This document shows positions 1 through 64,000 of a stretch of DNA of 64,000 nt, piece by piece. The position numbers were made by a program, and so were the translations under genes. Source of the stretch: Acetobacter sp. Lineage in GTDB: Bacteria; Pseudomonadota; Alphaproteobacteria; Acetobacterales; Acetobacteraceae. The first letter of the stretch is position 1. Each line of letters opens with the position of its first letter. The notes beneath the pieces were generated by a model. It did no database searches. It was not told the origin of the DNA and saw only the letters and a program-made list of their open reading frames with translations. The DNA is taken from the NCBI GenBank assembly GCA_012517935.1, contig JAAYUA010000055.1:1-64000 (forward strand). Reading direction: 5' to 3'.

Positions 1-1032
1 CCAGCCAACCATTACGGCGTTATCAGTGCAGAGCCTTAACGGGGGGGCTGCAAACGCGATTCCCGCAGATTCAGCAATATCCATAAGCCGTGCGCGCAGT
101 ATCTGATTGGCTGCAACACCCCCGGCCACGACCAGCGCGACCGGTTTTTCCATCATACCCAGGGCATTTTCCACACGGTCAGCAATGACATCGGTCACCG
201 CACATTGGAATCCCGCAGCCAGATCAGCCGCACGCGCACGGGATAACGGCTGTGCAGGCCCTCCTTCACCAGTCATTTCCAACTGACGCGCTACAGCCGT
301 TTTCAATCCGGAAAAGGAAAAATCACATCCCGCACGACCACGCAGCGGACGTGGGAGGGAAACAGCCTGCGGATCTCCTTCCCGCGCCAAAGCCTCCAGA
401 GCCGGCCCGCCGGGCCAGCCCAGCCCCAACATTTTCGCAACCTTGTCGAAGGCCTCTCCTGCGGAATCATCAATTGTTCCGCCAAGGCGCTGATACTGAC
501 CAACACCACGCACCGCCAGACACTGGCAATGCCCACCCGAGACAAGCAGCAGCAGATAAGGAAAATCCGGAGGGAACGGACTCACACCCGGAAGACGGGG
601 AGAGAGAGCATGAGCCTCGATGTGATTGACCGCGATAAAAGGGCATCCCGCCGCCAGTGCCAGACCTTTACCAAAATTCGTGCCAACAATCAGACCACCA
701 ATCAGGCCCGGTCCGGTGCTGGCAGCTACGGCCCCCAGATCGCCCACGCCCAGTCCCGCGGCAGCCAATGTTTTCGATGCCAGATCCGGCAACAGCGCAA
801 GATGAGCACGCGCCGCGATCTCCGGCACAACCCCGCCGAACGCCTTATGCCCCTCCTGCGACACCAGTTTTTCTGCAAGAATCCGCCCGTCTGGAGAAAG
901 CACTGCACAGGCTGTCTCATCACAGGACGATTCGATCGCAAAAACAGGTCCACGCAGCGCCGCATGCCGCCCGATATACGCACCGTCCTGTCCTGCGCGG
1001 ATCAGCGTGGCATCATTCTCAGACTGTACCAT
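1..1032 (-). CDS. tsaD: tRNA N6-adenosine threonylcarbamoyltransferase TsaD (C-terminus truncated by window edge)
   Basis: Reverse-strand translation from ATG at 1032 gives MVQSENDATLIRAGQDGAYIGRHAALRGPVFAIESSCDETACAVL...; the window-edge end reads ..LCTDNAVMVGW, typical of TsaD/Gcp. Not in ORF track because it runs off the window. Confidence 0.9.
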   Translation of the reverse strand, partial: MVQSENDATLIRAGQDGAYIGRHAALRGPVFAIESSCDETACAVLSPDGRILAEKLVSQEGHKAFGGVVPEIAARAHLALLPDLASKTLAAAGLGVGDLGAVAASTGPGLIGGLIVGTNFGKGLALAAGCPFIAVNHIEAHALSPRLPGVSPFPPDFPYLLLLVSGGHCQCLAVRGVGQYQRLGGTIDDSAGEAFDKVAKMLGLGWPGGPALEALAREGDPQAVSLPRPLRGRAGCDFSFSGLKTAVARQLEMTGEGGPAQPLSRARAADLAAGFQCAVTDVIADRVENALGMMEKPVALVVAGGVAANQILRARLMDIAESAGIAFAAPPLRLCTDNAVMVGW

Positions 1033-1068
1033 CTTTCCTTCCCCCTCTCGGGGTAATAAACACGCCGG

Positions 1069-2136
1069 ATGGTTTCAGCACAGCCTTCAGATCTGCCCCT
1101 GTCCGACGCACTCCAGAAAATTGCGGCGGAAGCTGCCTTCAGGCAACAGACCAAGCCCGCACATACGCGCAGGCTTCTGCCGCTGCGTGTGGGCACACGC
1201 GGGTCACCTCTGGCCCTTTGGCAAACACGCGCCTTTCTGACGCGCCTGACACGGTTCTGTCCGGTCCTGCGCGACATGAACGCGTTTCAGGAACATCAGA
1301 TCTCCACGACAGGAGATCAGGTTCTGAACAGACCTCTGGCTGAAATCGGCGGGAAAGGCCTGTTTTCCAAAGAAATTCATGAAGCGCTGTCAGACGGGCG
1401 AATCGACTTCGCCGTGCACAGCCTGAAAGATCTCGAAACCACTCTGCCACCCGGCCTTGTGCTGGCCTGCACCTTGAAACGTGAAGATGCCCGGGATGCG
1501 CTGATCCTCAGCCCCCATCTGCAGGTTATCCCCGGATCTGATCCCTATGATGCCTTGCCCCCGAACGCACTGATCGGCTGCGCTTCCGTCCGCAGACAGG
1601 CACAGATGCTGCACAGCCGCCCGGACCTGCGTTTCGGTCTGCTGCGGGGCAATGTTCAGACGCGCCTCGACAAGCTTGCCGCACGGCAGTGTGACGCCAC
1701 ATTGCTCGCCCTTGCTGGCTTGCGCCGTCTTGGAATGGAAGATCGCGCGTCCATCGTTCTGGACCCTGCCGTCATGGTTCCAGCCGCAGGACAGGGCATC
1801 GTCGGTGTCACCGTCCGAGAATCCGATATCGAACTGCGAGAACTTCTGTCCGCCATTGAAGACAATGAAGCCCGCGCCGTTTCCACTGCCGAACGCGCGC
1901 TTCTGGCCGAACTGGATGGTTCCTGCCGGACGCCAATCGGTGGTTATGCCCGCCTTCTGCCCTCCGAAAACGGCAAGGAAAAGATTCTGCGCCTGACCGG
2001 ACTGGTCGCATCTGAAGACGGCGTTTTCATGCTGCGCAGAGAAATCGCCGGCGCTCCGGAAGATGCTGAAAAAATGGGACAGGAGCTGGGACGGTCCCTG
2101 CGTGCGGACAGTCCTTCTTCCATTTTCGCGGAATAA
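1069..2136 (+). CDS. hemC: Hydroxymethylbilane synthase (porphobilinogen deaminase)
   Basis: Motifs RVGTRGSPLALWQT, GGKGLFSKEIHEAL, AVHSLKDLETTLPPGL, GSCRTPIGGYA; start codon choice uncertain. Confidence 0.95.
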   Translation: MVSAQPSDLPLSDALQKIAAEAAFRQQTKPAHTRRLLPLRVGTRGSPLALWQTRAFLTRLTRFCPVLRDMNAFQEHQISTTGDQVLNRPLAEIGGKGLFSKEIHEALSDGRIDFAVHSLKDLETTLPPGLVLACTLKREDARDALILSPHLQVIPGSDPYDALPPNALIGCASVRRQAQMLHSRPDLRFGLLRGNVQTRLDKLAARQCDATLLALAGLRRLGMEDRASIVLDPAVMVPAAGQGIVGVTVRESDIELRELLSAIEDNEARAVSTAERALLAELDGSCRTPIGGYARLLPSENGKEKILRLTGLVASEDGVFMLRREIAGAPEDAEKMGQELGRSLRADSPSSIFAE

Positions 2137-2148
2137 GAGCCCGTTAAG

Positions 2149-2871
2149 GTGCTGGAAAACGCTCCCGGTGTCCTGATCACACGTCCGGAACCGGGTCTTT
2201 CAGCAACCTTGCGCGATGTCCGGGCGTTGGGCTGGACTGCTTTTTCGGCGCCCGCGCTGGCCATTACGCCCGTTACGTCACTGCACCTTCCTTCTGAAAA
2301 ATTTCAGGCTGCGATCATTACAAGCAGCCAGTCTCTCCCAACCCTGCAAAAGCTCGGCTTCATGGATATGCCACTTCTTGCCGTTGGGGATGTCACAGCC
2401 GAACGGGCCAGAAACGCAGGTTTCCAGAATGTCGAAAGTGCCGCAGGCGATGCCGATGCGCTGATCAACCTGATCACCAGACGCCTTCAACCCGAAGATG
2501 GAACGCTCCTGCTCCTCTCCGGTGCGCAACAGGGTCTCCCACTACTCGAAGATCTCAGACATGCTCATTTCAAGGTATTGCGCCGCATCTCCTATCGCAC
2601 CTGTCCCGTGGATACCGTGCCCGCTGATGCTGAACATGCCCTGCAAAATCACCAGATCAGCACAGTCATGGTTTTCTCGACAGCCAGTGCACAGGCCACA
2701 CTGCGCCTGATTCAGAAAACAGCTCCCGACACGCTCCCCCGACTGCGCTGGATCAGTATTTCTCCCAGAGCATCAACGCCGCTTCGCAAGGCCGGACTGA
2801 GGGATATACACGCCGCCGATCACCCGGATACGGCGACCATGCTCAGGCTGCTTGGCCCTTACAAACGCTGA
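2149..2871 (+). CDS. hemD: Uroporphyrinogen-III synthase
   Basis: Directly downstream of hemC; VLITRPEPGLSATL N-terminus and HemD-like organisation. Confidence 0.85.
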   Translation: MLENAPGVLITRPEPGLSATLRDVRALGWTAFSAPALAITPVTSLHLPSEKFQAAIITSSQSLPTLQKLGFMDMPLLAVGDVTAERARNAGFQNVESAAGDADALINLITRRLQPEDGTLLLLSGAQQGLPLLEDLRHAHFKVLRRISYRTCPVDTVPADAEHALQNHQISTVMVFSTASAQATLRLIQKTAPDTLPRLRWISISPRASTPLRKAGLRDIHAADHPDTATMLRLLGPYKR

Positions 2872-3054
2872 CACAGCACCGTCGGAATCGTTACTTTCCG
2901 GTCACATATATCCCGGCTTCAGTTCGACTCTAAAATACCTGATGACAGACTCTGTACCTTCCTATAAACCGCGCCTCCGCTGCCCCGGAAACCGGGACAA
3001 GTAACCAGCCTCCTCCCCCACAACATAAAAAATCCTTATTCTCCCTTCAGGAAA

Positions 3055-3999
3055 ATGCCGATGAAGTCGTCTTTCATCACCTCAGGCACCACTCTTGCCT
3101 TTGCCGCCTTTTCCGCTTTCGCAATCAGCGACGCCTTTTCAAAACTGCTTGCCGGTGTACTCGATCCATTCGAAGTCGCATTCTCAGGCGGCGTTTTCGG
3201 TCTTCTGATCATCCCTTTCATCAGGAAACCGGGCGAATCCCTGCTGGATCTTCTGCCCCGGCGCGATCCGTTCATGTGGTTCGTTCGCGCGCTCTGCACA
3301 TTCGTCGCCACAGCAGCCAGCGTAGAAGCATTCATGCTGCTTCCAATGACGGAAGCACTGACCCTGCTGTTCCTCATGCCTTTGTTCGTCACTGTCCTTT
3401 CCGTCATTTTCCTTAAGGAAAAAGTCACGGCATGGGCCTGGCTGGCAGTGGCGCTCGGCTTCGTCGGGGTGCTGGTCGTCATGCGACCGGGCATGCGTGC
3501 GCTCAATTTCGGTCATCTGTGCGCACTGATGGCCGCTCTCGCATGTTCCATCAGTGTCATCGCCTGTCGTGTGGGTGGGGGCACCACGTCACGTCTCTCG
3601 ATGTTCGGCTCATCTCTCGCAGGCCCGCTGATCGGCGACGGTGCATTGATGCTCCCGCACATGCAATGGCCACATGACGCCATGTGCTGGATCAATCTCT
3701 TTGGTTACGGTTTTCTGGCCGCGCTTGGACAACTGCTGATGATGATCGCCACAGCACGCGCACCGGCCAACAAGGTGGCCCTGCCGCAATACAGTCAGAT
3801 GATCTGGGCTGTCGGTTTCAGTTACTTCCTGTTCAACAATCCGCTGGATGCCTGGACTGCCGTTGGAATCGTCATCGTGACGTTTTCCGGCATGTTGAAC
3901 TGGATTCGCCAGCGCATCCGCTATCGTCAGGCAGCACGCCGCGAACATTCCAGATCTTGCGCACCTAAACCGCACATCCTTCAGGCATCTTCCACATAG
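3055..3999 (+). CDS. DMT-family (EamA) transporter
   Basis: About 10 hydrophobic segments, EamA-like repeats (FLKEKVTAWAWLAVALGFVGVLVVMRPG). Confidence 0.85.
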   Translation: MPMKSSFITSGTTLAFAAFSAFAISDAFSKLLAGVLDPFEVAFSGGVFGLLIIPFIRKPGESLLDLLPRRDPFMWFVRALCTFVATAASVEAFMLLPMTEALTLLFLMPLFVTVLSVIFLKEKVTAWAWLAVALGFVGVLVVMRPGMRALNFGHLCALMAALACSISVIACRVGGGTTSRLSMFGSSLAGPLIGDGALMLPHMQWPHDAMCWINLFGYGFLAALGQLLMMIATARAPANKVALPQYSQMIWAVGFSYFLFNNPLDAWTAVGIVIVTFSGMLNWIRQRIRYRQAARREHSRSCAPKPHILQASST

Positions 4000-4043
4000 G
4001 AAGAGACCATCGAGGTTTTACAGCCCCTCTGATCCAATTAGAA

Positions 4044-4081
4044 TAAAAAAACGGCGGGTCCGGAAATCCGTACCCGCCGCT
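4044..4081 (-). terminator. Rho-independent terminator of the fumarase gene
   Basis: Minus strand CGGCGGGT-loop-ACCCGCCG followed by T7 tract (plus: aaaaaaacggcgggtccggaaatccgtacccgccg). Confidence 0.8.
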
Positions 4082-4111
4082 GGTCTCAAACCCGATCAGA
4101 AGAAACGAAGA

Positions 4112-5800
4112 TCAGCCGGTCAGACCGGCATAAAAGTCATTCCCCTTGTCATCGATCACGATGAATGCCGGGAAATTCTCGACTTCGATCTTCCAGACCG
4201 CTTCCATTCCCAGTTCCGGATATTCCAGAACCTCGACCTTGCGAATGCAATCCTTGGCCAGACGCGCCGCCGGACCACCGACGGAACCAAGATAGAAACC
4301 GCCATAGGTCTGACAGGCATCCTTCACCGCCTTGGAGCGATTGCCCTTGGCCAGCATGACATATGATCCGCCAGCCTTCTGAAGCTCGGCAACATATGAA
4401 TCCATGCGACCGGCTGTCGTCGGGCCAAAGGAACCGGTCGGCATGCCAGCCGGCGTCTTGGCCGGACCTGCATAATAAACCGGATGATCCTTCAGATATT
4501 GCGGCAGACCTTCTCCACGCTCCAGACGCTCGCGGAACTTCGCATGCGCAATATCACGAGCGACAATCACCGTTCCCGTCAGTGCAAGACGTGTCTTGAC
4601 CGGATGTTTCGAAAGCTCTTTGCGGATTTCATCCATCGGACGGTTGAGGTCGATCTTAACCTCCTCACCACCAAGATGCTCATCCGTAGTCTCCGGCAGG
4701 AAACGTGCAGGATCGCGCTCCAGCTGCTCCAAAAACACGCCTTCCGCCGTGATCTTCGCCTTGATCTGACGATCCGCCGAACAGGAAACACCAATTCCCA
4801 CTGGCAATGAAGCCCCATGTCGCGGCAGTCGGACAACACGAACGTCATGGCAGAAATATTTACCGCCGAACTGCGCGCCAATCCCCAGCTTCTGGGTCAG
4901 TTTCAGAACTTCGGCTTCCATCGCCTCATCACGGAACGCCTGCCCCTGCATATTTCCTTCGCGAGGCAGCGTATCGTAATAATGCGTTGAAGCCATCTTG
5001 ACGGTTTTCAGTGTCTGTTCGGCAGACATGCCGCCAATGACAATCGCCAGATGATAAGGTGGGCAAGCCGACGTCCCCAGAGTCCGCAGCTTGGTTTCCA
5101 GCCACTTCAGCAGGTTTTCCTCGGTGGACAGAAGCGCACGTGTTTCCTGATAAAGGAATGTCTTGTTGGCTGACCCACCACCTTTTGCAACGAACAGGAA
5201 CTGATAATCTTCCGGATGATAAGTGCCCGGATTGGCCGCAATATCGATCTGGACCGGCAGATTCGTCCCGGTATTCTTTTCCTGAAACATCGTCAGGGGA
5301 GCCATCTGCGAATAGCGCAGGGAAGTCGTCGTGTAGGTGCTATACACCCCGCGCGACAAGGCTTCCTCGTCATTCCCATCGACCCAGACGCGCTGTCCCT
5401 TTTTGCCGACAACGATCGCCGTTCCCGTATCCTGACACATCGGCAGCGCACCACCTGCGGAAATACAGGCGTTCTTCAGCAGATCCAATGCGACGAAGCG
5501 GTCATTATCCGAAGCTTCTGGGTCCTTGAGAATATTCGCAAGAGACTGGAGATGTCCCGGACGCAAAAGATGCGCGACATCATTGAACGCCTCTGCCGAC
5601 AGTTCGGTCAGCGTCTGGTCCGCAACGTGAAGGATCGTTTTTCCATCGATTTCGGAGGTTGTGACGCCTCCTATGTCCAGCTTCCGCCAGGGGGTATTGT
5701 CTGCCCCCAGCTGAAACAGCGGTGCATAGACAAAATCCGGCGTCCCGGGTGGGGCTTTTTCAGCCGTCCGGGATGTGACGGTAGCAGAATCGGCAGTCAT
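4112..5800 (-). CDS. Class I fumarate hydratase (Fe-S dependent)
   Basis: Motifs [49 protein letters not shown]. Confidence 0.93.
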
Positions 5801-5886
5801 CGTCGCTCTCTCTCTTGAGGTTTCATCATCCAGCCCACGAGCGCAAAGGCAGGCTGAACGACGCGGCCGATGCGCTTCCTGCGCGA

Positions 5887-6423
5887 TCAGCCCTGAGCTG
5901 GCCCTTTTTTCCTGAACGCATCGAGACTCACGACAGAGGCAACACCCGTCGGCACCTCTTCAGATGCTGGCGACGCTACTTCCGTGTCCGTTGCCTCCGG
6001 TCCGACTTCTCCAGCAACCGGTTCTTCCGGCACCGTGAAATGCAAACCCAGATGAACGTGCGGATCAGCAAAGCCACTGACCGCAGCAAACGGAATCACA
6101 AGTATCGAACCGACGCCCCCGAATGAAAGGCCCACTGTGATCTGCTTCAGTTCCCGGTCCACATTCAGGTCCCAGAACTGGTGCTGAAGCACAATGGTCA
6201 TCTCATGCGGATATTGTGCACGAAGACGGGCAGGTATCTCCGTACCGGGCCAATCGGTTCTGAATGTCAGATAGAAATGATGCTCGCCTGCAAGCCCTTC
6301 GCGGCTCACATGTTCGAGCGCACGGTACATTACTTCGCGAGAGGCATCTTCCATCCACTGGTCATAAGGCAGAAGACTTTCGGGAATACCGGTGAATTCC
6401 GTATCGTCGTGATCGTCGGCCAT
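5887..6423 (-). CDS. sspB: SspB-family ClpXP adaptor (alphaproteobacterial type)
   Basis: [42 protein letters not shown] and [28 protein letters not shown]; probable start [10 protein letters not shown]. Confidence 0.88.
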
Positions 6424-6639
6424 AAGCTCTCCTCTCAGCAAAATCAGCACCTTCAGTCTCAACAACATCAGGAGCTTGCAACAAAATTCATGCCATCATT
6501 CTGTTGCAGGAGGGATGCGCCAGCTCCGCCACAAACACAAGACAGGAAACCCAATCCTATCCGGCATAATTCTGGCTGAACCGCATATCTCTGATGCATG
6601 CTCTCCCTGAACTGCCGGAGAGAGGAATAAGTTGCATCG

Positions 6640-6955
6640 TGAGAAGTGGGAGGGCTTCTGTTGCCCGGTGCCCTCCCGAACCGCGCTTATCGCTTATGCA
6701 GCGACAGCGAGCACCTCTGAGTTATCGTTGGCACTTGTAATTTAGCCCGATGACGGTGGTACAATACCGAGCAAAAGGAACGATTTTACCACGCGTGTCG
6801 AGCCTGTTTCGTCCCCGCTGGTTCCCCGCCCAAAGGCCGGGAATTCTGGTGGAGACGCCGGGTACTGCCCCCGGGTCCACTACGCTTATTCTGCGTTCCG
6901 TTTATCGCCATAGCCAGGAAGAAAACTTCCCTTGCACCACCAGATTTATGATGCC
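6640..6955 (-). ncRNA. ssrA: Circularly permuted (two-piece) tmRNA, ssrA; outer boundaries approximate
   Basis: Minus strand order: acceptor piece ending GGACCCGGGGGCAGTACCCGGCGTCTCCACCA (CCA at 6847-6849), a ~30-nt spacer, then mature 5' end GGGGACGAAACAGGCTCGACACGCGTGGTAAAA (G at 6816), then tag ORF GCCAACGATAACTCAGAGGTGCTCGCTGTCGCTGCATAA = ANDNSEVLAVAA* (6694-6732). GGGGACG pairs with CGTCTCC to form the acceptor stem. Confidence 0.95.
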
Positions 6956-7133
6956 CTGCCGCCCATTGCAAGGGTAACAAAGGCAATATGTCGCGTCCGG
7001 CACCAAAATTCCGTAGAGTGCAAGGCAGGTCACAGCAAAGATATTGCGACCATAAATCTTCCGGGTATGCTTCATTCTGAGCCTTCCTGCCCTTGCGTCA
7101 TGAAGACCCCGCAACCGGAGAATACGTTTTTCC

Positions 7134-8681
7134 ATGGTCAAATCCCGCCGTTTCCCCTTCCGGTCGCGTCTCATCGCGGCGACTTTCCTCGTCCTGCCCT
7201 TCACAGCGGTCCAAGGCTCCTCAGCCACGACGCCTCAGCCCGCACAACCATCACCACCCCCCATAACGGCCAGAGGCGTTCCTGACAGTTTCGCTGATCT
7301 GGCTGCCCGCCTGCTGCCCGCGGTCGTCAATGTGTCCACAACGGAAACCCTGCACGGTGATGAAGACAGCGACGGTGACAGCGGCGAGGACGATTCCGGC
7401 CCGGAAGTTCCAAACTTCCCTGAGGGTTCGCCCTTCGAAAAGTTCTTCCACGACTTCATGAACCACCAGAATGGACAGGACGGCACCCCTCACAAGGCAC
7501 AGGCACTGGGGTCGGGCTTCATCATTGATCCATCAGGCATCATCGTCACCAACAATCATGTTGTCCGACATGCAGAAAAAATCACCATAACCCTTCAGGA
7601 CAACACCGAACTGAAAGCCAAGGTGATCGGTCATGACGACCGGACAGACCTTGCCATCCTTCAGGTCACCAGTCCGAAACCCCTTCCCTCCGTCACATTC
7701 GGTGATAGCGATACGCACCGTGTCGGTGACTGGGTTCTGGCGATCGGAAACCCGTTCGGACTGTCCGGTACTGTCACGGCAGGCATCATTTCCTCCCGCG
7801 GACGCAATATCAATCAGGGTCCCTACGACGATTTCATCCAGACGGATGCCCCGATCAATCGTGGCAACTCCGGCGGGCCTCTGTTTGACATGGACGGCAA
7901 GGTCATCGGCATCAATACCGCCATCTATTCTCCTTCTGGCGGATCGGTCGGAATCGGGTTTTCCATTCCTTCCAATGAAGCGATTGGCATCATCAACCAG
8001 CTTCGCAAGAACGGCAAAGTTACCCGTGGCTGGATCGGCGTTCGCGTTCAGGACGTCACGCAGGAAATTGCCGACAGCCTGAATCTGAAACCAGCACGGG
8101 GCGCTCTGGTCGCAGGGACAGAACCAAAAGGACCGGCCAGCAAGGCCGACTTGAAAACAGGCGATGTCATTCAGGCTCTGGATGGCAAGCCGATCGAAGG
8201 TCGCTCACTGCCCCGCCTGATTGCCCAGATGCCAGCCGGCACCAAGGTGGAACTAACGGTCTGGCGTCATGGCAAAATCATCCAGACCAGCGTCGTCATA
8301 GGCACCCTGCCTGAAGCAACACCCAAAAAGGCCGAAACACCCGAAAGCAAATCGGCCGATGATGGCAAGGCGCTGAATCTCAATGCTCTTGGCCTCAGCG
8401 TCAGCCCCATTACTCCTGATGCTCAGGAAAAATACGGCATTGCATCCGGCCAGAAAGGGATCGTCGTCTCAAAAGTCACGGATGACGGACCGGCATCAGA
8501 GCGCGGCCTGCATCCTGGAGATGTCATTGTTGAAGTGCAGCAGGAACGGGTTCTGTCACCAGAAGATTTCCGCAAGAAAATCGACGCTGCACGAAAGGCA
8601 GGACGTCACACCGTTCTAATGCTGCTTCAGGATCAGGATGGAACCCGCTGGGTGCCGCTTCCGATCGACGACGGTAAATAA
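7134..8681 (+). CDS. Do/DegP-family periplasmic serine endopeptidase
   Basis: Signal peptide, SGFIIDPSGIIVTNNHVV, DAPINRGNSGGPLFD catalytic motif, two PDZ domains. Confidence 0.93.
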   Translation: MVKSRRFPFRSRLIAATFLVLPFTAVQGSSATTPQPAQPSPPPITARGVPDSFADLAARLLPAVVNVSTTETLHGDEDSDGDSGEDDSGPEVPNFPEGSPFEKFFHDFMNHQNGQDGTPHKAQALGSGFIIDPSGIIVTNNHVVRHAEKITITLQDNTELKAKVIGHDDRTDLAILQVTSPKPLPSVTFGDSDTHRVGDWVLAIGNPFGLSGTVTAGIISSRGRNINQGPYDDFIQTDAPINRGNSGGPLFDMDGKVIGINTAIYSPSGGSVGIGFSIPSNEAIGIINQLRKNGKVTRGWIGVRVQDVTQEIADSLNLKPARGALVAGTEPKGPASKADLKTGDVIQALDGKPIEGRSLPRLIAQMPAGTKVELTVWRHGKIIQTSVVIGTLPEATPKKAETPESKSADDGKALNLNALGLSVSPITPDAQEKYGIASGQKGIVVSKVTDDGPASERGLHPGDVIVEVQQERVLSPEDFRKKIDAARKAGRHTVLMLLQDQDGTRWVPLPIDDGK

Positions 8682-8692
8682 AGAACAGCTAT

Positions 8693-8720
8693 CGGCAGAG
8701 GATGATAAATCCTCTGCTTC
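8693..8720 (+). terminator. Stem-loop after degP-like gene
   Basis: GCAGAGGAT-gataa-ATCCTCTGC directly downstream of stop; short, imperfect T tract. Confidence 0.5.
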
Positions 8721-8750
8721 TCCCGATTTTTCCCGGCTTCTGATTGTCTC

Positions 8751-8879
8751 TCAGGCCGTCAGCACAAGGGTGAAGATAATCACGGCAAGCGCAAGCAGCG
8801 TTGCAAACAACGCCAGCAACCGCCCTTTCCGACGTCGCGTCTCTTCCTGCGTGGCTGTTCTTGTCATCACGTCTGTCAT
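8751..8879 (-). CDS. 42-aa single-TM small protein, CoxF-like by position
   Basis: Start overlaps ctaB stop (ATGA). Translation MTDVMTRTATQEETRRRKGRLLALFATLLALAVIIFTLVLTA*. Below ORF-track length cut-off. Confidence 0.6.
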   Translation of the reverse strand: MTDVMTRTATQEETRRRKGRLLALFATLLALAVIIFTLVLTA

Positions 8880-9823
8880 CCGACCCATGGCCTCAGCACA
8901 TGATCAACGATCAGTGCTACGAATAGAAACGTCAGATACATCAGAGAGAAGCGGAAAGAGCGCCGGGCAGCCTTGTCACCCACCAGACTGACGCCTTCCG
9001 CAGTCTGCGGCTCCCGCAGAACCGCAACCGCACAAGCCATGAATCCCAGCCCCAGAACAAGTGCCGCGACCGTATAAATCCGGCCGCAAAGCCCCATGAC
9101 CGACGGAAGCAGGGAAACAGCCAGAAGAACCGGCGTATAAGCCAGAATCTGCCAGCGTGTGTGCCGTGCGCCCTTCACCACAGGCAACATCGGAATGCCC
9201 GCACGCCCGTAATCCTTGCAGGCATAAAGTGACAGCGACCAGAAATGCGGAGGCGTCCACAAAAAGACGATCGAGAACATCACAACCGGCAGCACAGACA
9301 TTGATCCGGTCGCTGCGGCCCAACCGATCATTGGCGGGAAAGCACCTGCGGCGCCACCAATGACAATATTTTGCGGGGTCGAACGCTTCAGCCAGATTGT
9401 ATAGATCACAGCATAGAAGAAAATCGAAAAGGCCAGAATGCCTGCGGCCAGCGTGTTCGTCGCAAGCCACATCAGAACCACGGACAGCACGGACAGGCCA
9501 ACGCCATAAGCCAGTGCCTCGTCTTCCGGTATCCGTCCTCCGGGAATAGGCCGGGTTGCCGTCCTCTGCATCACGACATCAATGTCGCGATCATACCACA
9601 TATTGATGGCACCAGCAGCGCCGGACGCCAGACAGATGCACAGAATAGCGATGGCGGATCTCAGCACTCCCGGATGAGCCGGGGCAAGAAAAAGTCCGGT
9701 CGCTCCAGTGAAGACGACCAATGAAATCACACGCGGCTTGAGCAGGGACACCCAGTCCTGTGCCCGTGTTCCAACTTCGACGCTCCGAAAAACCGGACGT
9801 CGTCCTGCAACAGCTTCACTCAT
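8876..9823 (-). CDS. ctaB: Protoheme IX farnesyltransferase (heme O synthase)
   Basis: LLKPRVISLVVFTGATG, AAGAINMWYDRDIDVVMQRTATRPIPGGRI, IGWAAATG; start taken at MSEAVAGRRP, which overlaps the stop of the upstream gene. Confidence 0.94.
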   Translation of the reverse strand: MSEAVAGRRPVFRSVEVGTRAQDWVSLLKPRVISLVVFTGATGLFLAPAHPGVLRSAIAILCICLASGAAGAINMWYDRDIDVVMQRTATRPIPGGRIPEDEALAYGVGLSVLSVVLMWLATNTLAAGILAFSIFFYAVIYTIWLKRSTPQNIVIGGAAGAFPPMIGWAAATGSMSVLPVVMFSIVFLWTPPHFWSLSLYACKDYGRAGIPMLPVVKGARHTRWQILAYTPVLLAVSLLPSVMGLCGRIYTVAALVLGLGFMACAVAVLREPQTAEGVSLVGDKAARRSFRFSLMYLTFLFVALIVDHVLRPWVG

Positions 9824-11091
9824 CCTGAAACCCTGCCACCGACATGCACAGGCGCCGAAAAGCGCATCTGATAACGGATCGAAAGAAGAACACCGACAGC
9901 CGCGGGAACCGACAGCAGAAACAGCACCGCACCAACCGGCAGAAACACACCACCCATTGCGCAAGACAGCGTTCCTGCCGCCACAAGAGCAAAATGCCCG
10001 CCAACCATGACGCGTGATGGATTGGGCCAGCCCATTTCCTCGCTTCGCAGATAAAGACCAGCGAACAGAGCAAATAACAGGCCGCTCATAACGGCACCAT
10101 GCAGGCTGCCAGATCCCAGAACAACCATCAGGCCACCAGCGGCAACCGTCATCAGCAGCCCAAAACTCCACAGCACGGAAGGACGCAGGGAAAGCTTCCC
10201 GCGCCACAGTTCACGTCCCCAGAAGCATGCAAAAACCAGCCCTGTAATAACCGATATCGCAGCCCCTGCATGACCAGTCATCAAGATCGTCTGCTCGGAA
10301 AATCCTTCTCCGGAGCGCGTAAAAACACGCATCCATGGCAGAACGCTGACCAGCAAAGCAACACCGGCACACAACGCCATCCATCGACCGACAGCGATAC
10401 GGGGACCCGACACCCGCTCCATCGCCAACGCAGCAATCCCGAAGGCTGCCATCAGCAGAGCTGGCGTCATGGGAATCACCAGAGACGCCATAATGTCCTG
10501 CACAGCCGCACCAGTGACCGGGCCTGCCAGTGCAAAACGCACGAGCCTTGCGGCTGCGACCGGCAATGTCAGCAACAATGCAAAACCGGCGAAGAGTTGC
10601 GACCAGGCAAAGAAATCCAGAGGCCTCACCCCTTCCCGACTTCCGGCACGGCTATCGAGAATGGCAATCATGATGACCATCGCCATCGCCAGAGCGCCGC
10701 CACACCATGACAATGCGGCACTCAGCGGGAATTGAGGGAAAAACTCGAAAAGAACAGCGGACAGCAGAAAGCAGACCCAGCCGGCTGCATTCAGCGGTGC
10801 GCATGGCATCCGCACAGGAAGATGTCGTGAAAGGGAGCGCGGCAGAAAAAGACCGCCAAATCCGCCAAACAATGCAGGGAGGACAACGAATCCGGTCATG
10901 ACCAGACCATGCACCGCATCGGATGCTTCAGAATATCCAGCAGCCATCCTGATTCCGGAAGCCCCGCCAAAGGCTGCGGCAATCACCGCAATCAGGATAT
11001 ATCCAACCGGAATGATGTCACGCCCTGAAGACCGTATTCCGGAAACTGACTGAGGCATTCTGTTCCGTCCACCCGCACGTCGAAAATACAC
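9820..11091 (-). CDS. Divergent cytochrome c oxidase subunit I (heme-copper oxidase)-like membrane protein lacking most metal ligands
   Basis: COX1-like segments: DAVHGLVMTGFVVLPALFGGFGGLFLP (cf. [26 protein letters not shown]) and GSLHGAVMSGLLFALFAGLYLRSEEMG (cf. [27 protein letters not shown]); sits directly before ctaB. Start may be MPQSVSG at 11058. Confidence 0.78.
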   Translation of the reverse strand: MYFRRAGGRNRMPQSVSGIRSSGRDIIPVGYILIAVIAAAFGGASGIRMAAGYSEASDAVHGLVMTGFVVLPALFGGFGGLFLPRSLSRHLPVRMPCAPLNAAGWVCFLLSAVLFEFFPQFPLSAALSWCGGALAMAMVIMIAILDSRAGSREGVRPLDFFAWSQLFAGFALLLTLPVAAARLVRFALAGPVTGAAVQDIMASLVIPMTPALLMAAFGIAALAMERVSGPRIAVGRWMALCAGVALLVSVLPWMRVFTRSGEGFSEQTILMTGHAGAAISVITGLVFACFWGRELWRGKLSLRPSVLWSFGLLMTVAAGGLMVVLGSGSLHGAVMSGLLFALFAGLYLRSEEMGWPNPSRVMVGGHFALVAAGTLSCAMGGVFLPVGAVLFLLSVPAAVGVLLSIRYQMRFSAPVHVGGRVSG

Positions 11092-11234
11092 ATCCGATTG
11101 ACGCCCGGAAACGATATCTGTGCGCCTGAATCACGAATGTCGTGATGCAGAGGTTTACTTTAATACTTCCTATAAGTCACCCATTCGGGCCTGGCGGATC
11201 AAGACTGTCCGCCATGCCTGCAAGGCAGGGCGTC

Positions 11235-11987
11235 TCAGGCGACGTTACGCTCCGCAACCTCTCTCGAAATCGCTGTTTCAGAGGGCTCATTGGTCAATGT
11301 CACCAGCGTAAACAGACCGGCAGGTGGCACAGGACGGATCTGCGCGCGGGCCATGTCTTCAGGTGGCAACAGAGCTTCCATCGCAAAATCAGGATGCCAT
11401 CCCAATGAATGTGATGCCCGCGCCATACCACGTTCGATCGCGCCACGAATGCCATCCGGGGCAAGAAAGTGATTCACAAACAGAATATGTCCGCCCGGAG
11501 AGACGACACGTTTCAGTTCTGCAAGCAGCCGACGAGGATTCGGTACGACAGAGGCGACAAACATCGCCACTGCAATATCGAAAGAATCATCTGCGAAACG
11601 AGTATCTTCCGCATCCATCTCCAGTAGGGCATCAACATTTGCGATCTTGTCGCGCTGCACCCGCAAACGCGCGCGGTTCAGCATGTCTGTCGACAGATCA
11701 ATGCCCGTAATCTGCTTGGACGCCGTGTAATGCGGCAGGGCAAGACCTGTCCCCACTCCCACTTCCAACACACGTGTGCCAGGCAGGCGATTCACAGCGG
11801 CAACAGCGCGACGGCGGCCAAAAGCGGAAACTCCACCAAAAACCGTATCGTAAACGCCCGCCCACCGGCGGTAAGCCGCTCTTACGGCATCGGCATCAAG
11901 AGCCAGCTTGGGGGTCTGATGACCGCCTGTTGCAGGCTCGGCAATCCGTGACTCAGTGTCCGGCTTCGCGTCGGGAAGTTCGATCAT
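11235..11987 (-). CDS. pmtA: Class I SAM-dependent methyltransferase, likely phosphatidylethanolamine N-methyltransferase
   Basis: AYRRWAGVYDTVFG, VLEVGVGTGLALPHY, GIDLSTDMLNRAR typical of PmtA/UbiE group. Confidence 0.8.
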   Translation of the reverse strand: MIELPDAKPDTESRIAEPATGGHQTPKLALDADAVRAAYRRWAGVYDTVFGGVSAFGRRRAVAAVNRLPGTRVLEVGVGTGLALPHYTASKQITGIDLSTDMLNRARLRVQRDKIANVDALLEMDAEDTRFADDSFDIAVAMFVASVVPNPRRLLAELKRVVSPGGHILFVNHFLAPDGIRGAIERGMARASHSLGWHPDFAMEALLPPEDMARAQIRPVPPAGLFTLVTLTNEPSETAISREVAERNVA

Positions 11988-12128
11988 GTCCTCTCTCTGC
12001 CCCGCACATCTGGGTTCGGCAAGGCCATTTGCACAAAGTCGATATGAATGGGCCATATTCTGCATCGTTGGCGAATAAAAACCAATCCACTACACTTGCC
12101 AGCATCATAACCATGACGGAAACCCGGT

Positions 12129-12329
12129 ATGATGCTGAATGTCTTTCTTGTCCTGATGGTCTGTATCATCTGGCCGTCAATCTTCATTTACTACTGGCGC
12201 GCACCCATCCGCAAATGGATCGATAACCGCTACGGACCTGACAAAAAGCTGCCCGCGATAAAAGAGCATCAGAAGATCGAGCCGGAAGATCTCTTCAGAC
12301 CCCCGCCGAAGAAAGACGCGCCTCAATAG
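12129..12329 (+). CDS. Small single-TM hypothetical protein (66 aa)
   Basis: ORF with N-terminal TM helix and charged C-terminus; 3' end overlaps convergent gshB by ~35 nt. Confidence 0.5.
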
Positions 12330-13296
12330 CGTCCCACAGTTCTCCCGCAGGATTCGTGCCATCAAACCGGGCCAGTTCCTGTAACCCGGTTGGCGATGTC
12401 ACATTGATTTCGGTCAACCAATCGCCAATCACGTCAATCCCGACGAACAGCAATCCGCGCTCTTTCAGCATCGGACCGATCGTGTCGCAGATTTCCTGAT
12501 CCCGTGCGGTCAAACTCACTTTTTCAGCCTTGCCGCCAACATGCATGTTGGAGCGTGCTTCGCCCTCTGCCGGCACACGATTGATCGCTCCGATCGGTCG
12601 ACCATCACACAGAATGATCCGCTTATCACCAGAACGAACGGCAGCTTCATAACGCTGGATCATCAACGGCTCCCGCGAACGGGCGAAATGCATCTCCAGC
12701 AACGCGTTGAAGTTTGGGTCGTCTTCACGAATTCTGAACACACCACTCCCACCATTTCCAAACAATGGCTTGATGATGATGTCTTTCCATTCTTTCCGGA
12801 ACGCCTGAATTTCCGCGACACTCCACGTCACAAGCGTCGGTGGCATCAGATCAGGATAATGCGTGACCAGAAGTTTCTCAGGCGCATCACGCACCGAGCG
12901 GGGGTCATTCACGACAAACGCCCGACCCGGCCCGACGCCATGAACATGCTCCAGAAGATGTGTCGCCGTGATATAGGCCATGTCGAAGGGCGGGTCCTGA
13001 CGCATCAGGATGACGTCCATTCCTCCCAGATCCTCCCGACGGGCCTCACCAAAATGCGCGTGATCACCCTTGATGGGCTGCACACGCACCGGCCTGACTT
13101 CTGCTGTCACACGGCTGGAACGTTCTCCGGCAACGCGCCTTGCTCCTTCACGCAGAGCCAACGAACCCACTTCATAAACAAACAGCTCATATCCACGTGC
13201 CTGAGCTTCCAGCATCATCGCGAATGTGGAATCCCCAGTGATATCAATCGTCTCCAGCGGATCCATCTGAACCGCAACTCTCAGAGAAGGTGACAT
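12295..13296 (-). CDS. gshB: Glutathione synthase
   Basis: [62 protein letters not shown]. Confidence 0.94.
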
Positions 13297-13425
13297 TCGG
13301 GACTCCATGGAATGCATGCCCCTGAGCAACATGTCAGGGCACACGAAGAACAGACAATTTCTTTCAGTAAAACACTTTCCAGCCTTGAGGAAAGGTCACC
13401 CGAAACACATTGGATCGCTATTCTC

Positions 13426-13938
13426 TCACCCAATGGGTTCGGGATATGTGATATTCAGTATCTCAACGACTTCCCTGCCGCGTGGCGTCACCAGATTCAG
13501 CTCATCGCCAACACGATGCCCCATCAGGGCCCGTGCCGCCGGTGCAAGAAGGCTGATCTCCCCCCGACCGAGGTCCGCTTCGTCAGCTCCAAGGATCGTC
13601 ACCGTCACTTCCTGATCCTCGATTGTGACATATGTCACAGTCGCACCAAAAAAGACCTGCTCTCTTCGTGTCTGGTGCGCCGGATCGACAGCAATCGCCG
13701 TCTCTATACGCCGTGTCAGAAATCTCACACGGCGATCAATTTCCCGCAGTCGTTTCTTGCCATAAATATAGTCCCCGTTCTCGGAACGGTCCCCATTTCC
13801 CGCAGCCCATGAAACCGTTTCAACGATTCCGGGACGAACATGCCGAAGAAGATGGTTCAATTCCTCCCGCATCGTCCGCAAACCGCCAGGAGAGATGTAA
13901 CGGGAGAGATCTGAAGTCGAACGTGATGTCTCTGACAT
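13426..13938 (-). CDS. greB: GreA/GreB-family transcription elongation factor
   Basis: YISPGGLRTMREELNHLL..., GDRSENGDYIYGKKRLREIDRRVRFLTRR, ARALMGHRVGDELNL. Confidence 0.87.
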   Translation of the reverse strand: MSETSRSTSDLSRYISPGGLRTMREELNHLLRHVRPGIVETVSWAAGNGDRSENGDYIYGKKRLREIDRRVRFLTRRIETAIAVDPAHQTRREQVFFGATVTYVTIEDQEVTVTILGADEADLGRGEISLLAPAARALMGHRVGDELNLVTPRGREVVEILNITYPEPIG

Positions 13939-13970
13939 AAATTCCGGCGGAGCCCTGATGGTCTATTGCC

Positions 13971-14837
13971 TCAATCTGTTGCCATCTGTGAAATCATACT
14001 GTCAATTTCATCGAAACCGGGCATCAGATCACTGGGGATGTCTTTCCGGCCAATTTCAATACTGATCTGGGGGGGATTCCCCTGCAAATGGGCGACCATA
14101 ACCACACGTATCAGGTCATAAAACCGCGCATCTTCGTCAACGATATTTCCCAGCCTCACAGCCATGGGACCCACCAACCCATAGGCCAGAAGAACACCGA
14201 GAAAAGTGCCGACCAAAGCACCCGCAATCATTTCCCCCAGCACCGCCGGAGGCTTGGTGATCGATCCCATGGTTTTAATCACGCCCAGAACCGCCGCAAC
14301 GATGCCCAGAGCAGGCAAGGCATCTGCAAGAGTTTGCAGGGCATGAGAAATATGAAGATCTTCACGTAAATTTTTCTTCAGTTCACGCGCCATAATTTCA
14401 TCGAACTGAAACGGATCATCCAGATTGATCGAAATCATCCGGAAATAATCACAGATCATGACCCGGGCACGCACATTGTCCCTGATTTTTGGTGAAGCCG
14501 CGAATATCTCACTCTCCATCGGCGTCTCGATATGCGGCTCAAGCGCCATGACACCCTTTGAATGACACAGCCGGGTCAGCGAAAACAGCAGGCGCAGCAA
14601 CTCGATATAATCATCACGTCGAAAAGCGCCGCCCCTGAACATGACCTTGAGAGCGCCGGGTACGTGCTTCAGATCACCAAGGGAACTGGCCATGACGAAC
14701 GTGCCGGCACCAGATCCCATGATCGTAATCAGCTCAAACGGCATGGACGCGACAAGTGGAGCAAGCGCACCTCCCGAAGCAACGAAAGAGCCGAACACAC
14801 ACAGCAGCAGAAATATGAATCCGCCTGCAATCAACAT
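13971..14837 (-). CDS. motA: Flagellar motor stator protein MotA
   Basis: MLIAGGFIFLLLCVFGSFVASGG; TLADALPALGIVAAVLGVIKTMG; GALVGTFLGVLLAYGLVGPMA. Confidence 0.93.
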   Translation of the reverse strand: MLIAGGFIFLLLCVFGSFVASGGALAPLVASMPFELITIMGSGAGTFVMASSLGDLKHVPGALKVMFRGGAFRRDDYIELLRLLFSLTRLCHSKGVMALEPHIETPMESEIFAASPKIRDNVRARVMICDYFRMISINLDDPFQFDEIMARELKKNLREDLHISHALQTLADALPALGIVAAVLGVIKTMGSITKPPAVLGEMIAGALVGTFLGVLLAYGLVGPMAVRLGNIVDEDARFYDLIRVVMVAHLQGNPPQISIEIGRKDIPSDLMPGFDEIDSMISQMATD

Positions 14838-14847
14838 GAATTTTTCC

Positions 14848-15960
14848 TCAAGGGGATGCTTTTTCCAATGGAATTGAACTGGACGGATCCGCCGAAGAAG
14901 AGGGGGACCCATCCATGGGAGCTACCGAAGGATCATCATCCCGATGAAGGATCAGGATGATCCGACGATTGGCTGGCGCAGCAGGATCGTCCGGAACCGC
15001 CAGTTTCCGATCCGCATGACCGCTGACACTGAGAATTCTCTGTTCCGGGAAACCCGCATCCGTCAGGATTTTACGCGCCATGTCAGCTCGGGCGGCAGAC
15101 AGAGTCCAGTTGGATGAACGTCCTGCTTTCCACGTTGAGCTATCCGTATATCCCTCAATCGATAGAGACCCTGGAATGGGTAAAAGATAAGGCACAATGG
15201 CTTTCAGAAGCCGGGTGGCCTCAGGCGTGAGAGTGGCCGAACCGCTCTGGAACATTGGCCGGGCCTCACTCGCCGACAGCTCCACTTCGAGCCCCGCTTT
15301 CGTGACCGACACATGCGTATTGTCACGACTTCCGTTTGAGACCTCGGATGCAAGAGCATTCTGTATGACCTGCATCTGTCGCGTCAGAAGATCTTCCTCC
15401 GACGGCGTTATATCCTGTTTTGCGCCCTGACCCTGTGCACCGATGGGAATGATTTTCGGTATTCCTGGTGGAACCCCGACTTCCAGCCCGGGAGAAAGCC
15501 CGGCGACGCCCTGTTTTTCGGGGGAGTAATATCCCGAAACCGCTGGGTCAGAACCAGACCCGGCCTGTAATGCGCCATCCGCACCACCATCGTCCGATGC
15601 CGGGCCAGATATATCATTCGTCGAATGTATGATCGCGATTGATGAATCGACCGTCTTGTCATCGGTTTGTTGCGTGCCGCCGTGCCCTGCCTGATTGATG
15701 CCATCAGGCGATGGCAAATCCCTCAAAACACCTGGGGGCGACAGCGAATTCTGCATGGGATTGAAAAAATTCGCGATCCCGAGCCGACGTTCCTCGGTCG
15801 TGGCGTTGATCAGCCACATGACGAGGAAAAACGCCATCATCGCCGTTACGAAATCGGCATATGCGATTTTCCATGCACCGCCATGGTGTGACCCCGCAGA
15901 CTCTTCAGTTCTGCGGACAATCACAATCCGATGGGAATTCTTGCCAGAGCGCTCGCTCAT
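14848..15960 (-). CDS. motB: Flagellar motor protein MotB
   Basis: GGAWKIAYADFVTAMMAFFLVMWLINA plug/TM region and OmpA-like domain (IEGYTDSS...LSAARADMARKIL). Confidence 0.93.
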   Translation of the reverse strand: MSERSGKNSHRIVIVRRTEESAGSHHGGAWKIAYADFVTAMMAFFLVMWLINATTEERRLGIANFFNPMQNSLSPPGVLRDLPSPDGINQAGHGGTQQTDDKTVDSSIAIIHSTNDISGPASDDGGADGALQAGSGSDPAVSGYYSPEKQGVAGLSPGLEVGVPPGIPKIIPIGAQGQGAKQDITPSEEDLLTRQMQVIQNALASEVSNGSRDNTHVSVTKAGLEVELSASEARPMFQSGSATLTPEATRLLKAIVPYLLPIPGSLSIEGYTDSSTWKAGRSSNWTLSAARADMARKILTDAGFPEQRILSVSGHADRKLAVPDDPAAPANRRIILILHRDDDPSVAPMDGSPSSSADPSSSIPLEKASP

Positions 15961-16010
15961 ACACCTCTCCAAAGACAGGTGTATTCTCAGGCATACGCCT
16001 TAAAACGCGC

Positions 16011-17504
16011 TTAACGCGGATGGGGCAATAGAGCCGCATGATCGCCAGGCGACATATCTGGACGACATGAAACCCGAAACAAACGATAACGCTCAGCCTC
16101 GCGCCCCTTTCTCTGCCTGACCACTTCACTGACCATCCCGGTCACTGAAAGCCATGAATCCGGAGCATCGTGCCGACGTTCACTTCGCAGCAGGAAAAGC
16201 GGATGCCCGGCGACATCCCCACAGGACAGACTCGGGAAACCAAACATTCCCCAACGTGGATCAAGGCCCGCTATCGTCCGCTCAGGAAGACGAAACGCCA
16301 TTTCTGACGCCAGACCATATTCATCAGCAATGATCACAGCCTCCGGCTCGGTCACAGTCCGTCTGATTTCGGAAGACAGCTCATCCCAGCCGCCACCCTG
16401 CCGCAGAGTGACATCAAAATGACGCCCCAATGGCAACAGGCCTGTCGCAGCCTGCAGAAGGATACAGCAGCTCAGCACAAATCCGGTCACAACCGCGATC
16501 CGGCATCCCGGCAGCAGGACATATCCTCCACCGACAGCCAGGAATGGATACAGAATGACAGGCCAGTTCGCCTGAACACGATCACCAAAGGCGTGAAAAA
16601 CAAACACTCCAGCCGGCAACAGGATCAGCCAGAGCAGCATCCGGGCCTGTGCCGTCCGCAATCGCCAGAGATATCTGACGCCAATGACGAAGAAAATAAA
16701 CACACCCGGCGTTGCCAGACCGATCTGTCCACCCAGCAACTCGCCCATGAACTGCACGGCCCGCGCCGGATGCCAGTCACCAACACGGCCACCCTGCTTG
16801 AGAAAACTCGCCCAGTGATGCGTTGCGTTCCATTCAAGAACCGGAAATGTCAGTATGACCGCCAGAAGCAGACCTGCCCATGGCCACCATGTCCGCAAAT
16901 GCCGCCGCCCTTCCTGCGAGGTCAGCGCCCATAAGCCAAGCCCGGCCACCGGCAACAGCATCGTATATTTGCTATCAAAACCCAGCCCGGCAGCAAGGCC
17001 AGCCACCAGCCACCAGCGCTGCCCACCCGGATTTCCAATGGAAACCGCAGCCAGAAGAAACAGGGCAACAAAGAACAGCAGCGGCGTGTCAGGGGTCATC
17101 AATGCGCCGCCGAGATTGAGCGCCAATGTCCCGTTCAACAGCGCCGCAGCCCTCAGGGCGGCTCTGTCATCTCCGGCGGTATCTCCGACGGTATTTCCAA
17201 AACGCCGCGCAGCCGCAAAGAGAAAGCATGTGCCAATCAGCGCCGAGACCGGCCCAAGAACACGTACCCCGAAGGCTGTGTCTCCAAACAGGGCCGTTCC
17301 GGCTGCAATCCAGCCCGCGACCATGAACGGATGGTCCGGGTAACCGCCCTGAAGGTCCTTGGACCATGTCCAGTAATAAGCCTCGTCCGGTGTCAACGGC
17401 AGAAAGGCTGCGGCAAGACAGCGAATCAGGAACAGAAGAAAAAGCCCGACCATCAGGCCTGTCCCGAACCTGCCTTTCCAGTCGGACAGGCGACCCACCA
17501 TCAC
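16011..17504 (-). CDS. ArnT/GT39-family integral membrane glycosyltransferase
   Basis: LPLTPDEAYYWTWSKDLQGGYPDHPFMVAGWIAAGTALFGDTAFGVR motif, multi-TM. Confidence 0.87.
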   Translation of the reverse strand: MMVGRLSDWKGRFGTGLMVGLFLLFLIRCLAAAFLPLTPDEAYYWTWSKDLQGGYPDHPFMVAGWIAAGTALFGDTAFGVRVLGPVSALIGTCFLFAAARRFGNTVGDTAGDDRAALRAAALLNGTLALNLGGALMTPDTPLLFFVALFLLAAVSIGNPGGQRWWLVAGLAAGLGFDSKYTMLLPVAGLGLWALTSQEGRRHLRTWWPWAGLLLAVILTFPVLEWNATHHWASFLKQGGRVGDWHPARAVQFMGELLGGQIGLATPGVFIFFVIGVRYLWRLRTAQARMLLWLILLPAGVFVFHAFGDRVQANWPVILYPFLAVGGGYVLLPGCRIAVVTGFVLSCCILLQAATGLLPLGRHFDVTLRQGGGWDELSSEIRRTVTEPEAVIIADEYGLASEMAFRLPERTIAGLDPRWGMFGFPSLSCGDVAGHPLFLLRSERRHDAPDSWLSVTGMVSEVVRQRKGREAERYRLFRVSCRPDMSPGDHAALLPHPR

Positions 17505-18610
17505 GGACGCCAGATCAGGGTCGAAGAAACTGCATAATTCCAGACAACACCGATCAGAGCACCAGCCACGCTGGCTTCATCCAATCCCCCACCTTCGGCC
17601 GAAAACAGTTGCGCCACACCGACATTGGCCCAGCCACCGATCGAAGACACAAGAATAAACACCAGCAATCCACCATAAAAACGCACACCTTTCAGGCGGC
17701 GGTCGCGATAGGTGAACGCGTTATCCAGCATAAAATTGGTCAGCATTGCCGCAAGCGTGCCAATACTCTGCGAGATGATGAAGCTCTGTCCGGCAAAATG
17801 CAGCAACGTCATCACTGCAAGATTGACCAGCACACCAATCGCACCGACCATGGCGAACGTCAGGAACCTGACAGGCAACCATCCGCCGCAGAGTTTATCA
17901 AGCAGCAAGGTCAGGAACTGAAACAGCACCAGAATATCGAGCTTGCTCTCACCCGCGACACGCGGTTTGAATCTGCATGGAATTTCAAGAACACGCGGCC
18001 TGTGGGGTGTCGACAGAATCAGATCCAGTAGAATCTTGAAGCCCTGCCCCGACAGACGCGGCGCGATCCTGTTGAAATAATCCCTCTTCACGGCAAAAAA
18101 ACCGCTCATCGGATCGCCCAGATTCACGCGCATCAACGCCTGAGCCATGCGGATACCTGTGTCGGACAACATATGCCGCCAGGCATTCGACAGCCCGGAA
18201 TTATCTCCACCAGCAACATGGCGGCTGCCTACGGCAATATCACAGCGATCCTCCGCCAAAGCATCAATCAGATCGCCCAGACGCTCCTCATCATGCTGCA
18301 GATCGCCGTCCATCACCGCGATGAAACGTGCCGAAGATGACAGGGCGCCTTCAATCACCGCACTGGACAGACCACGACGCCCGATCCTGCGAATACCGCG
18401 CACACGTGCATCCGCTTCGGCCAGAGCACGCACCTCATCTATTGTGCCGTCAGGAGAGTTGTCATCAACAAACACGACTTCCCACAAACGGCCAGCCAGC
18501 GCCTGTTCCAAAGCTGCGACCAGAGGGCGTATATTCGCAGCTTCACGAAAGACCGGAACGACAACCGTAATCTCGGCGCTGCCGATAGAATTATTCAACA
18601 TCGATTTCAC
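17501..18610 (-). CDS. Dolichol-phosphate-mannose synthase-like GT2 with GtrA domain
   Basis: VVVPVFREAANIRPLVAALE, FVDDNSPDGTIDEVRAL, VMDGDLQHDEERL; C-terminal GtrA-like TM domain; overlaps start of GT39 gene. Confidence 0.9.
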   Translation of the reverse strand: MKSMLNNSIGSAEITVVVPVFREAANIRPLVAALEQALAGRLWEVVFVDDNSPDGTIDEVRALAEADARVRGIRRIGRRGLSSAVIEGALSSSARFIAVMDGDLQHDEERLGDLIDALAEDRCDIAVGSRHVAGGDNSGLSNAWRHMLSDTGIRMAQALMRVNLGDPMSGFFAVKRDYFNRIAPRLSGQGFKILLDLILSTPHRPRVLEIPCRFKPRVAGESKLDILVLFQFLTLLLDKLCGGWLPVRFLTFAMVGAIGVLVNLAVMTLLHFAGQSFIISQSIGTLAAMLTNFMLDNAFTYRDRRLKGVRFYGGLLVFILVSSIGGWANVGVAQLFSAEGGGLDEASVAGALIGVVWNYAVSSTLIWRP

Positions 18611-18612
18611 AA

Positions 18613-19128
18613 TCAGCTGACAGTCGTTTCCATATCCAGTGGATACGGACCGGGGCGCTCCAGACTTGTCCGGATCGTCTGCAACGTCTGAACGCGCACG
18701 ACATGCGGCGCTTCGGTCAGACGGCTGGTCAGGATATTTTCCTGCGCGGGATCGCTGGCGGCAAGGCGCACCAGAAAATCACCACCACCGCGAATCATAT
18801 GGCATTCGATGGTTTCAGGCCACGAGGCCACCATTTCCTCAAACCCCTGCAATACGGCTTCTTTCTGGCTGTCCAGACCGATCAGGGCAAAAAGGGTGAT
18901 TGGCGCCCCCAAGGCCACGGGATCGATATCCGCGTGGTAACCACGGATAACCCCTTTTTCTTCCAGTCGCCTTACGCGCCGAAGGCATGGAGGGGAAGAA
19001 ATTCTGGCACGCCGTGCCAGCTCCACATTGGTAACCCGTCCATCTGCCTGAAGTTCAGCAAGAATCCGTCGGTCAACCGCATCTAGTTCTGTCACGTCAC
19101 TTCCGCCCCGCTGCAAGCGCTGTTTCAT
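18613..19128 (-). CDS. Lrp/AsnC-family transcriptional regulator
   Basis: ELDAVDRRILAELQADGRVTNVELARRARISSPPCLRRVRRLEEKGVIRGY. Confidence 0.92.
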   Translation of the reverse strand: MKQRLQRGGSDVTELDAVDRRILAELQADGRVTNVELARRARISSPPCLRRVRRLEEKGVIRGYHADIDPVALGAPITLFALIGLDSQKEAVLQGFEEMVASWPETIECHMIRGGGDFLVRLAASDPAQENILTSRLTEAPHVVRVQTLQTIRTSLERPGPYPLDMETTVS

Positions 19129-19278
19129 ATTGCCTGCAGCGAGCGATATACGGCAATCATCCGGCTGGCGCAAAACACATCCAGCATTCCACATGCCTGC
19201 TTTTCTCTTGCCTCAACCACGTGGCAGGATCATACGGACCTTTCTTTTTTGTAATTCATATCGCGGGAGCCCTTAAGG

Positions 19279-20247
19279 ATGGGACAGACACACTCCACCG
19301 ACCTGCTCATCATCGGAGCCGGCCCCGCGGGTTATACCGCTGCCATCTATGCAGCCCGCGCCAGCCTTTCGCCCGTTCTGCTCACCGGAATGCAGCCCGG
19401 CGGCCAGTTGACCATCACGACCGACGTCGAAAACTATCCCGGATTCGCACAGGCCATTCAGGGTCCGTGGCTGATGGAACAGATGTCAGCCCAGGCCGAA
19501 CATGTCGGGACGAAAATTATCTATGACATGGTCGTATCCGTCGATTTCACGAAGGGATCTCCCTTTCATGTCACGACAGATGGCGGTGACACATGGATCG
19601 CAAAATCCGTCATTATCGCCACAGGTGCACAGGCACGCTGGCTGGGTCTGCCAAACGAAAAACGCCTTCAGGGTGCCGGTGTCTCCGCCTGCGCAACCTG
19701 TGACGGTTTTTTCTTCCGGGGCAAGAGAGTCGCCGTTGTCGGCGGCGGCAATACAGCCGTGGAAGAAGCCATCTATCTCACCCATCATGCCGATCATGTG
19801 ACGCTAATTCACCGCCGCGACAGCCTGAAAGCGGAAAAAATCCTTCAGGAACGTCTGTTTGCGCATCCAAAAGTCAGCGTTATCTGGAACAGCGCCGTCG
19901 AAGACATCCAGTCAGGCGGCACGCCAGAAGCCGTAACCGGTCTGACGCTGCGTGACACCGTGACTGGGGCGACATCGGAACTGGCTGTTGATGGTGTCTT
20001 CATCGCCATCGGCCATTCTCCAACCACGGCAATGTTCGGCAACCAGATCGAACTCGACGCCGAGGGATATATCGTAACGGAACCCGGCACGCCGCGGACA
20101 TCGGTCCCCGGCATTTTTGCCGCAGGTGACGTGCAGGACCGGACCTACAGACAGGCCGTCACGGCAGCAGGAACAGGCTGCATGGCCGCACTTGATGCCG
20201 AACGCTATATTGGCGGACTCATTCCGAATACAAAACCAGAAGCTTGA
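19279..20247 (+). CDS. trxB: Thioredoxin-disulfide reductase
   Basis: IIGAGPAGYTAAIYAARA, CATCDGFFF active site, GGGNTAVEEA, GIFAAGDV. Confidence 0.96.
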   Translation: MGQTHSTDLLIIGAGPAGYTAAIYAARASLSPVLLTGMQPGGQLTITTDVENYPGFAQAIQGPWLMEQMSAQAEHVGTKIIYDMVVSVDFTKGSPFHVTTDGGDTWIAKSVIIATGAQARWLGLPNEKRLQGAGVSACATCDGFFFRGKRVAVVGGGNTAVEEAIYLTHHADHVTLIHRRDSLKAEKILQERLFAHPKVSVIWNSAVEDIQSGGTPEAVTGLTLRDTVTGATSELAVDGVFIAIGHSPTTAMFGNQIELDAEGYIVTEPGTPRTSVPGIFAAGDVQDRTYRQAVTAAGTGCMAALDAERYIGGLIPNTKPEA

Positions 20248-20322
20248 CCTCTTCAGAAACATACTGCACGTCATGCAGATATTTTACAGTCTGCCTGTTT
20301 CGATGTGCAGCGGGGGAATATT

Positions 20323-21234
20323 ATGCGTGCAGCAGGAGATAACCACAAAATGGACTGGGATAAGCTCAGGATTTTTCATGCTGTGGCCGAGGCAGGTTCG
20401 TTTACCCATGCCGGGGATTCGCTGAATCTTAGCCAGTCTGCCGTTTCCCGCCAGATATCTGCGCTGGAAGAAGCATTGCAGGTTCCGCTGTTTCACCGTC
20501 ATGCACGTGGCCTGATCCTGACCGAGCAGGGTGAAACACTCAACCAGACCGTGCGGGAAGTTTTCTCCAAACTGGAGATGACGCAGGTCCTGCTGACAGA
20601 AAGCAAGGAACGTGCGGCAGGCAGGCTTCGCGTCACGACCACAACCGGTTTTGGCACCTGCTGGCTGATGCCGCGTCTGCATCGTTTTCTGGAAGCCAAT
20701 CCTGAAATCTCAATCACCCTGATCCTTGAAGACAATGATCTGGATCTGGGCATGCGTGAAGCCGATGTCGCCGTCCGCATGCACCCGCCACGTCAGCCCG
20801 ATCTGATCCAGCGTCATCTGGCCGACTTCAAACTGTCGATCTATGCCGCGCCGTCCTATATTGAGCGCAACGGCGTTCCAACAGGAACGGATGACATCAA
20901 CAAACACACCTTTGTCGCTTTCGGTGGCTATCACGCCCCCGTCCCGCAGATAAACTGGCTGCTGGAAACCGATATGGAAAGCGGAACCCGCCGTGCAGCG
21001 CGGCTTGAAGTCAACAGTATGGCCGCGATGTCAGAAGCCATTGCCGCCGGTCTGGGGATTGGATCAATCCCTGACTATGCCGCCGCAGCCTATCCTGAAC
21101 TGGTCAAGATTCTTCCGAATCTGAGCAGCCCAACGGTCGAAGCCTATTTCGTTTATCCGGAAGAGCTTCGCAGTTCGAAGCGTGTGTCCGTTTTCCGGGA
21201 CTTCCTGACATCAGAGCTTGGCCTGCGCAGCTGA
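20323..21234 (+). CDS. LysR-family transcriptional regulator
   Basis: DKLRIFHAVAEAGSFTHAGDSLNLSQSAVSRQISALEEALQVPLFHRHARGLILTEQG. Confidence 0.93.
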   Translation: MRAAGDNHKMDWDKLRIFHAVAEAGSFTHAGDSLNLSQSAVSRQISALEEALQVPLFHRHARGLILTEQGETLNQTVREVFSKLEMTQVLLTESKERAAGRLRVTTTTGFGTCWLMPRLHRFLEANPEISITLILEDNDLDLGMREADVAVRMHPPRQPDLIQRHLADFKLSIYAAPSYIERNGVPTGTDDINKHTFVAFGGYHAPVPQINWLLETDMESGTRRAARLEVNSMAAMSEAIAAGLGIGSIPDYAAAAYPELVKILPNLSSPTVEAYFVYPEELRSSKRVSVFRDFLTSELGLRS

Positions 21235-21296
21235 TTGTCCAACGTGGAATGATCGCTTACCCCCTCCTGCCCACAAGGCTGGAGGGGAATTATGTC

Positions 21297-21653
21297 TCAG
21301 GGTGCGGAAATCCGCGCCAGCCTCTCTCTGAGAAGAGTGCGCAGCTTTTCGGCTGACAGATTTTCCCTGTCCTCCAGCACCTCCTCCATCCGTCTGACCA
21401 GACGACGCGTGTCATACAGCTGATCCATCAGAGACAGAACGACCGGCACCGCGCCAGAATCCAGATCAAGATCAAACAGCAATTCCGCGATCAGGCGCGC
21501 ACGCGCTTCATCCACGGCATCGAAGCGATATCCGGAAACACCAGCCGTTTCCGGCATGAGAGCGGGACGGATCCATCCGTCACCAATCCAGCCCCGAACC
21601 ATGCCGGGGTCAACACGTCCCACACGTACACACAGTGTTTCCAGAGTAATCAC
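21297..21653 (-). CDS. CbpM-like chaperone modulator (MerR-like HTH)
   Basis: Follows cbpA with 4-nt overlap; CbpM-like length and pattern (LNLVLDLLDQL-like [21 protein letters not shown]). Confidence 0.75.
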
Positions 21654-22588
21654 GCGCTTTCTCCTTCCGCGCCTCCAGCCGGCTTCCAGTTTTCAAGAAA
21701 GGCCTTCAATGCATCGTCAGCCTTTCCAACCCTAACTTCCAACGTGACATACAGGTTTCCGGCTTCATGCTTGCCATGTGCCGCAACACCTTTTCCACGC
21801 AGACGAAGCACAGAACCGCTATCGGAATTTGCCGGAACATTCATCTTCACCGTGCCAGACGGCGTCGGAACCATAAAGGGACCACCGAGAACGGCAGTTT
21901 TCAGATCAATCGGCAAACGCCCACGAATATCACGTCCGTCACGTGTCCATGTTGGATCCGGTTTTACGGCAAGCGTGATCATGGCGTCGCCCGATGGACC
22001 TCCACGGACACCTTCCTCACCCTTGCCACGTAACCTCAGAGTCTGACCGTCTTCGGTTCCCGCAGGAATCTTGACATCAAGCTGTGAGCCATCAGGCAAG
22101 GTGATCCGGGATGTTCCACCATTCACAGAGTCAAGAAAGCTGACCTCAAGCCTATAGGAACTGTCGGCTCCCTTCTGGGGGCCAGCAGCCCTGCGACCAA
22201 ATCCGCCACCGCCCCGACCGCTGAACATCCCGCCCAGAAGATCATCCAGATCTTCCTGAGAGAAACCATTGCCGCCACCGGCACCATAACGGAATCCACC
22301 AGCGCCATCGGCAAAGTCACGATAGCCACCACCACCGCCAAATCCATGCGGTGCACGCTCCTGCCCGGAAGCGTCGATTTCCCCCCGGTCGAAGCGTCCC
22401 CGCTTTTCCTCATCGGACAAAAGATCGTTAGCAGTGTTCAGTTCCTTGAACTTTGCCTCAGCATCCTTGTCATCCGGATTGAGATCGGGATGCCATTTGC
22501 GTGCAAGTTTGCGATAGGCCTTGCGGATATCGTCCTGACTTGCCGTTTTTGAAACACCGAGAACCTGATACGGATCACGAACACTCAA
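21650..22588 (-). CDS. cbpA: DnaJ-class curved-DNA-binding co-chaperone (CbpA-like)
   Basis: [53 protein letters not shown] region; DnaJ C-terminal domain, no Zn finger. Confidence 0.92.
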
Positions 22589-22758
22589 CGATCTTCTCCT
22601 TCACTTTCCGCATCAATATCCGGGCCGAAATAAAGCGTATCAAGCAGATCCATCAACACGGCTACCGTAACGTCCGTTGCCAGACCAGCTTTCTCCGCCT
22701 CACTGACCAGAGCCAGTAGCCTCGGCTTCAGAAAATCCTGAGCCGGTGATGTCGTCAT
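22585..22758 (-). CDS. Small acidic hypothetical protein coupled upstream of cbpA
   Basis: [57 protein letters not shown]; stop overlaps cbpA start. Confidence 0.6.
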
Positions 22759-22916
22759 GAATTTCTTCCTTCCCTGCCAACGCAACCCACAAAACAGCTT
22801 TCCGCTCTGCCTCTGCGCCGCTCCATGCAGTACACTACTTTTCTCAAAAAATAGGAAGGTGAGCGCGCAGGTTCAATGCCATCCGCCCACCAACACAGAA
22901 AGTTCTCGTCAGCACA

Positions 22917-24590
22917 ATGCAGGAAACGCTGTTAGCCCTCACTCTCGTCGCGGTCACAGGCGTAACAGGCGTCTGCGCACGTATCCTGAAGCTGCACATT
23001 CCCATGCCGTTGCTACAGATTGCAGCAGGCATCATTGCAAACCTTATGGGACTGCATGTCGGTCTGGATAACAATCTTTTCCTGCTGCTGTTTATCTCCC
23101 CACTCCTGTTCGTCGATGCCTATCGCCTGCCGATGCGGGAATTCGGGGAACTGAAAAACATCATTGCCGCAATGGCGATCGGACTGGTCATTGTCGGGAC
23201 AGCTGGCGGTGGCTGGCTGCTGCACTGGCTGATTCCCGCCATTCCACTGGCTGCGGCACTGGCCCTCTCCGGCGCGCTTTCTCCAACCGACGCAATCTCG
23301 GTCGCAGGCATCCTGCGGAGTGGTCGCGTGCCCCCCCGCCTGCTGCACATTCTGCGTGGTGAAGCGCTGCTGAACGATGCTTCAGGCCTTGTCTGCTTCA
23401 AATTCGCCGTCGCAGCAGCCACGACTGGCCTGTTCTCCCTAAAAGCCGCTTCCGCCAATTTTGTGTGGGTGGCACTGGGCGGAATCGCTATCGGTTTTAC
23501 CGTTGGATTTCTGGCCAGCAAAATCGAGAGTTTTCTGCTGCGCAAAGGCTACGATGACCCCTCCAGCCACTCTCTTCTGGCACTGCTGATCCCTTTCGGC
23601 ATCTATCTTATTGCTGAACATATCAACACTTCAGGCATCCTTGCCGTTGTTGCCGGGGGCATGACCATTCGTCTGAGTGGCATCATGAACGAAACGCAGA
23701 TCGAGACGCGCATGCGCGCCACGGCAATCTGGGACATGGTTTCCTTCACACTGAACGGGCTTGTCTTCCTGCTTCTGGGTCTGCAACTGCCCTTCCTGTT
23801 CCACGACGCCAAAGCCCTGATGCATTCCAGCGGCTTTTCTCCCTGGACCATCCCTCTCGCAATTCTGACCCTTCAGGCCAGCATGACCGCGATCCGCCTG
23901 CTTTGGGTCATTACATCAGCACTGATCCGTCGCATTATCGCTAAGATCAGACATGTCAGTTGTGTGGTGCCAAGCTGGAAGGAATGCGTCATTCTCGCAC
24001 TGGCCGGAACCCGGGGAACAATCACTCTCGCCGCCGTAATGTCACTTCCCGCAGCCGCTGAGTTTCCAGACCGCGCAATAGTGATCATCGTCGCTGCTGG
24101 CGTCATCATCTCATCCCTGCTCCTGGCCAGTATCCTGCTGCCTGTCATGTTGCATCTTCTGCCAGCCTCAACAGATATCAGCGGTTCACAGCAGGAACTG
24201 GACGAAACACGCCTCTCTCTCGTCCGCACGGCGATCACAGTCTTGCAAAATGAAGCCACAAGACATCAGAACCCGGATGACAGCGAGCCCGACAGCCTGT
24301 CCATTGCCCATGCTCAGGCGGTTCCGCTGCTGTTACAGGAATATCAGGAATTGCAGCACACTCTGGACAGAAAGCAGTCCGATCCGGGGCAGGATCACGA
24401 ATTCTCTGTCCGCAATCGCCGCGCGGAATTGGCAATCCGCCTGCGTATTGTTCGAACACAGCGGAGAAAACTGCGTGAACTCCTGCTCGATCGCAAAATC
24501 AATGACGAAACCGAACGTGTCCTGAGTCGTCAGATCGACGTTCATGAACAGGAACTCATGGACGAAGCCTCCGCCCTGCCGCATGTTTAA
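22917..24590 (+). CDS. CPA1-family Na+/H+ antiporter
   Basis: ALSGALSPTDAISVAGIL, LLNDASGLVCFKFAVA, LALAGTRGTITLAAVMSLP. Confidence 0.92.
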   Translation: MQETLLALTLVAVTGVTGVCARILKLHIPMPLLQIAAGIIANLMGLHVGLDNNLFLLLFISPLLFVDAYRLPMREFGELKNIIAAMAIGLVIVGTAGGGWLLHWLIPAIPLAAALALSGALSPTDAISVAGILRSGRVPPRLLHILRGEALLNDASGLVCFKFAVAAATTGLFSLKAASANFVWVALGGIAIGFTVGFLASKIESFLLRKGYDDPSSHSLLALLIPFGIYLIAEHINTSGILAVVAGGMTIRLSGIMNETQIETRMRATAIWDMVSFTLNGLVFLLLGLQLPFLFHDAKALMHSSGFSPWTIPLAILTLQASMTAIRLLWVITSALIRRIIAKIRHVSCVVPSWKECVILALAGTRGTITLAAVMSLPAAAEFPDRAIVIIVAAGVIISSLLLASILLPVMLHLLPASTDISGSQQELDETRLSLVRTAITVLQNEATRHQNPDDSEPDSLSIAHAQAVPLLLQEYQELQHTLDRKQSDPGQDHEFSVRNRRAELAIRLRIVRTQRRKLRELLLDRKINDETERVLSRQIDVHEQELMDEASALPHV

Positions 24591-24640
24591 TCTCGACACC
24601 CAATATTTCTCACAACGTCAAACCGGCCACACAAACACTC

Positions 24641-25114
24641 ATGAGCAAGCGCACACCAGCTTCAACATTCCTCGAAAAACATGGTGTTCCCTTCACCATG
24701 CACAGTTACGACTATGACGGCTCCGTCGGTAAACTGGGCATTCATGCCGCCGCTGCCGTCGGACAGCCCCCTGAAAAAGTGTTCAAGACACTGATGGCTG
24801 AAGTCGATGGGAAACATGTGTGTCTGGTGATTCCCGTCGCCTGTGAAGCCAGCATGAAAAAGATTGCCGCCGCATGCTCCGGGAAAAAAGCCCACATGAT
24901 GAAACCGGCCGATGCGGAGCGGATTACCGGCTTTCAGGTTGGAGGCATCAGTCCCTTCGGACAACGCCGGAAAATCCCCGTCCTCGTCGCGGAGGAAGCC
25001 GGGCAGCAGGAAAAGATATTTGTGAACGGTGGCGGTCGAGGGCTCCAGGTCGAAGTCGCGACAGCAGATCTGCTCCGCATTCTGGGCGCCAGTCTGACGG
25101 ACCTGACAGCCTGA
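24641..25114 (+). CDS. ybaK: YbaK-type Cys-tRNA(Pro)/Cys-tRNA(Cys) deacylase
   Basis: HSYDYDGSVGKLGIHAAAAVGQPPEKVFKTLMAEVDG, GGISPFGQRRKIPVLVAEEA. Confidence 0.9.
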   Translation: MSKRTPASTFLEKHGVPFTMHSYDYDGSVGKLGIHAAAAVGQPPEKVFKTLMAEVDGKHVCLVIPVACEASMKKIAAACSGKKAHMMKPADAERITGFQVGGISPFGQRRKIPVLVAEEAGQQEKIFVNGGGRGLQVEVATADLLRILGASLTDLTA

Positions 25115-25229
25115 AATCGACACAACATCTATCGACTACTTAACTTTACAGCAGGGGCCGACAGCAGATACCCGCAATGCAACCTTCCAGCGGAACCCAT
25201 CCGCTGGATCAGATACATGCGGAGTCCTC

Positions 25230-26780
25230 ATGACGCGAACCTCTTCCCCATCATCCATTGATGTGCGACCGCGCCGCCTTCTGTCAGCCCTTCTGGCCTC
25301 CACATTCTGTGCGACCCTCTCTGTCTCGTCCGTTCTTGCCGCGGAAACCGCCAAAACTGCGGCCACGGCCACAGAATCAGCAGCAACCCCCACCTTCAAA
25401 GGCAATGCCGCGCTGCTTCCGGCAGATTCCATCACGAAGCATGTCGCCACGATCAACGGGAAGAAACTGCCCTACACCGCCCATGCAGGCACGCTGACAC
25501 TGCGCGATGCGAATGGGGACCCATCCGCCCGCGTTTTCTATGTCGCCTACACACTGGATGGTGCAGCGACGGAAAAGCGCCCGGTCACTTTCTTCTTCAA
25601 CGGTGGTCCGGGTGGCGCCACGGCATATCTCAATCTTGGTGCAGCCGGACCTGTTGCCCTGACCTTCCCGGACGGAAACCCCACCGATGGAGTCGCCGCC
25701 AAACTTGGTCCAAACCCGGACAGCTGGCTGCCCTCCACCGACATGGTCTTCATTGATGCCGTGGGCACCGGATATTCCCAGCCCACCAATCCGGAAAAAG
25801 CCGGTAAGGAATTTTACGGCACAAAGCAGGATGGACGCGCCTTCGCCAAGGCCATCAGCCTGTGGATTGGTCAGAACAACCGCCACACATCCCCGCTCTG
25901 GCTGGCTGGTGAAAGTTACGGTGGCATCCGTTCCATTGAGGTCGCGACAGCCCTGCAACAGCAGCAGAACATTCTCCTGCATGGGATTGTCATGGTCTCT
26001 CCCGCGCTGGAGATGAAATTCCTCGACACGTCCAGCAATCCTCTGGGCTCGGCAATGCTCCTGCCCTCATTCGCCGCCGCCGAACTGGAACGCCAGCACA
26101 AGCTGACACCCGAAGCTGCCGATGCCGCATGGAAATATGCTTTTGGCCCCTATCTGCTGGCCACGGGTGGCGAACCTCTGACCGGCGATGCGGCAAAGGC
26201 TTTCTACAGCAAAGTCGCCACAATGACCGGTCTGCCGGAAAGTGTGGTCGCCAGCCAGAGCGGCATGCCCGATCCTCAGGCGCATGATGTTCGCAGCCGT
26301 AACGGCCGCCTGATGACGCTTTATGATGCAACGGTCACCATCGCCGATCCTTATCCCGATGGTGTCGAAAACGGGAACAGCCCTGACCCGACCCTCTTCG
26401 GTTTTGGTCGTGCTTATGGCGGCGCCTTCGAAGGATATGCCGCGCAGGATCTCGGTTTCCGGACTGATCTGACCTACAACCTGCTCAATCTGGATGTGAA
26501 CCGCCAGTGGGATTTCCGTGGAGAGGGCGAAATGATCGCCAGCGAAATCCCGGCCATGCGCCAACTTCTGGCACTCAATCCTTCACTCCGGATCTTTATC
26601 GCCAATGGCTATTTCGATCTGGCCTGCCCGTTCGGAAGCTCCCGCTGGGTCGCATCCCGTCTGCCCGTTGGTCGTGATCGCGTCAGCCTGCACGTCTATC
26701 CGGGCGGGCACATGATCTACACACGTGCGGATTCCCGAGCCGCCTTGTCTCATGACGTTCAGACGTTCCTGACAAAGTAA
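25230..26780 (+). CDS. Secreted S10-family serine carboxypeptidase-like peptidase
   Basis: Signal peptide; FFFNGGPGGATAYLNLG, LAGESYGGIRS nucleophile motif, NGYFDLACPFG, YPGGHMIYTR. Confidence 0.88.
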   Translation: MTRTSSPSSIDVRPRRLLSALLASTFCATLSVSSVLAAETAKTAATATESAATPTFKGNAALLPADSITKHVATINGKKLPYTAHAGTLTLRDANGDPSARVFYVAYTLDGAATEKRPVTFFFNGGPGGATAYLNLGAAGPVALTFPDGNPTDGVAAKLGPNPDSWLPSTDMVFIDAVGTGYSQPTNPEKAGKEFYGTKQDGRAFAKAISLWIGQNNRHTSPLWLAGESYGGIRSIEVATALQQQQNILLHGIVMVSPALEMKFLDTSSNPLGSAMLLPSFAAAELERQHKLTPEAADAAWKYAFGPYLLATGGEPLTGDAAKAFYSKVATMTGLPESVVASQSGMPDPQAHDVRSRNGRLMTLYDATVTIADPYPDGVENGNSPDPTLFGFGRAYGGAFEGYAAQDLGFRTDLTYNLLNLDVNRQWDFRGEGEMIASEIPAMRQLLALNPSLRIFIANGYFDLACPFGSSRWVASRLPVGRDRVSLHVYPGGHMIYTRADSRAALSHDVQTFLTK

Positions 26781-26899
26781 TCCTATTGCCGCCGGAGAGA
26801 GACATAGTCGATTTCTTCGGCGGCCTCAGGGCTTGCCCTGAACACTGATACCGGGGACTTGTCATCAATCGCAGAGCCTACGCGAATGATTTCCACCAA

Positions 26900-27255
26900 G
26901 GAAACTCAGGGATATTTTCTTCCATTCCGCTTCAAAATCTCACTAACGAAATCCGCATGCTCGCCAGCGTAGTGATCGCAATGATGAAGCCGTCACGGTT
27001 TGATGCCACGACCTGCGATACCGTCCCCCCAACCAAGATCTCGCCGATGTTCACGGTCGGCACGTCGGACTGCGTGTCGAACATCCGACCACGCATATAG
27101 GGATCAAGGGACAGCCAGAGGATGCGCAGCAAAATCTGATCAGGACCAAGCTCTGCAACCGGCTTCTTTTCCAGGTGGAAATTGGCCGGAGCAGGTGCAC
27201 CTTCAGGATGCGTGCGAGGATAATCCGCCGGTTGATGGGGTTTCGGCGGCCATGG
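26900..27255 (-). pseudogene. Decayed CurA-like NADP-dependent oxidoreductase (frameshifted, internally deleted)
   Basis: Minus-strand frames spell NPINRRIILAR | PEGAPAPANFHLEKKPVAELGPDQILLRILWLSLDPYMRGRMFDTQSDVPTVNIGEILVGGTVSQVVASNRDGF | DHYAGEHADFVSEILKRNGRKYP, with frame changes at ~27198 and ~26980. Confidence 0.75.
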
Positions 27256-27279
27256 GCAAATCTGCTGATAAATATGAGA

Positions 27280-28437
27280 TCAAAGCGCGGCTTCGAGAAC
27301 GCGACGGCAGACATCAAGGGTAACATCCTGATGCTCGCCCAAAGCCGTCATGCCGTGCGTTTCAAGCTGGTCAATCAAGCCGTCGATTGCATCTGAGCCA
27401 ATTGCATAAGCGGAGAGACGCGTCGGAATTCCAAGACTTTCGAAGAATGCCTCCGTCTTCATGATCGCAGCCTCAATCCGCTCGTCTTCCGTACCATCAT
27501 TCAGGTTCCAGACACGGGCAGCATATTGCAAAAGCTTGCCGCGCTTTGCTTCCCTGCAGACGCGCAGCAAAGACGGCAATATCACAGCGAGTGTGCGCGC
27601 ATGGTCTATATCATAGCGCGCCGTCATTTCGTGGCCAATCATGTGCGTTGACCAGTCCTGTGGCACACCAACACCGATCAGCCCGTTGAGCGCCAAGGTC
27701 GCAATCCACATGAAATTCGCGCGGAGATCGTAGTTTTCCGGCTCCGAGACCACCTTTGGACCAATCTCCACCAAGCTCAGTAGCAGGCCTTCCGCGAAAC
27801 GGTCCTGCACCTTGGCGTCGACTGGATAGGTAAGATACTGCTCGATGGTGTGAACGAACGAATCCACCACGCCATTGGCGACTTGACGAAGTGGGAGCGT
27901 AAAAGTTTTCGTTGGGTCGAGCACCGAAAAGCGCGGGTAGACGAGCGTGCTGCCGAACCCCAGTTTCTCGCGCGTTTCCGAACGTGTGATGACGCTGAAG
28001 CTGTTCATTTCCGAACCTGTTGCGGGCAACGTCAGCACGGTACCGAAAGGCAGGGCCTGCGTGACGTTCGCACCGTGAGTCGTCAGAATCTCCCATGGAT
28101 CGCCGATGTGATTGACCGCTGCAGCAACGAACTTAGTGCCATCGATCACCGACCCACCGCCGACGGCCAGTAAGAAATCGAGCTTCTCGCGGCGCACTGT
28201 CGCGACGGCCTGCATCAGGGTTTCGTAGGTTGGATTGGACTCGATCCCACCGAATTCCTGGACGGTACGGCCACCCAGCACGGAGCGCACTTCAGCCAGA
28301 GTCCCATTCCGTTCGGCACTGGAACCACCGTAAAGCATCAATATCCGCGCATGCTCGGGAATATGTTCGGCTATCTTCGCAATCGTGTCCTTGCCGAAGA
28401 TGATGCGGGTAGGGTTGTAATACTCGAAATTCTGCAT
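27280..28437 (-). CDS. Iron-containing (YqhD/BDH-like) alcohol dehydrogenase
   Basis: MQNFEYYNPTRIIFGKDTI, LLAVGGGSVIDGTKFVAAAV, LPATGSEMNSFSVITR, WSTHMIGHEMTARYDIDHA. Confidence 0.92.
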   Translation of the reverse strand: MQNFEYYNPTRIIFGKDTIAKIAEHIPEHARILMLYGGSSAERNGTLAEVRSVLGGRTVQEFGGIESNPTYETLMQAVATVRREKLDFLLAVGGGSVIDGTKFVAAAVNHIGDPWEILTTHGANVTQALPFGTVLTLPATGSEMNSFSVITRSETREKLGFGSTLVYPRFSVLDPTKTFTLPLRQVANGVVDSFVHTIEQYLTYPVDAKVQDRFAEGLLLSLVEIGPKVVSEPENYDLRANFMWIATLALNGLIGVGVPQDWSTHMIGHEMTARYDIDHARTLAVILPSLLRVCREAKRGKLLQYAARVWNLNDGTEDERIEAAIMKTEAFFESLGIPTRLSAYAIGSDAIDGLIDQLETHGMTALGEHQDVTLDVCRRVLEAAL

Positions 28438-28452
28438 TTTCGTTTCCTAATT

Positions 28453-28462
28453 CGACCGGTCG
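28453..28462. promoter_or_regulatory. Palindrome CGACCGGTCG in the adh 5' UTR, candidate repressor operator
   Basis: Perfect 10-bp palindrome within ATTCGACCGGTCGTCTACA, 16 nt upstream of the adh start. Confidence 0.4.
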
Positions 28463-28566
28463 TCTACAAGCGATTTGTCAATGCTTGATAGCATACGAAC
28501 GACCGCTCCCCTTGATCGGAAATTGACATCGGACATTCATTCTGTAGCCACGCAGGCGACCATTTA

Positions 28567-28582
28567 GTGTGAACATTCACAC
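28567..28582. promoter_or_regulatory. Inverted repeat GTGTGAA-ca-TTCACAC, candidate operator
   Basis: Perfect 7-bp arms, 2-bp spacer, between adh and the truncated hydrolase. Confidence 0.45.
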
Positions 28583-28635
28583 CAAAAGAAAGCTACGCAT
28601 CAAAAACTCTAGCTTTCTGATCGGCAGCAGCAGGA

Positions 28636-28914
28636 ATTTCATCGTATGTTATGATGTCGGTGGCTACTCCATCAGCGATCTGGCCAGCAACCCATATGGC
28701 AAATAGGGTTGCTGCAAGGATGAAAGTGGCCAATGGAGCCGTGAAGCATCTCCAGTTTCCAGACGCCTCCCATGTGCTGATGGGCTTTGGCGAGGCGCCA
28801 ATCCGGATTGTGGGACATGGCTCCACTATGGAGCTTGGCGGCTCCGAGAATGGGACGCGATCAGCCCGTGATAGTGCATGGTCGGCTGTTCTATCCTTTC
28901 TCGCCGAGGTGTAA
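28636..28914 (+). pseudogene. C-terminal remnant of a BAAT/acyl-CoA thioester hydrolase-like alpha/beta hydrolase
   Basis: AIWPATHMANRVAARMK...HLQFPDASHVLMGF...ELGGSENGTRSARDSAWSAVLSFL matches the C-terminal pattern of BAAT_C proteins; no N-terminal part upstream. Confidence 0.6.
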
Positions 28915-29104
28915 CCGTTGACTACTCAGCATTGATGCACGTGAGTGGTGCCCTTGAGACCTCTCTTGCCGGAATATGGGGACAAGATTGATGACGTCTT
29001 GAGCTTCAAAAGAGAGTTCTGCTGACGTTTACGCCGAAGCTTACGTAAAACTCACTTCCATGTAGTCAGCCCAAATATCCCTCCAGAAAGAGCATCTGCA
29101 CGCA

Positions 29105-29980
29105 TTGCTTCCCGCATCGACGTCACGGTCCATCATGACGGAACACCTCGCGCCCCAAATATCCGACATCGGCAGCAATATTTGCCCCATCCGACACAAA
29201 GGCATATCAGCCACGTCTCTTCGATCTGACACTGGTGACAATACGATGGCTTCTTTACGACATCCTGACACCCGGCACTTCCTTCCCGGCGTCATCGCAG
29301 TCGTCGGCAGTGACGGCGCGGGAAAATCCACGCTCACGGCAGATCTTCTCAATCATTTACAGCAGGAACAGGCGACCGAACTGCTCTATCTGGGGCAGGA
29401 CTCCGGCAATATTGCCCGGTGGATCAAGACACGCCCGCTGATCGGACCTGTCATTGCGCGCTATCTGGTCAAAAGAAGCGAACGCGCCCATGCGTCGAAA
29501 GACAGGAAATCCTCGCCTCCGGACCTCCTGACCGCGATCGTGATATTCCTTTTCTCCCTCTGGCGGCACTCCAAATTCAAAAAAGTGCCTCTACTGAGCC
29601 AGCAGGGTATCGTCGTGATCACGGATCGTTATCCACAGGCCGAAGTCGCGGGATTTCATTTCGATGGACCGGGGTTGGCTGCGCTGGAAAAAGGCTCTTT
29701 TCTGGTCAGGTTTCTGGCAAGACAGGAACAGCGTCTTTATCGGGAAATGGCGAATTATGTGCCCGCACTGGTCATACGTCTGAACATCGATGCAAAAACC
29801 GCGCATGAGCGGAAGCCGGATCACAAGCTTTCATCTCTGGAAGCCAAAACGAGCGTCTTTCCGACGCTGGCGTTTAATGGAGCCCGGATTCTGGATCTCG
29901 ATACGCGGGAACCCTATGCCACAGTCCTGCATCGGGCATTGGCTGAAGCACGCGATGTAAGCAGACCTGCAAAACTCTGA
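29105..29980 (+). CDS. Thymidylate-kinase-like P-loop protein, paralog 1
   Basis: VVGSDGAGKSTLTADLL Walker A, TDRYPQAEVAGFHFDGPG, LVIRLNID, ERKPDH. Start may be 29246 (MASLRHPDTRHF). Confidence 0.75.
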   Translation: MLPASTSRSIMTEHLAPQISDIGSNICPIRHKGISATSLRSDTGDNTMASLRHPDTRHFLPGVIAVVGSDGAGKSTLTADLLNHLQQEQATELLYLGQDSGNIARWIKTRPLIGPVIARYLVKRSERAHASKDRKSSPPDLLTAIVIFLFSLWRHSKFKKVPLLSQQGIVVITDRYPQAEVAGFHFDGPGLAALEKGSFLVRFLARQEQRLYREMANYVPALVIRLNIDAKTAHERKPDHKLSSLEAKTSVFPTLAFNGARILDLDTREPYATVLHRALAEARDVSRPAKL

Positions 29981-30040
29981 TGTCATAGCCGGGATTACAA
30001 CAGGAAACTTGTCGTTTATATAGTTTTCATATAAACTTAA

Positions 30041-30922
30041 TTGAAGTTTCACAGTAAGACCGGACGCATGTTTTCCCTGCGTCCCGGAGTAAATGCCTTG
30101 GGTATCAGTATGAAACTGATGTCTTCCGCGGCCGATCAGGTCATGCCTAGGACTTTCTCAGGCGAGCAGATCACTTCCACCAGCCCGGAAACACAGTACA
30201 CCCCTCTTTCGAGGGTCGTCGCAATCGTTGGATGTGATGGCTCCGGCAAAACCAGCCTGGTTACCGATCTGGTCGCCCGGCTGAACACGCAGGAACCAAC
30301 AGAACGCTGCTATATGGGGCTTGTTTCCGGAGAGACCGGCGACAAGATCAAAAAGCTTCCGATCATCGGCAAACAGCTGGAACGCTATCTTGCCGCTCGC
30401 GTCCGTCGTGCACAGGATATGAAAGAAAAGGTCCCCGGCCTTTTCTCCGCATGCGTCATGTACGGCTTTTCCCTGCTGCGCGTCTCGCATCTGCGCCGTT
30501 TGATGAAGCGCTCGGAAAGCGGTCATCTGACCATCGCCGACCGTTATCCGCAGGCTGAATTTTCGGGCTTTCACTATGACGGACCCGGCATCGATGCAGG
30601 ACGAACCGAAAGCCCCTTCATCCAGAAGCTCGCAAAGCGTGAGCAGAAACTGTATGACTGGATGGCAAAGCAACGGCCTGCGTTGATCATTCGCCTGAAT
30701 GTCGATGCTGATACTGCGCATGCGCGCAAATCAGACCATCCGCTGGAAGAACTGCGCGAAAAAACCGCAATCATGCCGCGGATTAAATATAACGGCACCC
30801 GCATTCTGGAAATCGATGCGCGCCTGCCCTACGAGCAGGTTCTGCAAACAGCACTGAACGCCATCAAAGGTGCGGTTTCTGTCGGAAATCTTTCCCTGAA
30901 CAAGGAAAGACATAGCTTCTGA
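30041..30922 (+). CDS. Thymidylate-kinase-like P-loop protein, paralog 2
   Basis: IVGCDGSGKTSLVTDLV, ADRYPQAEFSGFHYDGPG, LIIRLNVD, ARKSDH. Confidence 0.75.
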   Translation: MKFHSKTGRMFSLRPGVNALGISMKLMSSAADQVMPRTFSGEQITSTSPETQYTPLSRVVAIVGCDGSGKTSLVTDLVARLNTQEPTERCYMGLVSGETGDKIKKLPIIGKQLERYLAARVRRAQDMKEKVPGLFSACVMYGFSLLRVSHLRRLMKRSESGHLTIADRYPQAEFSGFHYDGPGIDAGRTESPFIQKLAKREQKLYDWMAKQRPALIIRLNVDADTAHARKSDHPLEELREKTAIMPRIKYNGTRILEIDARLPYEQVLQTALNAIKGAVSVGNLSLNKERHSF

Positions 30923-30930
30923 TCAGGCCA

Positions 30931-30964
30931 ATGCCAGACAGAAAGAGATTTTCCTGTCTGGCAT
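30931..30964 (+). terminator. Stem-loop between paralogs 2 and 3
   Basis: ATGCCAGACAG-aaagagattttc-CTGTCTGGCAT followed by aaatctttt. Confidence 0.55.
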
Positions 30965-31082
30965 AAATCTTTTCATGATCCAGATTTGACGGTAACACGG
31001 CTCCGATTGCTTTCGGCAAGTTCTCTTCTCCGGATCGGGCGCGTGTTTGCTCCCCTTCCATCCAGCAGAAACTGATCGGTTC

Positions 31083-31808
31083 ATGCCACCCATTTCTCCC
31101 CTTTCCCCTCTCATCGCTGTCGTCGGATGCGATGGTTCCGGCAAATCGACCGTCACGGACAGTCTGCAAAAATGGCTCGCCACATCACGGCCGACAGTCA
31201 TCTGCCATCTGGGTAAACAAAGCGGAAACATCGGCCGGGCCATTGGCCGCCTGCCGTTTGTGGGTGGTTTGGTCGAAACCAAGCTAAACAGCAAAGCAAA
31301 GAAAGTTCACTCCGACAAAGGGCCGGATACCCTGTCGGCGCTGGTGACCTATTTTTTCACCCTGCGCAGATACTGGCGCTTTCTCCGCATGATGCAGTTC
31401 CGCAGGAAGGGCTTCCTTGTTATCGCGGACCGCTTTCCCCAGATGGAAGTCCCTGGCCCCATGGATGGATGCGGCCTTTACAAGGTCACCGGTGGCGGCC
31501 TGAAAGGACTTCTGGCACGCAGCGAGCGTCAGCTCTTTGCCCGCATGGTGGCCTGCAAACCGGACCTGATCATCCGTCTCAATGTTTCACTTGATGTCGC
31601 GATTGCACGCAAGCCGGATCATAAACCAGACAATCTTGCCCGGAAGATCAACGATCTGTCGAATATCACCTTCAAAGGCGTGAAAATGCTGGAAATCAAT
31701 GCGGACCAGCCGCTGGAAACCGTGCTTTCCACTGCAAAGAACGCCATTTCCGAAATTCTGCAGGCCCGTGATGGCAACACACCTTCAGAGAGCCATGCTG
31801 CCGGATGA
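31083..31808 (+). CDS. Thymidylate-kinase-like P-loop protein, paralog 3
   Basis: VVGCDGSGKSTVTDSL, ADRFPQMEVPGPMDGCG, LIIRLNVS, ARKPDH. Start MPPISPLS. Confidence 0.75.
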   Translation: MPPISPLSPLIAVVGCDGSGKSTVTDSLQKWLATSRPTVICHLGKQSGNIGRAIGRLPFVGGLVETKLNSKAKKVHSDKGPDTLSALVTYFFTLRRYWRFLRMMQFRRKGFLVIADRFPQMEVPGPMDGCGLYKVTGGGLKGLLARSERQLFARMVACKPDLIIRLNVSLDVAIARKPDHKPDNLARKINDLSNITFKGVKMLEINADQPLETVLSTAKNAISEILQARDGNTPSESHAAG

Positions 31809-33148
31809 AAGCCTGGTTTTCAGACGGCGTCTTCCGCTCGGTTCTTCGTAATGCCTCCTATCTCGGTTCAGGAAAACTCGGTGGCACCGTTCTCAGCCTG
31901 ATCGCCCTGTCCTGTGCTGGACGAGGAATGTCGACCGCCCTTTTCGGAACACTGGTCGTCATCAATGCTTATGCCGCAGGTGTCAGCAATCTGGTCAAGT
32001 TCCAAACATGGCAGTTCATCGTTCGTTTCGGAGCACCCGCTCTGGTGCGTAATGAAAACGCCATGTTCTGCGACATCATATCCTTTTCGTTTGCCCTTGA
32101 TCTGGCCAGTGGCGCATTCGGCCTGATCGCTGGCATGGCGCTGCTGCCATTTCTGTCGCATCGGGTCGGCATCGATGACAGCGCCTTCGTGCTCGCCATG
32201 TTTTACTGCACGCTGATCCCGATCATGACAGCGGCAACCCCGACCGGTGTATTGCGAACACTGGATCGGTTCGACAGCATCGCCGTTCAGCAAATGGTCA
32301 CGCCACTTCTGAACGCCATCGGGAGCCTTTTTACCTTTGTAATGGGCTATGGCTTCGTCGGCTTCGTCGTCTCATGGTATGTTTCCGAACTGATCGGCGA
32401 TCTTTTCCTCTGGGTCGTCGCAGCGCGCGAACTCCGCCGTCAGGGGTTCCACAACGCGATGCGTCCCGGCTTGTTTGCTCCCGCACGACGGATCAAGGGA
32501 GCATGGAATTTCGTCTGGACCACCAATTTCGCGCACTCGATCTGGTCGGCATGGGGGTCGCTGAGCAACGTGATTGTCGGCGCGATGCTGGGTCCGACAG
32601 ATGCTGGCCTGTTCAAGATCGCCTCGACCTTCTTCACTTCAGCCAGCAAACCGGCCGATCTCATGGCCAAAAGCTTCTACCCTGAAGTCATGCGTCTGGA
32701 TCCAACCAGCAACAAGCCATGGCTTCTGGCCCTCCGCAGCAGCCTGATGGCTGTCGGAATCGGTTTGATCGTCCTTCTGGTTATCTTCGTGGGTGGCAGA
32801 CCCCTGATCTCTCTGGTGTTTGGCCATCGCTATCTGGAAGCCTTCAGCCTGTTGCAGATCATGACCGTTGCCCTTCTGGTGTCCATGGCCGGCTTCCCGA
32901 TGGAATCCCTGCTCTATATGTCCAGCAAGCAGAAATCGGCACTGATCGCCGAAGGCTCAGCCGCACTGGCCTATGGTGTTGTGCTGGTGATCTTCATCCA
33001 TTTCTTCGGGCTGCTTGGTTCAGGTTTCGCGTATGTCGCGGGCATGTGCATGAAGGCGCTGTTTTCCTTCATCCCCACCTTTTCCGCATGGCGTCACCGA
33101 CACACCCTGACGCATGCTCATCTCAACAGCGTTGACACTCCGGGATAA
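31805..33148 (+). CDS. Polysaccharide flippase-like (Wzx/MOP superfamily) membrane protein
   Basis: Multi-TM with MOP-like pattern; ATG overlaps TGA of paralog 3. Confidence 0.78.
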   Translation: MKAWFSDGVFRSVLRNASYLGSGKLGGTVLSLIALSCAGRGMSTALFGTLVVINAYAAGVSNLVKFQTWQFIVRFGAPALVRNENAMFCDIISFSFALDLASGAFGLIAGMALLPFLSHRVGIDDSAFVLAMFYCTLIPIMTAATPTGVLRTLDRFDSIAVQQMVTPLLNAIGSLFTFVMGYGFVGFVVSWYVSELIGDLFLWVVAARELRRQGFHNAMRPGLFAPARRIKGAWNFVWTTNFAHSIWSAWGSLSNVIVGAMLGPTDAGLFKIASTFFTSASKPADLMAKSFYPEVMRLDPTSNKPWLLALRSSLMAVGIGLIVLLVIFVGGRPLISLVFGHRYLEAFSLLQIMTVALLVSMAGFPMESLLYMSSKQKSALIAEGSAALAYGVVLVIFIHFFGLLGSGFAYVAGMCMKALFSFIPTFSAWRHRHTLTHAHLNSVDTPG

Positions 33149-33181
33149 TCCCCGCTGGCCGGGGCTGCTCCCCGGCCAAGA

Positions 33182-34372
33182 CTACAAGACCAGTCGGCCC
33201 AGAATAGCTTCCAGAAGCATCCGACCACGTGGCGTTGCCGCCAGTATCCCTCCTTCATGAAGCAGATATCCCTCTTCCACGCACATCCGCAGAATCTCGC
33301 GATCCACAGAACCCAGCAGAGGACAGCCAGTTCGTGCCTGAAAGGCCTGTTCATCCACCCCGGATGAAAGACGCAGGCCCATCAGAAGCATTTCCCGGGC
33401 CAGATCCTCAGCTTGCAGCACCGTTTCAGAAGACAGCCCTGTGCCATTTTCCTCGACACGTTCCGCCCATATTTCCGGTGCGCGATGTCGGCGTGTCGCC
33501 AGTATTTCCGTTCCGGGAGTCACGCGTCCATGTGCCCCGGGACCAATCCCCGCATAATCACGATAGCGCCAATATGCCAGATTGTGCCTGCTCTCCTGCC
33601 CCGGCACAGCATAATTGGAGACTTCATAGGCCTGTAGCCCATGCTTGGCCGCAATTTCTCCCGTCATGTCATAAAGACGGGCGGCTTCATCTTCTTCCGG
33701 AAGAATGATCCGTCCCTGACGAAACAGGGCTTCAAATTTGGTCCCGGTCTCAATCGTCAGCTGATAAAGCGACAAATGGCCGCTGACGAGTGAAAGAGCT
33801 GTCTCCAGTTCCTGCCGCCATGCCTGCTCGTTCTGTCCCGGACGGGCATAGATCAGGTCAAAACTGACACGGGGAAAAATCCCACGTGCCAGTTCCAGGG
33901 CTGCAACGGCCTGTGCAGCGGAATGTTCACGTCCCAACGCATGCAGGGACTCATCATTCAGCGCCTGAATACCCAGAGAGACACGATTCACACCCGCAGA
34001 CCTGAAATCTTGCAGACGCCCTGTCTCCACACTGGTTGGGTTCGCTTCCAGCGTAATTTCCGGCTCTTCTTCCGTCGGGAAATAGGTCCGGGCATCTGCA
34101 ATCAGATCAGCCACCCCTGATGGCGGCATCAGGGAGGGCGTGCCACCCCCGAAGAAAATGGATGACAGTCTGCGCGGCCCAAGACGCTGGGCTTCCCAGA
34201 ACAATTCCTGCCGCAAAGCCCGGACGAAACGCTCCGACGGGATGGGCTGTCTGACATGACTGTTGAAGTCACAGTAAGGGCACTTTGAAAGACAGAAAGG
34301 CCAGTGAATATAAAGGGCCAACCCCTTCTCAGCGATTGGGGCTGGCTCCGGTTTCTGATGACCAACGCTCAT
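33182..34372 (-). CDS. hemW: HemW-like radical SAM heme chaperone
   Basis: ALYIHWPFCLSKCPYCDFNSH radical SAM motif, FFGGGTPSLM, GIGPGAHGR. Confidence 0.92.
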   Translation of the reverse strand: MSVGHQKPEPAPIAEKGLALYIHWPFCLSKCPYCDFNSHVRQPIPSERFVRALRQELFWEAQRLGPRRLSSIFFGGGTPSLMPPSGVADLIADARTYFPTEEEPEITLEANPTSVETGRLQDFRSAGVNRVSLGIQALNDESLHALGREHSAAQAVAALELARGIFPRVSFDLIYARPGQNEQAWRQELETALSLVSGHLSLYQLTIETGTKFEALFRQGRIILPEEDEAARLYDMTGEIAAKHGLQAYEVSNYAVPGQESRHNLAYWRYRDYAGIGPGAHGRVTPGTEILATRRHRAPEIWAERVEENGTGLSSETVLQAEDLAREMLLMGLRLSSGVDEQAFQARTGCPLLGSVDREILRMCVEEGYLLHEGGILAATPRGRMLLEAILGRLVL

Positions 34373-36354
34373 CAGATGGCAACCTTCACTCCGAGTTCCA
34401 CAACACGATCGACCGGAATCCGGAAAAAGTCTGTCACAGGCGTCGCGTTCCGGGCCATGAACAGGAAGAGCGACATCCTCCACAAAGACATCCTTGCGAC
34501 GGAAGAACGCACAACCAACTCACGCGAAATGAAATAGGATGCCTGCAACGGATCGAAATCGAGACCACCTTCCTTCAAATCCTGCAAGGCTCGGGGAATA
34601 TTGGGGGTTTCCATAAAACCATAACGCAGAACGACGCGATAAATCCCCGGAGCAAGCTCAGAAAGCGCGGCGCGATGTCCCCGATCGGCCTCCGGCTGGT
34701 CAATATTCTCAACCGTGACAAACAGCACATGATCATGCAGCACCTTGTTGTGCTTCAGATTGTGCAACAGACATGGTGGAACTGTCTCCGGATTGGCTGT
34801 CATGAACACAGCCATCCCCGGCACCCGGATCGTGCGGGATTGCGGCAGACGGGCAATGAAAGAGCCCATCGGCAGATTATCCTGCTTCTGACGGGACAGT
34901 ATCAGACTGCGCCCCCGCTTCCATGTCGTCATCATCAGGGTCAGAACGCAGCCAAGAAGCACCGGCACCCATCCCCCATCAGGGATTTTCATCGCGTTAG
35001 CCGAAAAGAAAATCACATCAACGATCAGGAACGGCACAAAGGTGCCAAGCACAGCGAACCAGCTCCATTTGAACTGGCGATGAAACACCACAAAGCAAAG
35101 CAGGGTCGTGCAGATGAATGTTCCGGTCACGGCAATACCATAAGCAGCCGCCAGACGCTCCGAACTCTGGAACGCCAGCACGAGAATGATCGCGCCGACA
35201 GCCAGAAAACGGTTGAATTCAGGGAGATAGATCTGCCCTTCTTCCTCTGCATTGGTATGCTTGATCCGCATCCGGGGCAGATATCCCAACTGGATCAACT
35301 GGCGACACACCTGAAAGCCGCCGGATATTCCGGCCTGACTGGCAATGACGGTCGCAAGTGTTGCCAACAGCACCATCGGAAGCTGCATCCATCCCGGAAT
35401 CATCATGTAGAACGGATTGGCTGTCGCTGCCGGATTATCAAGGATCAGCGCGCCCTGCCCCATATAATTGAGAGCCAGAGCCGGAAGCACAAAGAAAATC
35501 CACACATACCGGATCGGCTGACGGCCGAAGTGCCCCATATCGGCATAAAGCGCCTCCGCCCCAGTCACGCACAACACGACCGAGCCCAGCGCGATGAACG
35601 ACATGGCGCCATGATAGATAATGAATTTCAGGGCATAGTAAGGCAGCAGGGCCATCAAAACCGATGGATGGTGATAGATCTGCACAACACCCAGCAATCC
35701 AAGTGTCCCGAACCATAACAGCATGATCGGGCCAAAAATTGCCCCGACCTTGCCCGTTCCGACCCATTGCATGCTGAACAGTCCGATCAGCACGACAATC
35801 GACAGAGGCAGAACGACATGGGCGGCCGACGGCATGCTGACTTCGATACCCTCCACCGCCGAGAGCACGGAAATCGCCGGAGTGATGATACCATCGCCGA
35901 AGAACAGACAGGCGCCGATAATACCGACCATCCCCAAGACAAGACGACCTTTCGGGGTGGTCGTCACCCGCTGCGCCAGAGACGACAGCGCGAGAATACC
36001 ACCTTCGCCATTATAATCCGCACGCATGACGATCAGGACGTATTTGACCGTCACAATCATGATGAGCGTCCAGAAAATCAGACTCTCGATCCCCAGAACT
36101 TCCCAGTCCTTGATCGCATGAGATCCTGCCACAGCCTCGATCGTGGATCGCAGGGCATAAAGCGGGCTGGTTCCGATATCGCCATAAACGACACCCAAAA
36201 CCCCCATGAGCGCGGCAAACCCTACAGGCGCGGAGGTTCGATAGCTGCTGTCCGCCGCGAATTCCTTCACATCACCGGGGACATGAGGCGGCTCATTCGA
36301 CGATGCAGGAGCCGATAAGGACGAAGACGCCCCAGACTGGCTGGTATCGCTCAT
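34372..36354 (-). CDS. kup: KUP-family potassium transporter
   Basis: ALMGVLGVVYGDIGTSPLYALRSTIEA, NGEGGILALSSLAQR, FFGDGIITPAISVLSAVEGIEV. Confidence 0.95.
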   Translation of the reverse strand: MSDTSQSGASSSLSAPASSNEPPHVPGDVKEFAADSSYRTSAPVGFAALMGVLGVVYGDIGTSPLYALRSTIEAVAGSHAIKDWEVLGIESLIFWTLIMIVTVKYVLIVMRADYNGEGGILALSSLAQRVTTTPKGRLVLGMVGIIGACLFFGDGIITPAISVLSAVEGIEVSMPSAAHVVLPLSIVVLIGLFSMQWVGTGKVGAIFGPIMLLWFGTLGLLGVVQIYHHPSVLMALLPYYALKFIIYHGAMSFIALGSVVLCVTGAEALYADMGHFGRQPIRYVWIFFVLPALALNYMGQGALILDNPAATANPFYMMIPGWMQLPMVLLATLATVIASQAGISGGFQVCRQLIQLGYLPRMRIKHTNAEEEGQIYLPEFNRFLAVGAIILVLAFQSSERLAAAYGIAVTGTFICTTLLCFVVFHRQFKWSWFAVLGTFVPFLIVDVIFFSANAMKIPDGGWVPVLLGCVLTLMMTTWKRGRSLILSRQKQDNLPMGSFIARLPQSRTIRVPGMAVFMTANPETVPPCLLHNLKHNKVLHDHVLFVTVENIDQPEADRGHRAALSELAPGIYRVVLRYGFMETPNIPRALQDLKEGGLDFDPLQASYFISRELVVRSSVARMSLWRMSLFLFMARNATPVTDFFRIPVDRVVELGVKVAI

Positions 36355-36467
36355 TAAACCCGGTCTCCGCTTCGTTCTCTGAAAAACAGTAAGGCCTATC
36401 GGCTCACATAAAGAAGAATTGTGCAGATTTCGCAAGAAAATCGCAGCATGGAGCGTTGCGTCCCACT

Positions 36468-37181
36468 TTAAGGGAGCTGCGGCCGAGATCCGAAAATGGC
36501 CGTTCCGACACGAACAAGATCCGCTCCCTCCGCAATGGCCTGGGGATAATCAGATGACATTCCCATCGAGCAGAGGGGCAAACCCGTCATATCCGCCAAA
36601 GAACGAAGGAAGCGGAAATGAGGCGTCGGGTCTTCACCTGCGGGTGGGATACACATCACGCCCTTCACGCATTCCCCAAAGCGCGCACGGCTGGCACGAA
36701 TGAAGGACTCTGCCTCTTCCCGTGGAACCCCAGCCTTCTGACCTTCATCTCCCGTGTTAACCTCGATCAGAAGCTGCGGCATCCGACCGACCTTGTCCGC
36801 CGCCCGTGCCAGCGCATCAGACAGGGAAACACGATCCAGACTTTCGATAACGTCAGCAATACGCACCGCATCGACGGCCTTATTGGTCTGAAGCGCCCCG
36901 ATCAGATGAAGTTTCAGGTCTGGATATAACGGTTTCAGATCAGAAAATTTTCCCAATGCCTCCTGCACCCGGTTTTCACCAAATACGCGTTGGCCTGCCG
37001 CGATTGCCGCTTCCACGGCAGACGCCGGATGAAACTTGGAGACAGCCACCAGTGTGACATCCGAAGGCTCTCGTCCCGCTTTCACGGCTGCATCCGCAAT
37101 GCCCTGCCTTATTTCGGACAGGGACAGCGCTACATGATCGTATGATGTTGCAGGCGCAATATTATGATCTGAAGATGACAT
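36468..37181 (-). CDS. YggS/PLPBP family PLP homeostasis protein
   Basis: VTLVAVSKFHPASAVEAAIAAGQRVFGENRVQEA, HLIGALQTNKA, SMGMSSDYPQAIAEGADLVRVGTAIFG. Confidence 0.94.
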   Translation of the reverse strand: MSSSDHNIAPATSYDHVALSLSEIRQGIADAAVKAGREPSDVTLVAVSKFHPASAVEAAIAAGQRVFGENRVQEALGKFSDLKPLYPDLKLHLIGALQTNKAVDAVRIADVIESLDRVSLSDALARAADKVGRMPQLLIEVNTGDEGQKAGVPREEAESFIRASRARFGECVKGVMCIPPAGEDPTPHFRFLRSLADMTGLPLCSMGMSSDYPQAIAEGADLVRVGTAIFGSRPQLP

Positions 37182-37305
37182 GGCATGCAGGAATCGCCCG
37201 TCATCAAGGCGGGGTCAAGACCGGCTCTCACGGTTGCCCTTTTCGACGACCCGCGCCACCCTGCCAACGAACCATTTTCCGTGTCGACAGGAGCTCCCAC
37301 CCATC

Positions 37306-38571
37306 ATGCCCACCAACACACATATCGCTTCCGGATTGTCGGTCGCTGCGGGAATCGATCGTCTGGCCGAAGTCGCCGTCCGGACAGGGCTGAACGTCCG
37401 CGAAGGGCAGCAGATCATCCTGACCGCCCCTCTCGATGCCTTGCCCCTGGTCCGGAAAATCACCGAACATGCCTATCGGGCAGGCGCATCACTGGTCACG
37501 ACACTCTTCAATGACGATGAAGCGACCCTCGCACGCTATCGTCTCGCCCCGGACAGCGCATTCGACACGGCAGCCACATGGCTGAACAATGGCATGGCCG
37601 AGGGCTTCCGGAGCGGCGCCGCGCGCATGGCCATTGCAGGGGGTAATCCCTCTCTCCTGAGTGGTCAGAACCCGGACAGAATTTCCCGCGCCAGTCGTGC
37701 GGCATCCATTGCCAGACGCCCAACGCTGGAAATCATCACGGCATTCGAAGTCAACTGGAGCATCGCGGCAGCTGCCACCCCTGCCTGGGCGGCTCTGGTC
37801 TTTCCTGATCTTCCAGAGGAGGAAGCGCTCGAAAATCTCTGGCATGCCATCTTCATGGCGTCCCGTATCACCGGAGACGATCCGGTTGCCGAATGGAAGC
37901 AGCATAATGCGAACCTGCATAAACGCGCCGACCGCCTGAATGAGTTACGTTTCGCGGCTCTTCATTTCAGCGGTCCCGGCACGGAACTGACGGTTGGGCT
38001 GGCCGATGGGCATCGCTGGTGTGGCGGTTCAAGCGAAGCCCGTAATGGCATCACCTGCAACCCGAACATTCCGACGGAAGAAGTCTTTACAACGCCACAC
38101 CGACTCAAGGTCGATGGATATGTGCGCAGCACCAAGCCGCTTTCCTATCAGGGCAGCCTGCTTGATGGCATTCAGGTCCGTTTCAAGGATGGCCAGATTA
38201 CGGAGGCACATGCCGAAAAAGGCGAAAACATCCTGAACAAGGTTCTTGAAACCGACGAAGGTGCACGCCGTCTGGGCGAAGTCGCCCTTGTGCCTCACTC
38301 CTCTCCGATTTCCCAAAGTGGCATCCTGTTTCAGGATACGCTGTTCGATGAAAATGCTTCCAGCCACATCGCACTCGGACAGGCCTATACCGAATGCATG
38401 CTCGACACGGATGACATTTCTCCGGAAACACTGTCCGCCCGTGGTGCCAATAGCAGCCTGATTCACATAGACTGGATGATCGGATCGGGCGAAACTTCCG
38501 TATGGGGTCTGGATGCATCCGGAGCCCGTGTCCCTCTCATGATTTCAGGCGAATGGACCGAAACCCTATGA
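37306..38571 (+). CDS. M29-family aminopeptidase
   Basis: LAEVAVRTGLNVREGQQIILTAPLDALPLVRKITEHAYRAGASLV, NIPTEEVFTTPHRLKVDGYVRSTKPL. Confidence 0.9.
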   Translation: MPTNTHIASGLSVAAGIDRLAEVAVRTGLNVREGQQIILTAPLDALPLVRKITEHAYRAGASLVTTLFNDDEATLARYRLAPDSAFDTAATWLNNGMAEGFRSGAARMAIAGGNPSLLSGQNPDRISRASRAASIARRPTLEIITAFEVNWSIAAAATPAWAALVFPDLPEEEALENLWHAIFMASRITGDDPVAEWKQHNANLHKRADRLNELRFAALHFSGPGTELTVGLADGHRWCGGSSEARNGITCNPNIPTEEVFTTPHRLKVDGYVRSTKPLSYQGSLLDGIQVRFKDGQITEAHAEKGENILNKVLETDEGARRLGEVALVPHSSPISQSGILFQDTLFDENASSHIALGQAYTECMLDTDDISPETLSARGANSSLIHIDWMIGSGETSVWGLDASGARVPLMISGEWTETL

Positions 38572-39131
38572 CAGCTTCCATGCCTCAGCCCATATCAGGC
38601 ACGCATCGTAAACGTCCCCTGATTGCCGCTCTTGCCTGTCTGCTCTGCACCGGCATCGCCGGGGGAACCGCACTGGCGCAACAGACTGTAGCCAGCAGTT
38701 CGGGACAGTCTGCAGAGATGACGCCACCAAGCGCCGCTGAAATGGCGCAGATGCGTCAGGATGTTGCGGTCGCCGCCAACTGGCCGTTGCCGCGTGACTT
38801 CTTCCCCCGCATGAGCGCAACACTGGCCGCGCTGCGTCAGGCCAACATTCATCCCCCTTACGGCGAACGACTCACACTCGATCAGACCATTCAGAAAGTT
38901 GGTGCCGCTCAGGGCGTTACACCCATCCTGAAAGCCCATGGCTTCACACCACGCGATTTCGTCATGGGGCTCACCTGCTTCGGGATTACCCGTGCCGTCC
39001 TGTCCAACCCGCAGGCCGCTGCATCCAACGGTGCCCCGGCCCTCAATCCAGCCAATGTCGAACTGATCAACAGCGATCAATCAGGGGTCAACAGCCTGAT
39101 GGCGCAGATGAACAACGCCCCTCCGGGCTGA
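38568..39131 (+). CDS. Secreted hypothetical protein
   Basis: Signal peptide (RPLIAALACLLCTGIAGGTALAQQ); ATGA overlap with M29 gene. Confidence 0.6.
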   Translation: MTASMPQPISGTHRKRPLIAALACLLCTGIAGGTALAQQTVASSSGQSAEMTPPSAAEMAQMRQDVAVAANWPLPRDFFPRMSATLAALRQANIHPPYGERLTLDQTIQKVGAAQGVTPILKAHGFTPRDFVMGLTCFGITRAVLSNPQAAASNGAPALNPANVELINSDQSGVNSLMAQMNNAPPG

Positions 39132-39139
39132 TTCCAAAA

Positions 39140-39520
39140 CTATGTCCGGTGGGGTGCCAGCAGAATCACGGTGGCGCCCACCAGACAGAGCAGAACACCG
39201 GCCACATCCCACCGATCTGGTCGGATGCCTTCTGCTTTCCACAGCCAGAACAGCGCAACGGTGATATAGATCCCGCCATAAGCCGCATAAGCCCGTCCGG
39301 CTTCATCCGCGTCCGACAATGTCAGCAGACAGGCGAAAAGGATCAGCGACGCACATCCCGGCAGGAGCCACATCCACCCCTTGTGCAGTCGCAACCATCC
39401 CCAAAAGGCATAGCATCCCGCTATCTCCGCCAACGCCGCAGCAACGTAGATCAGGACCGTTTTCAAGACATTATCCCTTCCGTCATATTCATGGCGCCAT
39501 ATCTGGATCTGTGATGCCAT
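39140..39520 (-). CDS. YnfA-family small membrane protein
   Basis: [51 protein letters not shown]. Confidence 0.93.
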
Positions 39521-39580
39521 TCTCCCTCCGGGAATGACATGTGAATGCGGACTATTTCCCGCGCCGGGCAACTTCTGAAA

Positions 39581-39612
39581 ACAAAAAAGCGGGCTCCGAA
39601 GAGACCCGCTTT
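39581..39612 (-). terminator. Terminator of rho
   Basis: Minus: AAAGCGGGTCTCTTCGGAGCCCGCTTTTTTG. Confidence 0.8.
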
Positions 39613-39638
39613 CCATAACCCGAACGCACCGATGAAAA

Positions 39639-40934
39639 TCAGTTGTTCATGGCTTCGAAAAAGTCATTGTTCGATTTGCTGTATTTCAGCTTGTCGAGCA
39701 GGAAGTCCATCGCATCCATCGTGCCCATCGGCGCAAGGATACGACGCAGAACCCACATTTTCGACAATGTTGCACGATCGACCAGCAGCTCTTCCTTACG
39801 TGTGCCGCTCTTCGTGATGTCGATGGCAGGGAATGTGCGCTTGTCAGCTAGCTTACGATCAAGGATCAGCTCGGAGTTACCCGTGCCCTTGAACTCTTCG
39901 AAAATCACCTCATCCATGCGCGAACCGGTGTCGATCAGCGCTGTTGCGATGATGGTCAGGGAGCCACCCTGCTCGATGTTACGAGCCGCACCGAAGAAGC
40001 GCTTCGGACGCTGCAACGCGTTGGCGTCCACACCACCGGTCAGCACCTTGCCCGATGACGGCACGACAGTGTTATAGGCGCGCGCCAGACGTGTGATCGA
40101 ATCAAGAAGAATGACGACATCCCGCTTGTGCTCGACCAGACGCTTGGCTTTTTCCAGAACCATCTCCGCCACCTGAACGTGTCGGGTTGCCGGCTCGTCA
40201 AAGGTGGAGGCAACAACCTCTCCTCTCACGGAACGGGCCATGTCGGTCACTTCTTCCGGACGCTCGTCAATCAGAAGAACGATCAGGAAAACGTCAGGAT
40301 GATTGGCCGTGATGGAGGACGCGATGCTTTGCAGCATCACGGTCTTGCCTGTGCGTGGCGGCGCCACGATCAGGGCGCGCTGTCCCATGCCGATCGGGCT
40401 GACCAAATCAATCACACGCGACGTGAAGTCACGCGGCTGGGTCTTTTTCCCCTTCACCGTGGTTTCCGGCTCCGGTGCAAGTCCCTCGACTTCCATCTGG
40501 AGGCGGCGCTCAGGATAAAGCGGCGTCAGATTGTCAAAATTGATCCGATGACGAACAGATTCAGGCGGCTCGAAATTGATCGAGTTGACCTTGAGCAGCG
40601 AGAAATAGCGTTCTCCGTCACGCGGTGCCCGGATCTGTCCTTCAACCGTATCACCGGTGCGCAGACCAAAGCGACGCACCTGCGTCGGAGAAATATAGAT
40701 ATCATCCGGCCCCGGCAGGAAGTTGGCTTCCGGCGAGCGGAGATAGCCAAAGCCATCAGGCAGGATTTCGAGAGTACCTTCGCCATAAATGGCCTGATCA
40801 TTTTCGGCCAGCGTCTTGAGAATGGCGAACATCATGTCCTGCTTGCGCAGCGAGGAAGCGTTCTCGATATTGAGACTTTCCGCGTACGACAGCAGATCGG
40901 CCGGTGTCTTGGCCTTAAGATCAGCGAGATGCAT
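39639..40934 (-). CDS. rho: Transcription termination factor Rho
   Basis: [44 protein letters not shown]. Confidence 0.97.
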
Positions 40935-41195
40935 TCAGATTATGCCTTGGGTGGCCAGCGAAAAAGAGGGGTGTCAGTGCACCTTGTCACGTGACCGCAA
41001 CAAAAGCGGATCTCACGGACATGTCCGGTGGACATCCCGGAACATAGGGTCTGATCACAAAAGGAAGGAAGCCAGACAGTTGTGAAAAACCGTTCAGCCG
41101 GAGAAATGCCTAAACTCTCCCCGCCTGACTGTCAAGCAATCTGCCATCCTCCGGGGAAACGCAGGAAAAACACCTCTGACCGGGTGCTTTCGTGC

Positions 41196-41936
41196 TCATT
41201 CCCCACGCGCTGCCATGATGAGCGATTTCATGTGCGCCACAACGCCCTCCAGCCCGTCAAAAATGGCCTCCCCGATCAGGAAGTGCCCGATATTCAGCTC
41301 AGCTATCTGTGGAAACGCCGCGATCGGAGCCACATTGCCAAAGGTCAGACCATGACCGGCATGGACCTCCAGCCCGACATCAGCCGCAAGACGCGCCCCC
41401 TGCTGCAATCTTTCCAGCTCACCATCCCGTCCGGCTGCCCAGGCACCCGTATGGAGTTCCACAACCTGCGCTCCCGTCAGTGCCGCAGCCTCGATCTGTC
41501 CAGGTTCCGGGTCGATAAACAGCGAGACACGGATCCCGGCGCGTTTCAGTCTTGCCACGACTTCACCCAGGGCAGCCTGTTGTCCAACGACATCCAGACC
41601 ACCTTCCGTCGTGATCTCGGCCCGTCGCTCGGGCACCAGACAGCAGGCATGTGGCCGAAGATCACAAGCCAGCGCCACCATTTCCGATGTCGCGGCCATT
41701 TCCATATTGAGGGGAACCTTCAGCTCATGCCGCAGACGTTGCAGATCGCGGTCACGAATATGCCGCCGATCTTCCCGCAAATGTGCCGTAATCCCGTCCG
41801 CACCACCGCGCACCGCTGCAAACGCGGCCCGCACAGGGTCCGGATGAGTGCCCCCACGTGCATTACGGATCGTCGCAACATGATCGATATTCACACCAAG
41901 ACGCACTGGCGGAAGCAGTTCTTTCACAGACTTCAT
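41196..41936 (-). CDS. pdxJ: Pyridoxine 5'-phosphate synthase
   Basis: [52 protein letters not shown]. Confidence 0.96.
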
Positions 41937-41947
41937 GATCGACTCCG

Positions 41948-42955
41948 TTACTCTGGCCGCAGATGCGCTTCGGATCTGTTGCGCCCAATCATTGCCGCCA
42001 TTTTCAAGGCTGAAACCAGACTTTCAGGACTTGCAAGACCCTGTCCGGCAATATCGAACGCCGTTCCATGATCCGGCGACGTCCTTACCACCGGCAAACC
42101 AAGTGTCACATTGACACCATGTTCCATATCCAGCGTCTTCAGCGGAATCAGCGCCTGATCATGATACATGCATAAAGCCGCATCATATGTCGTGCGCGCT
42201 GCCGGTGTGAACATCGTATCTGGTGGCATCGGTCCCTTGATATGAAGTCCATCCTTCCGAAGAATGTCGATCGCGGGAGAGATGATCTCGATCTCCTCCC
42301 CCCCCATCAAACCCTCTTCGCCCGCATGAGGGTTCAACCCCGCTACGGCGATCACCGGCGATTTCAGGCCAAAATCGCGCTTCAGAGCTTCTGCCGTTGT
42401 CCGGCATGTTTCGACAATCAGTTCTGTCGTCAATGTCGCCAGCGCCTGACGCAGGGAAACATGCACAGTCACCGGAACGACACGCAATTGTGGGGAAGCC
42501 AGCATCATGACTTCCACGCCGGCCATGTCGCACAACTCCCCCAGAAACTCCGTGTGACCTGGATGAGGAAAACCTGCGGCTTTCAAAACCGCCTTGCTGA
42601 TCGGATTTGTCACGATTGCGGCGGCATGCCCTGACAGAGCCAGTCTTGTTGCCTGCGCAATCGCGTCAATAACCGCCTGTGCATTATGCACATCCGGCTG
42701 ACCCGGCGTCACCGGGGCATTCAGGGGAATTTCCAGAACCGGCAATGCTCCGGAAAAAACCTGCTCTGCCTCGGCCAGATCACCAATCACAGCAACCGGC
42801 ACATCCGAAGCATAAAGTGCAGGATCCCCCGCAACAGCGAACACCACATCCCCTTCGTGAAGAGCACGCCATGCAGCCACCGTGATTTCAGGCCCGATGC
42901 CTGCCGGGTCTCCCATCGTCAGCAGCAAGGGTGACCGGCTGCGGGGCAACGTCAT
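41948..42955 (-). CDS. pdxA: 4-hydroxythreonine-4-phosphate dehydrogenase
   Basis: [65 protein letters not shown]. Confidence 0.96.
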
Positions 42956-44379
42956 GCCTTCTTGCCTGTTTCCGTCAGCCCTTCCGATGTCACATGCCCC
43001 AGAACCTGCAGCACACGAACCCATGAACGTGCCCCTTTTTTGAATGAAGACAGGTCATATTTCTCGTTGGGGGAATGAATCCGGTCATCATCCAGACCAA
43101 AACCGATCAGAAGCGATTGCAGCCCCAGAATGGTCTGCATATCTCCGACAACCGGGATCGATCCACCACAACCTGTGACAACGGCCTCGACGCCCCACTC
43201 ATCTTTCAGGGCACCCAGAGCCAGTTGCAAGGCAGGCAAAGTATCGGGAACGACACTGGCGCACGAACCGCCATGCGCGACAAACTCGGCCCGGCAGTCC
43301 GAGGGCAAAAAGGCCTGAATCCGCGCACGGAATTCGGCACGTATTTTTTCAGGGTCCTGCGTCCCGACAAGACGGAAGGAAACTTTGGCCGATGCCTTCG
43401 CCGGAAGGACAGTCTTGAAACCGTCGCCCGCATATCCCCCGGTAATGCCGTTGATTTCACAGGTTGGCCGCGCCCAGATCTGCTCCAAGGCGGTATATCC
43501 CTTTTCTCCGCCCGGTTCAGAAAGACCGAACGGTCCGAGAATCGCCGCATCGTCGAGGCCGATTTCTTTCCACTGCGCCCGCAGAGTGTCAGGAAGATCC
43601 GGAACCCCGTCATAAAATCCCGGAAGGGTGATCCGTCCTGTGTCCCGGTCGCGCAGGCTGGCCAGCGCATGGCACAGCACTTCAATCGGGTTGCGTGCAG
43701 CATTTCCGAACATGCCGGAATGAAGATCGCAGGACGATGCGTGAATGGTGACTTCCTCACCACAAAGACCACGCAGCATCGCCGTAATCGCCGGACGGCC
43801 GGGACCAGGCATCCCCGTGTCACAAATCAGCGCTATATCCGCCTTCAGATCATCTTTCCGGGAGGCCAGAAAACCGGGGAGATGCTCGCCTCCGCTTTCT
43901 TCCTCTCCTTCGATGACAAACGTCACACCCACCGGAAGTCCGCCAGTCACGTCAATCAACGCACGGCAGGCTTCGACAAATGTCATCACCTGACCCTTGT
44001 CATCAGCTGCTCCTCTGGCAACGATCTCTTCCGATCCATCCGGACGTTTTTTCAGAATTGGCTCAAATGGCGGCGAATCCCACAAAGCCAGCGGATCGAC
44101 CGGCTGAACATCATAATGGCCATAAAACAGCACATGCGGTGCTCCTGCCGGACCATCGCGACGCGCCAGAACGACCGGATGGCCACCTGTCGGGCAGATT
44201 TCGGTCGCAAAGCCCATGGATGTCAGATCTGCTGACAACCATTCTGCCGCAGCCTGACAATCCATGGCATGGGCAGGCTGCGCCGAGATGCTGGGAATAC
44301 GCAGGAAAGCGAACAGGCGCTCCAGACAGGCATCAGATGTTTCATCCAGTCTGCGAAGCACGACATCAATATCAGACAT
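42952..44379 (-). CDS. M20-family dipeptidase
   Basis: [45 protein letters not shown]. Confidence 0.93.
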
Positions 44380-44471
44380 AATTCCACGTTTCCCCTGTGA
44401 CCCAACCGGGTTTCATCCCACGAAAATAACGCAGGATCACCTAAGGCCCAAACTCCTGCGTGACAGATACG

Positions 44472-44503
44472 AAAAGGGCCGGAGCATTGCTGCTCCGGCC
44501 CCT
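44472..44503 (-). terminator. Terminator of TonB-cluster operon
   Basis: AAGGGGCCGGAGCAgcaaTGCTCCGGCCCTTTTC on minus strand, downstream of TPR gene. Confidence 0.8.
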
Positions 44504-44528
44504 TGACGATCTCTTGTCTGAAATGACC

Positions 44529-45770
44529 TCAGCCCGCTTTCTGTGCAGTCTGCTGTCCGCTCTTCAGCTTCAGAATCCAGAGCTGGGCAATATCGCTTGC
44601 GCCGTTATCACCCTCGACCGTCTCAAAGACTGCAATAGCGTCCTTGGTACGACCGGCATCTTTCAGAGCCATGGCTTTACGCAGCTTCGACACATTCATG
44701 TCGAACGGGCCTTTTTTCAGTCCCTCATCAATCAGCGCCACGCCTTTATCCACATCGCCAAAAGAGACGTAGTTATAACCGGCGGTAATCAATGCGTTTC
44801 CGTTCGGCGCTTTCGGAGCAGCAGCTGCTTCGGCATCGATGGATGCTTTCTTGTCAGCAACAGCCTTCACGATCATGGCCTTGAGGCGTGCTTCACGCGC
44901 AGCGCCAGTATCTTTCCCCAGAATACCAGCGGCATAGCAGCTGTTCATCAGATTCAGCGCAACCTGAGGAAGTCCTGCCTGCATGGCCATTTCGGTCATG
45001 TCCATGCATTCATCAGGCTTTGTCAGATTTCCGGCAGCCAGACGAATACGATAAACATCAAGCTGCAACGCAGGCGGCAGCTTGTCGTTCGTCACCAGCC
45101 CATGCAGCAACTGCGCCCAATATTCCGGCTTCGGATAATAGGTCGCCAGCAGAACATAGGTATGGGTCAGACCAGCTTCATCATTCAGCTGTTTCTGGCA
45201 GGTCGCCAGAAGCTGCAACTGGTTCTCCGGCGGCGTCTTCTTTGCCTTCAGATCAGCATCAATGACTTTTTTCTGTGCAGCCGCAGCATTCTTGAAATCA
45301 TTCTGGAGATAATAGGACTGGATCAGCGTCGTTTCGACGGCTGGATTTGGCCCAATTTCCTTCAGATAACGCTGTGAAGCCGCCACTGCCGTCGCATAAT
45401 CCTTCGCACCATAAGCCATGGTCGCTTCGGCCATGAGCATCTGGCCTTTTGTAGCCTTTGGCGTACGCGGAGATGCAATCAGGACATCATAAGCCTTGAT
45501 CGCAGCACTGGCATCGCCCGACTGCGCTGCAATGGCGGCGCGCATCTGGGCAATGGTGTAGTCATCGTAGTCGCTTCTACCTGAAACAGCTGCGGCCTTG
45601 TCCACCTGAGCCATGGCGCCTTTGTAATTATGGGCGCCCAAAGCGTTCTGAGCAGCCTGAAGATCCTGACCAACCGTGCGGTTCAGAACATCTGCGGCGA
45701 CTGCAGGAACGGCGAATGTAGAGAATGTAACGCCAGCAACAAGCAGCAGACGTGACAGAGAAGACGACAT
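44529..45770 (-). CDS. Secreted TPR-like protein in the TonB/ExbBD cluster
   Basis: Signal peptide MSSSLSRLLLVAGVTFSTFAVPAVA then repeated alpha-helical repeats. Confidence 0.75.
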   Translation of the reverse strand: MSSSLSRLLLVAGVTFSTFAVPAVAADVLNRTVGQDLQAAQNALGAHNYKGAMAQVDKAAAVSGRSDYDDYTIAQMRAAIAAQSGDASAAIKAYDVLIASPRTPKATKGQMLMAEATMAYGAKDYATAVAASQRYLKEIGPNPAVETTLIQSYYLQNDFKNAAAAQKKVIDADLKAKKTPPENQLQLLATCQKQLNDEAGLTHTYVLLATYYPKPEYWAQLLHGLVTNDKLPPALQLDVYRIRLAAGNLTKPDECMDMTEMAMQAGLPQVALNLMNSCYAAGILGKDTGAAREARLKAMIVKAVADKKASIDAEAAAAPKAPNGNALITAGYNYVSFGDVDKGVALIDEGLKKGPFDMNVSKLRKAMALKDAGRTKDAIAVFETVEGDNGASDIAQLWILKLKSGQQTAQKAG

Positions 45771-45774
45771 CAGA

Positions 45775-46212
45775 TCACTGTCCTTCCATGAACTGGTCCT
45801 GACCGACAATACCGAGCTTTGTAATGCCAAGACGTTGTGCATCGGCAAGAACATGAGCCACAGTCTTGTAATCTGCAAGACGGTTCGGATGGATATGCAT
45901 TTCCGGCTGGTCCGGCATCGCCGCAGCCTGAGAGAAACGTTACTGGAGTTCCGGCTCACTCATGACCGGCGTTCCATTCCACGTAACGGTGTTGTCAAAA
46001 TCGATCGCAACCGTGACAACCTGCGGATCCGGCGCATTTGACGGCGGAGGATTACCCTGCGGCAGGTCCAGTGAAACGGAATGTGTCTGCAACGGAATCG
46101 TAATGATGAGCATGATCAGCAGAACAAGCATCACGTCGATCAGTGGAGTCGTGTTGATATCGACAATGCCTTCGTCTTCGGTCGCGCTCTCCGATCCGAC
46201 ATTCATGCCCAT
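45775..46212 (-). pseudogene. ExbD-like biopolymer transporter (second copy) interrupted by an in-frame TAA
   Basis: MGMNVGSESATEDEGIVDINTTPLIDVMLVLLIM...PVMSEPELQ*RFSQAAAMPDQPEMHIHPNRLADYKTVAHVLADAQRLGITKLGIVGQDQFMEGQ*; TAA at 45940-45942, same frame on both sides. Confidence 0.85.
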
Positions 46213-46324
46213 AACAAAATCTCTTTCCCGATAGTGATCTCAGAACCGCCCGAAAGAGCGGAGAATGGGGACTGGCCCGCTCCGACCAGCCGCAGGATGC
46301 GAACCGGAAGAAGCGGGAAACAGG

Positions 46325-46747
46325 TCACGAGTGGGGCTGCTCGGTGATGAAGTCGATGCGGTAGATCCCTGCCTCCTGACAGATCGCAACCAGCTTTCCG
46401 ACTGCCTCATAACGGGCTTGCCCATCACCACGGATCATCACCTGCGGCTGAGGCTTCATGACAGCGACCTTCTCAAGACGCGCGAGCAGATCGTCTCGGC
46501 TCTTGATGGGCGTCTCGTTCCAGTATGCCTGTCCTTCGGCCGTAACCGCCAGAGTAACATTCCCTGGCTTGATCTTGCTGGGCTGGTTCGCATCCTTCGG
46601 CAGAGTCACCTTCACCGAGTGGGTAGCCACAGGGATGGTGATCAGAAAGATGATCAACAGCACCAGCATGACGTCAACGAGTGGTGTCGTGTTAATGGCG
46701 GATACGACCTCGTCTTCGTCGCCACCGCCTCCGACAGACATCCCCAT
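46325..46747 (-). CDS. exbD: ExbD-family biopolymer transport protein
   Basis: EVVSAINTTPLVDVMLVLLIIFLITIPVATHSVKVTLP. Confidence 0.93.
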   Translation of the reverse strand: MGMSVGGGGDEDEVVSAINTTPLVDVMLVLLIIFLITIPVATHSVKVTLPKDANQPSKIKPGNVTLAVTAEGQAYWNETPIKSRDDLLARLEKVAVMKPQPQVMIRGDGQARYEAVGKLVAICQEAGIYRIDFITEQPHS

Positions 46748-46749
46748 GA

Positions 46750-47826
46750 TCAGGCTACCCGTTCGGAAGTGGTGATCGTGGTCGGGGAGTGATCCGGACG
46801 GACAACGATCGGATCATGGGCAACGCCATGACGAACACCACCAATCAGGATGGACTGAAGATCAGCAGCGAAGTTACGGATCTTGTCCATTGCACCCTTG
46901 TTACGACGAACCAGCAGGTTGTAACCCAGAACCGCAGGAACAGCTGTTCCAAGACCAATCGCGGTCATGATCAGGGATTCACCAACCGGACCCGCAACCT
47001 TGTCGATCGAAGCCTGTCCTGCAATGCCGATGGCGGTCAGAGCGTGATAGATACCCCAAACGGTTCCGAACAGACCCACGAACGGAGACGTCGAACCAAC
47101 CGTTCCAAGGAACGCCAGACCACCCTGCAGGCTGCCCTGAATGGTGTCGACGGAACGCTGGATCTGGGATGAAGTCCAGTCACCAAGTTCGATGGATTCC
47201 TGCATCGTGCCTTCATGGTGCTCAGCAGCAACAATGCCGGTCTCAGCAATATAACGGAACGGAGAACGCTTGTTCAGGGAAGCAGCACCTTCCTGCAGGG
47301 AAGATTTCGTCCAGAATTTCTGTCCAGCTTCCTTCGCAGAAGCAAGAACGCGTGCCTGCTCAATAAACTTCGTGATCATGATGTACCATGTGCCAACGGA
47401 CATGATGACCATGATGACGAGAACGCCACGAGCGATAATATCGCCGTTCGCCCACAGAGCGCCAAGACCATAAGGATTGCCCTGAGGAGCAGCCTTTGCT
47501 GCATCGTCAGCAATCGGGGTCGCGCTTACGGTGTTTTCTGCTGCAGGTGCAGCTGCGTCGGCAGCAGGAGCTGCATCGGCGGGAGCTTCAGCAGCCGGAG
47601 CCGGAGCAGCGTCAGCAGGGGCGGCATCGGCAGGAGCTTCGGCAGCAGGAGCAGCAGGAGCTTCAGCGGCCGGGGCTTCGGCAGCAGGAGCAGCCGTGTC
47701 AGCCGGAGCGTCAGCTGCTGTCTGTGCATCCTGAGCAAATGCAGCGACTGGGGCTGCAACGCTCAGCGCCATCGCCAGCGCAGGAATTGCCAGAGCCGGA
47801 ACGGAAAGGCGGGACACTCGCGTCAT
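46750..47826 (-). CDS. exbB: MotA/TolQ/ExbB proton-channel protein with Ala/Pro-rich periplasmic N-terminus
   Basis: Signal peptide, APAAEAPADAAPA low complexity, GGLAFLGTVGSTSPFVGLFGTVWGIYHALTAIG. Confidence 0.92.
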   Translation of the reverse strand: MTRVSRLSVPALAIPALAMALSVAAPVAAFAQDAQTAADAPADTAAPAAEAPAAEAPAAPAAEAPADAAPADAAPAPAAEAPADAAPAADAAAPAAENTVSATPIADDAAKAAPQGNPYGLGALWANGDIIARGVLVIMVIMSVGTWYIMITKFIEQARVLASAKEAGQKFWTKSSLQEGAASLNKRSPFRYIAETGIVAAEHHEGTMQESIELGDWTSSQIQRSVDTIQGSLQGGLAFLGTVGSTSPFVGLFGTVWGIYHALTAIGIAGQASIDKVAGPVGESLIMTAIGLGTAVPAVLGYNLLVRRNKGAMDKIRNFAADLQSILIGGVRHGVAHDPIVVRPDHSPTTITTSERVA

Positions 47827-47929
47827 ATTAATCCAAATCCTCGTTAATTCAGTCGCTTCAGGCACTACTGCCAGCCGCGAAGGTGGGTGCTGTCGGGGCG
47901 CTCCCTGAATGAGACCCCGACCTGATATC

Positions 47930-48583
<654 letters not shown>

Positions 48584-49051
48584 GTTGAAACCTCCTCGCA
48601 CGTCTTCTTGCACCGGCCCCCGGCGCCTGAAAAACGCCTCTGGCGACCTCAGGACACGCAAATGCCACGCGCTGGCAAAGCCACGCGCCTGCCTCCGGAC
48701 ATGGAGACATTGGCGCAGGCAAAGCACCGCTGAACACATTTGGAGGATTGAGGCGGGAAGATGTCAAGCAAGTTATGCTTCGGAATAAAAACGCTCACTT
48801 TTCAATCAATAAGCACAAAAGTTACGCATTATTCATATTGCTTCTGAATCGGCTGCAAACCGCCGTGAAATGCAGTTTTCACAGACCTGATCCACCATTT
48901 GTGCTGATGGAAGAGGCGGTGAATATTGATGTCAAATCGTAACAAATAAAATTCGATTCACGTGCGCACAAAAAAGCAACCAATCAGGATTCCCGGAATC
49001 TCCTCCCGCCACCCGTCATTACGCACAAAATCTTTCGACACCCTGAATATG

Positions 49052-49076
49052 CAAAATCCCGCCGGAGCGGGATTTC
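49052..49076 (-). terminator. Stem-loop after prfB
   Basis: AAATCCCGC-tcc-GGCGGGATTTTGC on minus strand. Confidence 0.55.
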
Positions 49077-49119
49077 GACATGAAATAGACAGGGGCTTAC
49101 GTGGCAGGCCACGGAGGGA

Positions 49120-50251
49120 TCACAAGGCTGAAGCGCTTGCTTCCGACCGGGTCGCGCCAACACGGGCAGCAAGAGCTGCCGCCATGAAATCATCCAGGGC
49201 ACCATCCAGAACTGCGTCAGGATTGCCTTTTTCGACGCCAGTCCGCAGATCCTTAACCATCTGATAAGGTGCCAGAACATAAGAGCGAATCTGATGTCCC
49301 CAGCCGATATCGGTCTTCGCCGCTTCTGTCTGCGCGGCAGCCGCCTCACGACGCTGCAACTCGGCCTCATACATACGGGCTTTCAGCATTCCCATGGCCG
49401 TCGCACGGTTGCGATGCTGCGAACGGTCCGTCTGGCACGCAACCACAATCCCTGTGGGAATATGAGTGATACGAATGGCCGATTCCGTCTTGTTAACGTG
49501 CTGACCGCCCGCACCTGAAGCGCGGAAAGTATCAACTTTAAGATCGGATTCGTTGATCTCGATCTCGATGGAATCATCGACAACCGGATAAACCCAGACA
49601 GAGGCAAAAGACGTCTGTCGGCGTGCTGCCGCGTCAAACGGGGAAATACGCACCAGACGGTGCACACCGGCTTCCGTCTTCAACCAGCCATAGGCATTGG
49701 GGCCGGAAACCTGCAACGTCACGGATTTCAGACCGGCCTGTTCGCCTTCCGAGCTTTCCATGATGCTTATTTTATAGCCATGTGCCTCGGACCAGCGCGA
49801 ATACATGCGCAGAAGCATCTCGGCCCAATCCTGAGCCTCCGTGCCGCCGGCTCCGGCGTTGATTTCCATATAACAGTCGTTGGAATCCGCTTCACCCGAC
49901 AGGAGGCTCTCGGTTTCACGACGTTTAGCTTCATCTGCAAGACGACGCAGGGCTGTCAGGCCCTCAGCAACCATGGCTCCGTCATCTTCGTCTTCCGCCA
50001 TGGCGATCAGATCGAGCGTATCTGCAACTTCCGTTTCCAGAGCGCACACACCATCGACCTGTCCGGCCAGCAGGGTGCGCTCCCGCATCAGCTTCTGAGC
50101 AGCTTCCGCGTCATTCCACAGCTCCGGGTCTTCGACCCGATTATTCAGTTCAGCGAGACGTTCCTGGGCGACATCCCAGTCAAAGATGCCTCCTCAGCAG
50201 CGCCACCGACTGCTTGATCTGTTCGTTAAGGGCTTCCGTCTCCGCCGACAT
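49120..50251 (-). CDS. prfB: Peptide chain release factor 2 with programmed +1 frameshift
   Basis: GAGGTEAQDWAEMLLRMYSRW, RASGAGGQHVNKTESAIRITHIPTG. Short leader ORF MSAETEALNEQIKQSVALLRRHL ends at CTT TGA C (TGA 50180-50182) preceded by AGGAGG; +1 reading gives LDWDVAQERLAELNNRVEDPELW. Confidence 0.96.
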
Positions 50252-50284
50252 GCAGACGAACTCCATGAAAATTGAGGGACGGCT

Positions 50285-52945
50285 TCAATACAGCCCCCCC
50301 ATTCCGATGTCACCCCCGGACTCAGGAGCCGCAGGCGCGGTTTTCGTACTCTCGGCATGTCCGGGTGCGCCCGGCAACGCTGTTGCGCCACCGTCATCCA
50401 TATCGCTTTCCGATCCCGCGATGTTTTCCGCACCTGTATCAGCAGCCGTCAACTGACCACTGCCCGCCGTGCCCGTAAAGTCAGCACTGAAGCCCGGTGT
50501 CTGATCTTCGCGGAATGCATCAATGGCCAGACCCATTCCAGTATCATACTGAACCAGCATCAGAGATTCCGGCATCCGGAAATCGACTTTCGGTCTGTTC
50601 GCCAGCGCGGCCTGCATCACCCGATTCCAGATCGGCGCCGCGATCCGACCACCGGTTTCCCCCTTCCCCAATGTTTTTGGAGTATCGAAACCGACCCAGA
50701 CAACAGTTACGATATCGGCGGAATATCCAGCGAACCAGGCGTCATTGAAGTTCTGTGAAGTCCCGGTCTTTCCGGCGATCGGATGAGTGATCCCGACGCC
50801 CGCACTGCGCCCCGTGCCACGACGAATCACATCTTGCAGCATTGTCGTGATCTGAAAGGCGCTTTCGGGAGATGTAATGCGTGTCCGGCTGTCCTTCAGT
50901 CGCGGCAAGGCATCCGGACTGACTGGAGCCCCATCAGCATGATCGGCATCAACTTTCGCGGTCTCAGTCTCTCCATCGCTGGATGGGAAAATCGCATCAG
51001 GACCATTCGCGTCCTGAGGCGGCGCTTCCGTCAGGGTCAGACCTTCCCGGCGCCATAGGATGTTACCATTCCGGTCGCGAACATCATCGATCAATGTGGG
51101 CGTGACTTTCACGCCTCCGGCAGCGATGGAGGCGTAAGCCCCGGCTTCTTTCAGAACTGTTGTTTCAACCGCTCCCAGCGCTGCTGGCAAGACATGCGGC
51201 ATGGAGTCAACGAGACCGATCTCCTGAGCCAGATCCGCAACATTTTTGATACCAATATGTGCAGCCAGACGGATCGTCACCAGATTGCGGGATTCACGCA
51301 ACGCGTCATGCAGCGTCGTCGGACCCCAGAAATCCTTCTCGTAGTTATTTGGATGCCAGTCACCATATGAGACCGCTGAATCCAGAAATTTCTGGGAGGG
51401 CGATATCCCGCGCTCCATCGCCGTCAGATAGACAAAAGGCTTGAATGAAGAGCCCGGCTGACGCAACGCCTGCGTGGCGCGATTGAACTGCGATTCTGCA
51501 AAGGACCATCCACCTACCATGGCCAGAACCCGACCGGTTCGGACATCCATGGTCACGAGTGCACCTTCCACTTTCGGGATCTGATGCAAGCTGACAGTCG
51601 TCTCTCCCGCACGTGGACTGATCATAACCAGATCCCCCGCCTGCAGCGGATGCGATGAGGTCCATTTCAGATCATGCGCCAGAATAGTCCCGGTCTGGCT
51701 CTGACCATCTGCACGCCAGCCGACACTTCCCGTCTTTGGAGCCAACACAACCGCCAGACGCCATTGCGGCAACATGCCCGGTGGAGCATCTGCTCCGGCA
51801 AGAGCCTTGCTCCACACTTCCGTTCCAGAAGACGCACTGATCCCGTCAAGATGACCCGAAGCGCCGCGCCAGCCTGCGTGCCCACGGTCATAAGATTCCA
51901 GACCATCACGAAGAGCCGTTTCAGCCACCTGCTGTAATGCCGGATCAAGGCTGGTATGGACCTCCAGCCCTCCTTCCATGGTCTGCTGCAAGCCATAACG
52001 CCCCATCAGCTCACGACGGACGCTTTCGGCGAACCATTCGGAACCCGGCATCGGTCCTGTCTGACGAGCTGTTTTCGCCATCAGGGGCTCGGCCTTGGCC
52101 TCCGCTTCAGCCTGACGGGAGATCCAGCCAAGTTCAGCCATTTCGCCCAGAATCGTATTGCGTCTGGAGCGTGCTGCATCCGGATAACGGAACGGATTAT
52201 AATTCGTCGGTGATTTGGGCAGCGCCGCAAGAAACGCCGCTTCAGCATCATCAAGCTGATCGAGAGGTTTATCGAAATATGTCTGTGCAGCGGCGCCAAT
52301 GCCATAGGCACCGTTCCCCAGATAAATCTCATTCAGATAAATCTCGAGGATTTTTTCCTTGGGCAGAACCTGTTCGATTCTCAGCGCAAGAAGGGCTTCG
52401 CGCGCCTTGCGTTCGATGGATACCGCATTCGAACCCAGCAGCATGATCCGGGCAACCTGCTGCGTGATGGTGGAAGCACCAATCGGTCGATGTCCGCGAC
52501 CACGCAGCACATCGGTCAGGCCTGCTCGCAAAATCGCAAGGGGATCAACGCCAGCATGTGTCCAGAATTTATGGTCTTCCGCAGCCAGAAATGCATCCTG
52601 AACACGTTTGGGCACTGCCGTGATCGGCACGAACACCCGGCGTTCGGCCGCAAGAGCAGCCATCACCCGATCATCACCTGCATAAATGCGGCTCATGACC
52701 GGCGGTTCATATGACCGCAGACCGTCAACAGTCGGAAGCCCGCTAACAATATGTTCGTATCGGTTGAAAACCAGACCACCCGCAGCGACACTGCCAAGCA
52801 GGACGACAGCCAGACTGCCGCCCAGCACAGTACGCCACCCACGGAAACGCGGCCTCTGCGGCACAAACCTGCGCCCCTGCGAAGGTCCGTTGCGGGAGCT
52901 GTTATCTTCCTGATCCGGTGGCATCAAGGAATCACGATCGCTCAT
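50285..52945 (-). CDS. mrcA: Class A penicillin-binding protein 1A
   Basis: FLAAEDHKFWTHAGVDPLAILRA, GASTITQQVARIMLL, RQPGSSFKPFVYLTA, GKTGTSQNFNDAWFAGYS. Confidence 0.95.
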   Translation of the reverse strand: MSDRDSLMPPDQEDNSSRNGPSQGRRFVPQRPRFRGWRTVLGGSLAVVLLGSVAAGGLVFNRYEHIVSGLPTVDGLRSYEPPVMSRIYAGDDRVMAALAAERRVFVPITAVPKRVQDAFLAAEDHKFWTHAGVDPLAILRAGLTDVLRGRGHRPIGASTITQQVARIMLLGSNAVSIERKAREALLALRIEQVLPKEKILEIYLNEIYLGNGAYGIGAAAQTYFDKPLDQLDDAEAAFLAALPKSPTNYNPFRYPDAARSRRNTILGEMAELGWISRQAEAEAKAEPLMAKTARQTGPMPGSEWFAESVRRELMGRYGLQQTMEGGLEVHTSLDPALQQVAETALRDGLESYDRGHAGWRGASGHLDGISASSGTEVWSKALAGADAPPGMLPQWRLAVVLAPKTGSVGWRADGQSQTGTILAHDLKWTSSHPLQAGDLVMISPRAGETTVSLHQIPKVEGALVTMDVRTGRVLAMVGGWSFAESQFNRATQALRQPGSSFKPFVYLTAMERGISPSQKFLDSAVSYGDWHPNNYEKDFWGPTTLHDALRESRNLVTIRLAAHIGIKNVADLAQEIGLVDSMPHVLPAALGAVETTVLKEAGAYASIAAGGVKVTPTLIDDVRDRNGNILWRREGLTLTEAPPQDANGPDAIFPSSDGETETAKVDADHADGAPVSPDALPRLKDSRTRITSPESAFQITTMLQDVIRRGTGRSAGVGITHPIAGKTGTSQNFNDAWFAGYSADIVTVVWVGFDTPKTLGKGETGGRIAAPIWNRVMQAALANRPKVDFRMPESLMLVQYDTGMGLAIDAFREDQTPGFSADFTGTAGSGQLTAADTGAENIAGSESDMDDGGATALPGAPGHAESTKTAPAAPESGGDIGMGGLY

Positions 52946-53232
52946 TTCCGGCTTCCTCCTGCCTGACACGAAAGGGAAGAAGGAAAGCAGATCAACAAAG
53001 GCATACAGGGCACCTGCAACGCACAGAACATAGTCAATATGTAGCACTCACGCGTTCGGACGTCGCCCCCCGGCGAAAACAGCATCCGAAAACGGGTCGG
53101 AAACACGGATTCACGTGATGATCACCACCCTTGCCTGCCCCGTTTTCTTCGAGGCGCAATTCTCAGACAGCGTCATCAGAGCAGTTCCGTTCCATCATGA
53201 ATGTACCACACATAAGACTCCCACATCATATT

Positions 53233-53709
53233 TCACGATTTAACGGCGTTATTTGCAGCTTTTTGTAAACGCGGTGAGGTTGGCGACGTCAGACTGGAAA
53301 ACCACGTGATCAGATGCCCATCCCGACCAATAAGATATTTATAGAAATTCCACCGAGGCCGCGAAAAAACTCCCCCTTCATGCGCCAGCCAACGAAACAG
53401 CGGAGCAGCTTCTGCTCCCTTCACGTCCGTTCTGGCAGCCATGGGGAAGCTGACACCATAATTGCGGCGACAAAATGCCCCGATCTGCGCGGAAGTCCCC
53501 GGTTCCTGTTTTCCGAACTGATTGCAGGGCACGCCCAGAACGATCAACTCCCCTTCAAAATGCTGCCAGAGTTCCTCCAGCCCGCGATATTGTGGAGTGA
53601 AACCACATTCTGAAGCCGTATTGACGATCAGAACCGGCTTGCCGCGCCAAGCTGCGAGATCAAGGACCCCACCTTCCAATCCCGGCAGACTGAAATCCCA
53701 AGCATTCAT
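53233..53709 (-). CDS. Glutathione peroxidase
   Basis: VLIVNTASECGFTPQYRGLEEL, VLGVPCNQFGKQEPGT, WNFYKYLIGRDG. Confidence 0.93.
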   Translation of the reverse strand: MNAWDFSLPGLEGGVLDLAAWRGKPVLIVNTASECGFTPQYRGLEELWQHFEGELIVLGVPCNQFGKQEPGTSAQIGAFCRRNYGVSFPMAARTDVKGAEAAPLFRWLAHEGGVFSRPRWNFYKYLIGRDGHLITWFSSLTSPTSPRLQKAANNAVKS

Positions 53710-53852
53710 GTCAAAGAAATCTCCTTTATCTCAGGCTCCACGACATATTGGACGGGAGAAAGCTTGCAAGTCTGATGCCTACCCTCATAACGATGAAAGA
53801 TTGGGCGGGTAGGATCGCAGCATATGTTCTGCCCGAAACGGAGACATGACAC

Positions 53853-55094
53853 GTGGCAGACTTGCGCGGACTGGCCGGACTCATCCTGCTTTTGATGATC
53901 GGCATACTTTTTTCCCGGAACCGCAGCGCCATCCAGCCTCGTATCATTTTCGGAGCCCTGGCCCTGCAAACCGGAATCGGCGCGCTGGTCCTCTTCATTC
54001 CATGGGGGCGACGTCTTCTTCACGCTGTTTCCGATGGCGTGAACCTTGTCCTGCAATGCGGCATGCAGGGTGTCGCCTTTCTGTTCGGACCTCTGGTCTC
54101 AGGCAAAATGCAGGATCTGTTCCCTGCGAACTCCTTCATCTTCGCGCTGCAGGTGCTCCCTGAAATCATTTATGTCAGCGCACTGATCGCTGTTCTTTAT
54201 CACACTGGCCTTATGCAGCGTTTCGCGGAAATCACCGGAATAATCATCAGCCGGATCATTGGCACCAGTGTGGCCGAATCCTTTTCCGCCGTCATCACAA
54301 TCTTTATCGGGCAAAGCGAGATGCCCATTGCCATCGCACCATGCCTTGGACTGATGACCGAGACTGAAATCTTCACTGTCATGTGCAGCGGAACCGCATC
54401 CGTGACGGGGTCCGTGCTTGCCGGATATGCTGGGCTGGGCGTGCCCATGGATTATCTTCTGGCGGCCTCTTTCATGGCCATTCCCGGAGGACTGCTCTAC
54501 GCACGCATTCTGATGCCGGATCAGGAAAAACCACTCATCACCGACATGCGCGGCATTTCCACCGGCACGGAACGCGGCAGTATTTTCGAGGCAATCGCAT
54601 CGGGAGCAATGGCCGGGATGAAGGTCGCGGTTGCCGTTGCCGCCACACTCATCGCCTTTATCGGCCTGATCGCCCTTCTGGATATGCTGCTCGCCAATGT
54701 TGGCGGAATGATCGGCCATCCCGAACTGTCACTGGCCAATATTTTCGGCCTGATCTTTTCCCCATTGGCATGGATTATCGGAATCCCATGGGAAGAAGCT
54801 GGCACAATCGGCACAATCCTTGGGCAGAAAATGGCCTTCAACGAATTTGTGGCCTATGTCTCGCTCTCTCCCATGATCCATAATGCAACACTTTCACCGC
54901 ATAGTATCGCCATTACTTCTTTTGCATTATGCGGTTTCTCCAATCTGTCCTCGGCCGGGATTCTGATCGGAGCCTTTGGAAGCGTCGCGCCAGAGCGCAG
55001 GTCCTGGATTGCGCGCAATGCCGTGCGCGCCATTCTCGCAGGTTCGCTGTCCAATCTCACCAGTGCAACAATTGCAGGACTATTTCTGGCATAG
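53853..55094 (+). CDS. Concentrative nucleoside transporter (NupC/CNT family)
   Basis: FFIFALQVLPEIIYVSALIAVLYHTG, FIGQSEMPIAIAPCL, GTASVTGSVLAGYAGLGVPMDYLLAASFMAIPGGL, FALCGFSNLSSAGILIGAFGSVAPERR. Confidence 0.92.
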   Translation: MADLRGLAGLILLLMIGILFSRNRSAIQPRIIFGALALQTGIGALVLFIPWGRRLLHAVSDGVNLVLQCGMQGVAFLFGPLVSGKMQDLFPANSFIFALQVLPEIIYVSALIAVLYHTGLMQRFAEITGIIISRIIGTSVAESFSAVITIFIGQSEMPIAIAPCLGLMTETEIFTVMCSGTASVTGSVLAGYAGLGVPMDYLLAASFMAIPGGLLYARILMPDQEKPLITDMRGISTGTERGSIFEAIASGAMAGMKVAVAVAATLIAFIGLIALLDMLLANVGGMIGHPELSLANIFGLIFSPLAWIIGIPWEEAGTIGTILGQKMAFNEFVAYVSLSPMIHNATLSPHSIAITSFALCGFSNLSSAGILIGAFGSVAPERRSWIARNAVRAILAGSLSNLTSATIAGLFLA

Positions 55095-55137
55095 ATATGA
55101 TTCAGAAACAGGACAGACGCAAAAAATCTGACTATAC

Positions 55138-55749
55138 ATGTCAATAGCCCGAGGTAACGTCTCGTTACCCCGACTGTCTGGAGTGCATGCCGTGCTACGA
55201 TCATCTCCGATTGCTCCGCTAGCTTTCAGCGCAGCCGTGCTCTCCAGCCTGTCCGTTATGCAGCCCTGTCTGGCCGCAACGGACGCACACCTCCCACCAG
55301 CCAGTTCCGGAACCGAGCAGGCAACGCCACAAACAGTTTCGGACGACAAGGTGTCCTTCACCGCATCCAGCATCAGTCTTGGTCCGGGATATGTGTGGGG
55401 ACACGGCATTCTGCATTATCGTGGCGTCGATTATGCAATCACGGTCAGCGGTGGTGGTGCTCCCGGAGTCGGCTATTCGCATCTTTGCGCCGAAGGAACG
55501 ATCACCGGTCTGAATTCCGTCGACAACTTTGACAGCACATTCTGGGCTGTCAGCGCGGAAGCAACCGCAGGTCAGGGCAGCGGCGTGATGGCGCTCCAGA
55601 ATGCCAGAGGTGCGGAAATGCACCTCGACACATCAGCAAGCGGAGTGCGTCTGGCAGCGGAAGCATCGCGCCTCCGCTTCCGGCTGACAGGTCCGGCCAA
55701 AAAGCCGATCAGCAGCTTCTCTTGCAAAACGCAGCAACACAGGGCCTGA
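55138..55749 (+). CDS. Secreted hypothetical protein
   Basis: N-terminal signal-like segment (AFSAAVLSSLSVMQPCLAATDA); glycine/aromatic-rich GPGYVWGHGILHYRGVDYAITVSGGG core. Confidence 0.6.
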   Translation: MSIARGNVSLPRLSGVHAVLRSSPIAPLAFSAAVLSSLSVMQPCLAATDAHLPPASSGTEQATPQTVSDDKVSFTASSISLGPGYVWGHGILHYRGVDYAITVSGGGAPGVGYSHLCAEGTITGLNSVDNFDSTFWAVSAEATAGQGSGVMALQNARGAEMHLDTSASGVRLAAEASRLRFRLTGPAKKPISSFSCKTQQHRA

Positions 55750-55758
55750 AAACCCTGT

Positions 55759-56895
55759 TCACATAGCCGGAAAGAATGTTCCTCCCATTATCGGGACAGG
55801 GACACCTGTTGTTCCGGGGAACGACAGAGGCAGACTGTAACGCGATCTGACCGCCAGAAAGCCAAAACATTGAGCTTCAAGGGCGTCCCCGTTCCATCCG
55901 AACTGATCCACCGGCACGACTTCTGCAGACAGCGCGCGTTTCAATGCCGCCATCATTGCAGGATTGCACCGACCACCACCGCAAATCAGCCATCTGCGAG
56001 GAGAGTCCGGTAAAGACAGTGCCGCAACAGATTCCGCAGTCAAAGCCGTCAGGGTCGCAGCGCCATCTTCTGGTGACAGATCTGAAATCTGTTCAAGAAA
56101 AGTATGAAAATGCTGTCGATCCAGGGATTTCGGCAGCGGCTGCGCAAAAAACGAATGCGCAAGAAAACGCGCCAGATGTGTTTCTGACACTGTTCCCGCC
56201 AATGCCAAACGCCCATCAACATCGCAGGGCGTGCCTGTATGTCGCAAAGCCCAGTCGTCCAGCAGCGCGTTGCCCGGGCCCGTATCTCCGGCGAGAATCG
56301 ATGTTTCCCGCCCGGCTGTGGAAGGACCGATCCAGGTCACATTCGCCACCCCCCCGATGTTCAGAAAAGCCACCGGCAACGCCAGATGCTCCGCCAGAGC
56401 AGCGTGATAAACAGGAACAAGCGGCGCACCCTGCCCGCCTGCTTTCACATCCGCCGAACGAAAATCAGCGACCACATCGACACCGGTGCACCGGGCAAGA
56501 AGATTGGCATCCCCGATCTGCCAGGTCAGACCTTGATCAGGTGCATGCAGCACTGTCTGCCCATGAAAACCGATCAGATCAGCTTTCATCCCGACTTGTG
56601 CCGTCACGGCCTCCACAGCCATCACATGACGCATGGTCAAGTCATGAATGATCGTCTGCAAATCGGGATCTTCAGGCCCGACGCCCGGCAGATGCGCAGA
56701 GGCACGATCAAGCAAGGCACGCAGACGCCGACGCAACGCCGGATCATAAGGCAATGTCAGCGACGGTCCATCAGACCGCACGGTTATGCCATCCGTCTCC
56801 AGCCACGCAGCATCCACCCCATCCAGAGAGGTCCCGCTCATCAGGCCAATGACTTTCAGGAACGGCCGAACAGTCTCTTGCGACTCAGACATCAC
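55759..56895 (-). CDS. anmK: Anhydro-N-acetylmuramic acid kinase
   Basis: VIGLMSGTSLDGVDAAWLETDG, GFHGQTVLHAP, TWQIGDANLLA, NIGGVANVTWIG, ICGGGRCNPAMM. Confidence 0.95.
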   Translation of the reverse strand: MMSESQETVRPFLKVIGLMSGTSLDGVDAAWLETDGITVRSDGPSLTLPYDPALRRRLRALLDRASAHLPGVGPEDPDLQTIIHDLTMRHVMAVEAVTAQVGMKADLIGFHGQTVLHAPDQGLTWQIGDANLLARCTGVDVVADFRSADVKAGGQGAPLVPVYHAALAEHLALPVAFLNIGGVANVTWIGPSTAGRETSILAGDTGPGNALLDDWALRHTGTPCDVDGRLALAGTVSETHLARFLAHSFFAQPLPKSLDRQHFHTFLEQISDLSPEDGAATLTALTAESVAALSLPDSPRRWLICGGGRCNPAMMAALKRALSAEVVPVDQFGWNGDALEAQCFGFLAVRSRYSLPLSFPGTTGVPVPIMGGTFFPAM

Positions 56896-56943
56896 GTCAC
56901 CGCCGCATCATGACATCTGAGCATCGTGCATTCTTCTCCCGAA

Positions 56944-56978
56944 AACAGAAAAGCCGGGACAAACAGCCCGGCTTCTCC
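56944..56978 (-). terminator. Terminator of trxA
   Basis: Minus: AGAAGCCGGG-ctgtttgt-CCCGGCTTTTCTG. Confidence 0.75.
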
Positions 56979-57003
56979 ATTCATATCAGATCGTTCGCTC
57001 TCT

Positions 57004-57330
57004 TCAGACAGCGCTTTCCACCCACTGCTTGAGCTGGCTTTTCGGCAGGGCTCCAACCTTCGTGTTCACGGCCTGACCGTCCTTGAACATGATCAATGTC
57101 GGGATGCCACGAACACCAAACTTGTTCGGTGTCTCCGGGTTGTCGTCAATATTGACCTTCACAACCTTCACTTTGCCTTCCATTTCGGATGCAATTTCAT
57201 CAAGGGCTGGAGCGATCATTTTGCACGGACCGCACCATTCGGCCCAGAAATCGACCAGCACAGGCCCTTCAGCCTTCAGAACGTCATTCTCGAAAGAGCT
57301 GTCTGTTGCTGCAACGGTCTTTTCACTCAT
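57004..57330 (-). CDS. trxA: Thioredoxin
   Basis: [35 protein letters not shown]. Confidence 0.97.
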
Positions 57331-57449
57331 CGTTCTCTCCTTGGGCCCAATCGGACCGGAATGGTTCCGGCTTTTGAAAACCAGATTTGTAAACGACACT
57401 TGGTGCGTCCGCGCTCAGGGTCAAGACCCGACGCGCAACTCTCCACGCT

Positions 57450-58538
57450 TCAACGCAGAATCTGGCCGATCACCTGTGCAGTATAATCCATGACGGGAAT
57501 GATCCGGCCATAATTGATCCGTGTCGGGCCGATCACTCCAATCGCACCGACAATCCGGTTCTCTTCATTGCGGGCCGGCGCCACCACCATGGCCATACCT
57601 GACACGCCGAACAGGCCGCTTTCCGCGCCAATGAAAATTCTCACTCCTTCTGATTCTTCCGCCAGCTCCAGAAGCCGCAACATCGATTCCTGCGTTTCGA
57701 GACGTTCAAAAAGCATCTGGATTGTAGAAAGTCTCTCGGTTCCGGTGACATCAGCCAGAAGCTGCCCCTGCCCCCTCACGATCAACGTGCCTCCCCGGCT
57801 GCTGCCTCCGCCCCATGTCGCAAGACCGCTTTCCACCACTTCCGCAGTCAATTGATCAAGTTCACTCTGATTGGCAGTCATTTCATCACTGACGACCCGC
57901 CGAAGCTCTTCCAGCGTCTGACCGGCGCCACGCGCATTCAGGTAATTCGCGGCCTGAGTCAGTGCCGATGGCGGCATCCCTGCCGGGGTCTCGATCACCC
58001 GGTTTTCGACGCGACCATCAAGTCCGACCAGAACAACCAGCGCCCGATTCGGTCCCAGTGCCACGAATTCGATATGTTTCACACCGCCTTCATTTTTCGG
58101 CGCAAGAACAAGACTGGCCGCCCGCGACAGACCGGAGAGCATGCTCGATGCCTCCGTCAAAGTGTCCTCCAACGACCGACCGCGCGCTTCCAGCTTTCCA
58201 GCGATGGATCGACGTTCTTCATCGCTCAGACTGCCAAACTGCAGCATGCCATCGACAAACAGACGCAAACCTTTTTCCGTCGGAAGACGACCGGCGGATG
58301 TATGTGGCGAAAACAGCAGGCCTGCTCCGGTCAAATCAGCCATCACGTTGCGAATCGTCGCAGGAGAAACTGCGAACGGCAGATTCCGGGAGAGTGTCTG
58401 ACTGCCAACGGGACTTCCCGTGGCGACATATTGCTCCACCACTTCGCGCAAAATGGTCGCAGCCCGGGTATCGAGCCCCCCGGCAGGCCTTCCGCTCACG
58501 TTATGGACAAGATCCGTCGCAAGTTTCTTTCTGACCAT
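57450..58538 (-). CDS. hrcA: Heat-inducible transcription repressor HrcA
   Basis: [84 protein letters not shown]. Confidence 0.95.
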
Positions 58539-58662
58539 GACCTTTGTTGCTCTCCCCCACAGCTTTCATGAAGCCATCAGCCTCATATTCCCTCGATCAG
58601 GGTGGCCACACACATTCTGCCGGGCTATGCGGGCACCCGACAAGTTTCAAGGAGTCTATCTG

Positions 58663-59397
58663 ATGCGTCCGTCCGGTCGTGCCCCCGATGCCATGCGTCC
58701 CGTCATTATCGAAACCGGTATCGTACGCCATGCGGAAGGTTCGGCCATGATACGTGTCGGCGGAACAGAAGTTCTCTGCACGGCAAGCGTCGAACAGCGC
58801 GTTCCGCCCTTTCTGCGCGGCAAGGGCTCCGGTTGGGTCACGGCAGAATATGGCATGTTGCCACGCGCCACACACTCACGCGGACAGCGGGAAGCCTCCA
58901 AAGGCAAGCAGTCGGGCCGCACGCAGGAAATCCAGCGTCTGATTGGACGTTCCCTTCGCGCTGTGACCGACCTTCGCGCCATGGGAGAAATCTGCATCAC
59001 GATCGACTGCGATGTCATCAATGCAGATGGTGGCACGCGCTGCGCCTCCATCACCGGAGCCTGGGTCGCGTTGCGTCTGGCCCTGGGCGGACTGGTCCGC
59101 AATCGTGTGATCCGCACATTGCCACTGAACGGGCAGATCGCCGCCGTCTCCTGTGGTCTGACGGATGCCGGGGCGGTTCTCGATCTTGATTATGTCGAAG
59201 ATAGCGCAGCACAGGCCGACACAAATTTCGTGCTGACACGCACGGGTGGCATCGTTGAAATTCAGGGCACGGCTGAAGCCACGCCCTTCACCGAAGATCA
59301 GTTCATGACCCTGTTCGGTCTTGCCAGAAACGGTGTGCAAATGCTTTTTTCAGCGCAGGATGAAGCTGTCGCCGCCGCGGAAAGTCAGACACGATGA
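58663..59397 (+). CDS. rph: Ribonuclease PH
   Basis: [72 protein letters not shown]. Confidence 0.96.
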
Positions 59398-60011
59398 ACA
59401 CATTTTCGCTTCCCCTGCCACAAGGTGGAAAACTGCTTCTGGCCAGCCATAACAAAGGCAAACTGGCGGAATTTTCCACATTACTGGGGCATTATGGGAT
59501 CACTGTTCTTTCTGCGGGAGAAATCGACCTCCCTGAGCCGGAAGAGACAGAAGCCACCTTTGCAGGCAACGCGGCCCTGAAAGCTGTCGCCGCAGCAAAA
59601 GCATCCGGCCTTCCCGCGCTGGCGGATGATTCGGGCCTGTGTGTTGCCGCCCTGAACGGAGATCCAGGAATTTATTCAGCACGCTGGGCCGGGCCGAATA
59701 AAGATTTCGATGCGGCGATGCAGCGCATTATTGACGGCATTGGCTCTGAAAATCCCGCGGCCTGGTTCATCTGTGTCCTGTGTCTGGCGTTTCCCGATGG
59801 CACGACATACAGTTTTGAAGGACGCATTGACGGCACCATAGCTGCTGTTCCACGTGGAACTCTAGGCCATGGCTATGATCCCATTTTCATTCCCGAGCAT
59901 GAAAATCGGACATTTGCTGAAATGACAGAAGCCGAGAAGAACGCAATCAGCCACCGTGCCCGCGCTTTTGCCGCCTTCTCCGCCGCATGTCTGAGTGCTT
60001 CAGGCGACTGA
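59394..60011 (+). CDS. rdgB: Non-canonical purine NTP pyrophosphatase (RdgB/HAM1)
   Basis: [73 protein letters not shown]. Confidence 0.95.
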
Positions 60012-60021
60012 ACCACTCCCG

Positions 60022-60369
60022 TCAGGCAAAAAACCGCTCATATGTTTCAGGCTTGAAACCGACGAGAATATCCTTCCCTTCCAGAACGGGGCGCTTGATC
60101 ATGGAAGGCTGGGCGATCATCAGGGCAAAGGCCTTATCACGATCAAGTCCGCTGCGTTCTGCTTCCGGCAGCTTCCGAAACGTCGTTCCTGCGCGGTTCA
60201 GCAAGGCTTCCCAGCCTGTGCGCTCAGCCCAGCGGCTGAGCATATCTGCCGTGACACCGGATTTTTTATAGTCGTGGAAACTGTAAGCAATCCCGTGTGC
60301 ATCTAACCATAGGCATGCTTTTTTCATCGTGTCGCAATTTTTGATGCCATAGAGCGTTATTGTGGTCAT
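60022..60369 (-). CDS. ArsC/Spx/YffB-family protein
   Basis: ITLYGIKNCDTMKKACLWLDAHGIAYSFHDYKKSG; KRPVLEGKDILVGF. Confidence 0.9.
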   Translation of the reverse strand: MTTITLYGIKNCDTMKKACLWLDAHGIAYSFHDYKKSGVTADMLSRWAERTGWEALLNRAGTTFRKLPEAERSGLDRDKAFALMIAQPSMIKRPVLEGKDILVGFKPETYERFFA

Positions 60370-60555
60370 GTAATGCTGGGCCTTTAACGTTTATTTACCG
60401 GTAACAAATTTTATAGAGTTTCGTAATTTTTTTCACATTTTAGATTATTGAAACATTTTATTCTCGAGAACACACCACACCTGTTACAAATAAATTACAT
60501 TCTGTTTATATAGCTCAGTGTAAATTTTTTTTGAGCAAGAAGGTCTAGAAGTCAT

Positions 60556-60633
60556 ATGAGATCCCGGGCCGTCATCGCTGGCAATTGTCATGGTGAGAGC
60601 GATTTATCCACAGATATCATGCACCGTAATTAA
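60556..60633 (+). pseudogene. Possible WcbI-like N-terminal remnant (25 codons)
   Basis: MRSRAVIAGNCHGESDLSTDIMHRN*; AVIxGNCxxE resembles WcbI-family N-termini. Confidence 0.25.
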
Positions 60634-60679
60634 AGATTACGCAGGCAGCAAAAATCTCTGAGGAACGCATCCCATACCC

Positions 60680-60985
60680 ATGAGCCAAAATTCTAAAACA
60701 AAAGACGTATTTGGCAGATTTATACGCCCCCTATGGCGGCGCTTCTGGCGACTGATTGAGCAACGCGTCACGCCCTTGGAGCAACGATTAGACATAATAG
60801 AGCAATATCTTGAAACAATGGAAATGCAAATCAATCATTTGAGAGATGATGTTGCCAACCTCAACAGCCATCGCACAGCATCTGAAAGCAAACTGGATAA
60901 TGCCATCAGAACATTACCGGCATATGGTCACTCCGTTCTGGAACTGAAAAAAGCTATTAAAGAAATACAAACTGCACGCTCATGA
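60680..60985 (+). CDS. Hypothetical coiled-coil protein
   Basis: Heptad-rich helix EQRVTPLEQRLDIIEQYLETMEMQINHLRDDVANLNSH; precedes GT2 gene. Confidence 0.55.
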   Translation: MSQNSKTKDVFGRFIRPLWRRFWRLIEQRVTPLEQRLDIIEQYLETMEMQINHLRDDVANLNSHRTASESKLDNAIRTLPAYGHSVLELKKAIKEIQTARS

Positions 60986-61012
60986 AACTGCTGCACAACA
61001 AGCCATTATAAC

Positions 61013-62233
61013 ATGACCTCCATCTCCATCATCATCTGCACTGACGGACGCCCGACGGCACTGCAAAATACGCTTTCTGCACTGCAATATCTTTACGGTC
61101 CCGATTTCGAAGTCTGCGTCGTTCGCGGCCCCACCTGTGATGGTATCGACGATGTTCTGTCGCGCTGGCAGAAGCAAATCAAAATCGCATGCAATCCTTT
61201 GAGAAATTTATCCATTTCGCGAAATATCGGCATCCAGATGGCATCTGGCGACCTGATCGCCTTCATTGATGATGACGGTATTCCGGAAGCAGAGTGGCTG
61301 GAACAGGTCATTGAACCTTTTTCAGATCCGCAGACAGGCGCTGCTGGCGGGATCGTTATGGACCACACCGGTGCGCGCCCTCAATATCTCTATGCCTCCG
61401 CCAATCGACTTGGGATGGCAAACTGCAACCTGAAGACAGCGGCAACAGACCTGAATTTTCCGGAAAGCTTCAATTTTCCCTACGTTCAGGGAACAAATAG
61501 CATTTTCCGTCGTTCCGCCCTCATGGATGTGGGATGCTTTGATGAGGAATTCGATTTTTATCTTGATGAAACAGATCTCTGCTGCCGATTGGTCGACGCG
61601 GGATGGCGTATCGCACAACTCGACAATGCGATTGTGCATCATAAATTTCTTCCCAGCCAAATCAGAACAGAAGATCGGGTGACACGGTCGCTCTATCAAG
61701 TTCTGAAAAACAAACTCTATTTTTCAATTGTAAACAATCATGGCCACTACTCGCGTGCGGAAATCAGACAGAGCATGGAGCATTTTGTTCGTGCAGAGCG
61801 TGAAGGCATAAAACATCATATCAGCAACCAGAGGCTCTCTCCGGATGATCTTGCTATCTTTGACCAAGACGCACAGCGTGCTTGGGAAATTGGTTGGGAG
61901 AAGGGGTATTCAAATACGCGACATTTTTTGTGGCAGGCTGACAGCGACACTATTCCGTTAATTTTTCCTCGCCAAAATGCTGCCTATAGCAAAGAGTGTA
62001 TAATTTGCGTCCATGAATCTCGTCATTATTCACATGAGACCATAAAACAGTTTACCGATAAAGGCTATCAAGTTCATATGATTCTACATGGAACGGGACA
62101 TAGTCGTGTCGATTTCGAAAATGGTGTGTGGATTCATAGACCTGTTTTTCTCTCCACACCCCAAGATTCCAATTTAAAGAGCTATATAAAAAACTTACAA
62201 AGAAATACGAAGACTAAAATCATTTCAATATAA
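61013..62233 (+). CDS. GT2-family glycosyltransferase with truncated C-terminal GT4-like segment
   Basis: SIIICTDGRPTALQNTLSAL, NLSISRNIGIQMASGDLIAFIDDDGIPEAEWLEQV, GTNSIFRRSALMDVGCFDEEF; C-terminal ICVHESRHYSHETIKQFTDKGYQVHMILHGTGHSRVDFENGVWIHR. Confidence 0.85.
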   Translation: MTSISIIICTDGRPTALQNTLSALQYLYGPDFEVCVVRGPTCDGIDDVLSRWQKQIKIACNPLRNLSISRNIGIQMASGDLIAFIDDDGIPEAEWLEQVIEPFSDPQTGAAGGIVMDHTGARPQYLYASANRLGMANCNLKTAATDLNFPESFNFPYVQGTNSIFRRSALMDVGCFDEEFDFYLDETDLCCRLVDAGWRIAQLDNAIVHHKFLPSQIRTEDRVTRSLYQVLKNKLYFSIVNNHGHYSRAEIRQSMEHFVRAEREGIKHHISNQRLSPDDLAIFDQDAQRAWEIGWEKGYSNTRHFLWQADSDTIPLIFPRQNAAYSKECIICVHESRHYSHETIKQFTDKGYQVHMILHGTGHSRVDFENGVWIHRPVFLSTPQDSNLKSYIKNLQRNTKTKIISI

Positions 62234-63016
62234 CATCCATTCGTATCTAGTTCCTTTTAATGAATAATAAACTTCCTCATAATTATAAACCAAATCTTCA
62301 AGCCCCTCCGGGTTCATCTTTAAATTTCCTGCATGCATAATATCAATATCCTTATTCATCACCTGAGATGCGATACTGATAGATTCCTGAGAAAACAAAT
62401 TTTCAGAAGAAAACATTGATTCATAATACAAACGATAATTGTTTTTAATAGAGTCCATAAGAATAGAAACAACATTATCTTTTTTGTTTTCAGAATTTAT
62501 AAATTCAATAAGCACATCAACATCTATATTTATTTTCTTTTCTTCTTTATTTAACAAAGAATCTTCGTCAGATGCAGACCAAATGCCCGTTTTGTTCGCT
62601 ATCTCTTCGGAAACAAACACTTTTAATTTATTTTTTCTTATTATATGAATAACACTACAATCATTTTCCTTTATGTATTTGAATATAAATGGTATTCCAA
62701 TTAAAGAATCCCCTCTCGTTGGTATTGAATCCAATGAAAAATACTTCACGTCGAATATTATTCTGTTTTTTTGCGTCTTATTCCTTATATCCTCTATATA
62801 TTCATAAAATAATTCTTCATGATTTTCGGGGTGAATATATTTCAAATGAGAAGAAATTTTTTCGGCAACAAATTTATAAAATCTGAAATCAGCAGTCAAA
62901 TCTCCATGAAAAATTTCATTACAATCTATTGCCCCATTACTTTGCAACAAATCACGAAAAACCGTCGTCCCACTTCGTTGCCGACCCACAACAAAAACAA
63001 GATCACTCCCTGACAT
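62225..63016 (-). CDS. Sulfotransferase-family protein
   Basis: LVFVVGRQRSGTTVFRDLLQSNGAIDC 5'-PSB-like motif; CSVIHIIRKNKLKVFVSEEIAN 3'-PB-like motif. Confidence 0.8.
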   Translation of the reverse strand: MSGSDLVFVVGRQRSGTTVFRDLLQSNGAIDCNEIFHGDLTADFRFYKFVAEKISSHLKYIHPENHEELFYEYIEDIRNKTQKNRIIFDVKYFSLDSIPTRGDSLIGIPFIFKYIKENDCSVIHIIRKNKLKVFVSEEIANKTGIWSASDEDSLLNKEEKKINIDVDVLIEFINSENKKDNVVSILMDSIKNNYRLYYESMFSSENLFSQESISIASQVMNKDIDIMHAGNLKMNPEGLEDLVYNYEEVYYSLKGTRYEWMLY

Positions 63017-63136
63017 TCACCATCTCTCAAAAATATTTTGCATTTTCCTTCGGCTTTATAGCATAGCCGAGTTTACAGATATTGTTAAATAATGTAAATT
63101 TTTAAAAACTGAATCCTAAAATATCCAGAGTTCAAA

Positions 63137-64000
63137 ATGCTTCGATTAATAAAATATCCGTATAGAAAATTTAGACTCCTGTACTACAAAGGGGTACGAG
63201 GGGGTATATTTTCAAATATTGTTTATTTTAGGAATATTTTGAATGGACTCATGAACCCACGAAAAGTCCTGTCTGATTATTTTTTCTTCCGGAAGCATAA
63301 AAAAAATCTCGCGGAAATGAAAATTTCTGACTTAAAAGAAACATATGATGGTCAAAAAATACCGAAAATTTTCCATTTTATCTATATGTATAAAAACAAA
63401 GAGCTTTCTTTTTCTGAAGCTATATCTGTAATTTCAGCCCAACACTTCAATAAAGGATGGAAAATAATCTTTCATTGCTACGAAAAACCAATTGGTCCTT
63501 TTGCAAATTTATTACCAAAAGATATTATTTTTAACTATGTCGAGAATTTTGATTTCTATAAATTTTCCCAGATACATCATACCGCCCATAAAGCAGATAT
63601 ATTAAGATTAATTTCTCTCCAAGAAACTGGAGGTATTTATCTAGACCTCGATACTATTTGCGTAAAATCCTTTTCAGAACTCAGAAATTTTCCTGCCGCC
63701 ATGGGTATACAGGCAGCAACAGAAGCCAGTGCTCCCAAATTATGCAATGCTGTCATTATATCAAGCATGGAATCTGATTTTATAAAAAAATGGCTCAATG
63801 AATATAAATTTTTTAGATCCAAAGGTCGTGATATTTTGTGGGATTTCCACTCTGGCGTGATCCCATTTCGAATATATATAAAAAATGATAAATTAGTCGA
63901 AATCCTTGAACATGATGCTTTCTTTTTTCCTCTATGGCACGATCTCTCTCGCATGCTTTTAAAAGAAAACAGTATGAAATATTCAAAGCATTTCCAGAAT
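63137..64000 (+). CDS. GT32-like (capsular polysaccharide type) glycosyltransferase, truncated by window edge
   Basis: IPKIFHFIYMYKN, AHKADILRLISLQETGGIYLDLDTICVKSF DXD motif; ATG at 63137. Confidence 0.8.
   Translation, partial: MLRLIKYPYRKFRLLYYKGVRGGIFSNIVYFRNILNGLMNPRKVLSDYFFFRKHKKNLAEMKISDLKETYDGQKIPKIFHFIYMYKNKELSFSEAISVISAQHFNKGWKIIFHCYEKPIGPFANLLPKDIIFNYVENFDFYKFSQIHHTAHKADILRLISLQETGGIYLDLDTICVKSFSELRNFPAAMGIQAATEASAPKLCNAVIISSMESDFIKKWLNEYKFFRSKGRDILWDFHSGVIPFRIYIKNDKLVEILEHDAFFFPLWHDLSRMLLKENSMKYSKHFQN

Follow-up and report, generated by a model that had tools for sequence, protein, structure and literature searches.

In Caulobacter crescentus, the locus for ceramide and phosphosphingolipid synthesis spans CC_1152-CC_1168 and includes a DAGK-type ceramide kinase along with CpgA, CpgC and CpgD (PMC11324152, PMC10331486). 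This kinase, CpgB, carries the GGDG motif common to sphingosine/diacylglycerol-type kinases (PMC10331486). In E. coli BL21 the named dihydroceramide genes are aasR, acpR, spt, epi and yghO (PMC9386255). What becomes of bacterial ceramide after its synthesis, and which proteins flip it, is unknown according to the literature (PMC11087976). The usual E. coli arrangement, found also in BL21(DE3), runs yghT; yghS-yghR-yghQ-CHAD-like-ytfJ-lptF2-lptG2; spt-acpR-cerR-aasR; and yghO, the ceramide synthase gene. Strains C4 and BL21(DE3) carry it as a single block (yghT; yghS-yghR-flippase-hypothetical-ytfJ-lptF-lptG; spt-acp-epimerase-acyl-AMP ligase; yghO), and the annotated locus holds no further kinase, nucleotidyltransferase or CDP-alcohol enzyme. 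Four of its genes, yghQ, yghR, yghS and yghT (b2983-b2986), are annotated as putative transport or putative ATP-binding proteins.

A counterpart of these four genes lies in a 64,000-nucleotide stretch of an Acetobacter sp. contig (the window). Three consecutive open reading frames on the forward strand, 29105-29980, 30041-30922 and 31047-31808, encode P-loop proteins. Comparison with relatives suggests ATG 29246, ATG 30110 and ATG 31083 as the likely starts, which puts gene 1 at 29246-29980 (its open frame begins at TTG 29105), gene 2 at 30110-30922 and gene 3 at 31083-31808. Gaps of about 130 nt and about 160 nt separate genes 1 and 2 and genes 2 and 3, respectively. The only overlap, already seen in the initial annotation, is an ATGA at 31805-31808, where the stop of gene 3 meets the start of a MOP-type flippase gene (31805-33148, forward strand, 447 aa; PF01943, E 1e-13). 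A gene for a YqhD-like alcohol dehydrogenase and hemW lie closest to the set. Within the window no ceramide gene adjoins any of the four, and the adjacency to spt-acpR-cerR-aasR-cerS known from BL21 is absent. Scanned for promoters and terminators, the locus returned nothing above chance.

Each window kinase matches a different E. coli K-12 protein: gene 1 is 52% identical to YghS over 217 aa, gene 2 is 51% identical to YghR over 231 aa and gene 3 is 45% identical to YghT over 234 aa. The flippase shares 54.7% identity over 435 aa with a full-length enterobacterial YghQ ortholog from Pseudocitrobacter. In a quick tree, gene 1 groups with YghS in a 24-row clade (support 97) and gene 2 with YghR in a 20-row clade (support 98); gene 3, of a sphingomonad/acetic-acid-bacteria subgroup, falls with YghT in a 37-row group with weaker support (87). 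Judged by identity and tree placement, gene 1 is the ortholog of yghS, gene 2 that of yghR, gene 3 belongs on the yghT side and the flippase gene corresponds to yghQ. The three subfamilies are old and widespread, and on the tree we rejected a recent local event as the source of the tandem triplication proposed earlier. The two loci share three kinase-fold genes and a flippase one to one, but differ in layout: E. coli has yghT in divergent orientation, with spt, acpR, cerR, aasR and yghO linked to the set, whereas the window has the order S-R-T-Q and the ceramide genes lie on other contigs.

The three proteins are clearly paralogous and diverged, as first described, with nearly full-length pairwise identities of 46% (E 1e-68), 37% (E 4e-49) and 38% (E 2e-49) and the shared motifs G(S/C)DG(A/S)GK(S/T), DR(Y/F)PQ(A/M)E, DG(P/C)G, IRLN(I/V) and RK(P/S)DH. 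In gene 1 the P-loop GSDGAGKS is encoded at 29306-29329, and its G-x-D-G-x-G-K residues are invariant or nearly so across the family. DRYPQ (29624-29638) occupies the position of the Tmk DR(Y/H) motif and its R, P and Q are nearly invariant; in the lid motif RKPDH (29810-29824), R, K and H are invariant in 72 aligned family members. From the block earlier written as xxGFHxDGPG, it is mainly the DG that is kept throughout; the F/H insert is missing from gene 3 and from most T-type proteins. An AlphaFold model of the gene 1 protein (pLDDT 92.5) has thymidylate kinases as its closest solved folds, with Foldseek E-values of about 1e-6 and TM scores of 0.5-0.6 to the query, which places it in the P-loop NMP-kinase fold.

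This fold, the arrangement of P-loop, DR motif and lid, and RefSeq, which labels YghS and YghT "dTMP kinase", would all be in keeping with genuine kinases of dTMP, CMP or a similar nucleotide that might supply activated nucleotides. Such a role is nevertheless very improbable. Pfam Thymidylate_kin (PF02223) matches genes 1, 2 and 3 at E 6e-5, 5e-5 and 6e-7, and only gene 3 exceeds its cut-off (29.7 vs 27 bits); with the dTMP kinase model TIGR00041 all three proteins score only 28-33 bits, far short of its cut-off of 83. The Tmk substrate signature, DR(F/Y/H)xxS..(A/V/C)(F/Y).., is a PROSITE pattern. None of 204 family members matches it, and the Tmk continuation SxxAYQ after the DR motif is absent from all 204, whereas the source genome's own Tmk fits the signature, as LCDRFSDSTMAYQ. 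That canonical tmk stands elsewhere in the genome (G000:C10, E 2.5e-36), and the family is confined, among the genomes tested, to ceramide-making bacteria. We therefore rejected a dTMP kinase identity on the scores, the missing signature and the separate tmk; the initial proposal of a clade outside genuine Tmk, in a genome with its own tmk, held. The trio thus shares with Tmk the fold, the P-loop, the DR motif and the lid arginine, but differs in a replaced acceptor-site signature, about 20% identity, scores mostly below cut-off and another genomic setting.

Homologs were compared at 79 loci, where the recurrent neighbours are spt, cerR, aasR, cerS and lptF/G. A MOP-type flippase accompanies the kinases at 52 of these loci. 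At 27 of them spt is no more than about 10 kb away; these loci come from Enterobacteriaceae, Rhodanobacteraceae, Halomonadaceae, Pseudomonas, Methylotenera, Sulfuritalea and Gallionellaceae, among others. Of the genomes whose kinase genes lie apart from spt, all 46 tested still encode ceramide synthase, Myxococcota and Planctomycetota MAGs included. In a family sample, all 11 genomes with strong kinase matches encode ceramide synthase against a base of 62/150 (p 3e-5), and in a phylum sample all six kinase-carrying genomes do so against 49 of 398 random Pseudomonadota (p 3e-6), the genomes in these statistics being phylogenetically non-independent. Because ceramide synthase is common in acetic acid bacteria and sphingomonads anyway, co-occurrence is weak evidence in these groups. 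The source genome itself encodes an Spt (G000:C157) that scores 522 bits, compared with about 200 for the next paralogs, as befits a Rhodobacteria-type Spt, as well as a ceramide synthase (G000:C55, E 2.6e-87) and a CHAD-like partner (E 4e-37), its pathway genes being dispersed over several contigs. Orthology, the presence of ceramide synthase in every tested carrier, and linkage to spt, cerR, aasR, cerS, lptF2 and lptG2 in many lineages together make it nearly certain, to judge from genomic context, that the kinase trio and the flippase belong to the ceramide pathway. The set is absent from the majority of genomes that encode ceramide synthase (about 50 of 62 in the family sample and 43 of 49 in the phylum sample); ceramide itself can thus be made without it.

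The initial annotation was right to look to an envelope lipid and away from dTMP; the substrate it favoured was an intermediate of an envelope glycan or of a lipid carrier. In this reading the carrier would be a polyprenyl lipid and the flippase would export a glycan. Here the Pfam family of the flippase, Polysacc_synt, is suggestive, as is a distant sister group of NTP_transf_5-type and thymidylate-kinase-like fusions (57-131 bits), which alone sit in exopolysaccharide clusters with Wzz/Wzc, a bacterial sugar transferase and a flippase. These fusion proteins (L125, G078) resemble the family in DRYPQ and the lid region, with about 30% identity, but exceed 500 aa, include a nucleotidyltransferase-like half, form a separate long branch and occur mostly in genomes without ceramide synthase. 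Weak matches of this strength in seven genomes, which are fusions or other long-branch proteins in a different setting, were excluded from the family. Glycosyltransferases were sought and are not a recurrent family among the 79 loci, ceramide and Lpt genes recurring in their place. As ceramide synthase is moreover present in all tested carriers, we regard a glycan role as very improbable.

We put at roughly two in three the probability that these genes encode the YghS-YghR-YghT kinases and the YghQ flippase of the bacterial ceramide pathway, which would phosphorylate and flip a sphingolipid. In favour of this reading, phosphotransfer residues persist in every subfamily, and the E. coli ceramide locus, unlike that of Caulobacter with its DAGK-type enzyme, offers no other annotated kinase. 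The three proteins are predicted to be ATP-dependent phosphotransferases of the thymidylate-kinase fold with an altered acceptor site. They would convert ceramide or a sphingoid intermediate, the presumed substrate, to an anionic phosphosphingolipid, with two or three of the proteins working either one after another or on alternative acceptors. YghQ, which is probably a flippase for the phosphorylated sphingolipid, would then move it across the inner membrane, and LptF2/LptG2-type permeases, where present, might hand it on toward the outer membrane. It is conceivable instead that the motifs have a part in regulation or in an ATP-dependent handling of lipids without phosphotransfer, for example in a regulatory complex on the flippase. 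The overlap of gene 3 with the flippase gene would fit, and three paralogs, some family members being two kinase domains fused in one frame, could form a heteromer; since the YghS, YghR and YghT subfamilies alike retain the P-loop and also the DR and lid residues that phosphotransfer requires, we give this little more than a token chance.

For the proposed phosphorylation, we lean slightly toward the sphingolipid itself as acceptor rather than a soluble head-group precursor. Ceramide-pathway kinases acting on glycerate, a polyol or a sugar that is later joined to ceramide are unlikely: proteins of this fold usually take small soluble acceptors, three paralogs could yield a multiply phosphorylated head group and the CHAD-like partner hints at polyphosphorylated ligands, but the E. 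coli locus has no annotated head-group-to-ceramide transferase and the recurrent partners are genes of ceramide synthesis and lipid transport. The CHAD-like label stays tentative, because a PDB search with this partner gave no sequence match and no convincing fold. Four of 27 members match PF05235 (best 2.6e-4), and E. coli YgiF (CYTH-CHAD) ranked 21st in the fold search (TM 0.36).

Whether YghR, YghS and YghT form a new class of lipid kinases on ceramide or sphingoid bases, of thymidylate-kinase fold and unrelated to CpgB and eukaryotic ceramide kinases, we consider evenly balanced. Against it, the closest solved relatives phosphorylate nucleotides, mostly on a phosphate and not a hydroxyl, and three paralogs exceed the need of a single ceramide-kinase step. 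The C. crescentus locus is alike in combining ceramide genes with second versions of LptC/F/G, a lipid kinase and, in CC_1166, a candidate flippase; it differs in that CpgB lacks the thymidylate-kinase fold and in its CpgA/C/D-type genes, for which the yghRST locus of E. coli shows no annotated counterpart. The window kinases match Tmk-like P-loop kinases and have no DAGK hit by Pfam search, which sets them apart from the CpgB type, a GGDG-motif kinase related to DAGK and sphingosine kinases. If the predicted activity is real, ceramide phosphorylation evolved at least one further time, in an unrelated fold.

The comparison assigns a pathway, that of sphingolipids, to a trio of E. coli genes whose function is unknown and of which RefSeq calls two dTMP kinase, and it names four candidates for the modification and flipping of ceramide after its synthesis, all carried by BL21(DE3). 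Among 5426 complete E. coli genomes, 4595 have yghR and 4102 have spt, so the question concerns most of the species, beyond BL21. Should the kinases act on the lipid, they would form, with YghQ and LptF2/G2, a phosphosphingolipid export pathway in most E. coli and many other Proteobacteria that K-12 has lost. In K-12 the spt block is absent, yghO, yghR, yghS and yghT are retained, and yghQ is flanked by IS5.

Four co-directed genes occupy positions 29246-33148 of the plus strand: three encode P-loop proteins of the kinase fold (~240-270 amino acids each, 37-46% pairwise identity) and the fourth a flippase of family PF01943; its start codon and the stop codon of the third gene overlap in ATGA. 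ORF and Pfam analyses thus bear out the arrangement described in the initial annotation. The intergenic gaps are ~130 nt (genes 1-2) and ~160 nt (genes 2-3), and a promoter and terminator scan of the locus returned no signals above chance. The G+C content of the genes, 55-56%, equals that of the window.

The view that these proteins are not dTMP kinases was also upheld. Pfam and NCBIfam searches gave only weak Tmk matches, and a canonical tmk, which the initial annotation had proposed to look for, is present on another contig of the genome (C10, E 2.5e-36). A profile of 72 relatives matched thymidylate kinases in the PDB (E ~5e-7), with the alignment running only through the P-loop, DR(Y) and lid. 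Similarly, the nearest solved folds to the AlphaFold model of gene 1 (pLDDT 92.5) are thymidylate kinases (E ~1e-6, TM 0.5-0.6, ~20% identity). The Tmk acceptor-site signature (a PROSITE-type pattern) was matched by the genome's own Tmk and by 0 of 204 kinase family members. G-x-D-G-x-G-K, the R of DR, PQ, DG, a later E, RK..H and a K are near-invariant across the three subfamilies, and all three products therefore look catalytically competent.

Using the three proteins as queries against 84,980 species genomes, we found homologous loci in many Proteobacteria, including E. coli, and in single MAGs of Myxococcota and Planctomycetota. The E. coli counterparts are yghS (52% identity to gene 1), yghR (51%, gene 2) and yghT (45%, gene 3). 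The flippase corresponds to yghQ and is 55% identical to the YghQ ortholog of Pseudocitrobacter. A local triplication had been suggested; the maximum-likelihood tree instead groups genes 1 and 2 with YghS and YghR, respectively, and puts gene 3 on the YghT side. Sphingobium wenxiniae and Sphingopyxis yananensis hold the nearest complete sets that share the window's S-R-T-flippase order. One congener (G117) carries T-S-R at another genomic site and another (G030) lacks the kinase set, while both keep kup-hemW without it, a pattern that fits horizontal transfer with gain and loss. Two kinase domains are fused in one frame in Nitrotoga and several acetic acid bacteria, consistent with kinases acting together.

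In E. coli C4 and BL21(DE3) the kinase set forms an unbroken block with lptF/lptG-type genes, spt and the genes for an acyl carrier protein, epimerase, acyl-AMP ligase and YghO; aasR, acpR, spt, epi and aca (yghO) have been identified as dihydroceramide genes (PMC9386255). E. coli K-12 (NC_000913, 3129043-3134823) keeps yghO, yghR, yghS and yghT and lacks the spt block, and IS5 adjoins a yghQ shortened to 355 codons. Among complete E. coli genomes, about three quarters (4102/5426) have spt and 4595/5426 have yghR. Neighbors at the 79 homologous loci, many of which end at contig ends, are the flippase (52), a CHAD-like protein (42), spt (27, within ~10 kb), cerR (24), aasR (23) and cerS (11). 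The CHAD-like protein, a constant companion of the set (for example L111, 21055-21876), is helical, has ~274 residues and weak CHAD similarity, and most members lack a Pfam assignment of their own. A PF05118 (Asp/Asn beta-hydroxylase-family) protein, possibly a lipid hydroxylase, lies between kinase and ceramide genes at L075 (11481-12236) and 14 further loci.

Four short loci (L033, L061, L067, L094) aside, the loci that have no spt nearby number 48 and lie in 46 genomes, every one of which has ceramide synthase (46 of 46). Its base rate in random samples was 62/150 for the family and 49/398 for Pseudomonadota, compared with 11/11 and 6/6 for those members of each sample whose kinase match was strong. 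The hypergeometric p values, 3e-5 and 3e-6 respectively, take no account of kinship. In the window's genome, C157 carries spt, C55 ceramide synthase and C161 the CHAD-like gene (27977-28756), which adjoins ftsZ, the same scattering of pathway genes as reported for Sphingomonadales (PMC11324152).

This linkage agrees with the proposed envelope-lipid role alongside a MOP flippase. In Caulobacter, ceramide is converted to ceramide-1-phosphate by the DAGK-like kinase CpgB before more head-group steps; LptC/F/G occur there in a second version, alongside a candidate flippase. The E. coli locus likewise combines ceramide synthesis, a flippase and LptF2/G2; its annotation holds no kinase or head-group enzyme besides YghR, YghS and YghT, the sole phosphotransferase-like proteins there. 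By analogy, the simplest reading is that these three would perform the phosphorylation in the sphingolipid pathway, one enzyme for each step or each acceptor, on a substrate that we infer; the main rival would have them act on a soluble head-group precursor.

The literature describes the sphingolipid flippase as unidentified, and we found no mention of yghQ, yghR, yghS or yghT in open-access sphingolipid papers, although priority for the link is uncertain. Little is on record for these genes: K-12 without yghQ had a twofold higher chlorhexidine MIC (PMC8170033), and a silkworm screen lists K-12 yghR/S/T knockouts without follow-up (PMC9278758). Null phenotypes would be expected in both studies, because K-12-type strains would lack ceramide if the kinases serve the sphingolipid pathway.

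The glycan role also suggested for the window's set did not hold; a glycan setting suits instead a distant family of NTP_transf_5-like/thymidylate-kinase-like fusions with DRYPQ, found in exopolysaccharide clusters (L125, 9854-11383; L126; G017, G067, G306 and G381). This family is a second non-Tmk branch of the fold. At 60400-64000, 27 kb away from the kinase-flippase genes, G+C falls to 31-48% and ORFs resemble two glycosyltransferases, one of them of family 2, and a sulfotransferase-like protein, probably the beginning of a surface-polysaccharide island. The window also carries a permuted tmRNA gene of the alphaproteobacterial type (6603-6975, minus strand).
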